64,000 bases of DNA from positions 1-64,000 of the forward strand of contig JADGRQ010000018.1 of NCBI GenBank assembly GCA_017880775.1. Direction: 5' to 3'. The translations under genes were made by a program, and so were the position numbers. Every line of letters begins with the position of its first letter. Position 1 is the stretch's first letter. Of the stretch, positions 1 through 64,000 are shown piece by piece. Below the pieces are notes generated by a model. It did no database searches and had not been told where the DNA came from. It worked only from the letters and a program-made list of their open reading frames with translations. This stretch comes from Burkholderiales bacterium. Lineage in GTDB: Bacteria; Pseudomonadota; Gammaproteobacteria; Burkholderiales; SG8-39.

Positions 1-529
1 CGCCTGGCAGCCGCATGTCCGCGATAAACAGCCGGTTTCCGAACACCCTGATCGCGCGGTCATCCTCGTGGTAATAGCCCTGCCTCTCCTTCACCCGGAC
101 AAATGCCTTGCGCCAGTCGTCCGCCGCATGCGCCTGCAATTGCGGCTCGATGCGCACCGGCACGCCTTCGAGGAGCAATCCGTATTTCTGCTGCTCGGCC
201 GGCGGCAGGATCGAAGCAATCGGCGCGGTGGCGTAGAGGAACAGCAAACTCGGCGCGCCCCCCATTTTGACGGTATCGCCTCCGACCCAAAACGGCCCGA
301 GCTTGATCTCGCGCGACAGCGTCGCTTCCTGCTGCGGCCCCATCACCTTGATGATCAGGTCGCCCGGGCCATCCATCGCGCCTACAGCCTTCAGGTCAGT
401 CCCGGCAAAATCCGTGGTAATGTTCACTTGACTCGTCTGGGGCGCAACCACCAGCGGTTCGTCGGCCCATGACGGGATCTGCAGCATCCACGTCGAAACC
501 AGGAACAGGCAGCGCAGCCAGCGCGTCAT
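1..529 (-). CDS. TIGR02186-like periplasmic/membrane protein (partial, C-terminus outside window)
   Basis: Minus-strand reading from ATG at 529 gives MTRWLRCLFLVSTWMLQIPSWADEPLVVAPQTSQVNITTDFAGTDLKAVGAMDGPGDLIIKVMGP..., open to window edge; signal peptide; ATGA overlap with the upstream TSUP gene. Confidence 0.7.
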   Translation of the reverse strand, partial: MTRWLRCLFLVSTWMLQIPSWADEPLVVAPQTSQVNITTDFAGTDLKAVGAMDGPGDLIIKVMGPQQEATLSREIKLGPFWVGGDTVKMGGAPSLLFLYATAPIASILPPAEQQKYGLLLEGVPVRIEPQLQAHAADDWRKAFVRVKERQGYYHEDDRAIRVFGNRLFIADMRLPG

Positions 530-1614
530 CAACGCACCTCGATCGTTATGTCGTAGACGTGGCTGGGCGCAACCATCAGGGTCAGGATCATCTTCACCGC
601 TACGGCGACCACCACCAGTGCGAGAATGAGACGGAGCTTCTCCGCCGGCAGGCGCGCTCCCAGCCGCGCGCCGAATTTGGTTCCGAGCACTGACCCTAGA
701 ATCAGAATGAGCGCGAGGAAGGGATCGACCGAATGGTTGACGCCGGCCTGCATGACGCTGACCGCCGCAGTGGTGAACAGCAATTGGAACAACGATGTGC
801 CGACGACGATCTTGGTTGGCATTTTGAGGACATAGATCATCACCGGCACCATGATGAAGCCGCCGCCGACCCCCATCAGCGAGGTCAAGATCCCGACAGC
901 CGCTCCCAATAGCAGCGGCCCCACGGCCGACATGCGCACCCCTGAAGCCGGAAACGCCGTTTGCCAGGGCAGGCGTTCGACCCAGGTTCGCAGCAGCGAT
1001 TTCGGAGCGGCCGTGGCGTGCGCGTCGCCTGCGGCGGCTGCACCGGCGCGAAAAACCGCCTGCAGCGATTCGATCAGCATGCTCACGCCGACGAAGCCCA
1101 GCAGAATGACGTAGAGAAAAACGACCACGTTTCCGAACTGATCCGCACGCAACAGCACCTTGGCGAGATAGACGCCGAATCCTCCGCCCAGCCAACTGCC
1201 GATCAACAGAATCAGCCCCATTTTGAAGTCGATATTGCCGTGGCGCCAATGCAGGTAACTTGCGCCGGAAGCCGTGCCCGCCATCTGCGCCGCGCCGCTC
1301 GACACCGCGACAATGGGAGGAACGCCGGTGAAGATGAGCAGCGGCGTGATCAGAAAGCCGCCGCCCACACCAACGAGGCCGGAAAGGAAACCGACCAGGG
1401 TGCCGTACAGGAGGATCAGGACGATGTTGACGTCCATGTGCGCGATCGGCAGGAATAATTCCACGAGAGCGTCCGCAGCTGAAACCAGGCGTTGGAAAAG
1501 TGGAGCGATTTTACCGGTTACGGCGCAGACCTCCGAACGCATGCCGGATTTCTTCGCACCGCACCAAGGCATACCCAGGTGCACGCCGTTCGAAGTCGGA
1601 GTGCTTTCCGTCAT
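529..1614 (-). CDS. sulfite exporter TauE/SafE (TSUP) family permease; real start may be internal at MDVNIVLILLYG
   Basis: Repeated GxxSGLxGVGGGFLxTPLL / GILTSLMGVGGGFIMVPVMIY motifs, many TM segments. Confidence 0.85.
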   Translation of the reverse strand: MTESTPTSNGVHLGMPWCGAKKSGMRSEVCAVTGKIAPLFQRLVSAADALVELFLPIAHMDVNIVLILLYGTLVGFLSGLVGVGGGFLITPLLIFTGVPPIVAVSSGAAQMAGTASGASYLHWRHGNIDFKMGLILLIGSWLGGGFGVYLAKVLLRADQFGNVVVFLYVILLGFVGVSMLIESLQAVFRAGAAAAGDAHATAAPKSLLRTWVERLPWQTAFPASGVRMSAVGPLLLGAAVGILTSLMGVGGGFIMVPVMIYVLKMPTKIVVGTSLFQLLFTTAAVSVMQAGVNHSVDPFLALILILGSVLGTKFGARLGARLPAEKLRLILALVVVAVAVKMILTLMVAPSHVYDITIEVR

Positions 1615-1656
1615 TTACATAGGTCTGGTAGCTCCCGGGTCCGGTATTCTTAGACG

Positions 1657-2328
1657 ATGGCTGAGATATACCTGATACGTCACGCGCAAGCCGCGTTCGG
1701 CACCGACGACTACGACCGGCTCACCGAGCTTGGCCACCGCCAGTCGCGCTGGCTGGGAGAGTACTTTGCCGAGCGCGGCCTGCACTTTGATCGCGTGGTC
1801 TCCGGGACGCTGCGGCGGCACCGCGAGACGCTCGCCGGCATTTCCGAAGCGCTCGCCGGACTGCCCGCGACGCTCGCCCTCGAGGGACTGAATGAGTACC
1901 AGGCCGACGTGCTTCTTGCGGCGCACTTCGGACGGGACAATCTTGCGCGCATCGAGCGCGATGGCGACCGGCGCGCGCACTTCCGGATTCTGCGCGAGAC
2001 TCTCTATGCGTGGGTCGATGGCGCGCTGCAGACCGACGCGCACGCTCCATTCGAGGCGTTCACTGCCGGCGTGCGCGAGGGGCTCGCAGCCGCGCGCGCG
2101 CCGGGCGCGGAACGCGTACTCGTGGTGACATCGGGCGGGCCGATCTCGACCCTGATCGGCACGGTGCTGGGGCTGGCGCCGCGCACGATGATGGAGCTCA
2201 ATCTCCAGGCGCGCAATACCGGCGTGACGGAGTTCCGTGCAGGTGCAAGGAACATCCATTGCGTCAGCTTCAACAACGTGCCGCACCTCGACCGGCCGGA
2301 GCGGCGCGACGCGATTACGTACTCGTAG
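1657..2328 (+). CDS. histidine phosphatase family protein
   Basis: N-terminal EIYLIRHAQA (RHG-like motif), phosphoglycerate mutase-like fold. Confidence 0.85.
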   Translation: MAEIYLIRHAQAAFGTDDYDRLTELGHRQSRWLGEYFAERGLHFDRVVSGTLRRHRETLAGISEALAGLPATLALEGLNEYQADVLLAAHFGRDNLARIERDGDRRAHFRILRETLYAWVDGALQTDAHAPFEAFTAGVREGLAAARAPGAERVLVVTSGGPISTLIGTVLGLAPRTMMELNLQARNTGVTEFRAGARNIHCVSFNNVPHLDRPERRDAITYS

Positions 2329-2399
2329 TGCGCGAGCGGCGGTCGACCGCGAAGCCTATTCGAAATCATCTTGCATCAACGAGTCATGGAGATACAACT

Positions 2400-2424
2400 G
2401 ACCGGTCACAGATTGTGACCGGTC
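2400..2424. repeat. perfect inverted repeat GACCGGTCACA-GAT-TGTGACCGGTC
   Basis: 11-bp arms, 3-nt spacer, read directly. Confidence 0.9.
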
Positions 2425-2495
2425 GGGGGGCCGGCGACCCAGGCGGACATTCAAGGTTAGACTTTCTGGCAACTCTGTCCGAGAGGCGGTATTGG

Positions 2496-2570
2496 ATGCG
2501 AAGTAACCGAGTGATCTTGTTCGATCTTGGCGGGGTTGTGATCGAGAACACCGGAGAAAAAGGCCTGACG
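2496..2570 (+). pseudogene. N-terminal fragment of a HAD-superfamily hydrolase
   Basis: MRSNRVILFDLGGVVIENTGEKGLTALLP matches the HAD motif I (DxGG) N-terminus, then loses resemblance. Confidence 0.5.
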
Positions 2571-2678
2571 GCGCTGCTGCCGTACGATCGCTGTTGGAAT
2601 CAGCGCAGTCCGTGTAAGAGCATTTTCGGACGTTGCGCCCGCCCTGCGCGCAGAAGGTCTGTACACGTAAGGAAACGA

Positions 2679-3122
2679 CTATCCAGTTCCCGGACTCGGC
2701 TCCGCGATCACCTTGAGAATGTTGACGACCATCGCCGGGAGGCGACCCGGCTCGCTCTCGATGGAGGACAGGACGCTCCCGATCGTGGTGGCACCGTCGA
2801 GCTCCGCCCACCTGGAGACCTCCTCGGCGCTGGGACTGAGGTACGCCATGCTCCACGACGCGAAGGCGCGCTCGCCGGTTTCCCGCTCGTGGAACACCTT
2901 GATGCCGTGATGCCTCGGGTCGCGCTCGATCGTCTCCATCAGGTCATGGACATTGTCCTTCTCTCCCTCGAGGATCTGTAGGAACACTCCGTCGACGAAG
3001 ACGAGCACGCCGGTGATGCCGCGCGCCAGGTTGCGGATTCGGGACTCCTCGAGCATTACTTCGAGATCCGCCGTGGCCAGATCCGGCGCCGCCTCGGAGG
3101 AGTAGATCAGTCGAAAGGGCAT
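2679..3122 (-). CDS. BLUF-domain blue-light sensor (single domain)
   Basis: MPFRLIYSS (Tyr), RNLARGITGVLVFVDGVFLQILEGE (Asn, Gln), SWSMAYLS (Trp/Met): complete BLUF flavin-site residues. Confidence 0.88.
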   Translation of the reverse strand: MPFRLIYSSEAAPDLATADLEVMLEESRIRNLARGITGVLVFVDGVFLQILEGEKDNVHDLMETIERDPRHHGIKVFHERETGERAFASWSMAYLSPSAEEVSRWAELDGATTIGSVLSSIESEPGRLPAMVVNILKVIAEPSPGTG

Positions 3123-3500
3123 GCAGGAGCTCCTGTGGGCGCGAGTCGGGAGCCCCGCGCCGCCGGCTCGCCCGGGAACATCTACTCCTCTGCGCGGATT
3201 TTGGCCAGCGCCGGGCGGTCGAGGGGCGCAAATCGACCCTGATCGGCCGTTGGGGCGTAGACTTTCCGGCTCCTGCGCGCAGGCAAGGTGATCCAGTGAT
3301 CAATCGGTGCTCGTTTTCCAGCACCACGTCGTTGTTGCCGGCGCTGTGAAAACCGCGGATGTGAAGAAGCGCTTCGTGTCAGTGGCGTAAAAGGACTCAA
3401 GTCGCACCTCCGGATCGTATCGAGGAAGAATTGACCGGCGGTGCTTGGTTGATCCCGCAGTCGAATCTGATATGTATAGCCTCTCGATCTCAGCGCGCCC

Positions 3501-4700
3501 TCACTCGCTGCGCAGCGCCTCCAGCGGATCGAGCCGCGCTGCGCGCCGCGCCGGCAGCACGCCCGCTGCGAGCCCCACCCCGACGGCCATCAGTTCGGCC
3601 AGCGCCGCGTAGCTCCACGGCACGTGCACCGGGAGCGCGGGCAGGGCAACCTGCAGGACCAGTGCGATGCTCCAGCCAGCCAGCAAGCCCGCCGCGCCGC
3701 CGATCGCGGCAAGCAGCGCGGCTTCGCCGAGAAACAGCAGCAGGATGGCCCGATGGGTCGCCCCCAGGGCGCGCAGCAGCCCGATCTCGGAGGTGCGCTC
3801 GGCGACGGCGATGGTCAGGATGGTGAGGATCCCGATGCCGCCGACGACGAGTGAGATTCCGCCGATCGCCGCGACCGCGAAGGTGATCGCGTCGAGCACG
3901 GTGCCGAATACCTCCAGCATCTTCTGCTGGGGCGTCACGGTGAAGTCCTCCGTGCCGTGGCGCGCGATCAGGATGCGTTTGATGCCTTCCTCCACTTCGG
4001 CGAGCGGCGCGGTCGGCTCGTAGTTGACGTGGATCTCCTGCAGGCTCTCGCGATTGAACAATTCGAGCGCCCGCCCGACGGGAATGTAGACGGTGTCGTC
4101 GAGATCGAATCCGAGCACCTGGCCCTTGGATTGCATGACGCCCACCACGCGGTAGCGGTCGCCGCCCACGCGGATGCGGCTGCCCAGCGGATTGCCGCCG
4201 CCGAACAACTCGCGCGCGACCTTCGAGCCGAGCACGACAAAAGCGCGCGCCGCGCGCGGGTCGTCCTGTGGGAGGAACTCGCCGGTCGCGACGCGCATCT
4301 GCAACGAGCGGGCGAAGTCCGGCCCGACGCCGTAGAGCGTGACGCGGCGGCTCTTGCCGCCCTGCACCACCTCTGCATTGCCCTGCACGATCGGATCGGA
4401 CACCTGCACGTAGGGCGCGCGGCGCAGCGCCAGCGCGTCGTCGATGGAAAGCGGCCGCACGGTATTCACCGCGCCGAGCGAGGCACCGTGGGTCTGGGTG
4501 CGCCCTGGCGTCACGCTGATCAGGTTGGTGCCGAACTGGGTGAACTCGGCAATCACGAAGCGGTGCAGCCCCTCGCCGATCGAGGTCAGCAGGATTACGG
4601 CAGCGATGCCCACGGCGATGCCGAGCGCGGTGAGTCCCGTGCGCAGGCGGTGCGCAGTGACCGACGCATAGGTGAAGCGGACGAGATCGGCCGGGCGCAC
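3501..4700 (-). CDS. MacB/FtsX-like ABC transporter permease (copy 1, GTG start)
   Basis: VRPADLVRFTYASVTAHRLRTGLTALGIAVGIAAVILLTSIGEG...SEIGLLRALGAT...LDPLEALRSE. Confidence 0.85.
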   Translation of the reverse strand: MRPADLVRFTYASVTAHRLRTGLTALGIAVGIAAVILLTSIGEGLHRFVIAEFTQFGTNLISVTPGRTQTHGASLGAVNTVRPLSIDDALALRRAPYVQVSDPIVQGNAEVVQGGKSRRVTLYGVGPDFARSLQMRVATGEFLPQDDPRAARAFVVLGSKVARELFGGGNPLGSRIRVGGDRYRVVGVMQSKGQVLGFDLDDTVYIPVGRALELFNRESLQEIHVNYEPTAPLAEVEEGIKRILIARHGTEDFTVTPQQKMLEVFGTVLDAITFAVAAIGGISLVVGGIGILTILTIAVAERTSEIGLLRALGATHRAILLLFLGEAALLAAIGGAAGLLAGWSIALVLQVALPALPVHVPWSYAALAELMAVGVGLAAGVLPARRAARLDPLEALRSE

Positions 4701-4702
4701 GA

Positions 4703-5911
4703 TTACCTGCGCGAGAGCGCCTGCACCGGATCGAGCATCGCGGCGCGCCGCGCGGGAGCGACCGTGAACGATATCCCGGTAAGGATCGCGGTCACAGGGG
4801 CCGCCACGAGCGCCCACCACGGCGCCTCGAACGGGATCGCCGGATAGACCTGGGAGATGATGCTGTTGCCGAATTCCCCGGCTGCGACGCCTACCGCGGC
4901 CCCGCCCAGCGCAAGCAGCGCGGCTTCCGTGAAAAACGCCATCTGGATCTGCCGCCCGGTGGCGCCGAGCGCCTTGAGCAGGCCGATCTCGCGCTTGCGC
5001 TGCGTCACGGCAATCAGCATCACGTTCATGATCAGGATGCCGGCGACGGCGAGGCTGATGGCGGCGATGCCGCCCACGGTCAGGGTGAGCGCGCGCAGGA
5101 TCCGGTCGAACGTCGCAAGCACCGCATCCTGAGTGATCACCGTGATGTCCTTCTCGCCTTCGTGGCGCAGGCGGATGATCTCCTCGACGTCGGCCTTGGC
5201 ATCGAGGATCTGGTCGCGGCTCTTCGCCTCCACCAGGATGCGAAACAGCGACTCCGTGTTGAACAGGGCCTGCGCCGCGGCGAGCGGCACGACGACGATT
5301 TCGTCGGTATTGAAGCCGAGGGATTCGCCCTGCGCCGCGAGGATCCCGATGATCCTGAAACGACGGTCGCCGATGCGGATCCAGTCCCCCAGGGCCTGGC
5401 GCGTGCCGAACAGTTCGTTTGCCACCTTGGTGCCGATGACGCACACCGGCTGGCTGTGACGCGGATCGCCAGCGGGCAGGAAGCGTCCGCTCGCCAGTTC
5501 CATGCTGCGGATGTCCATCAGTTCCGCGGTGGAACCGAGCACGGGCGTCTCGCGCCGGCGCGCGCCGGAGCGCACGTCGCCGGCACCCACGATGAGCGGC
5601 GCGAAACGCCGGATCGCATGGCTGCGCTTGAGCGCCAGTGCATCGTCGATCGTCAGGTCGCGCGGCGTCTTGCCGATCAGCACTCCGGGCATGGAGCCCG
5701 AAGTTTCGCTGCGGCCCGGCAGTACGATGACGAGGTTGGCGCCGAGCGAACCGAACTGCCTGACTACGTACAGGCGCGCGCCTTCCCCGAGGGAAGTCAC
5801 CGTGACCACCGCGGCGACGCCGATGCCCATCGCAAGCAGGATCAGCAGCGTGCGCGACCGGTAGCCGAGCACCACTTGCCAGGCGAATCCGAGAAGGTCG
5901 GCAAAGCGCAC
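4703..5911 (-). CDS. MacB/FtsX-like ABC transporter permease (copy 2, GTG start)
   Basis: VRFADLLGFAWQVVLGYRSRTLLILLAMGIGVAAVVTVTSLGEGARLYV...REIGLLKALGAT...LDPVQALSRR. Confidence 0.85.
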   Translation of the reverse strand: MRFADLLGFAWQVVLGYRSRTLLILLAMGIGVAAVVTVTSLGEGARLYVVRQFGSLGANLVIVLPGRSETSGSMPGVLIGKTPRDLTIDDALALKRSHAIRRFAPLIVGAGDVRSGARRRETPVLGSTAELMDIRSMELASGRFLPAGDPRHSQPVCVIGTKVANELFGTRQALGDWIRIGDRRFRIIGILAAQGESLGFNTDEIVVVPLAAAQALFNTESLFRILVEAKSRDQILDAKADVEEIIRLRHEGEKDITVITQDAVLATFDRILRALTLTVGGIAAISLAVAGILIMNVMLIAVTQRKREIGLLKALGATGRQIQMAFFTEAALLALGGAAVGVAAGEFGNSIISQVYPAIPFEAPWWALVAAPVTAILTGISFTVAPARRAAMLDPVQALSRR

Positions 5912-5913
5912 AA

Positions 5914-6588
5914 TCAGCCTTTCTCGTCGGAGGCAACCGCGCCGTCGATCATGCGCAAGCGGCGGTGCGAACGGGCGCCGATCTCGGGATCGTGGGTCAC
6001 CACCACCACCGTGCCGCCGTTCTGGTGCAAGCGCTCGAGCACGCCCATCACCTCCTGGCCCGTGTGCCGGTCCAGGTTGCCGGTGGGCTCGTCGGCGAGA
6101 ATCACGCCAGGGCGCATCGACATGGCGCGTGCGATGGCGACACGCTGGCACTGGCCGCCGGAGAGCTGGTCCGGACGGTGGCCGGAGCGCTCGGTCAGCC
6201 CGTACTCCGCGAGCAACTGTTCGACCCGGCGGGCGCGCTCTGCCGGGTCGATGCCTGAGAGCACCATCGGCAGCTCGATGTTTTGCGCCGCCGTGAGCCG
6301 CGGCACCAGATGGAAAAACTGGAACACGAAACCGATCTTCTCTCGCCGCACGCGCGCAAGCTCGTCGTCGGTGAGGCCGGTGACATCGCGTCGATCGAGT
6401 TCGTAGGTGCCCGCGTTGGGGCGATCGAGCAGGCCAATGATATTGAGCAGCGTGGACTTGCCCGAACCCGACGGCCCCATGATGGACAGAGACTCGCCTT
6501 GGGCGATTTCCAGGGTCACTGCGCGCAGCGCGTGTACCTGCTCGCCGCCGACCGTGAAGGTCCGCTCGATGCCGGTGAGGCGAATCAT
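5914..6588 (-). CDS. ABC transporter ATP-binding protein (MacB/LolD type)
   Basis: Walker A GPSGSGKST, signature LSGGQCQRVAIARA, Walker B VILADEPTGNLD. Confidence 0.92.
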   Translation of the reverse strand: MIRLTGIERTFTVGGEQVHALRAVTLEIAQGESLSIMGPSGSGKSTLLNIIGLLDRPNAGTYELDRRDVTGLTDDELARVRREKIGFVFQFFHLVPRLTAAQNIELPMVLSGIDPAERARRVEQLLAEYGLTERSGHRPDQLSGGQCQRVAIARAMSMRPGVILADEPTGNLDRHTGQEVMGVLERLHQNGGTVVVVTHDPEIGARSHRRLRMIDGAVASDEKG

Positions 6589-7787
6589 TGCGGGCGCGCC
6601 TTCGCCTCCTTCTGTTCCACCGCGGCGAGCGCGCCGGGCTTGACGCCCTCGCGCTCGAGCGAGGTGACGACCCGGTCGCCGCGATTCAGGCCTGTTTTCA
6701 CCTCGGTGAACTCCCAGTTGGACAGGCCCGTCTCGAGCGGTTTGCTCTCCAGTTTGCCGCTGCTGCCGAGCAGGAGCACCCGGTTCCCGGGCATCAGCGC
6801 GGGCGTCGGGATGCGGACCACGTTGTCGCGCCCGGTGACCACGATCTCGATGTCGGCGCTGTAGCCGACCAGCAGATGCTTTGCCTCGCCCGGATTGTCG
6901 AATTCGACTTCCACTTCCACCGTGCGCGCCTGCTTCTCCAGCGCGAGCACATACGGCGCGATACGCCGCAGCTTCCCGCTGAAGTGCTTGCCCCGGTAGG
7001 CGTCCAGCGTGATCCGGCCTGCCATCGGCACCTTGAGCTGCGCGGCGTCGACTTCGTCGATCGGCGCCGAAACGTAGATGCAGGAGTCGTCGATCAGGTC
7101 CACCGCCGGCAGTGTCGGGATGCCGGGCGGCGACGGCGTCAGGTATTCGCCGAGCTCGCCGTTCACCTCGGCGACGATGCCGGCGAACGGCGCGCGCAGC
7201 ACGGTGCGGTCGGTGTCCGCCCGCGAGGCTTCGATGCGCGCGTCGGCTTCCAGCACCTGCGTGCGGGCCGAGTCGCAGCCCGCCTGCCTGGATGCGGCCT
7301 CCGCGTCGGCGCGCTCGACGCGTTCCTTCGAGATGAAGTTCTGCGCCATCAGCTCTCGTGCGCGCCGGGCCTCGCCGGCGGCGGCGCTTGCGAGCTCGCA
7401 GGCCTCGCGCACCTTGGCCTTGGCGGTCCCCAGTTGTTCCCGCGCCACGTGTTCGCGAGCCGAGAGGTCCTGGTTCCAGAGCGTGAGCAGAACCTGTCCG
7501 TTCGCCACGCGATCGCCTTTGCGCACGCTGAGTTTCTCGATGCGGCCGCCGGCCGGCGGGGCGAGTTTGGCGCGACGACAGGCGGACACCGAACCCGCAC
7601 GGGTGTTCGCCACCGTCGTTTCTACGCGCCCGATGTCTGCCTCGGCCACGGCCACCAGCACCGGCTTGGGGCGTGTCGCAAGCCACGCCGCAACGGCCGC
7701 GCCGGCGACTACAATCAATACGATCGCAAGGCGCACGGCGAGGCGACCCGACTGCGCCGTCGCGCCGTGATCAGTCAGCTTGTTCAT
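6585..7787 (-). CDS. efflux periplasmic adaptor subunit (MacA/HlyD-like)
   Basis: N-terminal TM, lipoyl/hairpin adaptor pattern, ATGA overlap with the ATPase gene. Confidence 0.85.
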   Translation of the reverse strand: MNKLTDHGATAQSGRLAVRLAIVLIVVAGAAVAAWLATRPKPVLVAVAEADIGRVETTVANTRAGSVSACRRAKLAPPAGGRIEKLSVRKGDRVANGQVLLTLWNQDLSAREHVAREQLGTAKAKVREACELASAAAGEARRARELMAQNFISKERVERADAEAASRQAGCDSARTQVLEADARIEASRADTDRTVLRAPFAGIVAEVNGELGEYLTPSPPGIPTLPAVDLIDDSCIYVSAPIDEVDAAQLKVPMAGRITLDAYRGKHFSGKLRRIAPYVLALEKQARTVEVEVEFDNPGEAKHLLVGYSADIEIVVTGRDNVVRIPTPALMPGNRVLLLGSSGKLESKPLETGLSNWEFTEVKTGLNRGDRVVTSLEREGVKPGALAAVEQKEAKARPQ

Positions 7788-7905
7788 TTCCCCCGATTAT
7801 GCCGCGCCCTGCAAGCGCCCGCATGGCCTCGACCCACGCATAACCGGGATGAACCGATAAACTATCTCGAATCCCCCCATTTCACTGTTAACGGGAAATC
7901 ACTCC

Positions 7906-9126
7906 ATGCGCGGTATGACCGGCGCCCTGAGCGTTGTGCTCGCGCATTGCGCTGTGGCGTTGTCGTTCGCGGCGTTTGCGCAGAATGACGCTCACCAGGC
8001 GTCACGCGACACGTCATCGTGCCTCGCGCCCGGCGCGTGGCACACCCTCGAGCGGGGTGGACCGCGGCCGACTCCCGGCCCGGAACTGCTCGCGTTTGCC
8101 TCGCGCCGCGACATCGTGCTGCTCGGCGAAAGGCACGACGAGCGCGACCACCACGCGTGGCAGCTGCAGACGCTCGCCGCGCTGCACGCGTTGCGGCCTC
8201 AGATGGTGATCGGCTTCGAATCGTTTCCGCGCCGCGTGCAGGGCACGCTCGACAAGTGGGTTGCAGGCGAGCTTACCGAGAGCGAGTTTCTCGAGCGCAG
8301 CGACTGGGAAAAGGTCTGGAATCTGCCGTCCGGGCTGTATATGCCGTTGTTTCAGTTCGCGCGCATCAACCGCATCCCGATGGTCGCGCTCAACGTCGAT
8401 CGCGAGCTGACGCAGCAGATCACGCAGAAGGGATGGGACGGCGTTCCGGCGGAGCGCAAGGAGGGCGTCTCCCGGCCGGCGCCAGCCTCGCAGGCGTACC
8501 GGGACGTGCTGTTCGAAATCTACAAGGAACATCCCCGGGTCAAGGAAAACAGTCGCGAGGTCAGCAAGACCGACCCGGATTTTCTGCATTTCATCGACTC
8601 ACAGACGACCTGGGACCGGGCGATGGCCGAGGCGCTCGCGCATCGCGTGGCCGGCGCGTCCGGAACCGCGCGGCCGATGGTTGTCGGCATCGTGGGCGCC
8701 GGCCACCTCAGCAACGGCTACGGGGTGCCGCACCAGTTGCGCGATCTCGGGATCTCCAGCATCGCGACGCTCGTACCCGTAGACGCCGCGGGCGGCTGCA
8801 AGAAGCTCGCAACCGGATTTGCGGATGCGGTATTTGCGTTGCCCGCGATGGCGCAGGAGGCGCCACGCAAACCACGGCTTGGCGTCAGCCTGCAGCGCAC
8901 GGGCAAGGGAATCGAGGTGTTCGAGGTCGTCGGCGGGAGCCTGGCCGAATCGACCGGGATGCGCAAAGGGGATTTGATCGTGTCGGTCGCAGGTTCTGCC
9001 GTGACGCAAACCGACAGCGTGATCGCGGCAGTCCGCTCCCAGCCTGCAGGAACCTGGTTGCCGATGACGGTGCGCCGGGAGGGAAAGACGCTTGATCTGA
9101 TCGTGAAATTTCCACCGCCATCGTGA
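7906..9126 (+). CDS. ChaN-family (Cofac_haem_bdg) protein with C-terminal PDZ domain
   Basis: DIVLLGERHDERDHHAWQLQTLAAL...VIGFESFPR...VVGIVGAGHLSNGYGVPHQL plus PDZ LGVSLQ...AESTGMRKGDLIVSVAGSAV. Confidence 0.85.
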   Translation: MRGMTGALSVVLAHCAVALSFAAFAQNDAHQASRDTSSCLAPGAWHTLERGGPRPTPGPELLAFASRRDIVLLGERHDERDHHAWQLQTLAALHALRPQMVIGFESFPRRVQGTLDKWVAGELTESEFLERSDWEKVWNLPSGLYMPLFQFARINRIPMVALNVDRELTQQITQKGWDGVPAERKEGVSRPAPASQAYRDVLFEIYKEHPRVKENSREVSKTDPDFLHFIDSQTTWDRAMAEALAHRVAGASGTARPMVVGIVGAGHLSNGYGVPHQLRDLGISSIATLVPVDAAGGCKKLATGFADAVFALPAMAQEAPRKPRLGVSLQRTGKGIEVFEVVGGSLAESTGMRKGDLIVSVAGSAVTQTDSVIAAVRSQPAGTWLPMTVRREGKTLDLIVKFPPPS

Positions 9127-11144
9127 AGCTGCTGTGGCGCCTTGCGCTGCTCGTCGCGGCTGCGCTTCCGGCCTTTGGCTTGCACGCGCAGATTCCGCGG
9201 CTCGATCTGGAGGTGCGGCTCGAGCCGGGTTCGCGGGCGCTGCACGCGGTCGCGCAGTTCGAAATCCGCGATGACCTTGGCTTCGCGCTTCACCGTTCGC
9301 TCGATGTGCGAAGCGCCACGGTTGCAGGCGCGGCGGTCGGGCTGCGACGGGCCGGTCGGCGTGGCGAGTCGAACCTCTGGCGCATTGGAGCGCCGATTGG
9401 CGCCCGGGTACGGATCGAGTACGGCGGCACGCTTCCCGAACTGGACCGCGCGCTCGACGCGCGCGGCGTGCTCGGCGCGAAACCGCCGATGGCGTCGGAC
9501 CAGGGAAGCTATCTGCCGGCCTCGGGCGACTGGTATCCGGCCCCCGCGCCGCTGTTTACCTACCGCGTGAGTCTCTCGCTTCCCGCGCACCAACGCGGGT
9601 TGGTCGCAGGACGCCTGGTGTCGGAGTCCGGCCCGCAGGACAACGCCGGGCGATACGCGGCGGTGTTCGAGTTCGACCATCCCGCGGACGGAATCGACCT
9701 CATGGCCGGACCGTATGCTGTTCGCGAGCGATTGGTCAGCCGTGAAGGCGCGCCGCCGCTGCGGCTCAGGACCTACTTCGCCCCCGCCGTAGATGACCTT
9801 GCCGATGCATACCTCGACGACAGCCGGCGCTACATCGAGTTGTACTCGAAGCGCATCGGCGCGTATCCGTTTACCGAGTTCTCGGTTGTCTCGAGCCCGT
9901 TGCCCACCGGCTTCGGCATGCCCACCATGACCTACATTGGGGAGTCGGTGCTCCGGCTGCCGTTCATCCGCGCCAGCTCGCTCGGGCACGAGGTGCTTCA
10001 TAACTGGTGGGGCAACGGGGTCTTTGCCGACCTGTCGCGCGGCAACTGGTCCGAGGGCCTCACGACGTTCATGGCCGATTACTACTACAAGGAGCGCGAC
10101 TCCGCTGAAGCGGCGCGCGAAATGCGCCTGGGCTGGCTGCGCGATTTCGCGGCGCTGCCCCGCGACGCGCACGCGCCGCTCGCCTCCTTTCGCTCGCGCA
10201 CCCATGGCGCGGAGGCGACGCTCGGCTACGGCAAGGCGGCAATGGTGTTCTTCATGCTGCGTGAATTGATCGGCGAACAGGCGTTCGAGCAAGGCGTACG
10301 CCTGTTCTGGGAATCGCGGCGTTTCAGGTTCGCCTCCTGGGAGCATCTGCGCGCCGCTTTCGAGCAGGCATCGGGCCGTTCGTTGCAGCCGTTTTTTTCC
10401 CAGTGGATCGAGCGCGCGGGCGGGCCTTCAGTCCGGGTCGCGGCAGCGCAAGCGCGCGAGCATCCCGACGGCAAACGGCTCGAGTTGACCATCGAGCAAT
10501 CCGCGCCGGCCTATGCGCTGCGCGTCCCGGTAGAGCTCGTCGCGGCAGGCCGTTCGGACACGCGCTGGATCGACATCGAGGGCGAGCGCACTACCGTGAC
10601 GCTCGAGCTGCCGTGGCTGCCCGAGGGCATTCGGCTCGATCCCGAGCTGCGCCTGTGGCGCGTGCTCGATGCCGAACAGTTGCCGCCGATCCTGCGGCGC
10701 TGGATTCTGGCGCGCGCTCCGCGCCTGGCGCTGGCGTCGCAGGCGGTCGATGTTCGCGCGGCGGCCGAGTCGCTGGCGCAGCGTTTTTTCGAGCAATTGC
10801 CGCGAGTCATAGGGCCTGCCGGTCTCGCGGACGGATCCGATCCCGCGTTGCTCGTAGGCCTGCATCGGGACGTCGATGCGGTGCTCGAGCGGTTCGGGTT
10901 GCCGCCGCGGCCGGGGCGGCTGGCCGGCCGCGGCTCGGCGCAGGTATGGACGGTACGCGTGCCAGAAGGTCGCGCTCCGCTCGCGGTGGTCTCGGCGCGC
11001 GACGCCGAATCGCTGCGCCAGATTTCGCGGCCACTGCCGCACTATGGCGCCCGCAGCTATCTTGCGTTCGACGGCGCTCGCGCGATCGAGACCGGCGTGT
11101 GGCACGCGCCGGGACGCCTGATTCCAGTTCGCGCTGACCGATGA
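9123..11144 (+). CDS. M1-family metallopeptidase (GTG start, overlaps previous stop)
   Basis: GHEVLHNWWGNGVFADLSRGNWSEGLTTFMADYYY: HExxH...E zinc site. Confidence 0.85.
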   Translation: MKLLWRLALLVAAALPAFGLHAQIPRLDLEVRLEPGSRALHAVAQFEIRDDLGFALHRSLDVRSATVAGAAVGLRRAGRRGESNLWRIGAPIGARVRIEYGGTLPELDRALDARGVLGAKPPMASDQGSYLPASGDWYPAPAPLFTYRVSLSLPAHQRGLVAGRLVSESGPQDNAGRYAAVFEFDHPADGIDLMAGPYAVRERLVSREGAPPLRLRTYFAPAVDDLADAYLDDSRRYIELYSKRIGAYPFTEFSVVSSPLPTGFGMPTMTYIGESVLRLPFIRASSLGHEVLHNWWGNGVFADLSRGNWSEGLTTFMADYYYKERDSAEAAREMRLGWLRDFAALPRDAHAPLASFRSRTHGAEATLGYGKAAMVFFMLRELIGEQAFEQGVRLFWESRRFRFASWEHLRAAFEQASGRSLQPFFSQWIERAGGPSVRVAAAQAREHPDGKRLELTIEQSAPAYALRVPVELVAAGRSDTRWIDIEGERTTVTLELPWLPEGIRLDPELRLWRVLDAEQLPPILRRWILARAPRLALASQAVDVRAAAESLAQRFFEQLPRVIGPAGLADGSDPALLVGLHRDVDAVLERFGLPPRPGRLAGRGSAQVWTVRVPEGRAPLAVVSARDAESLRQISRPLPHYGARSYLAFDGARAIETGVWHAPGRLIPVRADR

Positions 11145-11166
11145 GAAAAGCGCTTCGGTCGCTCCC

Positions 11167-11907
11167 TCAGGCCGCTTTCTTCGCCCAGCGCTCGAGTTCT
11201 TCCAAGCCGCCGATGTGCTTGCCGTTCACGAAGATCTGCGGCACCGTGCCCTTGCCGGTGATTGCGCCGACCACGCGGCTGCGATTGGTGTTCGGCAGTG
11301 CGACCTCGGCGTAGTCGTAGCCGAGTTCCTTCAGCAGGGCCTTCGCCTTGGCGCAGAACTGGCAACCTTCGCGCGTGAAGATCGCGATCTGATCGGGCTT
11401 TTTCGCCCGCGGATTGATGTACGCGAGCATGGTGTCCGCGTCCGACACCTCGAACGGGTCGCCCGGTTTCTGCGGCTCGACGAACATCTTGTCGACGACG
11501 CCGTCTTTCACCAGCATCGAATAGCGCCACGAGCGCTTGCCGAAGCCGAGGTCGGACTTGTCGACCAGCATGCCCATGCCTTCGGTGAATTCGCCGTTGC
11601 CGTCGGGAATCATCACCAGGTTCTGCGCTTCCTGGTTTGCCGCCCATTCGTTCATGACGAACGCATCATTTACCGAAACGCACAGGATCGAGTCCACGCC
11701 GTTGGCGAAAAACGCCGGCGCGAGCTCGTTGAAGCGCGGCAGATGGGTGGTGGAGCAGGTCGGGGTGAAGGCTCCCGGCAACGAGAACACCACGACAGTC
11801 TTGCCCTTGAACAATTCGTCGGTGGCGACGTTTTCCCACTCGCCGTTGTGGCGGGTGCGGAAGCTGACCTGCGGGACTTTTTGACCTTCCTGGTTCTGCA
11901 GCGACAT
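11167..11907 (-). CDS. hybrid peroxiredoxin-glutaredoxin (Prx5-Grx)
   Basis: Prx motif [14 protein letters not shown] and C-terminal glutaredoxin [17 protein letters not shown]...[17 protein letters not shown]. Confidence 0.93.
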
Positions 11908-11973
11908 CGCGATTTCCTTGTACGGTTGAGAGACGATGTGCGCATTCTGAAGACCCGGGGGCGATAGAGTCCA

Positions 11974-12010
11974 ATGATAATTGGGTATAGAAGTGATAGT
12001 GCTAGACTAT
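11974..12010. promoter_or_regulatory. candidate OxyR-like operator
   Basis: ATGA-N7-GTAT-N7-ATAG-N7-CTAT, 13/16 to ATAG-N7-CTAT-N7-ATAG-N7-CTAT with exact spacing; 67-103 nt upstream of Prx-Grx ATG. Confidence 0.45.
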
Positions 12011-12051
12011 TTTTCGCGGCAGGCTTCTTCGGCCGTCGTTCGGGCCGGCAG

Positions 12052-13071
12052 CTACCTGTAGCGCTTGCGCGCCAGCGCGGCACCGGCAGCAAGCGCCGTC
12101 AACTTCGCAAGCGCGATCTCGCGGTCCATCGGCGCCATTCCGCAGTTGGTGCACGGAAACAGGCGGTTTCTCGGCACGTACTTGAGCGCCTTGCCGATGG
12201 TGGCGGCGACCTGCGCGGGGGTCTCCACCGTGTCGGAAGCAACGTCGATCACCCCAACCAGAACGTCCTTGCCCTTCAGCAGCTTCAGTAACTCCAGCGG
12301 CACGTTCGAATTCGCGCACTCCAGCGACACCTGCTTGATCTTGCTCTTCGCGAGCGCCGGGAAGATCTGTTCGTACTGGCGCCATTGATTGCCGAGTGTT
12401 TTCTTCCAGTGGAGGTTGGCCTCGATGCCGTAGCCGTAGCAGATGTGCACCGCAGTCGTGCACCTGAGCCCCTTGATCGCGCGGTTGAGCGTGTCGATGC
12501 CCCAGCGCTTGACGTCGTCCATGTAGACGTTGAACGCAGGCTCGTCGAACTGGATCGTGTCCACGCCATCCTTCTCCAGCGCGCGCGCCTCCTGGTTGAG
12601 CAGTTCGGCGAACGCCATCGCCAGCTTCACCTTGTCGCCGTAGTGGCGGTCGGCGATGGTGTCGACGATGGTCATCGGTCCGGGCATGGTGATCTTCAGC
12701 TTCTTCTTCGTGTGCGCCCGGGCGAGCCGTGCCTCGAGCTGGTGCACGCGCCCCTTGAGTCTCAGCGGCCCCACCACCACCGGCACCATCGCGTCGTAGC
12801 GGTTGTCGCGGATGCCCATCTTCACCTTGTGCTCGAAATCGATGCCTTCGACGTACTCGAGAAAGCCGTGCACGAAGTGCTGTCGCGACTGCTCTCCGTC
12901 GGACACGACGTCGATGCCCGCGTCCTCCTGCTCCTTGATCCAGAGCAGCGTTGCATCCTTCTTCGCGGCGGCGAGTTCCGCGCCGCTGGCCCGCCACGCC
13001 GGCCAGAGTTTCTTCGTTTCCGCAAGCCAGGCGGGCTTGGGCAGACTGCCTGCGATGGTGGTTTCGAACAT
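12052..13071 (-). CDS. cobalamin-independent methionine synthase-like protein (MetE C-terminal domain only)
   Basis: MFETTIAGSLPKPAWL...VVSDGEQSR...GPMTIVDTIADRHYGD...IQFDEPAFN...HICYGYG...NCGMAPM. Confidence 0.85.
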   Translation of the reverse strand: MFETTIAGSLPKPAWLAETKKLWPAWRASGAELAAAKKDATLLWIKEQEDAGIDVVSDGEQSRQHFVHGFLEYVEGIDFEHKVKMGIRDNRYDAMVPVVVGPLRLKGRVHQLEARLARAHTKKKLKITMPGPMTIVDTIADRHYGDKVKLAMAFAELLNQEARALEKDGVDTIQFDEPAFNVYMDDVKRWGIDTLNRAIKGLRCTTAVHICYGYGIEANLHWKKTLGNQWRQYEQIFPALAKSKIKQVSLECANSNVPLELLKLLKGKDVLVGVIDVASDTVETPAQVAATIGKALKYVPRNRLFPCTNCGMAPMDREIALAKLTALAAGAALARKRYR

Positions 13072-13082
13072 GGATACTCCTT

Positions 13083-14297
13083 TCACGCCGCCGCGGGTAC
13101 GGCGCGTCGCGCCTCCCTGATGGGCAAGTGTACCGCTGCCGCCATCATGCACAGGCCCGCGTCGGCCCACCACATCCAGTCGTAGCTGCCGCTCGCCTCG
13201 AAGGCCTTGCCGCCAAGCCATGCGCCGAGGAAGCCGCCCACCTGGTGCGAAAGCATCACCAGGCCCATCAGCGTGGCGAGGTAGCGCTGCCCGTGCAGCT
13301 TTGCGACCAGCCCCACCGTCGGCGGCACGGTCGAGAGGTAGGTGAAGCCGACGCCCGCCGCGAACAGAAAGAACGTGAGTTCGGTCTTGGGCGAGTAGAA
13401 AAACACCAGGATGATCGCGGCGCGCGCGGCATAGATGCCCGCCAGCGTGAGCTTCATGCGCCAGTCCCCGATCATTTTTCCGACCCACAGGCTGCCCATG
13501 ACGTTGAACAGGCCGATGATGGCCAGCGACCATGCGCCCACGCTGGGCGGCAGCATGCAGCTCGCCACCACGCCTGGCAGGTGCGTGGCGATGAACGCGA
13601 CGTGGAAGCCGCAGGTGAAGAACCCAAGGTTGAGCAGCAGGTAGCTGCGATCGCGCCCTGCTCCCCGGACCGCCTGCCTGAGCGAGCCGGCCATCCCCAC
13701 GGCTTTGGATGCTGCCTGCGCCGCCGCCGAGCCGCGGGTAAGGTACAGAATCAACGGCACGGCGGCGAGGCCGGTGGCACCGAGAATCACCAGCGCCGGT
13801 TGCCAGCCGGCAATGCCGATAAGAAGCTGCGCCAGCGGAATCAGCGTGAACTGCCCGAACGAGCCGCCGGCGTTCACGATGCCGTTCGCCATACCCTGCC
13901 TTGCCGCCGGGATCCAGCGGCTCGCCGCCGACATCAGCAGCGCCGGGCCGATCGCGCCCGCACCCAGTGCGCAAACTACCCCGATCAACAGGATCAGCGC
14001 GATCGAACTCTGCGCATACGGCGTGGCGGCGGTGCCCGCCGCGACCAGCAACGCACCCGCGATCATCACCGGGCGGGGTCCCCAGCGGTCGGCGACCGCG
14101 CCTGCGGCGGGCTGGGCCACGCCCCACATCAACTGCCCGACGGCGAACGCAAGGCTGATGCTGGCGTAGCCCGCGCCGGTATGCGAGTTGAGCGCGCTGA
14201 TGAACAGCGGCTGCGCCTGGCGGATGCCTAGGCCGAGGGCGAAGACTGCGCCGGCCGCGAGCACAACAGGAAGATAGCTGCGGTTCGCCACGGTCAC
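13083..14297 (-). CDS. MFS transporter
   Basis: 12 TM pattern, AVADRWGPRPVMIAGA MFS loop motif. Confidence 0.85.
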   Translation of the reverse strand: MTVANRSYLPVVLAAGAVFALGLGIRQAQPLFISALNSHTGAGYASISLAFAVGQLMWGVAQPAAGAVADRWGPRPVMIAGALLVAAGTAATPYAQSSIALILLIGVVCALGAGAIGPALLMSAASRWIPAARQGMANGIVNAGGSFGQFTLIPLAQLLIGIAGWQPALVILGATGLAAVPLILYLTRGSAAAQAASKAVGMAGSLRQAVRGAGRDRSYLLLNLGFFTCGFHVAFIATHLPGVVASCMLPPSVGAWSLAIIGLFNVMGSLWVGKMIGDWRMKLTLAGIYAARAAIILVFFYSPKTELTFFLFAAGVGFTYLSTVPPTVGLVAKLHGQRYLATLMGLVMLSHQVGGFLGAWLGGKAFEASGSYDWMWWADAGLCMMAAAVHLPIREARRAVPAAA

Positions 14298-14740
14298 GCG
14301 GGCTCCTTCGGCTTGAGCGCGTCGAGCGATTCGTCTGCGAGCGCGTGCAGAGCCGCAATGCGCCCGCTCCCGAGCAGCGCGTCGAGCTCGCGCTGCGCGC
14401 GCTGCCAGAGCGGCTTCGCAGCACGCAGCTTCGCCGCGCCCGCCGCAGTCAGCGCCATCTCGGCGGCGTGCCCCGCACTCGTGGATCCGTGACGCGCCCA
14501 GCCGGCGGCAACCACCGGCTGCAGCGTGCGCACAAGGGTCGTCCGGTCCATGCCCATCGATTCGGCGAGCGCCGAAATCGACCGCCCCGGCTGGCGGCTC
14601 AGGTGCGCCAGCAGCGAATACTGGGTGATGGTCAGCCCGGCGCCCGCCAGCGCGCGGTCGTAGGTCTGCGTGACGCGCCGCGTCAGCTTGCGCAGCACGA
14701 AGCAGGTGCAGCGGCTGCGCGGGGCCGGGGTCTGCGTCAT
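14294..14740 (-). CDS. MarR-family transcriptional regulator
   Basis: LTITQYSLLAHLSRQPGRSISALAESMGMDRTTLVRTLQPVVAAGWARHG winged-helix; ATGA overlap with MFS gene. Confidence 0.88.
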   Translation of the reverse strand: MTQTPAPRSRCTCFVLRKLTRRVTQTYDRALAGAGLTITQYSLLAHLSRQPGRSISALAESMGMDRTTLVRTLQPVVAAGWARHGSTSAGHAAEMALTAAGAAKLRAAKPLWQRAQRELDALLGSGRIAALHALADESLDALKPKEPA

Positions 14741-14761
14741 GGCATGCGGGTAGTGTATATG

Positions 14762-14779
14762 CACATGTGTAGATGCATC
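14762..14779. promoter_or_regulatory. two adjacent 8-bp perfect palindromes (CACATGTG, GATGCATC) upstream of marR-like gene; candidate autoregulatory operator
   Basis: read directly, about 22-40 nt upstream of ATG at 14740. Confidence 0.4.
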
Positions 14780-14802
14780 ATACGCGCCGGCGCAGAATGG
14801 AG

Positions 14803-16077
14803 TCAACCGGCCGCGTCAGGGACGCGCGATTCAGCGGGGGAAGCGGGCGCGGCCCTCATCGGCCATAACCAGGCGATCGCCACGAGCTGCGCCAGTGCGA
14901 GGACGCCGAAGGCGAGAGCGTAGCCTTCGGGCGCGTAGCGGCCGTCGGTGACCGGATACTGGTTCAGCACCGCTCCGATGCCCCACTGGAAAGCGAACGA
15001 GAGGGCGAACAACAGCAGGTTCGCAGCCGTCACCACGCGGCCGGTCATCTCTGGCGGAAAGCGCGGCGTGAGCAGCGCGTAGGCGAGCGCCACCGAAATC
15101 ACCGAGAAGCCGTATACCAGGATGATCGCGTAGCGCCCCGTCTGCACGTCGAGCCAGACGCCCGCGAAAGAAGCGAGCGCGATGCTCAGGCCGAGCTTGT
15201 ACACCGTCATGCGCGACAGCCCCATGCGCGCCAGCCGGTCGCCCGCGGTGCCGAAAAACACCGCGCCGAGCGTGTAGGCGAAAATGGTGGCGAACAGCAT
15301 GTTTGCCACCGCCGGGCGCTCGAAGCCTGCGACATCGGCGAGCCAGGGGCCGAGCCACAGACCCTGCAATGCCAGGTAGGTCGCGTGCGACACCACCATC
15401 GGCAGCACGATGCGCCAGAAATCGCCGCGGGCGAACACTTCCTTGAGCCGGCCGAATTGCGCGCTCCACGATTCGCGCTTTCCGGGAAGCGCCTTCTCCG
15501 GGACCGCGGCATAGATGAAGGCCGCGGCGCAGAGCGACAGCACCGCCAGCCCATAGAACAGCGCGCGCCAGCCGATGGTACCGAGCATTGCCTCCACGGG
15601 GGCGGTGGCGGACATGCCGCCGACCCCGCCCACCGCGATATACCAGCCGTTCAGCGTTGCCAGGCGCGAAGGCGGGAACCACAGGCTGAAACCCTTGATC
15701 GCCCCCATCAGTCCTGCCGAAACGCCCAGCCCGATCAGCGCGCGCCCGAGTGTCAGCACGATGAAGTCCTGCGCCAGGCCGAAGGTGAGCGCGCCGCAGC
15801 CTGCCACGCACAGCAGGCTCGCCATTACGCGGCGCGGGCCGAAACGGTCGAGCAGCACGCCGATCGGCAATTGCGCGAGCGCGAATGCGAGCAGGTAGGC
15901 GCTGGTCAGCAGGCCGAGGTCCGAAGGCGTGAGCGCGAAATCGCGCGCCAGGTCCTTGGCGATGACTGCGTTGACGTTGCGGAAGAAGAACGACAGGAAG
16001 TAACCGGTCGCGAACGGCAGGAACACGGCGAGCAGCAGCCTGGGCGCGAGCCGGTCGTCGATTCGCGGATCGTTCAC
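14803..16077 (-). CDS. MFS transporter
   Basis: IGVLLDRFGPRRVMASLLCVAG motif, 12 TM pattern. Confidence 0.88.
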   Translation of the reverse strand: MNDPRIDDRLAPRLLLAVFLPFATGYFLSFFFRNVNAVIAKDLARDFALTPSDLGLLTSAYLLAFALAQLPIGVLLDRFGPRRVMASLLCVAGCGALTFGLAQDFIVLTLGRALIGLGVSAGLMGAIKGFSLWFPPSRLATLNGWYIAVGGVGGMSATAPVEAMLGTIGWRALFYGLAVLSLCAAAFIYAAVPEKALPGKRESWSAQFGRLKEVFARGDFWRIVLPMVVSHATYLALQGLWLGPWLADVAGFERPAVANMLFATIFAYTLGAVFFGTAGDRLARMGLSRMTVYKLGLSIALASFAGVWLDVQTGRYAIILVYGFSVISVALAYALLTPRFPPEMTGRVVTAANLLLFALSFAFQWGIGAVLNQYPVTDGRYAPEGYALAFGVLALAQLVAIAWLWPMRAAPASPAESRVPDAAG

Positions 16078-16135
16078 CGCCGGATTCTAACTGCCACGCG
16101 AACCCCGCCTGTGCCGTCGCGCGAATTGCCTGCGC

Positions 16136-16939
16136 TTAGGCGTTCGCCTTCAGAAACTCCCCGAGCGCGCGGTTGAACTGCTCCGGCTGCTCGAGGTTCG
16201 AGAGGTGGGCCGCAGGCGCGATTTCGACGTATTTCGAGCCGGGCGCGTTGGCATGGATTTCCTTCGCCATTGCGGGCGGCGTGCCCGGGTCCTGGTCGCC
16301 GACGATCACCAGGATCGGTGCGCGGATTTCCTTCAGGCGCGCGGTGAGGTTGATGTTCGGGATCGCCTCGCTGCAGCCGGTGTAGCCGGCCAGCGGGGTA
16401 TTGCGGATCAGCGCACCGATCGCCTGGACGACCTCGGGCCGGCTGTTCCTGAACGGTTCGGTGAACCAGCGCGCGAGCGTCGGCTCGACCAGCGGAGCCA
16501 TACCCTTTTCGCGCGCCAGCTTGATGCGATCGTTCCACATCGGCAGGGCTTCCGCCGCATAGCGGCTGGTGGTGTCGGCGAGCGTCAGCGTCTTGAACAC
16601 GCCCGGGTATTTCAACGCAAAAGTCTGGCCGATCATCCCGCCCATCGACAGCCCTGCGTAGTGCGCTTCGCGGATTTCCAGGTGCGCGAGCAGCGCGTGC
16701 AGGTCGTCGGCGAGTTGCTCGAGGGTGTATGCCCCCGCGGGCGCGTCGCTGCCGCCGTGCCCGCGCGTATCGTAGGCGAGCACGCGAAAGCGATTCGAGA
16801 ACTCCGCGATCTGCGGATCCCACATGCGCGCGGAACACGCGAGCGAATGCGACAGCACCAGCCAGGGGCCGGCGCCGCCGTGCACTTCGTAGTTCGTCTG
16901 GATGCCATTGGTCTTCGCTTTCACGTCATGCCTCCGCAA
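16136..16939 (-). CDS. alpha/beta hydrolase (3-oxoadipate enol-lactonase-like); start may be GTG at about 16924
   Basis: GGAGPWLVLSHSLACSARMWDPQI...YAGLSMGGMIGQ nucleophile elbow. Confidence 0.85.
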   Translation of the reverse strand: MRRHDVKAKTNGIQTNYEVHGGAGPWLVLSHSLACSARMWDPQIAEFSNRFRVLAYDTRGHGGSDAPAGAYTLEQLADDLHALLAHLEIREAHYAGLSMGGMIGQTFALKYPGVFKTLTLADTTSRYAAEALPMWNDRIKLAREKGMAPLVEPTLARWFTEPFRNSRPEVVQAIGALIRNTPLAGYTGCSEAIPNINLTARLKEIRAPILVIVGDQDPGTPPAMAKEIHANAPGSKYVEIAPAAHLSNLEQPEQFNRALGEFLKANA

Positions 16940-18077
16940 GTATCAGGGGTACGTACATTTCCTCGGCGCTGGTGCCGCCGTGATTGCCGATATGAAGAAA
17001 ACGTTTCTCGCCGGGCAGCCAGTCCTTGATCGTATGACGGCCGCGCATCACGATCGAGACCTCGCCGACGCGCTCGGCGATGCGCGGGTGCGCCACGCCA
17101 CCGCCGAACCAGCCTTCGGCGAGCAGCGCGCTGCTTTCGCGCACCTCGGCCCGGCCGCCCAGCCAGGCGCGCGCGCGCGCCACGAACTCCGTGGTTTTCC
17201 CCGGCAGCACGTGGCAGAACGCCACCCGGCGCTCGCCGCACAGCGGCTCGCGCAGCAGCGCCGCCACCGCAGGGCAGGCCTCGAGCTCGAGGGTCTCATC
17301 CGGCGCGCTGTCGATGAAGCCGTGGTCCGCGCTCGCGACGATCAGGGTCTCGGTGCCGGAGAGCCGCGCGAGCAGGTCCGCGAATGCGGCATCGATCGCC
17401 GCAAATTGCACGGCGGTCTGTACGCTCTCGACGCCGTAGCGATGCGAGGTGGTGTCGAACTCCGGCCAGTACGCGTAGACGAACTTGGCATCGTCGCCGG
17501 ACTTCACCGCGGCCTCGGTTTCGGCGACGAAGCCCGCGAGCTTGTCGTAGGCGCGGCGCTCGGCGCGCCCGCAGTGGTGGCGGTTGTAGGACGATTCGAC
17601 GAGCGGCCGGTAGGTGACGACGATCGCGCGCCGCTCGAGCGTATCGAACAACGATGGCGCGCGATAGATCGCCCGCGCCGCTTCGCCCGAAAGGGCAGAC
17701 TCGGTGCCGCGTCGCTTGCCCGGCAACGGCGCGGCGACACCGCCGATTTCGGAAAAATACGTGTACCAGCCGGTCAGCCCGTGCTCGAACGGCGTCCAGC
17801 CCGTGTACGAGGTGGTGATCGCGGTCGCCGTGGTGGACGGAAACACCGAGGTCAGCCGTCCGGCAAGATTCCCGGCCAGCGCGCCGCCCTGGCCGCGCTC
17901 GCACAGGTATTCATGTCCCAGGCCATCGATCAGCACCAGGACGATGTTGCGCGCCTGGGCGAGGCGCCCGGGCGGGGCGAGACGGGCGGTTGGATGCCGC
18001 GGTACGCCGCCGGCCGCGGCAATGCAGGAGGCGATCAGGTTGGCGAAGCCGTCCCCGTCGTAGCTTGGCAGGATCAT
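16926..18077 (-). CDS. alkaline phosphatase/nucleotide pyrophosphatase family protein
   Basis: NIVLVLIDGLGHEYL...TSVFPSTTATAITTSYTGWTPFEHGLTGW...VASADHGFID metal/nucleophile motifs. Confidence 0.85.
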   Translation of the reverse strand: MILPSYDGDGFANLIASCIAAAGGVPRHPTARLAPPGRLAQARNIVLVLIDGLGHEYLCERGQGGALAGNLAGRLTSVFPSTTATAITTSYTGWTPFEHGLTGWYTYFSEIGGVAAPLPGKRRGTESALSGEAARAIYRAPSLFDTLERRAIVVTYRPLVESSYNRHHCGRAERRAYDKLAGFVAETEAAVKSGDDAKFVYAYWPEFDTTSHRYGVESVQTAVQFAAIDAAFADLLARLSGTETLIVASADHGFIDSAPDETLELEACPAVAALLREPLCGERRVAFCHVLPGKTTEFVARARAWLGGRAEVRESSALLAEGWFGGGVAHPRIAERVGEVSIVMRGRHTIKDWLPGEKRFLHIGNHGGTSAEEMYVPLILAEA

Positions 18078-18154
18078 CGGGCACGTAGTTTACGTGCCCG
18101 GGGCTCAATAGGTGAATGAGCCGTGAACCCGCGGTGAATCAGCGCCGAATCAGG

Positions 18155-18391
18155 TCAGTGGTAGGTAATCGGCGTCGTCAGCAACGCGTCGTAGTGGCCG
18201 AGAAATTCGTCCACCGATTCGACCGTCGGGCTGTCGTCGAACACGTGCTGGATGTGCGAGCGGAACCTGCGCGCGAGCAGGCCCTCGAAAAACGCGCCGC
18301 GGCCGGCCGATTTGTCGACCAGCTCGATCCCGTCCTGGCCGGAATATTCGACCACGACGTAGGTGGAACTGTTGTACAGAACGTTCATCAT
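18155..18391 (-). CDS. DUF3567-like small protein
   Basis: MNVLYNSSTYVVVEY...ELVDKSAGRGAFFEGLLARRF...SVDEFLGHYDALL. Confidence 0.7.
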   Translation of the reverse strand: MMNVLYNSSTYVVVEYSGQDGIELVDKSAGRGAFFEGLLARRFRSHIQHVFDDSPTVESVDEFLGHYDALLTTPITYH

Positions 18392-18653
18392 GACTGCCTC
18401 GACTGCTCACTCCTTTGTTGCGCCATCCTGCCGCATTTCAGTCCGTCACTCTTCGTATTATCGGTACCGCTGGGCGTTTCCCAAGCCCCGCCGGTCGGAA
18501 ATTGCGTAAAACATCGCAAACTCCTGCTCAATCAACGCCTCGCCGCAATGGCGGTTGACCCGCAGACGGCGCGGGCACGCCATGACCGGCCCCGCTGGGC
18601 GGCGTGATAAACTTCATGCGCCATTCCTTTATACGAGGCCACCCGCCATGCGG

Positions 18654-19202
18654 ATGGAAGCCCACGTCCACGCCAGCATCCCGATCCTCGAGGGCGTGTC
18701 GAAACCCCAGATTGAGTCGGCGCTCGAAGCGTGGCTCGATTACCTCGACCTCGATTCGATCGACAAGGTGAAGAGCCTCGAGCCTAACGAGCCCGGCATC
18801 CAGTTCGATGAATCGAACCGGATGCTCGAGTTATGCTGGACCGGCGAGATCGGCCGCAGCTTCGAACAGGTGCTCGAGCGTTCGCTCGCGCTGCTTGGGC
18901 CGTACTGCGAGGAGGCGGTCGAAGTCGATTTCACGCTCTATCACGACAACGGCGAGGACGAGAATCGGTTGCTGTTCGTCGGCCCGACCGAACTGGCGAT
19001 CCACGAGGCGCAGCGCCGCTGCATGCTCGAGGACGTCGATGCGATCCTCGGGCGCCAGTTCGACAAGCAGCGCGTGGACGAGGCGCTGGCGCTGGTGAAC
19101 GACCTGTTCGACCGCGACTGGGTTGAGAAGAAGTCGCGGAAAAAGCAGGAGCGGGCGTTCGAGAGCTACACCGTCGCGCCGAATCGGAAGAACCTACACT
19201 AG
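18654..19202 (+). CDS. conserved hypothetical protein (acidic, no clear domain); start uncertain
   Basis: ORF 18555..19202; likely start MEAHVHASIPILEG or the Met two codons upstream (MRMEAH). Confidence 0.6.
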   Translation: MEAHVHASIPILEGVSKPQIESALEAWLDYLDLDSIDKVKSLEPNEPGIQFDESNRMLELCWTGEIGRSFEQVLERSLALLGPYCEEAVEVDFTLYHDNGEDENRLLFVGPTELAIHEAQRRCMLEDVDAILGRQFDKQRVDEALALVNDLFDRDWVEKKSRKKQERAFESYTVAPNRKNLH

Positions 19203-19214
19203 GCTGTCGTTGGT

Positions 19215-19242
19215 CTGGATCCCCGCATTCGCGGGGATGACG
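19215..19242. repeat. REP-like palindrome CTGGATCCCCGC-ATTC-GCGGGGATGACG
   Basis: 8-bp perfect stem ATCCCCGC/GCGGGGAT; related copies at 28965 and 37396. Confidence 0.8.
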
Positions 19243-19261
19243 TAGTAACGGAGTTGCGCAT

Positions 19262-20560
19262 ATGTCCGGCCCGAAATATCCCGGCTTCGACACGCTCGCA
19301 TTGCATGCCGGCCAGTCGCCCGACCCGACGACAGGTGCACGCGCCGTGCCGATCTACCAGACGACGTCCTACGTGTTCCGCGATTGCGAGCACGCGGCGT
19401 CGCTGTTCAACATGGAGCGCGCGGGGCACATCTACTCGCGCATTTCCAATCCGACGGTGGCGGTGCTCGAGGAGCGCATGGCCGCGCTCGAAGGCGGCGT
19501 GGGTTCCATCGCCACGGCCTCGGGCCAGGCCGCACTGCACCTCGCGGTGGCGACCCTGATGGGCGCAGGGGGGCACATCGTCGCGTCGAACTCGCTCTAC
19601 GGCGGATCGCACAACCTGCTCGGCTATACGCTGTCGCGGTTCGGCATCGAAACCACGTTCATCAATCCGCGCGAGCTCGATGACTGGCGCCGCGCGGTGA
19701 AGCCCAATACGCGGCTGTTTTTCGGCGAGACCCTCGGCAATCCGGGGCTCGACGTGCTCGACATCCCGCGGGTGTCGGAACTCGCCCATCAGCACGGCGT
19801 GCCGCTGCTGGTGGACGCGACCTTCACCACGCCCTGGCTGATGAAGCCGTTCGAACTGGGCGCCGACCTGCTGTACCACTCGGCGACCAAGTTCCTCGGC
19901 GGCCACGGTGTCGCCATCGCCGGTGTGCTGGTGGATTCCGGACGCTTCGACTGGGAAGCCTCGGGCAAGTTCGAAACGCTCACCTCGCCTTATCAGGGTT
20001 TCCACAACATGGACTTCGAGGAGGAATCGGGCACGCGCGCGTTCCTGCTGCGCGCGCGGCGCGAGGGCCTGCGCGATTTCGGCGCGTGCATGTCGCCGAT
20101 GACCGCGTTCCAGATCCTGCAGGGCATCGAGACGCTGCACCTGAGGATGCCGCGCCACGTCGAGAACACGCGCAAGGCGGTTGCCTTCCTCGCGCGTCAC
20201 CCGATGGTCGAGACGGTGATGTATCCGGAACTGGATTCGCACCCGGACCACGCACTCGCCGCAGAGTTGCTGCCCAGGGGTTGCGGCGCGGTGTTCTCGT
20301 TCAACATGAAAGGCGGTCGCGAAGCGGGGCGGCGGTTCATCGAATCGCTGCGCGTGTTCTCGCACCTGGCGAACGTCGGCGATGCGAAATCACTCGTCAT
20401 CCACCCTGCCACCACCACGCATTACCGCGTCTCGGACGAAGACCTGAAGAAGGCCGGCATCACCGCCGGCACGGTGCGCCTGTCGGTCGGACTGGAGGAG
20501 GCCGATGACCTGATCGAGGACCTCGGGCGCGCCCTCGCGGCGGCGGGCAAGGCGGGCTGA
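19262..20560 (+). CDS. metY: O-acetylhomoserine aminocarboxypropyltransferase / sulfhydrylase (Cys/Met metabolism PLP enzyme)
   Basis: FDTLALHAGQSPDPTTGARAVPIYQTTSYVF...HSATKFLGGHGVAIAG (PLP Lys). Confidence 0.88.
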   Translation: MSGPKYPGFDTLALHAGQSPDPTTGARAVPIYQTTSYVFRDCEHAASLFNMERAGHIYSRISNPTVAVLEERMAALEGGVGSIATASGQAALHLAVATLMGAGGHIVASNSLYGGSHNLLGYTLSRFGIETTFINPRELDDWRRAVKPNTRLFFGETLGNPGLDVLDIPRVSELAHQHGVPLLVDATFTTPWLMKPFELGADLLYHSATKFLGGHGVAIAGVLVDSGRFDWEASGKFETLTSPYQGFHNMDFEEESGTRAFLLRARREGLRDFGACMSPMTAFQILQGIETLHLRMPRHVENTRKAVAFLARHPMVETVMYPELDSHPDHALAAELLPRGCGAVFSFNMKGGREAGRRFIESLRVFSHLANVGDAKSLVIHPATTTHYRVSDEDLKKAGITAGTVRLSVGLEEADDLIEDLGRALAAAGKAG

Positions 20561-20566
20561 CGCGCG

Positions 20567-21373
20567 ATGGATTTCACGGTCGACGGCAAGCGGGTCTATG
20601 CGTACACCGCGAACCACGCGCCGGATGCATCGCTGCCCAGCATCGTGTTCGTGCACGGTGCGGGGCTCGATCACAGCTGGTGGGCGCTGCAGAGCCGCTA
20701 CTTCGGATATCACAAGAGGAACGTGCTGGCGCTCGATCTGCCCGGACACGCGCGCTCGCAAGGACCGCCGCTCGCGAGCGTGGAGGCGATCGCCGACTGG
20801 ATCGTGCGCCTGCTCGACGCGGCGAAGCTGGACCGGGCGGCGATGGTCGGCCACAGCATGGGTTCGCTGGCTGTACTCGAATGCGTCGCGCGCCATCCCG
20901 CGCGGGTGACCCACATCGCGCTGGTGGGCACTGCCTACCCGATGAAGGTATCGGATTCCTTCCTCGGTGCGGCGAAGAGCAACGACCAGAGCGCCTACGA
21001 CATGGAAACGATCTGGGGCCATGCGCCGCAGGTTCCGCTTGCCGGAAACCCGAATCCGGGCATGTGGATGTACGGCGACACGCTGGCGCGCCTCGCCCGC
21101 CTGAAGCCCGGCGTATTGCACAACGATCTCAAGGCCTGCAACGATTACTCAGGCGGGATGGACGCGGCCGCAAAAGTGAAATGCCCCGCGCTGTTCATCC
21201 TCGGCCGGCGCGACATGATGACGCCGCCCAAGGCGGCCTGCGCGCTCGTGCAGGCGGTCGCCCGCGCGCGCACGGTGACGATCGAGCCCTCCGGCCACTC
21301 GCTGATGGCCGAGTCGCCCGATGCGGTGCTCGACGCGCTGATCGAATTCCTCCAACCGGAAAGGAAGCTCTGA
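20567..21373 (+). CDS. alpha/beta hydrolase
   Basis: IVFVHGAGLDHSWW...AAMVGHSMGSLAVLE. Confidence 0.88.
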   Translation: MDFTVDGKRVYAYTANHAPDASLPSIVFVHGAGLDHSWWALQSRYFGYHKRNVLALDLPGHARSQGPPLASVEAIADWIVRLLDAAKLDRAAMVGHSMGSLAVLECVARHPARVTHIALVGTAYPMKVSDSFLGAAKSNDQSAYDMETIWGHAPQVPLAGNPNPGMWMYGDTLARLARLKPGVLHNDLKACNDYSGGMDAAAKVKCPALFILGRRDMMTPPKAACALVQAVARARTVTIEPSGHSLMAESPDAVLDALIEFLQPERKL

Positions 21374-22155
21374 TGTTGAAAGGCAAGATTGCGCTGGTTA
21401 CGGGCTCAACGAGCGGCATCGGTCTGGGCATCGCGCGTCGGCTTGCCGCGGCGGGCGCCGACATCGCGCTGAACGGATTTGGCGACGCTGCGGAGATCGA
21501 AAAGCTGAGAAGCGGCCTGGCGGAGGAATTCGGCGTGCGCGTCGTTTTCGCGCCCGCCGACATCGGCAAGGCCGCGGAAGCCGCCGCAATGGTGGGCGCC
21601 GTGGAAAAGCAGCTCGGGCGCCTGGACGTCCTGGTCAACAACGCGGGCATCCAGTTCGTCTCGCCGGTGGAGAGTTTCCCGGTGGAAAAATGGGACGCGG
21701 TGATTGCGATCAATCTGTCCGGCGCGTTCTACGCGATCCGCGCGGCACTTCCTGGGATGAAGGCGCGCGGCTTCGGCCGCATCGTCAATATTTCCTCCGC
21801 GCACGGCCTGGTCGCGTCGAAGGAAAAATCGGCCTATGTCACGGCCAAGCATGGCCTGCTCGGCCTCACCAAGGTCGTGGCGCTGGAGAACGCGGAACTG
21901 GACCTCACCTGCAACGCCATCTGCCCGGGCTGGGTGCTCACCCCGCTGGTGCAAGAGCAGATCGACGAGCGGGCGGCGAAAGGCGGCATCTCGGTCGAGC
22001 AGGCCAAGCGCGAGTTGCTGGGTGAAAAGCAACCCAACCTGCGCTTCGCCACGCCCGAGGATATCGCCGAGGCGGCGATGTATCTGTGCGGCCCGGGGAG
22101 CCGCGCAGTCACCGGCATCGCGCTGTCGGTCGACGGCGGCTGGACGGCGCAGTAG
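21373..22155 (+). CDS. 3-hydroxybutyrate dehydrogenase (SDR)
   Basis: GKIALVTGSTSGIGLGIA...NNAGIQFVSPVESFP...SAYVTAKHGLLGLTK...NAICPGWVLTPLVQEQI. Confidence 0.88.
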   Translation: MLKGKIALVTGSTSGIGLGIARRLAAAGADIALNGFGDAAEIEKLRSGLAEEFGVRVVFAPADIGKAAEAAAMVGAVEKQLGRLDVLVNNAGIQFVSPVESFPVEKWDAVIAINLSGAFYAIRAALPGMKARGFGRIVNISSAHGLVASKEKSAYVTAKHGLLGLTKVVALENAELDLTCNAICPGWVLTPLVQEQIDERAAKGGISVEQAKRELLGEKQPNLRFATPEDIAEAAMYLCGPGSRAVTGIALSVDGGWTAQ

Positions 22156-22193
22156 CGACCACTGTAGCAGGGTTGCCGCGGTACTCTGACCGG

Positions 22194-23192
22194 ATGTCGC
22201 AGACCGCCTTCATCACCGGCGCAACCGGCTTCGTCGGGACAGTGCTTGCCCAGGAACTCACCGGGCAGGGCTGGCAGGTGACCGCGATCCACCGGCCCGG
22301 CGCGAACCTGAAATACCTGTCGCGCGTTGCGCTGCGGCTGGTCCCCGGCGATGTAACCGACCGGGCGTCGCTCGAACGCGCGCTGCCCGAAGGCGTCGAC
22401 GCGGTATTCCACGTCGCCGGCAGCACCAATCTCTGGTCGCGCGGCAACGATGAACAGAGGCGCATCAACGTCGAGGGCACGGGCAACATGGTCGAGGCGG
22501 CGCTCGCGCGCCGCGCGAAGCGCTTCGTGCATACCTCCACCATCTCCGTGTACGGGCTGCAGACCGGGCGCATCGACGAGCGCGCAGAACAGCTCGGGAG
22601 GGTTTCGCCAGTCAACTACCAGCGCACCAAGTTCCTCGCGGAAGAACAGGTGAGGGCGGGGATCGCGCGCGGGCTGGACGCCGTGATCCTAAATCCCGCC
22701 GCCATCCTCGGCCCCTACGACACCGGCAGCTGGGCGCGCGTGATCCGCATGGTGCATGCGGGCACGCTGCCCGGCGCCCCGCCGGGCGCGATGTCCTACT
22801 GCCATGTGCGCGAAGTCGCGCGCGCGCACATTGCCGCTGCCGAGCGCGGGCGCCGCGGCGAGAACTATCTGCTCGGCGGCGTGGACGCGCCGATCATCGA
22901 GTTGGTGCGGGTCATCGGCGAGGTCACGGGGCGCAAGGTTCCGGACAGGCCGACGCCTGCGTGGGTGCTCAAGGCGGTCGGCCGGGTCGGCGAGTGGGCG
23001 TCGTATCTCACCGGCAGACAGCCGACGCTGACGTCCGATGCCGCGCGTATGGTGACCCGGCAGTTGTACTGCGACTGCTCGAAGGCCATGCGCGAACTGG
23101 GTTACCGGGCGGTGGATTTGAAGGGCATGGTCGAGGACACTTATCGCTGGTTGAAGGACGAAGGCTTGCTCGAAGGAGGGGTTCGGCCATGA
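22194..23192 (+). CDS. NAD-dependent epimerase/dehydratase (extended SDR)
   Basis: AFITGATGFVGTVLAQEL...YQRTKFLAEE. Confidence 0.85.
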   Translation: MSQTAFITGATGFVGTVLAQELTGQGWQVTAIHRPGANLKYLSRVALRLVPGDVTDRASLERALPEGVDAVFHVAGSTNLWSRGNDEQRRINVEGTGNMVEAALARRAKRFVHTSTISVYGLQTGRIDERAEQLGRVSPVNYQRTKFLAEEQVRAGIARGLDAVILNPAAILGPYDTGSWARVIRMVHAGTLPGAPPGAMSYCHVREVARAHIAAAERGRRGENYLLGGVDAPIIELVRVIGEVTGRKVPDRPTPAWVLKAVGRVGEWASYLTGRQPTLTSDAARMVTRQLYCDCSKAMRELGYRAVDLKGMVEDTYRWLKDEGLLEGGVRP

Positions 23193-23211
23193 AGATCCTG
23201 CGGGTGTTCTG

Positions 23212-24564
23212 CTACTTCGTGCTCCAATCGCTGCGCAGCACCCACCAGCCGCTGAGCGTGCCGTAAACCGCCATCGCCATTGCGACCAGCGCGAACATCG
23301 CCGCGAGAGGAGCCCCGGCGGCGACCAGCGCGAACCCGCCCGCGATCACCATCACCAGGCGCACGCTGCCGGCCAGCATCGGCATCAGCACGCGTCCCGC
23401 ACCCTGCGAGGCGAAGTACAGCGCGACGCCCACGCCCAGGAACGCGTAGAACGGCCCGACGATACGCAGGTAGGTGGCGCTCGCCCCGAGCACCTCCGGA
23501 TCGCCGCTGAACAGCCCCACCCACGCGCCGGGCGCGATGGCAACCGTCATACCGATCATCAGGCAGATGCCCGCGGACATCACGCTGCCGGTGAGGGCGA
23601 TTCTCTTGGCGCGCTCGTTGCGGCCCGCGCCGATGTGCGTGCCGACCAGCGAGACCATCGCCTGGCCGATCGCAAACACCAGCGGCACCTGCAGCAGCTC
23701 CAGGCGCACACCGACGCCGTAGCCCGCGAGCGCGGCGGTGCCGAAGCGTCCGACAAATCCCGTGAGCAGCACTGCGGTCAGCACTGTCTGAAAGGATGAG
23801 GCCATGGACAGCAGCCCGACACGCAGGATTTCCATGAACAGCCGCCGCTCGAGCCTGAAATCCGCCCGCCGCGGGCGCAGCGAACTATGAGGGAGAAGCA
23901 GGTAGGCGAGATTCAGCAGCGCGGCGAAGCCCGACGCGGTGATGTAGGCGATGGCCGCGCCGGTGATGCCGAGCTTCGGGAACGGCCCCAGGCCGAGCGT
24001 GAGGGACGCGGACAGAGGGATGTGCAGCAGCGCCGCGCCGGACAGAGAGACCGCGGGAATGAGCATGTTGCCGGCGCCGCGCAGCACGCTCGCGAAGGTG
24101 TTGCCGAGCCACACCAGCGCACTGCCGGCGAAGATGATGTTGGAATAGGCGAGCGCTGCTTCGAGCGCTGCGCCGCGCCCGCCGAGCAGCACGTAGATCG
24201 AAGGCCCGGCGGTAAGCAGCAGCAGCGTGAACGCCGTGCCCATTGCCAGCGCAATCACGGTGGCGTGCACCGCCAGCGCGCGGGCCATGTGGCCATGCCC
24301 GCCGCCCAGCGCGCGCGCGATCGCCGAAGACACCCCGCCGCCCATCGCGCCGGCCGACATCATTTGCAGCAGCATCAAGAGCGGGAACACCAGCGCGAGT
24401 CCGGCGAGCGGCTCGGTGCCCAGCCGCCCGACGAAGTGGGTGTCGCTGATCGATACCGACGACTGGAACACCACCAGCAGCAATCCGGGCGCCGCGAAGC
24501 GCAGGATGGTGGGGACGATCGGCGCTTCGAGGATGCCCTCGGTGCGCGTAGCGGTGGCGCTCAC
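23212..24564 (-). CDS. MATE-family efflux transporter
   Basis: PTILRFAAPGLLLVVFQSSVSISDTHFVGRLGTEPLAGLAL, two 6-TM halves. Confidence 0.9.
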   Translation of the reverse strand: MSATATRTEGILEAPIVPTILRFAAPGLLLVVFQSSVSISDTHFVGRLGTEPLAGLALVFPLLMLLQMMSAGAMGGGVSSAIARALGGGHGHMARALAVHATVIALAMGTAFTLLLLTAGPSIYVLLGGRGAALEAALAYSNIIFAGSALVWLGNTFASVLRGAGNMLIPAVSLSGAALLHIPLSASLTLGLGPFPKLGITGAAIAYITASGFAALLNLAYLLLPHSSLRPRRADFRLERRLFMEILRVGLLSMASSFQTVLTAVLLTGFVGRFGTAALAGYGVGVRLELLQVPLVFAIGQAMVSLVGTHIGAGRNERAKRIALTGSVMSAGICLMIGMTVAIAPGAWVGLFSGDPEVLGASATYLRIVGPFYAFLGVGVALYFASQGAGRVLMPMLAGSVRLVMVIAGGFALVAAGAPLAAMFALVAMAMAVYGTLSGWWVLRSDWSTK

Positions 24565-24571
24565 GGTGCGC

Positions 24572-24943
24572 CTAGCGTAGCAGGGCGCGTTCGATCCGGC
24601 GCAGAGTTTCGCCTCCGGTCAGGCTCGCGATCGCCCACCCGAGTGCGACCCCGGTCGCGTTGGCGAGCATGTCGAGATACTCGAACGTACGGTAGTCGGT
24701 CATGCCTTGCGCGTACTCCAGCGCGACGCCCATCGCGGCGAACGCGAGTGCGTGCGCGATGCGCGACGAGCGCGTGGCGTAGATCTGGCAGAACCAGAAC
24801 ATCAGCGTGCCGTAGGCGAGGAAGTGGCCGAGTTTGTCGCCCTGCTCGATATCGAGCTTCGGTGGACTCGGTGTGAGCGAGAGGAAGATGATTATCGCGA
24901 CCAGCGCGTAGCCGATCGTGAGCCAGAGTTTGCGAAAGCGCAT
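24572..24943 (-). CDS. VanZ-family protein
   Basis: MRFRKLWLTIGYALVAIIIFLSLTPSPPKLDIEQGDKLGHFLAYGTLMFWF...ALEYAQG...DMLANATGVALG. Confidence 0.85.
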   Translation of the reverse strand: MRFRKLWLTIGYALVAIIIFLSLTPSPPKLDIEQGDKLGHFLAYGTLMFWFCQIYATRSSRIAHALAFAAMGVALEYAQGMTDYRTFEYLDMLANATGVALGWAIASLTGGETLRRIERALLR

Positions 24944-25080
24944 GGCGATGGCGTTCAGAACTGCTTCGACGTGATGCTTCGGGCTGGCATTCTGGCAGCA
25001 ATTGGGGCGAACCAGCCTCGGACGGCATTCTGGCTCATCCCCTGGGGCACCCCCTAGGGCAGAAGGCCCCGAAGGGGGCA

Positions 25081-25105
25081 CGGCCAACAAACAATCAGTT
25101 GGCCG
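25081..25105. repeat. inverted repeat CGGCCAAC-N9-GTTGGCCG
   Basis: 8-bp perfect arms read directly. Confidence 0.8.
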
Positions 25106-25119
25106 GCTAGCGGGCATCC

Positions 25120-25257
25120 ATGAACATCCAGTTCTCCGAAACGCCCCTCCTCAACGGCTCATACGGCTACCCGAACCGCCACTTGGAGCTCGACTTGAGA
25201 TGCCAAATTGGCATTTCAAGATCGCCGCGCGCAGTACTTGGCGCGGGTCGCCTATGA
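25120..25257 (+). pseudogene. candidate N-terminal remnant of a type III-like/BPTD_3080-type restriction endonuclease
   Basis: MNIQFSETPLLNGSYGYPNRHLELD resembles the remembered family N-terminus (..F..PILNSPYEYPxRHWELD..), then decays and stops. Confidence 0.45.
25194..25220. repeat. near-perfect palindrome CTTGAGATGCCAA-A-TTGGCATTTCAAG
   Basis: 13-bp arms with one mismatch, read directly. Confidence 0.9.
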
Positions 25258-25375
25258 GCGCCGCAACCATGAGGTCGACCTGGCTCGGACGGGATGAAGT
25301 GCCGTTCCCATGCTGGGCTCGGTCCCCGAGCCGAGGTGCCTTGACCGCTGCCGCTCTACGGGCAGGAGAATTGCG

Positions 25376-25477
25376 ATGAGGTTCTGGCTGGGCGTAACAG
25401 ACAACAGGTGGTTTGATTACCTTACCCGAAGGTTTCTCTCCACCAGTTTTCAAGCTCATCGCCATTCTCCAGAAGTA
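25376..25477 (+). pseudogene. candidate truncated HNH-endonuclease-type N-terminus
   Basis: RBS-like gggcaggag then MRFWLGVTDNRWFDYL, resembling the remembered MRFWxGVTDxxWFxFL start; FKL and HSPE motifs appear just after in different frames. Confidence 0.45.
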
Positions 25478-26605
25478 TCAAAACAACTGCATCTGTCCCC
25501 CAACCACCGGCGACCTGAACTGCGTGCAATCCAGATCAATCCTCTCCCGGCTCCTCCGGTCCAGCCCGTGACGCTTGCGCGCAATCGAAAACCGCGCCCT
25601 CAGCAGCTCCGCGAAATTCCCTGTCCCACGCATGCGCGAGCCGAAATTCGGGTCGTTGTCGCGCCCGCCGTGCATGTCGCGCACGATGCTCATCACGTGG
25701 TCCGCGCGCTGCGGGTAGTGCGTCGCTAGCCATTCGCGGAACAGGCCCTTCAATTCGTTCGGCAGGCGCAGCAGCGTGTAATCCGCGCTGGTCGCGCCCG
25801 CGGCGTGCGCGGCTTCGATCACCGCTTCGATGGTGGTGTCGGTGAGCGCCGGGATGATCGGCGCCACCAGCACGCCGGTCGGGATGCCGGCGGACGACAG
25901 CGCCCGGATCGTATCCAGCCGCCGCTGCGGGCTGGCCGCGCGCGGCTCCAGGCGCCGCGCGACCACGCGATCGAGCGTGGCGATCGATACATAGACTTCG
26001 GCGAGGTGGTTCCTTGCCATCGGCCCGAGCAGGTCGAGGTCGCGCTCGATCAGCGCGCCCTTGGTGACGATGGTCACCGGGTGATTGCACTCGGCGAGGA
26101 TTTCCAGCACCTGGCGCGTGATCCTGAATTTTCGCTCGATCGGCTGGTAGCAGTCGGTGTTGGCGCCGAGCATGATTGGCGAAACCTTGTAGCCGGGCTT
26201 GGCGAGCTCCGCTTTCAGCAGTTCCGCCGCGTTGGTCTTGGCGAACAGCTTCGTTTCGAAATCCAGACCGGGCGAGAGCTCCAGATACGAATGGCTCGGG
26301 CGGGCGTAGCAGTAGACGCAGCCATGCTCGCATCCGCGGTATGGATTGATCGAGTGCTCGAACGGAATGTCGGGCGATTCGTTCCTCGAAATGATCGAGC
26401 GCGCCCTCTCTTCAGTGACCGTGGTGGCAACCTCGGGCGCCGGTTCGTCCTCGCGCGTCCAGCCGTCGTCGATTGCCTCGCGCGCTTCACCCTCGAACCG
26501 TCCTTGCGGATTCGAAACCGCGCCGCGCGCCTTGCGCGGGCGGGGTGTTTCGCTGGATCGACCGATCTGCACCTGCGTGGCCCTACAATGACGGTTCAGG
26601 GGCAT
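25478..26605 (-). CDS. PA0069-family radical SAM protein
   Basis: NPYRGCEHGCVYCYARPSHSYL CxxxCxxC cluster; SplB-related architecture; true start may be downstream of 26605. Confidence 0.9.
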   Translation of the reverse strand: MPLNRHCRATQVQIGRSSETPRPRKARGAVSNPQGRFEGEAREAIDDGWTREDEPAPEVATTVTEERARSIISRNESPDIPFEHSINPYRGCEHGCVYCYARPSHSYLELSPGLDFETKLFAKTNAAELLKAELAKPGYKVSPIMLGANTDCYQPIERKFRITRQVLEILAECNHPVTIVTKGALIERDLDLLGPMARNHLAEVYVSIATLDRVVARRLEPRAASPQRRLDTIRALSSAGIPTGVLVAPIIPALTDTTIEAVIEAAHAAGATSADYTLLRLPNELKGLFREWLATHYPQRADHVMSIVRDMHGGRDNDPNFGSRMRGTGNFAELLRARFSIARKRHGLDRRSRERIDLDCTQFRSPVVGGQMQLF

Positions 26606-26625
26606 CGTACCCGAATACTGTATAA

Positions 26626-27810
26626 ATGAACAGCACCCGCCGGACTGTCGCGATCCTCGCCGCCTGCCAGGCGATGCTGATGACGAACAACGCGACGCTG
26701 ATCGCGATCAACGGCCTGGCCGGCCTCGCGCTCGCGCCGGTGAAGGCGCTCGCCACGCTGCCGGTCACCTGCTGGGTGGTCGGTGGCGCTCTCTCTACGA
26801 TGCAGAGTTCGCTTTACATGAAGCGGGTCGGCCGCAAACGCGGGTTCATGACCGGGACTTTGGTCGGCGTCGCGGGCGCGCTGGTGTGCGCAATGGCGAT
26901 CTGGCTGCAGAGCTTCTGGCTGCTGTGCTTTGGCACGCTGGTGTTCGGCGTGTACAACGGCTTCGCGCAGTACTACCGGTTTGCCGCCGCCGACGCGGCG
27001 CCACCGGATTACAAAGCGACCGCCATTTCGCTGGTGCTGGCAGGCGGGTTGGTCGGAGGTATCCTCGGCCCGAGTGTTTCGCGCTTTACCATCGACCTGG
27101 CGGGGCCAAAATTCATGTCGGCCTATCTCGCGCTGATCGTGTTCTCGCTGGTCACGCTCGCGCTGCTCGCGCGCCTGAAGATTCCCAATCCGACCGAGTC
27201 CGAGCGCAGCGCGAGCGGCCGGCCGCTCGCGCAGATTGCCGCGCAACCGAAGTTCATCGTCGCGGTGGCGGCCGGCGCGATCGGCTACGGAGTCATGAAT
27301 TTCCTGATGACCTCCACCCCGATAGCGATGAGCGTATGCGGCCATCCGTATGGCGATGCCGCCTTCGTCATCTCCGCGCACGTGATCGCGATGTTCGCGC
27401 CGTCCTTCGTCACCGGGGCGCTGGTGAAGCGCGTCGGCGTGCTGCCGCTGCTGGTGACGGGCGTGCTGCTCAATCTGGCGGCCATCTGCATCGCGCTCGA
27501 AGGCGTCGCGGTGGCGAATTTCTGGTGGTCGCTGGTGACGCTGGGCGTGGGCTGGAATTTCCTGTACATCGGCGGCACCGCGCTGCTCACCGAGACCTAC
27601 CGGCCGGAGGAGCGGGCGAAAGCGCAGGGCGCGAACGACTCCGCGATCTTCATCATGATGGCGATCTCCTCGCTTACCTCCGGCCTGATCGTCACCAGCG
27701 CCGGCTGGGAAAAGGTGAACTACGCCGCGCTGCCGCTGGTTGCCGTGGTCGGCGTGGCGGTCATCTGGCTGGCGTTTCAGATGCGCACAGAGCGGCGCGC
27801 GGCGGCTTGA
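26626..27810 (+). CDS. MFS transporter
   Basis: 12 TM pattern. Confidence 0.85.
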   Translation: MNSTRRTVAILAACQAMLMTNNATLIAINGLAGLALAPVKALATLPVTCWVVGGALSTMQSSLYMKRVGRKRGFMTGTLVGVAGALVCAMAIWLQSFWLLCFGTLVFGVYNGFAQYYRFAAADAAPPDYKATAISLVLAGGLVGGILGPSVSRFTIDLAGPKFMSAYLALIVFSLVTLALLARLKIPNPTESERSASGRPLAQIAAQPKFIVAVAAGAIGYGVMNFLMTSTPIAMSVCGHPYGDAAFVISAHVIAMFAPSFVTGALVKRVGVLPLLVTGVLLNLAAICIALEGVAVANFWWSLVTLGVGWNFLYIGGTALLTETYRPEERAKAQGANDSAIFIMMAISSLTSGLIVTSAGWEKVNYAALPLVAVVGVAVIWLAFQMRTERRAAA

Positions 27811-27820
27811 CCATCAAGCG

Positions 27821-28957
27821 ATGGCTGCGCACCTGCACCTGCCCGCACGCGTCGGCCGGCCGATCGCCGAGATCGACACGCCGGCGCTGGTGATCGACCT
27901 GGATGCGTTCGAGCGCAACCTGGATGCGCTCAACCGTTCGATCGCCGGGCGCGACATCCGCGTGCGAGCCCATGCCAAGACCCACAAATGCCCGGAGATC
28001 GCGCTGCGCCAGATCGCTGCGGGCGCGGTGGGCGTGTGCTGCCAGAAGGCCGGCGAAGCAGAGGCGATGGTGGAGGGCGGCGTCGGCGACGTGCTGGTGT
28101 CGAACGAGGTAGTCGGCGGTTCCAAGCTCGCGCGGCTGGCACGGCTCGCGCGCCGCGCGAAGGTCGGCGTATGCGTCGACGACGCGGGCAACATCGATGC
28201 GGTGGCCGCGGCGGCGCGCTCCGCCGGGGTCACGCTCGACGTCTATGTCGAAATCGATGTGGGTGCGCGGCGCTGCGGCGTCGCGCCGGGCGATGCGGCG
28301 GTGGCGCTCGCGCGCAAGCTGCGGGGCTCGCCCGAGCTGCGCTTTGCGGGTCTGCAGGCGTATCACGGATCGGCGCAACACATTCGCAGCATGACCGACC
28401 GGCGCGCGGCGATCGAAAACGCCGCCGGTGCGGTGCGCCAAACGCGCGCGGCGCTCGAGCGCGAGGGGATTCGATGCCCGATCGTCACCGGTGCCGGCAG
28501 CGGCAGCTACATGTTCGAGATCGAGACCGGCGCGTGGAACGAGGTGCAGCCCGGCTCGTACGTCTTCATGGACGCAGATTACGCGAGGAACGAGTGGGCC
28601 GCTCCGCTGCCGCGCTTCGAACATGCGCTGTTCGTGCTCTCCACCGTGATGAGCCTTCCTGCGCCCGGGCGCGCGATGCTCGACGCGGGCCTCAAGGCGT
28701 CGAGCGTCGACTCCGGCCTGCCCAGTGTCTGGCACTCACCCGGAATTCGCTACACGCGCCCTTCCGACGAGCACGGCGTGCTCGAGCTCGATGCGGACGC
28801 GCCGATGCTGCACCTCGGGCAGAAGCTGCTGCTGGTGCCCGGGCACTGCGACCCGACGGCGAATCTGCACGACTGGTACGTCTGCGTCCGCGGCGGGATG
28901 GATCAGGGCACGGTCGAGGCGCTGTGGCCCATCACCGCGCGCGGCGCCGGGTATTGA
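27821..28957 (+). CDS. DSD1-family PLP enzyme (D-threonine/3-hydroxy-D-aspartate aldolase-like)
   Basis: EIDTPALVIDLDAFERNL...VRAHAKTHKCPEIA (PLP Lys)...LVPGHCDPTANLHDWYV metal site. Confidence 0.88.
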   Translation: MAAHLHLPARVGRPIAEIDTPALVIDLDAFERNLDALNRSIAGRDIRVRAHAKTHKCPEIALRQIAAGAVGVCCQKAGEAEAMVEGGVGDVLVSNEVVGGSKLARLARLARRAKVGVCVDDAGNIDAVAAAARSAGVTLDVYVEIDVGARRCGVAPGDAAVALARKLRGSPELRFAGLQAYHGSAQHIRSMTDRRAAIENAAGAVRQTRAALEREGIRCPIVTGAGSGSYMFEIETGAWNEVQPGSYVFMDADYARNEWAAPLPRFEHALFVLSTVMSLPAPGRAMLDAGLKASSVDSGLPSVWHSPGIRYTRPSDEHGVLELDADAPMLHLGQKLLLVPGHCDPTANLHDWYVCVRGGMDQGTVEALWPITARGAGY

Positions 28958-28964
28958 TGTGACC

Positions 28965-29017
28965 GGATTCCCGCCCCCCGATGGAATCATTCGGGGACAA
29001 GCTTCGCGGGAATGACG
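28965..29017. repeat. nested REP-like palindrome GGATTCCCGC...CCCCGA-N9-TCGGGG...GCGGGAATGACG
   Basis: outer arms ATTCCCGC/GCGGGAAT and inner perfect 6-bp stem. Confidence 0.8.
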
Positions 29018-29818
29018 CAAGAATTCGCCTTGATGCGTTGCAGGCAGCGCGCCGCGGCGTCGCGACGACCGGCAATCACCGTAAGCGAGGAGCGCGGCGT
29101 GCGCATGCTGCACCTCGGCGGAGAGCACATACAGAGCGCCATGCGCATCGCCGAGCCCCACGCGCTCGAGCTCGACTACACGCGCTGCATGATGGCTTTC
29201 CTGCTGTTCCACCCGCAGCCGCGCGAATGCCTGATGATCGGCCTGGGCGGCGGCTCGATCGCAAAGTTCATTCACCGCAACCTGCGCGCGGTGCGCACCC
29301 GTGTGGTGGAGCTCAACCCGGCAGTGGTGATCGCGGCGCGCTCGCTGTTTCACCTGCCCGACGACGATGCGCGCCTTGCGGTCGAGATCGGCGACGGCGC
29401 CCGGGCAGTGCGAACGCTGAGAGAAGGGTGCGACCTGCTGGTCGCCGACGGCTTCGAGGACGGGGCGCAGGTCGACGGACTCACCAGCGAGGATTTTTAC
29501 GCGAATGCCTGGGACGCGCTTGCCGAGCCGGGAGTGCTGGTGACCAATTTCTTCGGCGACGACCGGAAGCTCGATTTCTATCTGCGGCGGGTCGAGGCGG
29601 CGTTCGGCGGCCGCACCGTCTGCCTCGAGTCACGCAGCGATGGCAACGTGATCGTGTTCGCGCTGAAGGGCGGGCGGGACCGTTTCGGGTGGGAGGAGCT
29701 GCGCACTTGCGCGCTGCGGCTGGAGGCGCGTTACGACCTGCCGTTTGTGCGCTACGTTGCCGGGCTGCGGCGCATGAACCCGCACACCGAAGACCATCTT
29801 CTGGTCGCCGTGGAGTAA
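29012..29818 (+). CDS. spermidine synthase-like methyltransferase-fold protein
   Basis: CLMIGLGGGSIAKFIHRNLRAVRTRVVELNPAVVIAAR...DLLVADGFEDG. Confidence 0.82.
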   Translation: MTQEFALMRCRQRAAASRRPAITVSEERGVRMLHLGGEHIQSAMRIAEPHALELDYTRCMMAFLLFHPQPRECLMIGLGGGSIAKFIHRNLRAVRTRVVELNPAVVIAARSLFHLPDDDARLAVEIGDGARAVRTLREGCDLLVADGFEDGAQVDGLTSEDFYANAWDALAEPGVLVTNFFGDDRKLDFYLRRVEAAFGGRTVCLESRSDGNVIVFALKGGRDRFGWEELRTCALRLEARYDLPFVRYVAGLRRMNPHTEDHLLVAVE

Positions 29819-29852
29819 CATTCCCGCGCACCCACAGGATGAGCCCAAAACG

Positions 29853-30605
29853 TTGAGCGATCTCCTCGCGCAGCACTGGCAACTGCTGGTGCTCGCGCCC
29901 GTCGGGTTTGCCGGGTCGGTGATTTTCGGCATCACCGGCTTCGGCGCCGCGCTGATCACCATTCCGATCGCGACGCACGTGGTGCCCTTGCCATTCGCGC
30001 TGGCGCTGTTCGTGCTGATGGACCTCGTCAACGCGTTGCGCATCGGCCTGGAGAACCCGCGCAATGCGCAGCGCGCGGAGTGGACGCGCTTGGTTCCGAT
30101 GATCCTCGCGGGCACCGTGGCGGGCGTTACGCTGCTGGTCAACCTGCCGCGCCAGATGGCGACCTTCGCGCTCGGCGCATTCGTGATCGCGTTCGCGCTC
30201 TACAGCCTGCGAAGACACGGCGAATCGCGCGCGCGTCTCAGCACCGGCTGGGCCTGGGTCGCGGGATTCGCCGGCGGAATCACCAGCACGGTGTTCGGTG
30301 CGGGCGGCCCGCCTTACGCGATGTACCTGTCGCAGCGCGGACTCAGCAAGGAGCAATACCGCGCCACGCTCGGCCTTGCCACGCTCACCAGCATTTCGCT
30401 GCGCACGGTGGCGTTCCTGGCCACCGGAACCCTGCTCGATGCGCGCGTGTGGTTGTATGCGCTCGCCGTGGTTCCGGCCGGATTGCTCGGGCTTTGGGCG
30501 GCGGGGCACATTTTCCGCCGCATCTCGCGCGACGCGCTGATGCGCGTGGTGGCGTTGATGCTGCTGGCGAGCGGGGGTTCGCTGATCGTGCGCTCGCTCG
30601 CGTGA
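29853..30605 (+). CDS. sulfite exporter TauE/SafE (TSUP) family permease
   Basis: GSVIFGITGFGAALITIPIATHVVPL...GFAGGITSTVFGAGGPPYAMYL. Confidence 0.88.
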   Translation: MSDLLAQHWQLLVLAPVGFAGSVIFGITGFGAALITIPIATHVVPLPFALALFVLMDLVNALRIGLENPRNAQRAEWTRLVPMILAGTVAGVTLLVNLPRQMATFALGAFVIAFALYSLRRHGESRARLSTGWAWVAGFAGGITSTVFGAGGPPYAMYLSQRGLSKEQYRATLGLATLTSISLRTVAFLATGTLLDARVWLYALAVVPAGLLGLWAAGHIFRRISRDALMRVVALMLLASGGSLIVRSLA

Positions 30606-30616
30606 CAGACTGCGAT

Positions 30617-31042
30617 TCAAGCCCCCCAGTCGTCCGCGTATTCGTCGAATCCGGGAAGACCGGCGGCATCGGACGTCCACGGCGCCCGTGAACGCCAGAA
30701 GATGTGCGCTCGAGGCTTGAGGCCGGGCACATTATCGAGGGAGCCGGCGGGAACGACGATCACTCTTCCGCTCCTGGTGTGGTGCGGAAGCGGCCCGCCG
30801 CAGTTCCTGCAGAACGTGGTCGCGAAACTTCTTGCACTTGGCAGATCGAAACGCACCACCGCATCCTGGCCCGAGAGCCAACTCAATCGATCAGGCGATA
30901 CGTAGAGGTTCGTTGCATGCGAGGAACCGGTCGCTTTCCTGCAGCGCGAGCAGTGGCAGTGGGCAAATTCGAGGAACGGCGCGCGGACCTCGTAGGCAAT
31001 CGCGCCGCACAGGCAGCTGCCCCGCAGGACTTCATCGCTCAT
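30617..31042 (-). CDS. GFA-family protein (zinc, CENP-V/GFA fold)
   Basis: GSCLCGAIAYEV...AHCHCSRCRKATGSSHATN...TFCRNCGGPLP. Confidence 0.92.
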   Translation of the reverse strand: MSDEVLRGSCLCGAIAYEVRAPFLEFAHCHCSRCRKATGSSHATNLYVSPDRLSWLSGQDAVVRFDLPSARSFATTFCRNCGGPLPHHTRSGRVIVVPAGSLDNVPGLKPRAHIFWRSRAPWTSDAAGLPGFDEYADDWGA

Positions 31043-31631
31043 TGGTTCTCCTCAAAACTTCGGCAATGAAGTCCGTCTTGGCTTCGGTATAGGCATCGCG
31101 ATCGTGCCGGTAGCGAACAGCCAGAGCATCCTTCAGTTCCGCATACCGCCGGGCAAGCATCGGATCTCCGCGCAACGCATCCCGGAACAGGAGTTCGGTC
31201 TTGGCGTCGGAAGGAACGCGCACGTGCACGTGGTGAGTGCGGCGTGGACCGAATGGCGGCATGCCTTTCACAAAGAACATCCGGTCCTTGCGCGGGTTCT
31301 CCGGCCAGGATACATAGCCGAGCGAAGCAATCGGGCCGATCAGGTCCGGCCAGAGGCCGGGGTACGGGTGAATCACCAGAATATCTATGATCGGCTTGGC
31401 GCGAATATTCGGAATCGCCGTGCTTCCGAAATGCTCGAGGCACACTCCTGCTGCACGAGGCAGTACCTGGATCAAAGCGCTCGCCTCCGCCGCGTACTGT
31501 CCCGGCCATGAAGGATCGGGATCGACCAGTTCGATTCGATCCTCGGCTGCGTCAACCCTGCTTTGCGAACGCAAGCCTGACGCCGAGATAGACAAAGAAA
31601 CCTCCGATACAGCCGTTGAACCATGCCGCAA
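31032..31631 (-). CDS. GrpB-family protein (start uncertain)
   Basis: IELVDPDPSWPGQYAAEA...LEHFGSTAIPNIRAKPIIDILV...HHVHVR. Confidence 0.9.
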   Translation of the reverse strand: MRHGSTAVSEVSLSISASGLRSQSRVDAAEDRIELVDPDPSWPGQYAAEASALIQVLPRAAGVCLEHFGSTAIPNIRAKPIIDILVIHPYPGLWPDLIGPIASLGYVSWPENPRKDRMFFVKGMPPFGPRRTHHVHVRVPSDAKTELLFRDALRGDPMLARRYAELKDALAVRYRHDRDAYTEAKTDFIAEVLRRTNER

Positions 31632-32187
31632 GCCTATTGTGCTTCAAGCCCGCCGTCATCCGCGCGGCGGACCAGGCGACAAACAGGTTCCAGAGCGTAC
31701 CGTTCAGGTTGAAGACGGCTCCGAGGAACAGCAGTGCCAGCGGTTTGCTCAGAGCCTCCGGGTCGATGAACTGGGGCAGAAACGCGAGGAAGAACAGTGC
31801 AACCTTCGGGTTCAGCAGGTTGGTCAGGAACCCCTGCATGAACACCGTGCGTAGCGCGGCGGGCGCGAGCGTGACCGTTGACTTCGCGTCCGGACCGGAG
31901 CGCGAAGCGACAATCAGGGAAACGCCCACGTACACCAGGTAGGCCGCACCGATCATCTGCACGATCGAAAATGCGGTGGCCGAAGCGGCAAGCACGGCGG
32001 AAAGCCCGAGCGCCGCCGCGACGGTATGCACGACGCACCCTGCGCCGATCCCCAGAGCGGCTGCGGCTCCGGCCCGCAAGCCCTGGGTGGTACTTCGCCC
32101 GATGACGTAAAGCATGTCTGGTCCCGGCGTGATGTTCAGCAGCACGCCGGCGGCGACGAACAGCGCAAAGTCGTGAGTCCCGAACAT
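31552..32187 (-). CDS. LysE/RhtB-family translocator
   Basis: NITPGPDMLYVIGRSTTQGLRAGAAAALGIGAGCVVHT. Confidence 0.93.
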   Translation of the reverse strand: MFGTHDFALFVAAGVLLNITPGPDMLYVIGRSTTQGLRAGAAAALGIGAGCVVHTVAAALGLSAVLAASATAFSIVQMIGAAYLVYVGVSLIVASRSGPDAKSTVTLAPAALRTVFMQGFLTNLLNPKVALFFLAFLPQFIDPEALSKPLALLFLGAVFNLNGTLWNLFVAWSAARMTAGLKHNRLAAWFNGCIGGFFVYLGVRLAFAKQG

Positions 32188-32189
32188 GA

Positions 32190-32663
32190 TCAGTGAGCGT
32201 TCTCCATCTCCGCCGGACGCTCGCGAAGCAAAGCATTGATCATCATGCCGACGATGAATACGTTGAGCGCAAGCGCGCCGACAGAGATCCAGGTCGCGCG
32301 ATGGAACAGATGGTAAATCTCATACGGGATGTAAATGCAGCCGCTGACCGCAGCAAGCCATTCGGCCCATCGGCGTCCGTGCCACAAACCATAAGCCTCG
32401 ACCAGGCGCACCAGACCGTAGGTCGCGGCGAAGGCGGCCAGCAGCCACAAGCGGGCATCGGTCACGTGCGCGGCGGCGTCGAGGAAGATGTGCGGATAAT
32501 GTCTGGCCGCGTTAAGGTGCATATGATCGACCAGCCGGTCGGCGAAGCGCTGGACGTCATGATGGATCAGGGCCAGCGCGCCGAATCCCGCCAGCAAGAC
32601 CAGTCCGCCCTTGGCTGCCTCGAACAGCGCGACGATGCGGATCTCGCTGGACAACACCCGCAT
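32190..32663 (-). CDS. DUF2127-like membrane protein
   Basis: RIVALFEAAKGGLVLLAGFG...AYGLWHGRRWAEWLAAVSGCIYIPYEIYHL. Confidence 0.82.
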   Translation of the reverse strand: MRVLSSEIRIVALFEAAKGGLVLLAGFGALALIHHDVQRFADRLVDHMHLNAARHYPHIFLDAAAHVTDARLWLLAAFAATYGLVRLVEAYGLWHGRRWAEWLAAVSGCIYIPYEIYHLFHRATWISVGALALNVFIVGMMINALLRERPAEMENAH

Positions 32664-33061
32664 CACAACACCATCTGCGTCTGCGTCACCACTGCGATCA
32701 TCTTTCCCTCGGCAGAGGTGACCGTGGTCTGCCAGGTCATGGTCCGCTTGCCCTTGTGCAGCGCCGTGCACTTGCCGGTGACCTCGGTGCCTGCCGGAGC
32801 GGGGCGGAAGAAATTGGTCTTGGATTCAAGGGTGGCCGTACCAGAGGATTCCGGGATGTTGAGGATCGTCGCCACCGCCCCGATGGTGTCCGCGAACGCC
32901 ATGATCGCGCCGCCGTGCAGGATGTTCCCGCCGGTGCACAGGTCGGGGCGCACCTTGAGCCTGGCGGTCACCAGGTCCGGTCCGGCCTCGACGAACTCCA
33001 TCCCGATCAGGTCGGGGAACATTCCCTTGATGCGCTTTTGAATCGATGCGACAGCATTCAT
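32663..33061 (-). CDS. PaaI-family hotdog thioesterase
   Basis: GNILHGGAIMAFADTIGAVAT. Confidence 0.88.
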   Translation of the reverse strand: MNAVASIQKRIKGMFPDLIGMEFVEAGPDLVTARLKVRPDLCTGGNILHGGAIMAFADTIGAVATILNIPESSGTATLESKTNFFRPAPAGTEVTGKCTALHKGKRTMTWQTTVTSAEGKMIAVVTQTQMVL

Positions 33062-33076
33062 GTTCTTCCTTTCCGG

Positions 33077-34432
33077 TCAGGAGGCCTTCTCTCGCAGCGT
33101 GACGAACTCCTCCGCCGCGGTCGGATGAATGCCGATGGTGGCATCGAACTGCGCCTTGGTGGCTCCGAGCTTCACCGCAATCGCGATGCCCTGGATGATC
33201 TCGCCCGCCTCGGGCCCGAGCATGTGCGCGCCGACCACGCGCTGCGTGTTCGCGTCCACCACCAGCTTCATGAAGGTTTTTTCTTCGCTGGAGGTGAGGC
33301 TGTGCTTCAACGAGCGAAACGCGGTCTTGTAGATCTCGACCGCGCCGAGTCGTTCGCGCGCAGCGGCCTCGCCCAGGCCGACGGTGGCGAGGTTCGGGTC
33401 GGAGAACACCGCGGTCGGGACGTTATCGTGGTCCATGGCGGTCGGCCGCCCGCGAAACAGCGTGTTCGCAAGCGCCATGGCCTCGGCGGTCGCCACCGGC
33501 GTGAGGTTGAGGCGATTGGTGGCATCGCCGATGGCGTGGATCGAATCGACCGAGGACTTAGAGTACGCATCCACGATGATCGCGCCGTCCGCGGCAAGTT
33601 TCACCCCGGCGGTTTCGAGGCCGAGGTTGCGCGTGTTGGGTTTCCTGCCGGTGGCGAACATCGCCGCGCCGACCGGAATGCTCGAACCGTCGGTGAGCCT
33701 CGCGTCGATCGATCCATCGGCGCGCTTCGCGAACGCAGTCACATTGGTGTTGAGCCGGATCGCCACGCCTTTCTTCGCCATTTCGTCCGCCAGCCGCTCG
33801 CCGAGCTCGTGGTCGAAGCCGCGCAGCAGCTTTGCGCCGCGGTAGGCGAGCGTGGTTTTCACTCCCAGGCCGTTGAAGATCGAGGCGAACTCGACCGCGA
33901 TGTAGCCGCCACCCACCACGATCACCGACTCGGGCAGGCGCTCGAGGTGGAAGGCCTCGTTCGATGTGATGGCGTGTTCGCGGCCCGCAATATCGGGCAC
34001 CTGCGGCCACGAGCCGGTGGCAACGAGAATGTGTCTGGCGGTGCAGGTCCTGCCGCCGGCTTCGACTTCGTGCGGCCCGCGCACGACGGCGCGCGCGCGC
34101 ACAATGCTGACGCCGGCATTCGTGAGCAGCCGCTCGTAAACTCCGTTCAGGCGCGCGATCTCGCGGTCCTTGTTTGCCAGCAGCGTGCGCCAGTCGAAGC
34201 GCGGCTCATCCGCGGTCCATCCGTAGGCGCGCGCGACCTCGAATTCCTCGCGGTAATGGGCCGCGTACGAGAAGAGCTTCTTCGGGATGCAGCCGACGTT
34301 GACGCAGGTGCCGCCGAAGCGGCCGTCCTCGGCAACCGCCGCGCGCGCGCCGAACGCCGCCGACACCCGGCTCGCGCGCACTCCGCCCGAGCCGCCGCCG
34401 ATGGTGAAAAGATCGAAGTCGTACTGCGCCAA
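33077..34432 (-). CDS. gor: glutathione-disulfide reductase
   Basis: FTIGGGSGGVRASR...GGTCVNVGCIPKKLFSYA redox-active CVNVGC; C-terminal GIHPTAAEEFVTLR. Confidence 0.93.
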   Translation of the reverse strand: MAQYDFDLFTIGGGSGGVRASRVSAAFGARAAVAEDGRFGGTCVNVGCIPKKLFSYAAHYREEFEVARAYGWTADEPRFDWRTLLANKDREIARLNGVYERLLTNAGVSIVRARAVVRGPHEVEAGGRTCTARHILVATGSWPQVPDIAGREHAITSNEAFHLERLPESVIVVGGGYIAVEFASIFNGLGVKTTLAYRGAKLLRGFDHELGERLADEMAKKGVAIRLNTNVTAFAKRADGSIDARLTDGSSIPVGAAMFATGRKPNTRNLGLETAGVKLAADGAIIVDAYSKSSVDSIHAIGDATNRLNLTPVATAEAMALANTLFRGRPTAMDHDNVPTAVFSDPNLATVGLGEAAARERLGAVEIYKTAFRSLKHSLTSSEEKTFMKLVVDANTQRVVGAHMLGPEAGEIIQGIAIAVKLGATKAQFDATIGIHPTAAEEFVTLREKAS

Positions 34433-34446
34433 GTCCGGCGCGCCGG

Positions 34447-34710
34447 CTATTTCAGATTCGGCAAGTTGAGCTCAACGAGTTCGAGCAGCGCGCTGAGTGC
34501 GTTGTGCTCGGGCTTGTTGGCGAGCCATTTGAGCGCGTTGTCGACGTTTCGCTCGAGCAGGGCGCGCGGCGCGCCCTGCGCACCGGCGAACATGTTGGCG
34601 AGCTCGTTCAGTCCCCTGGCGTGGGCGGCGGTGCGCACTTCGCCCAGCTTCTGTTCGATCGCCGCGCGGTCGAGATCCTTGACGAGCTTAAGGGTTTTTT
34701 CCTGGTCCAT
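34447..34710 (-). CDS. small helical conserved hypothetical protein
   Basis: 87-aa ORF between gor and NUDIX-MBL gene, RBS-like aaggagcg upstream. Confidence 0.6.
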   Translation of the reverse strand: MDQEKTLKLVKDLDRAAIEQKLGEVRTAAHARGLNELANMFAGAQGAPRALLERNVDNALKWLANKPEHNALSALLELVELNLPNLK

Positions 34711-34771
34711 GCGACGCTCCTTGCCGGAACCGGCAGTTTAGCCAGTCGTGCCCCGGTTTGCCACTCGGGGA

Positions 34772-36430
34772 TCACCGAGTGGCATCGGTAAGCCCCCAGG
34801 CCCCGTCCAGGCAATGCGCGCGTCCATCGGTGGCGAGCTTGTCGAGGTGCGCGGCGAGCGAGCGCAGCGCGACCGGATGCAGCCGCTCCTGCACGTCATC
34901 GTAGACCGTGCGCACCAGTTCCTCGGGCGTGGCGCGGCCGAGCTGCGCGAGCGAGCGCACCACCTTCGCTTCGCGCGCGAGGCGGTGCCGGATCAGCTTG
35001 TTCACTTCCTTCGCCGGTCTTCCGATCAGGTAGCCGTGGCCCGGCGCGAAGACCGCGTACTCGTCCGCCAGCAGGCGCTCGAGCGAGGCGAGGTAGGTGC
35101 GCATGTTGCCATCTGGCGGGTTGATGACCACCGTAGAACCCTGCATCACGTGGTCGCCGGTGAACAGCATCCGCGTTTCTTCCAGCAGGTAGCAAAGATG
35201 GTTCGAAGCATGCCCCGGCGTGGCGAGCGCGCGCAGCGTCACCGCCCCGAGATCGATCCGCTCGCCGTCTGCGGGTTGCCGTTGCGGCGCGAAACTCGCG
35301 TCCTGGCTCGCGCCTGCGGGTGCGGGCCTGCCGATCACCTGCGCGCCGGTTGCGGCTTTCAACGCAATCGTTGCGGGCGAGTGGTCCTTGTGCGTATGCG
35401 TCGCGAGGATCCAGCGGATGCGTCCCGCGCCGGCGGCAACGATCGCATCGACGTGCGAAGCGATGTCCGGACCCGGATCGATCACCGCGAGTTGATCGCC
35501 GCCGACCAGATAGGTATTGGTCCCCGGCCCGGTCATCGCGCCGGGATTGGGCGCAATGATCCGGGTCACGTAGCGGTCGAGCCGCTTAGGCACGCCCGGC
35601 ACCAGGTCGTAGCTCGTCTCGCCGGTCTCCTCGGGATCGCTCCAGTGGATATCAGCGTATGCGGGATCGGTGCGGCGAAACAGCTTCTTGCCGTCCTTGC
35701 CGGTCGCCCAGCAGGCAGCATCGGTTTCGATGTCGGCCTGCGTGCTCGCCGCATGTTCGTAGGCCTCGGCGGCGGTGGCGAAGCGCGCCAGATCGACCAG
35801 CGAACTGCGGGTGGGGAACACCAGTTCGATCTCGCCGTTCGCGTTGCGATCGAGCGCCACCTGCGGCCGGATCCAGGCGCTCGCGACGGTCTCGCCGTCG
35901 TCGTGCGAGCCGCTTTGCCCTTGCGGCGCGAGCGCGACGAAAAAGCGCGTGGTGTAGCGCCGCGTGCGCCCGGGCGCGGTGATCCAGTGCGAGAAGTACG
36001 CGATCCCGTCGCCCGGAATGCACAAGCGTTCCCGCTCGAGCAGTTCGAGAAAACCCAGCGTGCCCGCGTTGAGCGCGTCGCGCTCGCCCGCGAGCCGCGC
36101 GATGTGCGCCGGGTCGGGCGCTGCGCCGCGCTCGTCCACCGCGAGCAGGATGCCGGCCTCCTCGAAGCACTCGCGCACCGCGCCGATGTAGTACGCGATG
36201 CCGCCCGACGGAACATTCAGCCTGCGGCTCGCTTCTTCGTCGCTCAAGCCCAGCACGCGCGCGCGCATGCGCGCGCTGCCGTCGGCGTCGTCCAGCCCGC
36301 CGCCGGGAAACACGTAGGCGCCGGCGACGAATACCGCGCCCTGCGAGCGCTGCAGCATGAACACCTCGGGCCCGGCCGCGCTGTCGCGCAGCAGGATCAG
36401 GGTCGCGGCCGGGCGGGGAACCTGCCTCAC
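34772..36430 (-). CDS. NUDIX hydrolase-MBL metallo-hydrolase fusion
   Basis: N-term VFPGGGLDDAD...AVRECFEEAGILL (split Nudix box), C-term ILATHTHKDHSPAT (HxHxDH) ... ATPGHASNHLCY...FTGDHVM. Confidence 0.88.
   Translation of the reverse strand: MRQVPRPAATLILLRDSAAGPEVFMLQRSQGAVFVAGAYVFPGGGLDDADGSARMRARVLGLSDEEASRRLNVPSGGIAYYIGAVRECFEEAGILLAVDERGAAPDPAHIARLAGERDALNAGTLGFLELLERERLCIPGDGIAYFSHWITAPGRTRRYTTRFFVALAPQGQSGSHDDGETVASAWIRPQVALDRNANGEIELVFPTRSSLVDLARFATAAEAYEHAASTQADIETDAACWATGKDGKKLFRRTDPAYADIHWSDPEETGETSYDLVPGVPKRLDRYVTRIIAPNPGAMTGPGTNTYLVGGDQLAVIDPGPDIASHVDAIVAAGAGRIRWILATHTHKDHSPATIALKAATGAQVIGRPAPAGASQDASFAPQRQPADGERIDLGAVTLRALATPGHASNHLCYLLEETRMLFTGDHVMQGSTVVINPPDGNMRTYLASLERLLADEYAVFAPGHGYLIGRPAKEVNKLIRHRLAREAKVVRSLAQLGRATPEELVRTVYDDVQERLHPVALRSLAAHLDKLATDGRAHCLDGAWGLTDATR
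36253..36276. repeat. 24-bp uninterrupted alternating purine-pyrimidine tract containing an 18-bp palindrome
   Basis: GCACGCGCGCGCGCATGCGCGCGC read directly. Confidence 0.8.
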
Positions 36431-37302
36431 GTCGTGCGGCCCGCCCGGTCCTTGTCGTTCTGCGCCTTGATCTGCGCGCGCGTGCGCTCCCAGTCAGACT
36501 CGCCGAGCCGATCGAGCTCGGAGAAGTTGCCGCCGTGCGCGAGCCATCCGGCGCCGTCCACCGCGATCGTCTCGCCGGTGAGCCAATCGCAGCCGTCGGC
36601 CATCAGGAACGCGGCGAGGTTCTGCAGCTCGGGCATCTGCCCGACGCGGCGCATTGGATTCCTCTCGGCCGAGTCGTCCGCCATGCCGTCGGGCCGCAGC
36701 CGCTTGCCCGCGCCCTCGGTCGGGAACTGCCCGGGCGCGATCGCATTCAGGCGGATCCCGTACTTGCCCCACTCGACCGCGAGCGATTTGGTCATCACGT
36801 GCAGTCCCGCCTTGGACATCGCGGAAGGCACCACGTAGGGCGAGCCGTTCCACACCCAGGTGACGAGGATCGAAATCACCGAACCCTTGTGGCCGCCGGC
36901 GATCCAGCGCTTGCCCACTGCGTGCGTCACGTAGAACGTGCCGTGAAACACGATGTTGGCGATGGCGTTGAAGCCGTTGGGCGTGAGGTCCTTGGTCGGG
37001 CTGATGAAATTGCCCGCGGCGTTGTTCACCAGCCCCGTGAGCGGCCCGGATTCGGTCCAGATGCGCTCGATCATCGCGTCGACGGCCTGCGCGTCGCGGA
37101 TGTCCACCGCGTGCGTCTTCACCGTGCCGCCGTGCCTTGCCATCAGCTCCTTCGCGGTCGCATCCACGGTGCCGCCGCGCCGGCCGACGATCCACACCTC
37201 AGCACCGAGCTGGAGGTACTTGGTGGCGATTTCCCTGCCGAGGCCGGTGCCGCCGCCGGTGATGAGGATGCGTTTGCCTTGGAGCAGGCCGTCCCTGAAC
37301 AT
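36427..37302 (-). CDS. SDR oxidoreductase (2,4-dienoyl-CoA reductase-like)
   Basis: KRILITGGGTGLGREIATKY...NNAAGNFISPTKDLTPNGF...GPFPTEGA-like segment. Confidence 0.85.
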   Translation of the reverse strand: MFRDGLLQGKRILITGGGTGLGREIATKYLQLGAEVWIVGRRGGTVDATAKELMARHGGTVKTHAVDIRDAQAVDAMIERIWTESGPLTGLVNNAAGNFISPTKDLTPNGFNAIANIVFHGTFYVTHAVGKRWIAGGHKGSVISILVTWVWNGSPYVVPSAMSKAGLHVMTKSLAVEWGKYGIRLNAIAPGQFPTEGAGKRLRPDGMADDSAERNPMRRVGQMPELQNLAAFLMADGCDWLTGETIAVDGAGWLAHGGNFSELDRLGESDWERTRAQIKAQNDKDRAGRTT

Positions 37303-37395
37303 GCACACTTCCTGGGAGGGAAACGCGCATTTTAATCGCAGCAAGACTTAAGGCGCCAAAAATTCAGGGCACGGATGAATAGAAGGAATGCAAAA

Positions 37396-37447
37396 CGTCA
37401 TTCCCGCGCACGCGGGAAGCCAGCCCTGGCTGCCGCGTGCGCGGCAG
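37396..37447. repeat. REP-like palindrome CGTCATTCCCGCG-CA-CGCGGGAAGCCAG followed by hairpin CTGCCGCG-TG-CGCGGCAG; possible minus-strand terminator
   Basis: two adjacent stems read directly; TTTT follows the first stem on the minus strand. Confidence 0.75.
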
Positions 37448-37457
37448 CGACGAAGGG

Positions 37458-38459
37458 TCAAACCGTCAGCACGATCTTGCCGACGTGCTCGCCCGCTTCG
37501 AGCAGCCGGTGCGCGTCGGCAGCCTGGGCGAGCGGGAAGGTTCGGAAGATCACCGGCTTGATCTTTCCGGATTCCACCAGCGGCCAGACGCGCTCGCGCA
37601 GCGACCGGGCCACTGCGCCCTTGAACTCGACCGGGCGTGGGCGCAGCGTCGAGCCGGTGATGCTCAGGCGCCTGCGCATCAGCTCGTTGAGGTCCAGTTC
37701 CGTCTTCGGGCCGCGCAGGAAGGCGATCATCACCAGGCGGCCTTCTTCGGCCATGCACTTGAGTTCGCGCGGCACGTAATCGCCGCCCACCATGTCGAGG
37801 ATCACGTCCACGCCGTTGCCGCCCGTGGCTTTCCTGACGATTTCGACAAAATCCTGTGTCTTGTAGTTGATCGCAATTTCGGCGCCGAGCTTGACGCAGG
37901 CAGCGCATTTTTCGTCGCTGCCCGCCGTAGCAAAAACGCGATTGCCCATCGCCGCGACCATCTGGATCGCGGTGACGCCGATGCCGGACGCACCGCCCTG
38001 CACGAGGAAGGTTTCGCCGGGCTTGAGTGCGCCGCGGCCGAATACGTTGGAATACACCGTGAAGAAGGTCTCGGGCAGCGAGGCCGCCTCGAGCATCGAC
38101 AATCCCTTTGGCGCCGGCAGTGCCTGCACTTCCGGCACCGCGCAGTACTCCGCGTAGCCGCCGCCATGCGTCAGCGCGCATACCTTGTCGCCGGTGTTCC
38201 ACTTCTTCGCCTCGCTGCCGAGCGCGACCACCGTGCCGGCGATTTCGAGCCCGAGCAGGTCGGAAGCGCCCGGAGGGACCGGATAGAGGCCCATGCGCTG
38301 CAGCAGGTCGGGGCGGTTGACACCCGCGGCCTCGACCTTCACCAGGATTTCGTGGGCCTTGGGTTGCGGCAGCGGACGCTCGCAGGGCTTGAGGACTTCG
38401 GGACCGCCGGGCTGCGTGATTTCGACCGCGCGCATTTTCGCGGGAATTGGGTTAAACAT
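37458..38459 (-). CDS. NAD(P)H-quinone oxidoreductase (zinc-less MDR, PIG3-like)
   Basis: MRAVEITQPGGPEVLKPCERPLPQP...FLVQGGASGIGVTAIQMVAAMG. Confidence 0.9.
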   Translation of the reverse strand: MFNPIPAKMRAVEITQPGGPEVLKPCERPLPQPKAHEILVKVEAAGVNRPDLLQRMGLYPVPPGASDLLGLEIAGTVVALGSEAKKWNTGDKVCALTHGGGYAEYCAVPEVQALPAPKGLSMLEAASLPETFFTVYSNVFGRGALKPGETFLVQGGASGIGVTAIQMVAAMGNRVFATAGSDEKCAACVKLGAEIAINYKTQDFVEIVRKATGGNGVDVILDMVGGDYVPRELKCMAEEGRLVMIAFLRGPKTELDLNELMRRRLSITGSTLRPRPVEFKGAVARSLRERVWPLVESGKIKPVIFRTFPLAQAADAHRLLEAGEHVGKIVLTV

Positions 38460-38564
38460 TGTGATCCGCCATGGAAAAGGGCATCCAGCATAGCGCAGTG
38501 CAGTACCTGCGCAAAGTTTACGCGGTACTATTCATGACCGTCTCGCTGTTGAGGGAGCAACGAC

Positions 38565-39221
38565 GTGAACGAGCGCGAACATGAGCCCGAGCTGGAGCGT
38601 CGCATCGCCGTGCGCACCGCCGAACTCATCCGCAGCAACGAAAAGCTGCGCCAGGAGGCCGCCGAGCGCGAGGCGCTGGTGGCGCAGCTGCGCCTGCAGG
38701 AGGAGCGCATGCGCTTCATGGCGCAGCACGACGCGCTCACCGGTCTGCCAAACCGCTACAGCATGCAGGAACGCCTCGCGCTCGCGCTCGAGATGTCCAA
38801 ACGCAACCGCAAGAAGGTGGCGGTGATGCTGGTGGACCTGGACGATTTCAAAAGCGCGAACGACACGCGCGGGCACGCCGCGGGCGATCAGGTGCTGATT
38901 GCGATCGCGAGCCGGTTGCGCTCCAGCGTGCGCGGTTCGGACACGGTGGCGCGCATCGGCGGGGACGAGTTCGTGGTCATCGCCGGCGACCTCGACCGCG
39001 GCGACGGCGCTGCGATGATCGCCGAGAAGATCGCCGACATGGTGCAACTGCCGATCCCCGTAGGGGGCGGAGGGCCGTGGAAGATCAACTGCTCGATCGG
39101 CATCAGCGTGTATCCGGACGACGCGCAGAGCCCCGTGGATCTGCTCGCGCAGGCCGATCGCGCAATGTACCTGGCGAAAGCCGTGAAAGACAAGCGCTTC
39201 GCGTATTACGCGGAGATCTGA
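38565..39221 (+). CDS. GGDEF diguanylate cyclase with N-terminal coiled coil
   Basis: HDALTGLPNRYSM...RGSDTVARIGGDEFVV (RxxD I-site and GGDEF). Confidence 0.92.
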   Translation: MNEREHEPELERRIAVRTAELIRSNEKLRQEAAEREALVAQLRLQEERMRFMAQHDALTGLPNRYSMQERLALALEMSKRNRKKVAVMLVDLDDFKSANDTRGHAAGDQVLIAIASRLRSSVRGSDTVARIGGDEFVVIAGDLDRGDGAAMIAEKIADMVQLPIPVGGGGPWKINCSIGISVYPDDAQSPVDLLAQADRAMYLAKAVKDKRFAYYAEI

Positions 39222-39267
39222 TCGATCTGGCGCCCAAGCACCGCAGGTCTTATAACCACTGCAGGTC

Positions 39268-40245
39268 TCACAATAGTTGCTGCGCGGCCCAGCGCAGGTC
39301 CACGTTGCCGCCCGACAGGATCACGCCGACGCGCGCGCCTTTCGCGTCGAGCTTTTCCTCCAGCAACGCTGCGGCGCCGAGCGCGCCTGTGGGTTCGACC
39401 ACGATCTTCATTCGCTCCCACAGGAAGAACATCGACTTGAGCAGTTCCGCGTCGCTCGCGGTGAGCATGTCGGAGACATAGCGCATCACCAGCGGCAGAG
39501 TGACTTTGCCGAGCGAGGGCGTGCGCGCGCCGTCTGCGATGGTGTCGGGGTTGCGCACCGTATGCAGCGTCCCGCTGCGGAACGTGCGCGTCGCGTCGTC
39601 GCCCGCTTCGGGCTCGACTCCGATCACGCGGCATTCAGGCGCCAGGCCGCTCGCGGCCACCGCGCAGCCCGAGAGCAGCCCGCCGCCCCCGCACGGCACC
39701 AGCAGAATGTCGAGCGGTCCGGTTTCCTCGAACAACTCCTTCGCGCAGGTGCCCTGACCGGCGGCGATGTGCGGATGGTCGTAGGGCGGGATCAGAGCGA
39801 GGCCGCGCTCACGCGCGAGCTTGGCCGCGAAGGTCTCGCGATCCGTAGTCTTCGCGTCGTAGCTGACGACCTCCGCGCCGTAGCCGCGCGTGGCCTCGAG
39901 CTTCACGCGCGGCGCATCCTGCGGCATCACGATGGTCGCCGGCACGCCGAGCAGTCTGCCTGCAAGCGCCACTGCCTGTGCATGGTTGCCGGAGGAATAG
40001 GCAAGCACGCCTTGCGCGCGTGCCTCGGGCGGAAGCTGCGCGAGCGCGTTGTAGGCGCCGCGGAACTTGAACGCGCCCGTCCTTTGCAGGTTCTCGCACT
40101 TGAAGAACACGCTTGCGCCGGCGCGCGCGTTCACGGTGCGCGAAGTGAGCACCGGCGTGCGGTGCGCGTGGCCCTTCAGGCGCTCCGCCGCGCGCGCGAC
40201 ATCATCGTAGGCGACCAGCAACGGCCCGAAATCGGCGGCGCTCAT
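39268..40245 (-). CDS. threonine/threo-3-hydroxyaspartate ammonia-lyase-like PLP enzyme
   Basis: FFKCENLQRTGAFKFRGAYNAL (PLP Lys), SSGNHAQAVALA, PCGGGGLLSG. Confidence 0.9.
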   Translation of the reverse strand: MSAADFGPLLVAYDDVARAAERLKGHAHRTPVLTSRTVNARAGASVFFKCENLQRTGAFKFRGAYNALAQLPPEARAQGVLAYSSGNHAQAVALAGRLLGVPATIVMPQDAPRVKLEATRGYGAEVVSYDAKTTDRETFAAKLARERGLALIPPYDHPHIAAGQGTCAKELFEETGPLDILLVPCGGGGLLSGCAVAASGLAPECRVIGVEPEAGDDATRTFRSGTLHTVRNPDTIADGARTPSLGKVTLPLVMRYVSDMLTASDAELLKSMFFLWERMKIVVEPTGALGAAALLEEKLDAKGARVGVILSGGNVDLRWAAQQLL

Positions 40246-41126
40246 CGAAAATGCGCGAGCGCGGCGCGCGCCACCTCGTTGCCCCATTCCTGCAGGAAGT
40301 GGCCGCCCTCGGCGTGCAGGTAGGGCTCGGGGCAGTTGCGGATGCGCTTGCGCAACGCGTTCATCACCGGGGGCCCCAGCACCGGGTCTCTTGCGCCGAC
40401 CGCCATGAAAGATTCGCCCTGCCAGGACGAAGACAGCCAGTCGCGCGCGCGCCGGGATATGGCCGCGCCCGGCGCATCGGGAGAATCGGGCACCAGTTGC
40501 GGAAATCGCCGCACGCCCGCCTTGTAACGCGCATCCGGGAACGGTGCTTCGTAGGCTGCGGCTTCCGCGGGTGCGAGATGCTTGCACGAGCGGCCGAGCA
40601 GCTTGCCGCAGTCGATGTTCGGGGTATTGGCGACGTACGCGCGCCAATCGATGAAGCCCTGCGTGAGCGGCGTGTCGCCGGTGCCGATCGCGGTGTTCAT
40701 CACCAGCAGCCGCGCGAAACGCTCGGGCATTTCCATCGGCAGCGTGAGCCCCAGCAGCCCGCCCCAGTCCTGCACCACCAGCGTGATGCCGCGCAGGTCG
40801 AGGCGTTCGATGAACGCAAGCAGCATGCCGCGGTGGAAATCGAACGTGTACGTGGCGTCCTCGACGGGCTTGTCGGAGCGGCCGAAGCCGATGAAGTCCG
40901 GCGCCACCACCCGGTGGCCGGCCGCAGCGAACACCGGCAGCATCTTCCGGTACAGGTAGGCCCAGGTCGGCTCGCCATGCAGGCAGAGGAACACGTGCCT
41001 GGCGTCGGCCGGGCCTTCGTCCAGGTAGTGGACGCGCAATCCGGTCCAGTCGAGGTAGCGCGGCGTCCACGCAAAGCCGGGCAGACCCGCAAAACGCTCG
41101 TCTGGTGTGCGCAGGATCTCGGGCAT
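40242..41126 (-). CDS. haloalkane dehalogenase
   Basis: [42 protein letters not shown]...[11 protein letters not shown] (Asp nucleophile, DW). Confidence 0.88.
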
Positions 41127-41191
41127 GCCGCGATTGTTTCGAATCGCGGGCGGCGCGGCAAGTAAAATCCCGAAACACTTCCGGAGGCTCC

Positions 41192-42001
41192 ATGGACTAC
41201 GCGAAATACCAGGACCTGAAAATCCGCCGGCTCGAACCCGGCATCCTCGAAATCGTGATGGGCGACGAAAGCGCCAGGCTCTCGACCGCCACCGCGCGGC
41301 TGCACCGCGAGCTGGCCGACATCTGGCTCGACGTGGACCGCGATCCGGAGACGCGCGTCGCGATCCTGCGCGGCGCAGGACGGGGTTTTTCGGCGGGCGG
41401 CGACCTCGGCATGGTCGAGGAGATCACGCGTGATTTCAATGCCCGCGCGCGCGTCTGGCGCGAGGCGCGCGACCTGGTCTACAACATCATCAATTGCTCG
41501 AAAATCGTGGTTTCGGCGATGCACGGCCCGGCGGTGGGGGCCGGGCTGGTCGCGGGGTTGCTTTCGGACATCTCGATTGCCGCGAAGAACGCGCGCATCA
41601 TCGACGGGCACACGCGCCTGGGCGTCGCTGCGGGCGACCATGCGGCGATCGTCTGGCCGCTGCTGTGCGGCATGGCGAAGGCAAAGTACTACCTGCTGCT
41701 GTGCGAGCAGGTCTCGGGCGAGGAGGCCGAGAGGATCGGGCTGGTGTCGATGTGCTGCGAGGAAGCCGAGCTGCAGGCGAAGGCGCTGGAGGTGGCGAGG
41801 AAGCTCGCCGCCGGCGCCCAGACTGCGCTGCGCTGGACCAAATACAGCCTCAATAACTGGCTGCGCATGGCGGGCCCGTCGTTCGATGCATCGCTCGCGC
41901 TCGAGTTCATGGGCTTCACCGGACCCGAGGTGCTCGAAGGGATCGCTTCACATCGCGAGAAGCGCAAACCGAACTTTCCGCCCGAACCGCCGAATTTTTG
42001 A
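41192..42001 (+). CDS. enoyl-CoA hydratase/isomerase family protein
   Basis: [18 protein letters not shown]...[29 protein letters not shown]. Confidence 0.9.
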
Positions 42002-42004
42002 GCG

Positions 42005-42337
42005 CTACGTCGCGACCGTCGGCGGTACGCTGAAGTCCAGCGTGCCCGCCGATTCGGCCACGGGCTCGGATTCGCTGAACAGGCGTTCGAGGTCGCGCTG
42101 CAGCGCCGGCATGTCCGGGGTGACACGCCCCATGTAAGCGAGCACCACGCGCACCGGCAAATCGGTGAGCGTCGGATTCGGGTGATCGAGAACGTGCGCG
42201 ACGTTGTGCAGTGCCGGGACGATGTGGCTGCTGCGCGTGCCGGGATTGGCGCTTTCGATGCCATTGATGATGGCCGCCTGCGCGCGGGCGATGCCCGAGA
42301 GCAGTTCGGCGAGTTGTTGCGCGGAAATGGTCAGCAT
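42005..42337 (-). CDS. hypothetical protein
   Basis: 110-aa product MLTISAQQLAELLSGIARAQAAI...; no family recognised. Confidence 0.5.
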   Translation of the reverse strand: MLTISAQQLAELLSGIARAQAAIINGIESANPGTRSSHIVPALHNVAHVLDHPNPTLTDLPVRVVLAYMGRVTPDMPALQRDLERLFSESEPVAESAGTLDFSVPPTVAT

Positions 42338-42415
42338 GGCGGGCCTCTCGTGGCGCTGAAACCGTCTGGTCCGCACGATGGTAACATCGCCGCGCAGAGC
42401 GCAAAAGAAACCCCG

Positions 42416-42928
42416 ATGTTCAAACGCACGCTGATCGTGGCGGTGCTGGTGGTTGCCGGCCTCGTCGCCGGCATCGCGCTGCATACCGCCGTTACGAAAG
42501 GAGACACCGTGTTTGCCGGCAAACGACCTCCGAACCTCGGTGTGCACGACGGCAAACTCGCGCCGCCAAAATCCTCGCCCAACAACGTATCCAGCCGGGC
42601 GCCGAAGGAAGACGCCGAGCACGCCATCGCGCCGATCAAATTCCGCGGCAACGGCGCCGAGGCGCTCGCTACGCTGCGCAAGGTGATCGATGCGATGGAA
42701 CGGACGCACGTGGTGCGACACGACGGCGGGTATCTCTATGCTGAGTTCCGCAGTAAGCGGATGGGCTTCGTCGATGACGTCGAATTCCTGGTGTCGGAGC
42801 CGGAAGGCGTGATCCACGTGCGCTCGGCCTCGCGCCTCGGGCGGCGCGATTTCGGCGTCAACCGCGCGCGCGTCGAGGCGATCCGGCGGCGGTTCGAAGC
42901 GGCGCAGGGTCCGTCGGTCAACGCCTAG
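42416..42928 (+). CDS. DUF1499-like protein
   Basis: PPNLGVHDGKLAPPKSSPNNVSSRA...VVRHDGGYLYAEFRSKRMGFVDDVEFLV...IHVRSASRLGRRDFGVNRARVEAIR. Confidence 0.9.
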   Translation: MFKRTLIVAVLVVAGLVAGIALHTAVTKGDTVFAGKRPPNLGVHDGKLAPPKSSPNNVSSRAPKEDAEHAIAPIKFRGNGAEALATLRKVIDAMERTHVVRHDGGYLYAEFRSKRMGFVDDVEFLVSEPEGVIHVRSASRLGRRDFGVNRARVEAIRRRFEAAQGPSVNA

Positions 42929-42975
42929 GAAGCCGCGATGCATTCTTCATAGCATCGCGCTGATTACCACCTCTT

Positions 42976-43602
42976 TCAGCGCATTTGCGGCGGCGCGGCG
43001 GGGACCGATCGCCAGCCTTCCCTGCACTCCGAAACGTACGGATAGTAGGCCTTCGCGGATTCGCAATAATACCACATTCCGGACGCGGACGCCGGAGGCG
43101 GCGGCGTTTGAGTCGGCGCCACGGCAGCCTGGAGGGGCGGCTCGGCGACGGCATAGCCGCCGGGTTGCGCAACGTAATAGGCATCGTTGGCATAGTAATA
43201 GGGCACGCCGCTAACCCAGACGATCGTGCGGTCCGGCGGCAAAACAGGCACGACGATCCCGACCGGAGGCCTCACGACGACAAAGCCCGGCCCCGCAGGG
43301 CGGAACCAGACGCCGGCATGGAAGAAGTATCGGCCGCCGCGGAACGTGACCGCGACATTCCCGGCTGGAAGAAGCGACACCGAGTAGCCGAGCGACGGGT
43401 AATAGTGATTGTGGTGATAGCGTTCGTCGAGCACCCAGTGCGGGCTGTGAAACCGCTCGTGCTCCCGTGTTTCACGGCGAGGCTGGGCGAACGCGGACGA
43501 CCATGGCAGCGCAGCCACGGCGAACAACGCAGCGGCAATGCTGGCCCCGAGGATTCGTGCAGTGCATGAGGATGTCTTGTTCACGTAAATTCCAGAATTC
43601 AT
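42976..43602 (-). CDS. DUF6515-like secreted protein
   Basis: signal peptide, YYF/GVWFRPAGPGFVVVRPPVGIVVPVLPP, C-term MWYYCESAKAYYPYVSECREGWRSVPA. Confidence 0.78.
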   Translation of the reverse strand: MNSGIYVNKTSSCTARILGASIAAALFAVAALPWSSAFAQPRRETREHERFHSPHWVLDERYHHNHYYPSLGYSVSLLPAGNVAVTFRGGRYFFHAGVWFRPAGPGFVVVRPPVGIVVPVLPPDRTIVWVSGVPYYYANDAYYVAQPGGYAVAEPPLQAAVAPTQTPPPPASASGMWYYCESAKAYYPYVSECREGWRSVPAAPPQMR

Positions 43603-43705
43603 GGACGGGTGAACTTTAATCCGTGCGGGTGCGTTGATCCGAGGGAATTTGTATCAATTGGTAACCGGGGACCGTCGGTCAAAGCCTAGGAGCAGGTGGA
43701 CGCGG

Positions 43706-44332
43706 TCAGAGGCCTCTTGCGACTTCTTTCGCCCTCGCCGCGTGACGTCTGTCGACCTCCTTCCGGTAGTCGTTGCTGGCAAGACTGTACGAGGTCATGT
43801 CCAAGCCGGCGGCGTACTTGGACACTCGAATGGTGGCATCTCCGCGGGTCCAGTACAGGATCGTGTTCGCGACCTTGCCTTGCGTCTTGCTTTGAAACGA
43901 CTCGGTTTCCTTCCTGTCCGGCGGACCGTACTTGGCCGATAGCGCGGCAACCAGGCGGTCGAAAGCAGGCGGCGGAAGCGATGCACTGGCGTGCATCAAC
44001 TGGTTACGCACGAAGTCAAACTCGAAGTTTTTCGCCACTTGTCCTGCCATCTTGGCGAGCCGCGCAGGCGGGCCCCGGTCGCTGATGACCGTCCCGCAAA
44101 AAAGATCGGCTTCGGTCTGCTTACGTTGCCAGAAATCCTTGAAACGCCCCTTCTCCGCAGCCGCTTTCTTTTGCGGATCGTCACACCGCAGTTCCGGATA
44201 CCGGGTCCTGAATTCCTCCTCCGTTGAACCAATCGCCAGGCCTCTGAACTCGAGCGGAGAGCTGGCATGGGAGATTGGGGCGCCCAGGAGTAACAACGCC
44301 GAAAAAAGTGGTCGCACGACGTAACGCCGCAT
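43706..44332 (-). CDS. secreted hypothetical protein
   Basis: MRRYVVRPLFSALLLLGAPISHASS signal peptide, no clear family. Confidence 0.6.
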   Translation of the reverse strand: MRRYVVRPLFSALLLLGAPISHASSPLEFRGLAIGSTEEEFRTRYPELRCDDPQKKAAAEKGRFKDFWQRKQTEADLFCGTVISDRGPPARLAKMAGQVAKNFEFDFVRNQLMHASASLPPPAFDRLVAALSAKYGPPDRKETESFQSKTQGKVANTILYWTRGDATIRVSKYAAGLDMTSYSLASNDYRKEVDRRHAARAKEVARGL

Positions 44333-44436
44333 GTTGGTCCCTTGTGAGAGTGTCAGCATCTGGGCTGAGGTCATAGACGTCGTAATGACCAGCCTTGTGA
44401 CGAACGGTTCGCGCCATTTCGCAACTTGCCGAATCG

Positions 44437-45636
44437 TTACCCGACGGCTTGATAGACCAACTGCTTGAATTCGAAGGAAAATGGATGCCAGAACGCCATC
44501 TGGCGCTGGGTCATCAACAGGCCCGCCAGATTGGCTTTCGGCGATATCCACCAATGCGTTCCGGCAATGCCGCCCCATTGAAATTCACCGGCGGCACCCT
44601 GGGGCTCGATCGATGACGGCGCCAGCGTTAACGCACCGGCCAATCCGAACACCTTGCCCGGCAACTTGCCGAGCCGCGGAAACCGGATACATGCGCCCTC
44701 CGGCAGCTGATTGGTCATCATCAACGCGATGGTTTCGGATTTCAACAGCGTCGGACCGCCCGGCAACAGACTGCGCAGCAGCGCCACCATGTCGGGCAAC
44801 GTCGAGACCAACCCGCCGCCGCCGGACAGCCGCGGGACGGAATTCAGATAGGCGCCGGGATAGGGCGCGTCATCGATGCGCGTCAGTCCGGGCTTCATCG
44901 GATCGAGCAGATCCGCACCGGCGTAGTACGCGGTAAACCGGTGGCGCTTGTCCACGGGCACGACGAACGCAGTATCCACCATGCCGAGCCGGTCGAGTAT
45001 GCGCGACTGGATGAATGCGTCGAAACGCCGGCCGCTGAGGATCTCGACGAGGCGGCCCAACACATCGGTCGCCACAGAGTACTCCCATGCCGTCCCGGGG
45101 TGAAACACCAGCGGAAGACCGGCCAGCGTTTCGATCATGTCCACGAGCGGCGTGGCCGGATTGAGCACTTTGCGCTCGTTATAGGCCTTGTAGATCGTCG
45201 TCCCGGGGTCCAGCACGCCGTAGCTCAATCCCGAACTGTGGCTCATCAGGTGCCGGATCGTGATGGACCCACGCGCCGGTTCCGTGTCGTCCAGCGTCAC
45301 CGCGCCTGGTCTGAGTACACGGCGGTTCGCGAGCTGCGGAATGTAACGCTCGACCGCGTCATCGAGCTGGAAGCGGCCCTCTTCGAACAAAAGCAATGCG
45401 GCGCACGAGGTGATCAGCTTGGTGTTGGAGAACACGCGGAACAGATGGTCCGTGCGGAGCGGAACATCCCGTTCCTTGTCCGCCCATCCAACGCAATTCA
45501 CGTCCACCAGGTCCCGCCCGACAAGCACTGCGGACGAGACTCCCGCGAGAATCTGCGCGTCCACGTAGCGGCGCATCGCGGCGTGCGCTGCGCTGAAGTC
45601 GTGGCCGTTGCCCGTCACCGCCATGTTTTCTATCAC
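44437..45636 (-). CDS. serine hydrolase (class C beta-lactamase/esterase family)
   Basis: FSNTKLITS (SxxK), SHSSGLSYG; last gene of the ugp-like operon. Confidence 0.88.
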   Translation of the reverse strand: MIENMAVTGNGHDFSAAHAAMRRYVDAQILAGVSSAVLVGRDLVDVNCVGWADKERDVPLRTDHLFRVFSNTKLITSCAALLLFEEGRFQLDDAVERYIPQLANRRVLRPGAVTLDDTEPARGSITIRHLMSHSSGLSYGVLDPGTTIYKAYNERKVLNPATPLVDMIETLAGLPLVFHPGTAWEYSVATDVLGRLVEILSGRRFDAFIQSRILDRLGMVDTAFVVPVDKRHRFTAYYAGADLLDPMKPGLTRIDDAPYPGAYLNSVPRLSGGGGLVSTLPDMVALLRSLLPGGPTLLKSETIALMMTNQLPEGACIRFPRLGKLPGKVFGLAGALTLAPSSIEPQGAAGEFQWGGIAGTHWWISPKANLAGLLMTQRQMAFWHPFSFEFKQLVYQAVG

Positions 45637-45642
45637 TGGTAT

Positions 45643-46497
45643 CTACGCGAATGTCACAATTACCGGCTGATGGTCCGACGCCTTCGTATCGACATCGATC
45701 GCCACGCACTTCAGGCGCGGCGCAAGGTCCTCGCTGACAAACACGAAATCACAGCAGTAGGGCGCGCCGCCATACGCGTGTTCGTGCACGCAGAATGTCG
45801 GCGGATGCGGTGTGTTCGGATTCAGGAGCGCCCAACTGTCCACGTAACGCGGCACGTCGATCGCAACGGGAGCCTGAATACGCTCGTACATCGGATCCTG
45901 AGGACCCTTCGGCAGGTTGAAGTCGCCGGTAAGAATCGACGGCATCGGCCGCGCAAACGGCTGAAACGGCCCGTCTTTGTACTGCGCCGAAATTTTCGCG
46001 CGCGCATGGCCACAGGCCTCCGCATGCAAACCCCGCAGTCGCCCGACCTGGCCGTCGCGCTGCGCTTCCGAGTAATACGCCAGGTGCGTCGTGGTCACGC
46101 GCACCAACCCGAGCGGAGTATCCAGCACCGCCTCGAGCGCGGCGCGCGGCATGCTCGGAACATTGTCCTCGGCAGGCCAGGGTAGGCTGTGGCGGAACAC
46201 CTGCAGCACCGGGTAACGGGAGAGAATCATGTTGCCGAAGCGCCGGCGCACGCCGTGCTCGCCAGGTACGTCGACGGCGATCGCAAACACGGGTTCGTAC
46301 TCCGGAAGAAGGCTCGACAGGGCGGCGACCTGGTCTTCACCCGCGCTTCCCGCCAGCGCCGGATAGTTGATCGCCACCTCCTGCAGGCACAGCACGTCGA
46401 AGTCGGCGAACGAACGCGCGGCCTCGACGATGCGCCGCGGATCGACCTTGCCGTCGAGGCCGCAGCACCACTGGATGTTCCACTGGATCAGTTTCAT
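45643..46497 (-). CDS. endonuclease/exonuclease/phosphatase (EEP) family hydrolase
   Basis: IQWNIQWCC, CLQEV, TTHLAYYS, LTGDFNLP, SDHQPV. Confidence 0.9.
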   Translation of the reverse strand: MKLIQWNIQWCCGLDGKVDPRRIVEAARSFADFDVLCLQEVAINYPALAGSAGEDQVAALSSLLPEYEPVFAIAVDVPGEHGVRRRFGNMILSRYPVLQVFRHSLPWPAEDNVPSMPRAALEAVLDTPLGLVRVTTTHLAYYSEAQRDGQVGRLRGLHAEACGHARAKISAQYKDGPFQPFARPMPSILTGDFNLPKGPQDPMYERIQAPVAIDVPRYVDSWALLNPNTPHPPTFCVHEHAYGGAPYCCDFVFVSEDLAPRLKCVAIDVDTKASDHQPVIVTFA

Positions 46498-46519
46498 CGA
46501 ATACTCCCCAACGCGCTTT

Positions 46520-47320
46520 TTACCTTATTCCCGCGCGCATGAAGCTCTGCACGAACTGGCGCTGGAACAGCAGGAACGCGACCAGCAGCGGACCCGAGGT
46601 CAACAGCGTCGCGGCGGTGATGATCGACCAATCGATGCCCTGGTCGGTGGAGGAAAACACCTGCAGCCCTACGGTCAGCGGGCGCGAGCCGACCGAGTTG
46701 GTTACGATCAGCGGCCACAGGAAGTTGTTCCAGTGGTAGCTCACCGAAACAAGGGCGTATGCGATGTACACTGGCCTGGAGAGCGGGACGTAGACCTCCC
46801 ATAACACGCGCAGCGACCCTGCGCCTTCCACGCGCGCGGCTTCGTCGAGCTCGCGCGGAATGGTCTTGAACGTCTGGCGCAGCAGGAATATCCCGAACGC
46901 GGAGGCCATGTACGGCAGGCCGATCGCGGTGATCGTGTCGGTCAGGTCGAGCGCGGCCATGGTGCGGTAGTTCTCCACGATCAGCACGTCGGGCATGATC
47001 ATCAGCTGCACCAGCACCAGCGCGAACATCACGTCGCGGCCCCGGAACTCGTAGCGCGCGAACGCGTAGGCCGCGAGCGTCACCAGCACCAGCTGGACGC
47101 CGAGGATCAGCGCGACCAGCATTACCGTATTCACGAAATAGCGCGCAAACGGCGCGGCGTTCCACGCGTTGACGAAGTTCTGCAACGTGAGCGGGGCGAA
47201 CAGTTCGAAGCGCGTTGAGAATTCGGGCGGATGAAACGCGGTCCAGAACGCATAGGCGAGCGGCAGGATCCACAGGATCGCGAGCAGCCAGGCGCCGATG
47301 GTTTCAAGGGCCCGGGTCAT
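46520..47320 (-). CDS. carbohydrate/glycerol-phosphate-type ABC permease (UgpE-like)
   Basis: ELDEAARVEGAGSLRVLWEVYVPLSRP EAA loop, 6 TM. Confidence 0.88.
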   Translation of the reverse strand: MTRALETIGAWLLAILWILPLAYAFWTAFHPPEFSTRFELFAPLTLQNFVNAWNAAPFARYFVNTVMLVALILGVQLVLVTLAAYAFARYEFRGRDVMFALVLVQLMIMPDVLIVENYRTMAALDLTDTITAIGLPYMASAFGIFLLRQTFKTIPRELDEAARVEGAGSLRVLWEVYVPLSRPVYIAYALVSVSYHWNNFLWPLIVTNSVGSRPLTVGLQVFSSTDQGIDWSIITAATLLTSGPLLVAFLLFQRQFVQSFMRAGIR

Positions 47321-48201
47321 CGGTAATGAATTCGCCGCTCGAGAAAAGCGAACTGCAGGATCGCGGCGGTGCCAAGGATCGCGAGCAACACCATGGTGAG
47401 TGTGGAGGCGTAGGCCGAGTCCCAGAACTTGAAGCCGACATCGTAGATGTAATACAGGAGCAGGGAGCTTGCGTTGTCCGGCCCGCCGCGGGTCATCACC
47501 ACGATGTGGTCCACCAGCCGAAACGAATTGATCACCGCGTTCACCAGCACGAACAGAGTGGTGGGCATCAGCAAAGGAAAGGTGACGCGCCGGAAGCAAT
47601 ACCAGCGGCCCGCGCCCTCGATGGCGGCAGCTTCGCCGAGCGAAGGCGGAATGGCCTGCAGCGCGGCGAGGTAGAAGATCATGAAGAAACCCGCCTCCTT
47701 CCAGATCGTCACCACGATCAGGCAGGACAGCACGGTGCTCTTGGTGCCGAGCCAGTTGTGCGAGGGCAGGCCGAGCAGGCCCACGGTGAACTGCTCGAGC
47801 AAGCCGTAGGTGGGTGTGTAGAAGAACAGCCAGATGTTGGCCACCGCGATCATCGGCAGCACGGTGGGCGTGAAATAGGCAAGGCGCAGGAACCCGCGCC
47901 CCGAGATTTTGCCGTTGACCCAGACCGCCATCAGCAAGGCGAGCGCGATCGAGGCCGGAATCGTTCCGGCGGCGAACCAAAGGTTGTTGCCGAGCACCTG
48001 CCAAAACACCGGGTCCTCGACCAGGCCCCGGTAGTTGTCCAGGCCCACCCAGACCGCGGGCCGCACGCCCTTGGGCGTGGAGTGCAAGCTGTGCCAGAGC
48101 GTGGCGAGCGCCGGGTAGTGGGTGAACAGCGCGAGCAGCGCCGCGGCTGGCAGCAGCAGCAGCCAGCCGTGGATCTGGACCTGAGCGCTGGCGCGATTCA
48201 C
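47317..48201 (-). CDS. carbohydrate/glycerol-phosphate-type ABC permease (UgpA-like)
   Basis: LGEAAAIEGAGRWYCFRRVTFPLLMPT EAA loop, ATGA overlap. Confidence 0.88.
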   Translation of the reverse strand: MNRASAQVQIHGWLLLLPAAALLALFTHYPALATLWHSLHSTPKGVRPAVWVGLDNYRGLVEDPVFWQVLGNNLWFAAGTIPASIALALLMAVWVNGKISGRGFLRLAYFTPTVLPMIAVANIWLFFYTPTYGLLEQFTVGLLGLPSHNWLGTKSTVLSCLIVVTIWKEAGFFMIFYLAALQAIPPSLGEAAAIEGAGRWYCFRRVTFPLLMPTTLFVLVNAVINSFRLVDHIVVMTRGGPDNASSLLLYYIYDVGFKFWDSAYASTLTMVLLAILGTAAILQFAFLERRIHYR

Positions 48202-48217
48202 GTCTCGCTGCGGCGGT

Positions 48218-49516
48218 TCACTTCTTGCGGTATGAGCGCAACAGCCGGTCAGCCTCGCGCTGCGCTTCCTTCATCGCCGCCTCGGGGCTCTTGCCGCCGG
48301 TCAGCGCGGCCTGCAAGCCGTCGTTCAACGCCTTGGTGACGCGCTGGTTATCGTGGGTGGACAGCTCCGCGACCGAATACTGCAATTGATCGCGCGCCAC
48401 TGCGGCGGCCGGAAATCCTTCGACGTACTTTTTCATCTCGGGCGTGTCCCACGCGTCGGGCCGCACCGCAACGTAGCCGGTGGCGATGCCCCACTCCGCC
48501 GCGCGTCCGGGCGAGGTCACCCACTTCACGAACTTGAGCGCGGCCGCCTGCTGCTGCGGCGTGGACTTCTTGAACAGGTAGAAGTTGCCGCCGCCGGTGG
48601 GTGAGCCGCGGCGCTTGTTTGCCGGCAGCATCGCGACTCCGAAGTCGAACTTGGCGTTGGTCTTCACGTTGGTGAGGTTCCCAGTGGTGGTCCACATCAT
48701 CGCAATCTTGCGCTCGAAGAAGTCCTTCGGCGTGGTGCCCCACTCGATGACGCCGGGCGGCATCACCTTGTGCTTCTGCGACAGGTCCACCCAGAACTGC
48801 AGCGCCTCGATCACCGCGGGGCTGTCGTAGTAGGTGGTGTCGCCCTCCTTGTTCATCAGCAGCACGTTGTTCGGGGTGGTGAAGCCCTGGAACAGCCAAT
48901 ACGGAAAGCCCGAGGAAGGGACCTGCACGCCCCACTGTGTGGTCTTGCCGGAGGCGTCGCGCTTGGTGAGTTTCTGCGCGAAATCCACCATTTCCTTCCA
49001 GCTCGCAGGCGCCTTGTTCGGATCCAGCCCCGCTTCCTTGAACGCCTCCTTGTTCCAGTAAAGCACTACGGTGGAGCGCTGGAACGGGATGCCCCAGGTC
49101 TTGCCGCCAGTCTGGCTGTTCTCCATGAACGCGGGGTAAAAGCTCTTGATCCACTGCTGGTCGTCCGCCGCCCCCGCGACCGTGTCCCACGGGGCGATCG
49201 CATCCTCGTCGATCAGCGTGTACATGTCGGTCGAGAGCAGCACCGAGATCACCGGCGGCTCGCCCGACTTGTGCGCGGTGAGCGCCTTGACGATCGACTC
49301 CTGGTAAGTGCCGGAGTAGATCGGCTTCACCTTGATTCCCGGATTTTCCCTTTCGAAATCGGCGGCGAAACCGTCGATGATCCTGGTGATCGGGCCGCCC
49401 ACGGCGACCGGGTAATAGAACGATATTTCCTGCGCCCAAGCCGGCAGCGAAACCGGCAGAGCAGCGAGCGCGGCGGCCGCAAGTGCGGCGAGCCGTTTCA
49501 GGCAGGTGCTGTTCAT
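48218..49516 (-). CDS. ABC substrate-binding protein (UgpB-like)
   Basis: signal peptide; EISFYYPVAVGGPITRIIDGFAADFERENPGIKVKPIYSGTYQESIVKALTAHKSGEPP; WGIPFQRSTVVLYWNKEAFKEAGLDP. Confidence 0.88.
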   Translation of the reverse strand: MNSTCLKRLAALAAAALAALPVSLPAWAQEISFYYPVAVGGPITRIIDGFAADFERENPGIKVKPIYSGTYQESIVKALTAHKSGEPPVISVLLSTDMYTLIDEDAIAPWDTVAGAADDQQWIKSFYPAFMENSQTGGKTWGIPFQRSTVVLYWNKEAFKEAGLDPNKAPASWKEMVDFAQKLTKRDASGKTTQWGVQVPSSGFPYWLFQGFTTPNNVLLMNKEGDTTYYDSPAVIEALQFWVDLSQKHKVMPPGVIEWGTTPKDFFERKIAMMWTTTGNLTNVKTNAKFDFGVAMLPANKRRGSPTGGGNFYLFKKSTPQQQAAALKFVKWVTSPGRAAEWGIATGYVAVRPDAWDTPEMKKYVEGFPAAAVARDQLQYSVAELSTHDNQRVTKALNDGLQAALTGGKSPEAAMKEAQREADRLLRSYRKK

Positions 49517-49551
49517 TGTTCCCTCCTCCGTTGAGAAAGTGGTCATGCGAT

Positions 49552-50544
49552 TCACTGGATGCGTTTCCCGGTGCGCGCGTCGAACAGGTGCACCGCGTCG
49601 GTGTTCCAGGCGAGGCAGACGCGCTCGCCCGGTACGGCGCGCGCGTGGCGCGCCACGCGCGCGTTGACGAGGTCGCCGCCCGCGCGGCAGGTGACGATCG
49701 AATCCGCGCCGAGGTACTCGACGGCTTCGACCGTCGCAGGCAGGCCCCTGGCGTCGAGCCGCACGTCTTCGGGCCGCACGCCGAGCAGCCTGTCTTCCCC
49801 GATGCCGGGAACGCCTGCGATCACGTTCATCGGCGGCGTGCCGATGAAGCGCGCGGCAAACACATTCGCAGGCCGGCCGTAAAGTTCGTCGGGGGTGCCG
49901 TTCTGCTCGACGCGCCCGTCGCGCAGCAGCACCACCTGGTCGGCCATCGTCATCGCTTCGGTCTGGTCATGGGTGACGTACACCATGGTAATGCCCAGCT
50001 TCTGCTGCAATGCGCGGATCTCCCGGCGCATTTCCTGCCGCAACTGCGCGTCGAGGTTGGACAGCGGCTCGTCCATCAGGCACACCGGCGTCTCGGCGAT
50101 GATCGCGCGCCCCAGCGCGACGCGCTGCTGCTGCCCGCCCGAGAGCTGCGATGGCCTGCGCTCGAGCAGCTTCTCCAGGCCGAGCAGCCCAGCGACCTTT
50201 GCCAGGCGTGCCGCGCGTTCGCCGACGGGCACATCGCGCACGCGCAGCCCGAACACGATGTTCTCGGCCACCGAAAGATGCGGAAACAGCGCGTAGGACT
50301 GAAACACCATCGAGATGCGACGCCGCGCTGGCGGCAGGCCGGTGACGTCGGCGTCACCGATTTTCACCCGGCCGCTCGAGACCTCCTCCAGCCCGGCGAT
50401 CAGGCGCAATGTGGTGGACTTGCCGCAGCCCGAAGGCCCCAGCAGGACCAGGAAGCGGCCGGCGGCAGCCTCGAAGCTCACGCCGTCCACGGCACGCGCA
50501 CTTCCCCATAGCTTCGTGACGTCTTGCAGGCTGATGGCGGACAA
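49552..50544 (-). CDS. ABC ATP-binding protein (UgpC/MalK-like with TOBE)
   Basis: [50 protein letters not shown]. Confidence 0.93.
   Translation of the reverse strand: MSAISLQDVTKLWGSARAVDGVSFEAAAGRFLVLLGPSGCGKSTTLRLIAGLEEVSSGRVKIGDADVTGLPPARRRISMVFQSYALFPHLSVAENIVFGLRVRDVPVGERAARLAKVAGLLGLEKLLERRPSQLSGGQQQRVALGRAIIAETPVCLMDEPLSNLDAQLRQEMRREIRALQQKLGITMVYVTHDQTEAMTMADQVVLLRDGRVEQNGTPDELYGRPANVFAARFIGTPPMNVIAGVPGIGEDRLLGVRPEDVRLDARGLPATVEAVEYLGADSIVTCRAGGDLVNARVARHARAVPGERVCLAWNTDAVHLFDARTGKRIQ
49638..49663. repeat. 26-bp perfect palindrome CGCGCGCGTGGCGCGCCACGCGCGCG inside the ABC ATPase CDS
   Basis: 13-bp arms, no spacer, read directly. Confidence 0.9.
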
Positions 50545-50690
50545 GCCCGCCTCCCCTAGGATGGAGCGGCAACGTTACGGCAAAAGCGAAATGGGTGTCA
50601 AAAGCGTTTCAGGACCCGCTGGAAAAGCAGCGCGGGCGGGTGCACACTATTTGTCACAATATTCGCGTAACAGGTCCGGTCCGGAAGTGT

Positions 50691-51688
50691 TCATGTACCT
50701 CGTTGCCATCCGCCGCCTGCAGTTCCTCCTGATCGGTCTCGCGCTGTGGCTTCCTGCCGCGGCGCAGGATGCGGCGAAACAGGCCGACGACGTGCTCTCG
50801 GCCGTGGTGCGGGTCAAAGCGAAAATCCTGCCCAACGCGCGCAGCCTCCAGACGCTCGGGCCGGCGCGCGAAGGTAGCGGCGTGCTGATCAGCGAAGACC
50901 TGGTGTTGACGATCGGTTACCTCGTAATCGAGGCCGAATCGGTCGAGGTGACCAATGGGGATGGCAAAACGGTTCCCGCAACGCTCGCCGGCTACGACCA
51001 CGCAAGCGGCTTCGGCCTGCTCAAGCTCGTGCTGCCGCTCGGTGGCATGCCGCTGGTGCTCGGCGAGTCGACGGCGCTCGGAGAGCGCGACCAGGTGATG
51101 ATCGCCTCGTTCGGTGGGCGCGAGCGCGCAAGCCTTGCCTACGTGGTTTCCCGGCGCCAGTTCTCTGGTGGATGGGAATACCTGCTCGACTCGGCGATCT
51201 TCACCTACCCACCGGTGATGAACTGGTCGGGAGCGGCGCTGATCGATGCGAAGGGCGAGCTGCTCGGCGTGGGCTCGCTGATCGTTGCCGACGCAGCGCA
51301 GCCCGGCACGCAATCGCCGGGCAACATGTTTGTGCCGATCGACCTGCTCAAGCCGATCCTTGCCGACCTCGTCGCGCACGGCCGCGCGTCCGGGCCGGTG
51401 CGGCCGTGGCTGGGAATGATCACCGAGGAACTGCGCGGGCGGCTGTTCGTCACGCGCGTCTCGCCCGAAGGCCCCGCCGACCGCGCGGGGGTGCGCGATG
51501 GCGACATCGTAATGAGCGTCGGCGGCGATGACGTCGCGTCGCTTGCGGAGTTCTACGGCAAGGTCTGGTCGCGCGGTGCGGCCGGCACCGAGATTGCGTT
51601 GCGAATACTGCAAGGGACCCAGGTGAGGGAACTCAAACTGCGCTCGATCGACCGGCTGGAATACTTCAGGGCAAGGCCAAGTTACTGA
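50691..51688 (+). CDS. S1C (DegP/HtrA)-like trypsin-PDZ protein, catalytic triad apparently degenerate
   Basis: GSGVLISEDLVLTIGYLV, YDHASGFGLLKL, PVMNWSGAALIDAKGELLGVGSL, PDZ RPWLGM...EGPADRAGVRDGDIVMSVGG. Confidence 0.85.
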
Positions 51689-51713
51689 ACGGCCGGTGCG
51701 CCCCGCGGACCGC

Positions 51714-52670
51714 TCAAACGATGACCAGATCCTCCGGGTACGCGATCACGCTCGGCCGCAGCGTGCGCGGCGGATTGCGGCGCAGCAGCGCGCGCGCGGA
51801 GGCGTTCGCCGTCGTCTCCGCGTACCTCACGTTCTTCGCCATCTCTTCGAGGTACGTGTTCTGGCCGCCGAAGTGCCTTTCGGCATACTTGTGGGCGTCA
51901 TGCAGTTGATGCTCGAGCCGTTTCATGGCGTTGAAATAGAAACCCGGGGTCTTGCGCACCAGGTCGCCGGCAGACTTGAACACGGTGACGATCCGCCCGT
52001 TCGGCCCCCTGCGGCGGGTGAGTCCGCCCAGCACGAACTCGGGGTACAGGCGGTCGCGGCACTTCTCCAGATAGCAGCGATCGGACATCTGCGCGACGAC
52101 GTCGGCGGTGCCGAGAATCTCGCCCACCCGGCGCAGCAGCGGGTCGTCGAGGCGGATGGTGTCGGCCTTACGCTCGTAGCCGGTGAAGTGCACCAGGCGG
52201 GAGGCGGCGGTTGCGTACCGCCCCAATCCGATTTTCGGCAGGTACCCGCGCAGGAAATGCGATCCGCGCGTGACGTGCGTCAACGTGTATTCCGCGCCGA
52301 AGCGGTGCAGGTGATCATTGCGACGCCGCAGGTAGCCGAAGTCGTGGAACAAGGCCGTGACCACGCCGACATCGAAGTAGGCCGGCGGCAGCGCGGGACC
52401 GCTGCGGCCGCGCTCGTAGCCGTCGAGCAGGCGCGCCGTCGCCAGGGTCACGTCGAGCACGTGCTGGATGTCGTGGTATTCGGTATCGCAGGGGTGGTAG
52501 TCCGGGTGCTTGCCGTGATACAGCAACGAAACGTCCTTGAAGGCGCGCTTGATCGGGCTGGAATCGTTGCCTGCGTACAGGTCGCAATACAGGCGCATGA
52601 CCTCGTCTCCGACCGCAATCGGGTCGGTGGTGCGGATCCTGTCGGTGACGTCGAAGTCGCTACGTCGCAT
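51714..52670 (-). CDS. HD-domain (HD/PDEase) phosphohydrolase
   Basis: TEYHDIQHVLDVTLATARLL...VVTALFHDFGYLRRRND; likely start MRRSDFDVTDR. Confidence 0.75.
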   Translation of the reverse strand: MRRSDFDVTDRIRTTDPIAVGDEVMRLYCDLYAGNDSSPIKRAFKDVSLLYHGKHPDYHPCDTEYHDIQHVLDVTLATARLLDGYERGRSGPALPPAYFDVGVVTALFHDFGYLRRRNDHLHRFGAEYTLTHVTRGSHFLRGYLPKIGLGRYATAASRLVHFTGYERKADTIRLDDPLLRRVGEILGTADVVAQMSDRCYLEKCRDRLYPEFVLGGLTRRRGPNGRIVTVFKSAGDLVRKTPGFYFNAMKRLEHQLHDAHKYAERHFGGQNTYLEEMAKNVRYAETTANASARALLRRNPPRTLRPSVIAYPEDLVIV

Positions 52671-52851
52671 GCTTGGCGGTCCGGGCGGCGCTGGAACGCC
52701 ACCGATTCTGCGCGGAGTGATTGCGGGGATCAAGCCCTTGACATTGCCACGGGCCCCCTGCTGCCCGCCCCTTTCCGGGGCTGGACAGTAGGGATAGGAT
52801 GCACGAAAAGCTGCAGTGTTGGGACGACGTAATTCACATTCGATCGTAAAA

Positions 52852-53493
52852 ATGCGTGGTCAGACAGTCCTCAAACGCCGCCGCGTCGTGCTGGCGGGCG
52901 GTGGATTGCTGAGCGCGGCGCTTCTGCCGGCGGGTGCGCTGGCGGCGGGAGGGCTGCGCATTCCGACCCCTGCGCAGACGCCGGGGCCGTATTACCCGCA
53001 GTCGCTGCCTGCAAAGCGTGACAACGACCTGGTGCAGGGGGCCGGCAAACCTCCGGCGCTCGGCACGGTGGCGCAGTTGAGCGGCGCGGTGCTCGATACG
53101 CAAGGTCGGCCGCTCTCCGCAGTGCTGGTCGAAATCTGGCAGTGCGACGCGAACGGCCGTTACCACCACCCCGCCGACACCGGCCAGCAAGCGCCCGACC
53201 CCGGTTTCCAGGGTTATGGGCAGTTCACCACCGGGGTCGACGGCGTGTACCGGTTTCGCACCATCCGGCCGGTGGCCTATCCGGGCCGCACGCCGCATAT
53301 CCACTTCCGGCTGAGCCGCGGCGGGACAGAGCGGCTGGTGACGCAACTCTACGTCGCGGGCGACCCGGGCAATGCACGCGACTCGTTGTTCAATGCCAAC
53401 GCCGCGCAATCGCGCGAGCTGCTGACGACGTCATTCGCGCCGCACGCCGGTTCGAGCGAACTCGAAGCGCGCTTCGACATCGTGCTGGCGTGA
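52852..53493 (+). CDS. exported intradiol ring-cleavage dioxygenase (protocatechuate 3,4-dioxygenase-like)
   Basis: RR-containing signal KRRRVVLAGGGLLSAALLPAGALA; PAQTPGPYYP; CDANGRYHHP; AYPGRTPHIHFRL (Tyr/His iron ligands). Confidence 0.88.
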   Translation: MRGQTVLKRRRVVLAGGGLLSAALLPAGALAAGGLRIPTPAQTPGPYYPQSLPAKRDNDLVQGAGKPPALGTVAQLSGAVLDTQGRPLSAVLVEIWQCDANGRYHHPADTGQQAPDPGFQGYGQFTTGVDGVYRFRTIRPVAYPGRTPHIHFRLSRGGTERLVTQLYVAGDPGNARDSLFNANAAQSRELLTTSFAPHAGSSELEARFDIVLA

Positions 53494-53536
53494 CCCACGT
53501 GCGCGCGAACAAGGGCTGACACACGGGTTAACGCAA

Positions 53537-53758
53537 TTGGCTACGTCCGATCTGACCCAGGAAGAGCGCGCTGCGATCGAGCAGCGCATCTTCGAGCTCG
53601 AGCTCGAGCACCGCGACCTGGACGGCGTGATTGGACGGCTGGTCAAGGATCCGACGCTCGACGAGCTGCAGTTGCGCCGCCTGAAAAAGCGCAAGCTGCT
53701 TCTGAAGGACCTGGTGATCCGCCTGCGCGCCCGCCTGGTCCCCGACATCCTCGCGTGA
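53537..53758 (+). CDS. YdcH (DUF465)-like family protein (TTG start)
   Basis: [42 protein letters not shown]. Confidence 0.85.
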
Positions 53759-54192
53759 TCGCGCTGATCCAGCGCGTGACCGAGGCGCGGGTCGTGGTGG
53801 ACGGTAGCGTGATCGGCGAGATCGGCGCGGGGATCGTCGCGCTGGTGGGTGTCGAACGTGCCGACGGCGAGGCGCAGGCCGAACGGCTGGCGGATAAGGT
53901 GTGCGCCTACCGCATCTTCGCCGATCGGGCCGGCAAGATGAATCTCAGCCTCGCCGACACCGGCGGCGGGCTGCTCGTCGTGCCCCAGTTCACGTTGGCT
54001 GCCGAGACGAAGAACGGCCTGCGGCCGAGCTTTTCGCCGGCGGCCGTGCCCGCCGAGGGCGAGCGGCTGTTCGACAGCTTCGTGGAATGCGCGAAACGTC
54101 GCGTGCAGCATGTGCCGACCGGACGCTTCGGCGCAGACATGAAGGTGCATCTGGTAAACGACGGGCCGGTGACCTTCTGGCTGAAGACCTAG
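53755..54192 (+). CDS. dtd: D-aminoacyl-tRNA deacylase
   Basis: [38 protein letters not shown]...[22 protein letters not shown]. Confidence 0.94.
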
Positions 54193-54257
54193 TTTTGCGT
54201 GTTGTTTCAGGATTGCGCATTGCCGCTGTGGTGTAAAACACTTAAGCTTGCCGCTCC

Positions 54258-55325
54258 ATGTCAGACCAGTTCACGGGCACCAAGCCCGTTGAGGAACGCC
54301 ACCGCTTCGACCTTGCCCGCCTCGAATCCTGGTTGCGCAGCAACGTCGAGGGGTATTCCGGCCGGCTCGAGGTCGAGCAGTTCAAGGGCGGGCAGTCCAA
54401 CCCGACCTACCGTCTCTCGGCGGGCGGCAGGCGTTACGCGCTGCGCAGGAAGCCGCCGGGCAAGCTGCTGCCCTCGGCACACGCGGTGGACCGCGAGTAC
54501 CGGGTCATCAAAGCCCTGCACGGCGCGGGTTTTCCGGTGGCGCGGCCCTACGGCCTGTGCGCGGACGATTCGGTCGTCGGCACGATGTTCTACGTCACCG
54601 ACTGCATCGAGGGGCGCGTGCTGTGGGACCAGTCGCTGCCGGGCGCATCGAAAGCCGAGCGCTCCGCGATCTGGGACGAGTTGAACCGCGTGATCGCGCA
54701 ATTGCACGGCATCGATTACCGCGCGATCGGCCTGGCCGATTTCGGCAAACCCGGCAACTACATCGGGCGCCAGGTCGACCGCTGGACCACGCAGTACCGC
54801 GCCTCGGAGACCGAAAAGATCGAGGCGATGGACCATCTGATCGACTGGCTGCCGAAAAACATTCCCGCGGGCGACGAGACCGTGATCGTGCATGGCGATT
54901 ACCGCCTCGACAACACGATCTTCCATTCGAGCCAGCCGAAGATCCTCGCGGTGCTCGACTGGGAACTCTCGACGCTCGGGCACCCGCTCGCCGATTTCGC
55001 CTACCACTGCATGAGCTGGCACATCCCGCCGGGGCAGTTCCGCGGCATCGCCGGGCTCGATTACGACGCGCTCGGCATTCCCACCGAGCCGCGCTACATC
55101 GAGGCCTATTGCAAGCGCACCGGCCGCGCCGGGGTGTCGGCATCAGACTGGGATTTCTACATGGCGTACAACCTGTTCCGCATCGCCGGCATCCTGCAGG
55201 GAATCATGAAACGCGTGGTCGACGGGACGGCCGCATCCAGCCACGCCGCCGACGCGGGCAAACGTGCGAGGCTGATGGCCGAACTCGGCTGGCAGCAGGT
55301 CGAGAAAATTCTGAAAAGGAGCTGA
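54258..55325 (+). CDS. APH-like phosphotransferase family protein (ACAD10/11 kinase / LvaA-like)
   Basis: [44 protein letters not shown]...[40 protein letters not shown]. Confidence 0.9.
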
Positions 55326-55327
55326 AG

Positions 55328-56572
55328 ATGGATTTCGAATATTCCCCAAAGGTGCAGGCCCTGCGCAAGCGGCTGATGGCGTTCATGGACGAGCACATCT
55401 ATCCGAACGAAAAGAATTACTACGAGCATTGTCACGGGCCGAAGCGCTGGACGCCGGTGCCTATCATCGAGGAGCTCAAGCCGAAGGCGAAGAAGGCGGG
55501 ATTGTGGAACCTGTTCCTGCCGCACTCGAAGCGCGCACCCGAGGGCTTATCGAACCTGGAATACGCGCCGCTGTGCGAGATCATGGGCCGCGTGGGCTGG
55601 TCGGCGGAGGTGTTCAACTGCTCGGCGCCCGATACGGGCAACATGGAGACCATCGAGCGTTACGGCAGCGAGGCGCAGAAGAAGCAATGGCTCGATCTGC
55701 TGCTGCGGGGCGAGATCCGCTCGGCCTTCCTGATGACCGAGCCCGCGGTGGCGAGCTCGGATGCGACCAACATCCAGTGCCGCATCAAGCGCGACGGCGA
55801 CGACTACGTCATCAACGGCACCAAGTGGTGGTCCTCCGGCGCAGGCGATCCGCGCTGCAAGGTCTACATCGTGATGGGCAAGACCGACCCCGACAACGCG
55901 TCGCGGCACAACCAGCAGTCGATGATCCTGGTGCCGGCGGATGCGAAGGGCATCAAGATCCTGCGGCATCTGAACGTGTTCGGCTATGACGACGCGCCGC
56001 ACGGCCACATGGAGATCGCGCTGAAAGACGTGCGCGTGCCCGCCTCGAGCATCCTGCTCGGCGAGGGGCGCGGCTTCGAGATCGCGCAGGGGCGGCTCGG
56101 GCCGGGGCGCATCCACCATTGCATGCGTCTGATCGGCCAGGCCGAGCGCGCGCTGGAAAAGATGTGCAAGCGCGCGACCAACCGCGTTGCGTTCGGCCGA
56201 CCGGTGTCCGAGCAGGGCGTGACGCGCGAGCGAATCGCGGAAGCGCGCATCATGATCGACTCGGCGCGTTTCATGGTGCTCAATGCAGCGTGGAAGATGG
56301 ACACCGTCGGCAACAAGATTGCGAAGAAGGAAATTGCGATGATCAAGGTGCTCGCGCCCAACATGGCCTGTCAGGTGATCGACTGGGCCATGCAGGTGCA
56401 CGGCGGCGGCGGCGTGTCGGACGATTTCGGCCTCGCGTACGCCTACGCGCACGCGCGCACGCTACGCTTTGCCGACGGCCCGGACGAGGTGCACCGCAAT
56501 GCGGTCGCCAAGCTCGAAATCGCCGAGCAGACCACGCTCGCCGAGGCGCTCACGAACAAGAAACGAGCCTGA
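55328..56572 (+). CDS. acyl-CoA dehydrogenase (ACAD11/LvaC-like)
   Basis: [46 protein letters not shown]. Confidence 0.93.
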
Positions 56573-56600
56573 TCGGAAACTCAAGCGAAGGAGACCAGAC

Positions 56601-57260
56601 ATGCTCAAACTGTGCGGTTTCAGGATTTCGAACTACCACAACAAGGTGCGCCTCGCGCTGCTCGAGAAAGGCGTGCCGCACGAGGAAGACGACAAGTGCT
56701 TCACGCCGCTGAAGGACGCGGCCATGCTGGAGGCTTCCCCGATGGGCAAGGTGCCGTGGATCGAGGATGGCGCGTTGAGGCTTTCCGAGTCGCAGGCGAT
56801 CTGCGAGTACCTGGAAGACGCCTATCCGCAAAAACCGCTCTACCCAAAGGATGCGGCCGCGCGCGCCAAGGTGCGCGAGCTGATGATTTATCTCGAGTTG
56901 CACCTCGAGCTTGTCGCGCGGCGCCTCTATGGCCAGGCATTCTTCGGCGGAACGGTTTCTGACGAGACGAAGATGGAAGTCGAGCGCGCGATCGCCAAGG
57001 GCGTGCGCGGCTTCAAGGCGCTCGCGAAGTTCGACCCGTTCATCGCCGGCAAGGAGTTCACGCTGGCCGATTGCGCGGCGGCCGTGCACCTGCCGCTCAT
57101 CTCGATGGCGACCAAGGGTTGCTATGGACGCGATGCGCTCGAAGACCTGCCGCAGGTAAAGCCCTACCTGAAGATGCTTGCGGAGCGGCCGGCCTTCAAG
57201 CGGGTCGGCGACGACCGCAAGGCCGCCACTGAGGCGAGGATCGCGGCGAGCAGGAAGTAA
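56601..57260 (+). CDS. glutathione S-transferase family protein
   Basis: LCGFRISNYHNKVRLALLEKGVPHEE...SPMGKVPWIEDGALRLSESQAICEYLED. Confidence 0.93.
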   Translation: MLKLCGFRISNYHNKVRLALLEKGVPHEEDDKCFTPLKDAAMLEASPMGKVPWIEDGALRLSESQAICEYLEDAYPQKPLYPKDAAARAKVRELMIYLELHLELVARRLYGQAFFGGTVSDETKMEVERAIAKGVRGFKALAKFDPFIAGKEFTLADCAAAVHLPLISMATKGCYGRDALEDLPQVKPYLKMLAERPAFKRVGDDRKAATEARIAASRK

Positions 57261-58580
57261 TCAGGCGCTGCGGGCCAGTTGCGCGGCAGCCACCACGCGC
57301 CGCGCCGGAAAGCGCGCGCGGAAACGGCTGCCCTTGCCGGGTTCGCTTTCGATCTCGAGCGCTGCGTCGTGGCGCGCGAGCGCGTGCTTGACGATCGCCA
57401 GGCCGAGGCCCGTGCCGCCGGTCTCGCGCGAGCGCCCGCGGTCCACGCGGTAGAAACGCTCGGTGAGCCGCGGAATGTGCTCCTTCTCGATGCCGATGCC
57501 GGAATCCTCGACGGCGAATTCGGCGCCGCCTGCGTCTGCGCTCCAGACCAGGCGCACCTCGCCGCCCTCGGGGGTATAGCGGATCGCGTTGGAGACCAGG
57601 TTGCCGAAGGCGCTCGTCAGCTCGCTTTCGACACCGAGCAGATCGTATTCGCCTTGCGCCGCGAGCATGATCCGGTGCTGGCCGCCCGACAGCGCCTCGG
57701 CATCTGCCTTCAGCTTGGCGAGCAGCGGCCGCATCCTCACCTGCTCGTCGCTCGGGCGCGGCGCCGTCTCGAGGGTGGACAGCGTGAGGAGGTCTTCGAC
57801 GATGCGCTCCATGCGGCGCGACTGCTCGGACATCAGCGTCAGGTATTCGGTGCGCTGGCCCGGGTCGAGCTTCAGTTCGCGCACGGTTTCTAGGAAGCCC
57901 GACAGTACCGTGAGCGGCGTGCGCAGTTCGTGCGACACGTTGGCGACGAAGTCGCGCCGCATGCGGTCGAGCCGTTCGGCCTGGGTCACGTCCTTGACGT
58001 GCATCAGCCGCTCGTTCTGGCCATAGGGGATGATCTGCACCTGCAGCGCGAGATCTTCTCCGCGATCGGCGCGCAGCGCCAGAGGCTGTGTGAAATCCGC
58101 GATGTCGAGATAGGACTGCAAGGCGGGTTCGCGCAGCAGGTGATTGATCGGCTGCCCTACGTCGCCGGGGAAATGCAGTCCCAGTTGCCGTTCCGCTGTC
58201 TCGTTGCACCACTGGATCCGGTTGCGCGCGTCGAGGATCACCACGCCGTCGGTGAGCGCCTGCCCGGCGAGGCGAAACCGCTCGAGCGCGCGGTCGCGTT
58301 CGCGCAACTGCCAGTCGCGGCCGCGTTCGTGCCGGTAGAGCTGCGCCAACAGGTCGTCCCAGTAGCCTTTGCCTTCCGGCACGGCGCCGGCAGAGGGCTC
58401 GACCAGCCACCGGGCGAGTTTTGCGAGATGACTGACGTGATAGACGACTTGTGCGAGCAGCGCGGCGCTGAAAAACGCCCAACCGTAGGCCGCTCGAGTT
58501 ACTGCGCCGACGGCCAACGCAATCGTCCCGGCCGCGAGGACGTAAAGGACTGCTCTTGAAATAGGCGAGTTCGCTGGCAT
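57261..58580 (-). CDS. phoR: phosphate regulon sensor histidine kinase
   Basis: FVANVSHELRTPLTVLSGFLETV H-box, GTGLGLAIVKHALARH G-box, adjacent to phoB/pst. Confidence 0.93.
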   Translation of the reverse strand: MPANSPISRAVLYVLAAGTIALAVGAVTRAAYGWAFFSAALLAQVVYHVSHLAKLARWLVEPSAGAVPEGKGYWDDLLAQLYRHERGRDWQLRERDRALERFRLAGQALTDGVVILDARNRIQWCNETAERQLGLHFPGDVGQPINHLLREPALQSYLDIADFTQPLALRADRGEDLALQVQIIPYGQNERLMHVKDVTQAERLDRMRRDFVANVSHELRTPLTVLSGFLETVRELKLDPGQRTEYLTLMSEQSRRMERIVEDLLTLSTLETAPRPSDEQVRMRPLLAKLKADAEALSGGQHRIMLAAQGEYDLLGVESELTSAFGNLVSNAIRYTPEGGEVRLVWSADAGGAEFAVEDSGIGIEKEHIPRLTERFYRVDRGRSRETGGTGLGLAIVKHALARHDAALEIESEPGKGSRFRARFPARRVVAAAQLARSA

Positions 58581-58638
58581 CGGTAGCTCCGCCGCGCGGG
58601 AATTATCTCACGCCGCGAAGGGTGACACGGCGACCGGC

Positions 58639-59361
58639 TCAGCCGCGGCGGAAGCGGTATCCGGTGCCGCGCACCGTTTCGATCAGCTCGTCGTGGCCGG
58701 TGGCCGAGAGCGCCATCCGCAGGCGGCGGATATGCACGTCGACGGTGCGTTCCTCGAGGAACACGTGATCACCCCAGACCTCGTCGAGCAACTGCGTACG
58801 GTTATAGACACGCTCCGGGTGCGACATTAAGAAATGCAGCATCCGGAACTCCGTCGGTCCGAGATCCAGGGGTTTGCGGTCGCCGGTCACGCGTCGCGTC
58901 GCGGGGTTGAGCTCGAGCCCGCCGATGCGGACCACGTCGTCGGTGAGCTGTGGCGCGCGCCGGCGCAGTACCGCCTTGATCCGCGCTGTGAGTTCCTTTG
59001 GCGAGAACGGCTTGGTGAGGTAATCGTCGGCGCCAGATTCGAGCCCAACGAGCTTGTCGCGCTCCTCGACCCGTGCGGTGACGAAGATGATCGAAAGGTC
59101 ACGCGTACGCGGCTGCGAGCGCAGCTTGCGGGCGAATGCGTCGCCCGCCTGGCCGGGCAGCATCCAGTCGAGCACCACGAGGTCGGGCAGCGCGCCGTTC
59201 AGGATCGTCTCGGCTTCCTCGGCGCTGTGCGCACAGGCCACTGCGTAACCGGCGTGCCGCAGGTTGACGGCGATCAGTTCCCGGATCGCGGGCTCGTCTT
59301 CGACGACCAGCACGCTGGCTCGGGCGCCGGCACCCGTTCTTGCTGCTTCGGTCGTCATCAT
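58639..59361 (-). CDS. phoB: phosphate regulon response regulator
   Basis: VLVVEDEPAIRELIAVNLRHAGY...LVVLDWMLPG...YLTKPFSPKEL; C-terminal Trans_reg_C. Confidence 0.94.
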   Translation of the reverse strand: MMTTEAARTGAGARASVLVVEDEPAIRELIAVNLRHAGYAVACAHSAEEAETILNGALPDLVVLDWMLPGQAGDAFARKLRSQPRTRDLSIIFVTARVEERDKLVGLESGADDYLTKPFSPKELTARIKAVLRRRAPQLTDDVVRIGGLELNPATRRVTGDRKPLDLGPTEFRMLHFLMSHPERVYNRTQLLDEVWGDHVFLEERTVDVHIRRLRMALSATGHDELIETVRGTGYRFRRG

Positions 59362-59458
59362 CCTGAAAGTATTCACGAGCCATGTTACGCCCGCATTGCA
59401 GCGATATGGTTGAGCTACGGATTGTACGTGCGGATCCCGGGGGACGCTGCGCCGGAGC

Positions 59459-59478
59459 CGTGTCACGGTCCTGTAACA
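59459..59478 (+). promoter_or_regulatory. candidate PHO box
   Basis: TGTCAC(59461) and TGTAAC(59472) direct repeats 11 bp apart between divergent phoB and pstS. Confidence 0.6.
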
Positions 59479-59534
59479 CTGGACTCCTAAACTGCGGCAT
59501 CTCGCATTTCACCGCCTGTCAAAGGAGTCATTTT

Positions 59535-60575
59535 ATGATGCTTATCAAGCCTCTTCGCGTGGCTGCCGCGGCGCTGTCCGTGGCCGCCATCAGCACAAGC
59601 GTGCTCGCCGCGGACATCACAGGCGCGGGCGCGACTTTCCCCTATCCGATCTACGCGAAGTGGGCGGACGCCTACAAGAAGGCGACCGGTAACGGGCTGA
59701 ATTACCAGTCGATCGGCTCGGGCGGGGGGATCAAGCAAATCACCGCCAAGACTGTCGACTTCGGCGCTTCCGACATGCCGATGAAGCCCGAGGACCTGAC
59801 GAAGGAAGGGCTCATACAATTCCCGGCGATCATGGGTGGAGATGTGCCGGTGTATAACCTCAAGAGCATCGCATCCGGCCAGATCAAGTTTACGGGGGAA
59901 CTGCTTGCGGACATCTACCTCGGCAAGGTTAAGAAGTGGAACGACCCGACGATCGTGGCGCTCAACCAGGACCTCAAGCTGCCCAACGAGTCGATTTCCG
60001 TCGTTCACCGCTCGGACGGGTCGGGTACGACATTCATCTGGGTGAACTATCTCTCCAAGATGAGCCCGGAGTGGAAGCAGAAGGTTGGCGAGGGCACCTC
60101 GGTGCAATGGCCAGTCGGCGTGGGCGGCAAGGGAAATGAGGGCGTGTCCGCATACGTTCAGCAAATCAACGGCGCGATCGGCTACGTCGAGTATGCGTAT
60201 GCCAAACAGAACAAGCTGGCCGTCGGCCAAGTGAGAAATCGCGACGGCAACTTCGTCATGCCGAACATAGACACTTTCAGGGCCGCTGCTGCGGGCGCGG
60301 ATTGGGCGAAAGCTCCGGGGATGTATGTGATCCTCACTGACCAACCGGGCAAGAACAGCTGGCCGATCAGCGGGGCTTCGTTCATTCTCATGCACAAGAC
60401 CCAGACCAAGGTCGACAACGCCAAGGAGGTTCTCAAGTTCTTCGACTGGTCATTCAAGAACGGCGACCAGATGGCGACCGACCTTGACTACGTGCCCATG
60501 CCGGATCCGGTGGTGAAGCTGATCGCGACGGCTTGGAAAGAGATCAAGGACCCATCGGGCAAGGCGCTGTACTGA
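59535..60575 (+). CDS. pstS: phosphate ABC transporter substrate-binding protein
   Basis: ADITGAGATFPYPIYAKWADAYKKATGNGLNYQSIGSGGGIKQI; RSDGSGTTFIW. Confidence 0.97.
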   Translation: MMLIKPLRVAAAALSVAAISTSVLAADITGAGATFPYPIYAKWADAYKKATGNGLNYQSIGSGGGIKQITAKTVDFGASDMPMKPEDLTKEGLIQFPAIMGGDVPVYNLKSIASGQIKFTGELLADIYLGKVKKWNDPTIVALNQDLKLPNESISVVHRSDGSGTTFIWVNYLSKMSPEWKQKVGEGTSVQWPVGVGGKGNEGVSAYVQQINGAIGYVEYAYAKQNKLAVGQVRNRDGNFVMPNIDTFRAAAAGADWAKAPGMYVILTDQPGKNSWPISGASFILMHKTQTKVDNAKEVLKFFDWSFKNGDQMATDLDYVPMPDPVVKLIATAWKEIKDPSGKALY

Positions 60576-60622
60576 AAGATGATCCGTTGCCTGACGGCGG
60601 CTTCAAGCCGGAAGGCAGGGAG

Positions 60623-60647
60623 GGGGGCGGTTACCGCCCCCTTTTTT
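60623..60647 (+). terminator. Rho-independent terminator/attenuator between pstS and pstC
   Basis: GGGGGCGG-TTA-CCGCCCCC-TTTTTT. Confidence 0.9.
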
Positions 60648-60693
60648 GTTGCTGTCTCCATTAATCTCGTAGAATCCCAGCCCGGTTAGACCG

Positions 60694-61713
60694 ATGAGTG
60701 CAATTCTGCAGTCTGGCATGACCGATGTCCGGCCCGTTGACATGATCGATTCCCGGCGTGATGGGCCGGAGCCGCGCAGGCGGCGTGCACAATGGATGGA
60801 CTTCGCGTTCGAGTCCGTCACCCGGGTGTTCGCGATCGTGGTGTTCGGAATTCTGATTGCGATCCTCGTCTCCCTCGTGATCGGCAGCGCCCTCAGCCTG
60901 GAAAAATACGGTCTTCGCTTCATCTGGGAATCCGACTGGGATCCGGTCAAGGAGAACTTCGGCGCATTGGTACCGATCTACGGAACCTTGATGACGTCGA
61001 TGATCGCAATGGTGATCGGCATTCCGGTGAGTTTCGGCATCGCGCTATTCCTTACCGAACTCTCGCCCGCGTGGCTGCGGCGGCCGCTTGGCACCGCAAT
61101 CGAACTGCTCGCAGCAATTCCGTCAATCATCTACGGCATGTGGGGGTTGTTCGTCTTCGCGCCGCTGTTCCAGTCGCACGTCCAACCCCTGCTGATCGAC
61201 GGGCTCGGTAGCTTGCCGGCGGTTGGTGGGCTGTTCGAGGGCCCGCCGTTCGGCATCGGCATGATGACCGCCGGCCTGATCCTGTCGATCATGGTGATTC
61301 CGTTCATTTCCGCGGTGATGCGGGACGTCTTCGAGCTGGTCCCGCCGATGATGAAGGAGTCCGCGTACGGTCTCGGCGCGACGACATGGGAGGTCGTCTG
61401 GAAAGTGGTGTTGCCCTATACGAAGGTGGGCGTCGTCGGCGGAATCATGCTTGGTCTTGGGCGGGCGCTGGGCGAGACGATGGCGGTGACGTTCGTGATC
61501 GGCAACGCGCACCGGCTTTCAGCGTCTCTGATGGCGCCCGGCAACAGTATCGCCTCCGCATTGGCCAACGAATTCACGGAAGCGGTCGGCGATCTCTACT
61601 ATTCGGCGCTGATCGAGCTGGGCCTGATCCTGTTCGTCATCACCACCATTGTCCTCGCGATTTCCAAATTTCTGCTGATGCGGCTTTCGCTTCGCGAGGG
61701 CACGCGCACCTAG
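60694..61713 (+). CDS. pstC: phosphate ABC transporter permease
   Basis: [16 protein letters not shown]; order in pst operon. Confidence 0.95.
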
Positions 61714-61722
61714 GATGAAGGC

Positions 61723-62580
61723 ATGAGCGCGATCAGCCCGGATAACAGCGTCTACGTTTCACGCAGGCGTCGCAATGTCGTGATGCTCAGCGTGTCATCG
61801 CTGGCGCTTGCGTTCGGCCTGTTCTGGCTGATATGGATCCTGTCCACGCTGCTCTACGAGGGAGGCAATGCGCTGGTGCGGTTGTCCCTGTATACGCAGA
61901 TGACGCCGCCGCCGGGCGCCGATGGCGGATTGGCGAACGCGATCCTCGGCAGCCTGATGATGGCCGCGATCGGCACGCTGATCGGCACTCCGACCGGGAT
62001 CCTTGCGGGGACCTATCTGGCCGAATATGGCAGGCAGGGTTGGCTGGCGTCGGCAACGCGATTCATCAACGACGTGCTGCTCTCGGCACCTTCCATCGTC
62101 ATCGGCCTGTTTGTTTACACGATCTACGTTGCCCAGGTCGGGCATTTCTCCGGCTGGGCCGGATCGATCGCACTGGCTCTGCTTGTAATACCGGTGGTCG
62201 TCAGAACGACCGACGACATGCTGAAGCTGGTGCCCAACAGCCTGCGCGAAGCGGCGGCCGCGCTCGGCTGCCCGACTTGGCGGATGATCATGTTCGTGAC
62301 CTACCGGGCAGCGCGCACCGGGATCGTCACCGGCGTGCTGCTCGCGGTGGCGCGCATCAGCGGCGAGACCGCGCCTCTGCTGTTCACCTCGCTGAACAAC
62401 CAGTTCTGGTCTCTCAACATGAACGCGCCAATGGCGAATCTGCCCGTCGTTATTTTCCAGTTCGCCATGAGCCCATACGACGACTGGCATCGCCTTGCGT
62501 GGGGCGGGGCGGCGCTGATTACGCTTGCGGTGCTGGCGCTCAATATCCTGGCGCGGGTGCTGTTCGGAAAGAATGCCTGA
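61723..62580 (+). CDS. pstA: phosphate ABC transporter permease
   Basis: [45 protein letters not shown]. Confidence 0.95.
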
Positions 62581-62593
62581 GAAGAGGATTGCA

Positions 62594-63430
62594 ATGGAAG
62601 CGCAAGCCGCAGCAAGAACCCCGATCATGAAACCGTTCGTCACGGAGGCGCGGAGCGCTGTCGTGCCGGCTGATTCCGCTACCAAGCTGCAGGTTCGCAA
62701 CCTGAATTTTTACTACGGCAGTTTTCTCGCGCTGAAGTCGATCTCCTTGGACATTCCGGAAAAGCGGGTGACCGCGTTCATCGGTCCGTCGGGTTGCGGC
62801 AAGTCCACGCTGCTGCGGACCTTCAACCGGATGTACTCGCTTTATCCGGAGCAGCGCGCCGAGGGGGAAGTCATCATGGATGGCGAAAACCTGCTGACTT
62901 CGAAGCAGGATGTCTCGCTGATCCGCGCCAAGATCGGCATGGTGTTTCAGAAACCCACGCCTTTTCCGATGTCGATCTACGACAACATCGCATTCGGGGT
63001 GCGGCTGTTCGAGCGGCTGGGCAAGCGCGACATGGACGAGCGTGTCGAGTGGGCGCTGACCCGAGCGGCGCTGTGGAACGAGGCCAAGGACAAGCTGCAG
63101 CAGAGCGGCAACAGCCTGTCCGGTGGCCAGCAGCAGCGCCTGTGCATCGCGCGCGGCATCGCCATCAAGCCCGAGGTGCTGCTGCTCGACGAGCCCTGCT
63201 CCGCGCTCGACCCGATTTCCACCGGCAAAGTGGAGGAACTGATCCACGAACTGAAGCGCGACTACACAGTGGTCATCGTGACCCACAACATGCAGCAGGC
63301 GGCGCGCGTTTCAGACTACACTGCCTACATGTACCTCGGCGAGCTGATCGAATTCGACGTGACGGACACGCTCTTCATCAAGCCGAGTCGCAAGGAAACC
63401 GAGGACTACATCACCGGCCGATTCGGCTAG
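62594..63430 (+). CDS. pstB: phosphate ABC transporter ATP-binding protein
   Basis: [45 protein letters not shown]...[16 protein letters not shown]. Confidence 0.97.
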
Positions 63431-63443
63431 GCGGGAGCGGAAC

Positions 63444-64000
63444 ATGATCACGACCGAACACCTTTCCAAGCAGTACGACGCCGACCTCGAAAGTCTTCGA
63501 TCACGCGTGCTCGAAATGGGCGGGCTGGTTGAAACGCAGATCCGCGGCGCGATCGAGTCCTTTACCGATGGCAACCAGGAACTGGCCGAGCGCGTGATCG
63601 TGGGCGACCACCAGGTGAACGGCTACGAGGTGAGCATCGACGATGCCTGCGGCCAGGTCATCGTCAAGCGCCAGCCTGCGGCGCGCGATCTGCGCCTGAT
63701 CATGGCGATCAGCAAGACCGTGACCGATCTCGAGCGGGTCGGCGACGAGGCCGAGAAGATCGCGCGCATGGCCAAGAGCATTCACGAGCGCGGCAGGATT
63801 CAGAACGAACGATTGCCAGAGATCCGGCACGTCTCAGATATTGCGGTCCGCATGCTGCGCCAGGCGCTCGACGCCTTCGCGCGGCTCGATGCCGCCGAGG
63901 CGGCACAGGTGGTGCGTCAGGACGCGGCAATCGACGCCGAGTTCCGCGCCATCCTGCGGCAACTGATCACCTACATGATGGAGGATCCGCGCACCATCTC
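63444..64000 (+). CDS. phoU: phosphate transport system regulator (partial, runs off window)
   Basis: MITTEHLSKQYDADLESLRSRVLEMGGLVETQI...SKTVTDLERVGDEAEKIARMA. Confidence 0.95.
   Translation, partial: MITTEHLSKQYDADLESLRSRVLEMGGLVETQIRGAIESFTDGNQELAERVIVGDHQVNGYEVSIDDACGQVIVKRQPAARDLRLIMAISKTVTDLERVGDEAEKIARMAKSIHERGRIQNERLPEIRHVSDIAVRMLRQALDAFARLDAAEAAQVVRQDAAIDAEFRAILRQLITYMMEDPRTI

What the first reader, a model, noticed from the sequence alone, without database searches (positions are those of the whole stretch)
25005..25477. ORF-poor gap with apparent remnants of two different restriction/HNH nuclease genes
This gap of about 0.5 kb between VanZ and the radical SAM gene has no convincing intact gene. 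Two plus-strand fragments read like starts of defence-type nucleases. MNIQFSETPLLNGSYGYPNRHLELD (25120) resembles BPTD_3080/type III-like restriction endonuclease N-termini. MRFWLGVTDNRWFDYL (25376, with an RBS-like sequence) resembles HNH-endonuclease N-termini, followed by frameshifted FKL and HSPE scraps. This suggests an eroded defence island or a repeated landing site. The family matches are from memory.
Basis: partly seen in the sequence, partly recalled or inferred. Interest (0 to 1): 0.6.

Follow-up and report, generated by a model that had tools for sequence, protein, structure and literature searches.

The report
Scraps of a decayed restriction-modification cassette
The 0.5-kb gap is the wreck of a multi-gene restriction (anti-phage) cassette that landed between two overlapping genes; one of its scraps is a DNA palindrome that turns out to be strongly conserved inside a whole family of phage-type DNA-binding genes, which to my knowledge has not been described.

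Summary
Window 24944-25477 is a 534-bp insert between a radical SAM gene and VanZ. In five same-family genomes these two genes abut or overlap. The only same-genus genome held (G001) carries a ~2.9-kb cassette at exactly this point: BPTD_3080 restriction endonuclease, ORF6N gene, type III-like methyltransferase, itself decaying. The gap holds scraps in the same order: BPTD_3080 N-terminus (25120-25194), a 34-bp piece of the ORF6N gene (25193-25226), methyltransferase N-terminus (25244-25298), then the start of a "VTDN"-type HNH endonuclease (25376-25429, shifted scraps to 25474). An unrelated MAG (L108) has intact BPTD_3080, the same truncated methyltransferase and an intact HNH gene in that order, so one composite cassette suffices; repeated landing is not needed. 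No intact BPTD_3080 remains in the genome.

The surprise is the ORF6N scrap, a 27-bp near-palindrome. In 35 distinct ORF6N genes, aligned by protein motif, the same codons form 11.4 of 13 palindromic pairs on average, against 4.9 expected with random synonymous codons, with strong compensatory changes (0 of 500 shuffles). Some Bro-N genes from the same cassettes also carry long palindromes. I found no description of this.

The parts
24944..25477 (.). 534-bp insert between radical SAM stop codon (minus strand, ends 25478) and VanZ start (minus strand, 24943)
   Evidence: Homology to same-genus G001 stops at 24946 and resumes at 25478; in L005, L007, L008, L012 and L013 the two genes abut or overlap
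25120..25194 (+). N-terminal 25 codons of a BPTD_3080 family (type III-like) restriction endonuclease, remnant
   Evidence: 63% aa identity over 27 residues to intact L067 and to G001, 56% to plasmid pT29A; score 83 vs shuffle max 54
25193..25226 (+). remnant of an ORF6N-domain accessory gene (reads DLRCQIGISRSP)
   Evidence: 91% nt identity over 34 bp to the ORF6N gene of the G001 cassette, colinear; single copy in own genome
25194..25220 (.). 27-bp near-perfect palindrome CTTGAGATGCCAAATTGGCATTTCAAG, the ORF6N intragenic palindrome
   Evidence: same palindrome position in nearly all ORF6N genes examined, with compensatory changes
25244..25298 (+). remnant of the N-terminus of a type III-like DNA methyltransferase (RVAYERRNHEVD, then shifted WLGRDE = WRGKDE)
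   Evidence: 75% aa identity over 12 residues to L067, 74% nt over 50 bp to G001, colinear; score 50, reached by 2 of 300 shuffles
25376..25429 (+). N-terminal 18 codons of an HNH_2 endonuclease of the 'VTDN' type, with RBS-like AGGAGA upstream
   Evidence: 63% aa identity over 19 residues to own-genome intact paralog G000:C87; score 75 vs shuffle max 49
25422..25474 (+). out-of-frame internal scraps of the same HNH gene (LPEGFSPPVFKL, 5-bp insertion, HSPE); about 18 residues missing before them
   Evidence: Read by eye against intact paralog L051:6538-7467; short, moderate weight
25478..26605 (-). flank: radical SAM protein (PF04055)
   Evidence: orthologues in 57 of 101 relatives
24572..24943 (-). 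flank: VanZ-like protein (PF04892)

Best explanation
The gap is the residue of one composite restriction-modification cassette: BPTD_3080 endonuclease, ORF6N accessory gene, type III-like methyltransferase and HNH endonuclease, in that order. It inserted in the genus ancestor exactly between the radical SAM stop codon and the VanZ start codon, which in relatives abut or overlap (shown by empty sites). It then lost function by successive internal deletions and frameshifts (shown: only short, ordered, mostly N-terminal scraps remain). The deletions ended close to both sides of the ORF6N palindrome, which fits hairpin- or slippage-assisted deletion (inferred). The remnant encodes no working nuclease. 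Its likely present effect is only to uncouple VanZ and MATE from the radical SAM gene (inferred).
For: Colinear matches to G001 at the same site. G001's own cassette is decaying: internal BPTD_3080 deletion, frameshift, methyltransferase cut near residue 70. Colinear matches to the intact cassette L067. BPTD-MTase-HNH order in L108. Empty sites. Shuffle test. MTase found beside BPTD_3080 in 69 of 80 genome loci. No BPTD_3080 elsewhere in G000.
Against: NCBIfam and PADLOC give no hit to the isolated peptides, as expected for 20-36 aa. The MTase scrap alone is weak (2 of 300 shuffles). The G001 insert has no HNH, so the HNH could be a later arrival. 24944-25112 is unexplained.
Confidence: 0.93

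Rival explanations
1. Two separate insertions: first the BPTD_3080 cassette, later an HNH gene that landed in or beside it, so the junction is a repeatedly used landing site.
For: G001 has no HNH scrap at the site; most BPTD_3080 cassettes lack this HNH (2 of 80 loci, one of them only a distant match).
Against: L108 carries BPTD_3080, a methyltransferase cut at nearly the same place, and an intact HNH in one cassette; relatives with VanZ beside the radical SAM gene show empty sites.
Confidence: 0.25
2. The remnant is kept for a DNA-level role: the palindrome at 25194-25220 is still a binding or regulatory site, or the gap supplies the promoter for VanZ and MATE.
For: The only surviving piece of the ORF6N gene is the palindrome, intact apart from one mismatch; palindromes of this kind are under strong DNA-level constraint in living ORF6N genes.
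Against: No intact BPTD_3080 or ORF6N partner remains at the site; only one genome with this remnant; conservation within the species not testable here.
Confidence: 0.1
3. Chance resemblance or assembly artefact.
For: Short peptides; draft genome of 88 contigs.
Against: Scores far beyond 300 shuffles for two proteins, four independent scraps in the order of a real cassette, three of them at the same site in the sister genome.
Confidence: 0.02

Closest known systems
BPTD_3080 family restriction endonuclease (NCBIfam NF046055) with its type III-like methyltransferase (PADLOC MTase_III PDLC03632)
   Same: N-termini of both genes, gene order and orientation match intact cassettes (L067, L033)
   Different: only about 25 and 18 codons remain; no helicase, nuclease or methylase domain survives
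HNH_2 (PF13391) endonucleases with N-terminus M(K/R)(F/I)W(V/I/L)GVTDNxW
   Same: first 18 residues match in register; intact paralog at G000:C87:42537-43463
   Different: the HNH catalytic domain is gone; frameshift and deletion
ORF6N domain protein (PF10543) accessory genes of restriction loci
   Same: the palindromic codon stretch (L/V)(R/K)(S/C)Q(I/F)(V/A/G)(T/I)S is present
   Different: nothing else of the gene is left

Membership tests
BPTD_3080 restriction endonuclease (NF046055) | family N-terminus xFxxxPxLNxxYxYPxxHxELD | tested here: met
   56-63% identity from Met1; score above all 300 shuffles
BPTD_3080 restriction endonuclease (NF046055) | ResIII helicase and C-terminal endonuclease domains; bit score over 800 | tested here: not met
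   gene cut after 25 codons; no NF046055 match in G000: a remnant, not a functional member
Type III-like R-M system | methyltransferase gene beside the endonuclease | tested here: inconclusive
   a 12-residue in-frame scrap plus a shifted 6-residue scrap, colinear with G001 and L067
HNH_2 endonuclease, VTDN type | N-terminal motif M(K/R)xWxGVTDxxWFxYL | tested here: met
   63% over 19 residues to own paralog
HNH_2 endonuclease, VTDN type | HNH_2 catalytic domain (PF13391) | tested here: not met
   sequence ends at the radical SAM gene after about 33 recognisable residues; intact paralogs have it
ORF6N domain gene (PF10543) | palindromic LRSQxVTS codon block (a feature found here, not part of the Pfam definition) | tested here: met
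   34 bp at 91% to G001 ORF6N; aligned with 35 others in A2
ORF6N domain gene (PF10543) | complete ORF6N domain | tested here: not met
   only 34 bp remain

The most novel reading that the evidence does not exclude
ORF6N genes, and part of the Bro-N/DinD-like accessory genes of restriction cassettes, carry an intragenic DNA palindrome of about 23-35 bp kept by selection on the DNA itself. The 'conserved' protein motif LRSQ(I/F)(V/A)TS is then partly a by-product of that site. The palindrome may be the protein's own operator or a recombination site that lets these genes swap in and out of restriction cassettes. The window's only surviving ORF6N scrap is exactly this palindrome.
Probability: 0.6. 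Interest if true: 0.7.

Novelty: new member of a known kind. Interest (0 to 1): 0.42.

Why it matters
The gap itself is a clean case of a defence cassette inserting between overlapping genes and decaying, and it validates a memory-only family call. The wider point is the palindrome. If a DNA site is selected inside the coding sequence of a DNA-binding protein family, at the codons of its most conserved motif, the motif's conservation cannot be read as protein constraint alone. It also gives a concrete, testable binding or recombination site for ORF6N proteins, which have almost no literature (5 papers in the held library mention the term; at least one of these is a herpesvirus paper and probably a chance match).

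Tried and rejected
Direct HMM scans of the scraps against NCBIfam and PADLOC gave nothing; the peptides are too short. tblastn of the HNH read-through in plasmids and of the BPTD_3080 scrap in phages gave nothing. Rfam: no match near threshold, so no known ncRNA in the gap. I considered the palindrome as a dispersed repeat and rejected it. The window form occurs once in G000. The commoner form occurs 0-4 times per genome, mostly inside the ORF6N genes listed, with zero hits for the reversed control pattern. G037 also has two copies just upstream of its ORF6N gene, and a few hits (G000:C38, G001:C20, G106:C83) were not traced to a gene. HNH as a regular part of the BPTD_3080 cassette: not supported in general (2 of 80 loci), but L108 shows the arrangement exists.

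Full report
Observation. The peptides are present at the stated positions. The window lies in a 4.3-Mb, 88-contig genome (G000:C63), and the gap sequence occurs once in it. Scored without gaps against the cassette proteins, the gap gives 83 to BPTD_3080 and 75 to an HNH endonuclease. The best of 300 Markov shuffles gave 54 and 49. Both matches begin at Met1 of the intact proteins, on the plus strand only. So the scraps are real.

The site. MFS, radical SAM, VanZ and MATE are neighbours in relatives. In five same-family loci (L005, L007, L008, L012, L013) the radical SAM stop abuts or overlaps the VanZ start. The window has 534 bp there (24944-25477). The same-genus genome G001 has about 2.9 kb there, with homology stopping at the very same two points (window 24946 and 25478). 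Pfam confirms Radical_SAM, VanZ, MatE and MFS_1 for the flanking genes.

The cassette. In G001 the insert reads BPTD_3080, then ORF6N, then the start of a methyltransferase. The endonuclease has a large internal deletion and a frameshift, and the methyltransferase stops near residue 70. In the window the matches are colinear with it: 25113-25193 (70% nt), 25193-25226 (91% nt), 25240-25287 (74% nt), then radical SAM at 25478. The same three scraps are colinear with the intact cassette of G037 (L067). Of 80 BPTD_3080 loci fetched from public genomes, 69 have the methyltransferase downstream and 43 the UvrD-like third gene. The reference proteins score 1311 bits to NF046055 and 1730 bits to PADLOC MTase_III. 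G000 itself keeps no BPTD_3080.

The HNH scrap. 25376-25429 reads MRFWLGVTDNRWFDYLTR. An intact 309-aa paralog with an HNH_2 domain sits on another contig of the same genome (G000:C87) and reads MKIWIGVTDKDWFEYLTR. The later scraps FKL and HSPE correspond to its FKLHSPNN, split by 5 bp in the window. In L108 (JAAYDW010000052.1, a Deltaproteobacteria MAG) a full-length BPTD_3080 gene is followed by a methyltransferase cut after residue 72 and then by an intact HNH of this type, which has HNH_2. The window's order BPTD, MTase(N), HNH is therefore an arrangement seen elsewhere, and one composite cassette explains all scraps. A separate HNH arrival is possible and is kept as a rival.

Mechanism. 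Shown: insertion at a gene overlap, decay to ordered scraps, no intact BPTD_3080 in the genome. Inferred: deletion endpoints cluster at the palindrome (BPTD homology ends at 25194, exactly where the palindrome starts, and the ORF6N match ends at 25226, six bases after it), as expected if hairpins promote deletion. Inferred: the insert uncouples VanZ and MATE from the radical SAM gene.

The palindrome. The ORF6N scrap is CTTGAGATGCCAAATTGGCATTTCAAG. In the BPTD_3080 loci with a methyltransferase plus L067, long palindromes are about eight times denser between BPTD_3080 and MTase than elsewhere (17 in 61 kb against 44 in 1.25 Mb); six of the 17 come from L067 alone. All 30 ORF6N genes inspected in relatives have one at or next to the (L)(R/K)SQ(I/F)(V/A)TS codons, and 39 of 41 when a phylum-wide sample is added (about 20 of the phylum-wide loci were not reached by the motif search). 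I then anchored on the protein motif instead of on palindromicity. In 35 distinct windows, 11.4 of 13 pairs form, against 4.9 when codons are redrawn synonymously for the same peptides. Two-sided changes are frequent: 64 cells against 18.4 in shuffles; covariation 0.405 against 0.172, 0 of 500 shuffles; sliding the partner by one base drops pairing from 91% to about 40%. For example Val to Ala (GTG to GCG) goes with the silent Ser TCA to TCG. Bro-N genes from the same slot also carry palindromes at a different motif (DHF(A/V)DVxKM), with compensatory changes, while the two relatives found lacking that motif have none. The common ORF6N form occurs 0-4 times per genome, mostly in ORF6N genes, so it is not a dispersed repeat. 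Searches of the held literature found nothing on it; this is an absence in one open-access library, not proof of novelty.

Limits. The MTase scrap alone is marginal (2 of 300 shuffles), and its weight comes from colinearity. The ORF6N match to the L067 protein alone is at chance level (90 of 300 shuffles), so that scrap rests on the 34-bp DNA match to G001. 24944-25112 has no identified origin. Only one other genus member is held. The function of the palindrome is not known; operator and recombination site are both open.

Noticed in passing
L179-L208, L209-L229 (ORF6N genes); window 25194-25220: ORF6N genes carry a 23-35 bp palindrome at the LRSQ(I/F)(V/A)TS codons with compensatory codon changes: 11.4 of 13 pairs against 4.9 expected from synonymous codons.
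   Followed up: partly
L097:13255, L099:13523, L105:11395, L112:10606, L129:13262, L132:4258, L238-L251: Bro-N (PF02498) accessory genes between BPTD_3080 and methyltransferase also contain perfect or near-perfect palindromes of 25-32 bp (e.g. GACCATTTTGTTGACGTCAACAAAATGGTC = DHFVDVNKMV); the two relatives found without the motif lack it.
   Followed up: partly
L197, L181, L205, L207: Some ORF6N genes have a second LRSQxVTS-like block in tandem, in L197 with a second palindrome, suggesting in-frame spread of the unit.
   Followed up: no
L067:8498-9080: Between a BPTD_3080 gene and its ORF6N gene lie several stand-alone palindromes of the ORF6N type (8704, 8840, 9040), possibly remnants of earlier accessory genes.
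   Followed up: no
L108, L132 and G001:C8 (L034): The methyltransferase of the BPTD_3080 cassette is repeatedly cut soon after its N-terminus (residues ~70-106); in L132 the cut copy is followed by a Fic-like gene and a second methyltransferase start.
   Followed up: partly
G024:C315, G043:C87, G045:C36, G055:C131: The orthologous radical SAM gene is split by about 1 kb of open frame near residues 98-103 (beside the Cys motif) in several relatives, looking like an intein.
   Followed up: no
window 24572-25117: The longest ORF for VanZ over-extends into the insert; the start in relatives corresponds to 24943.
   Followed up: yes
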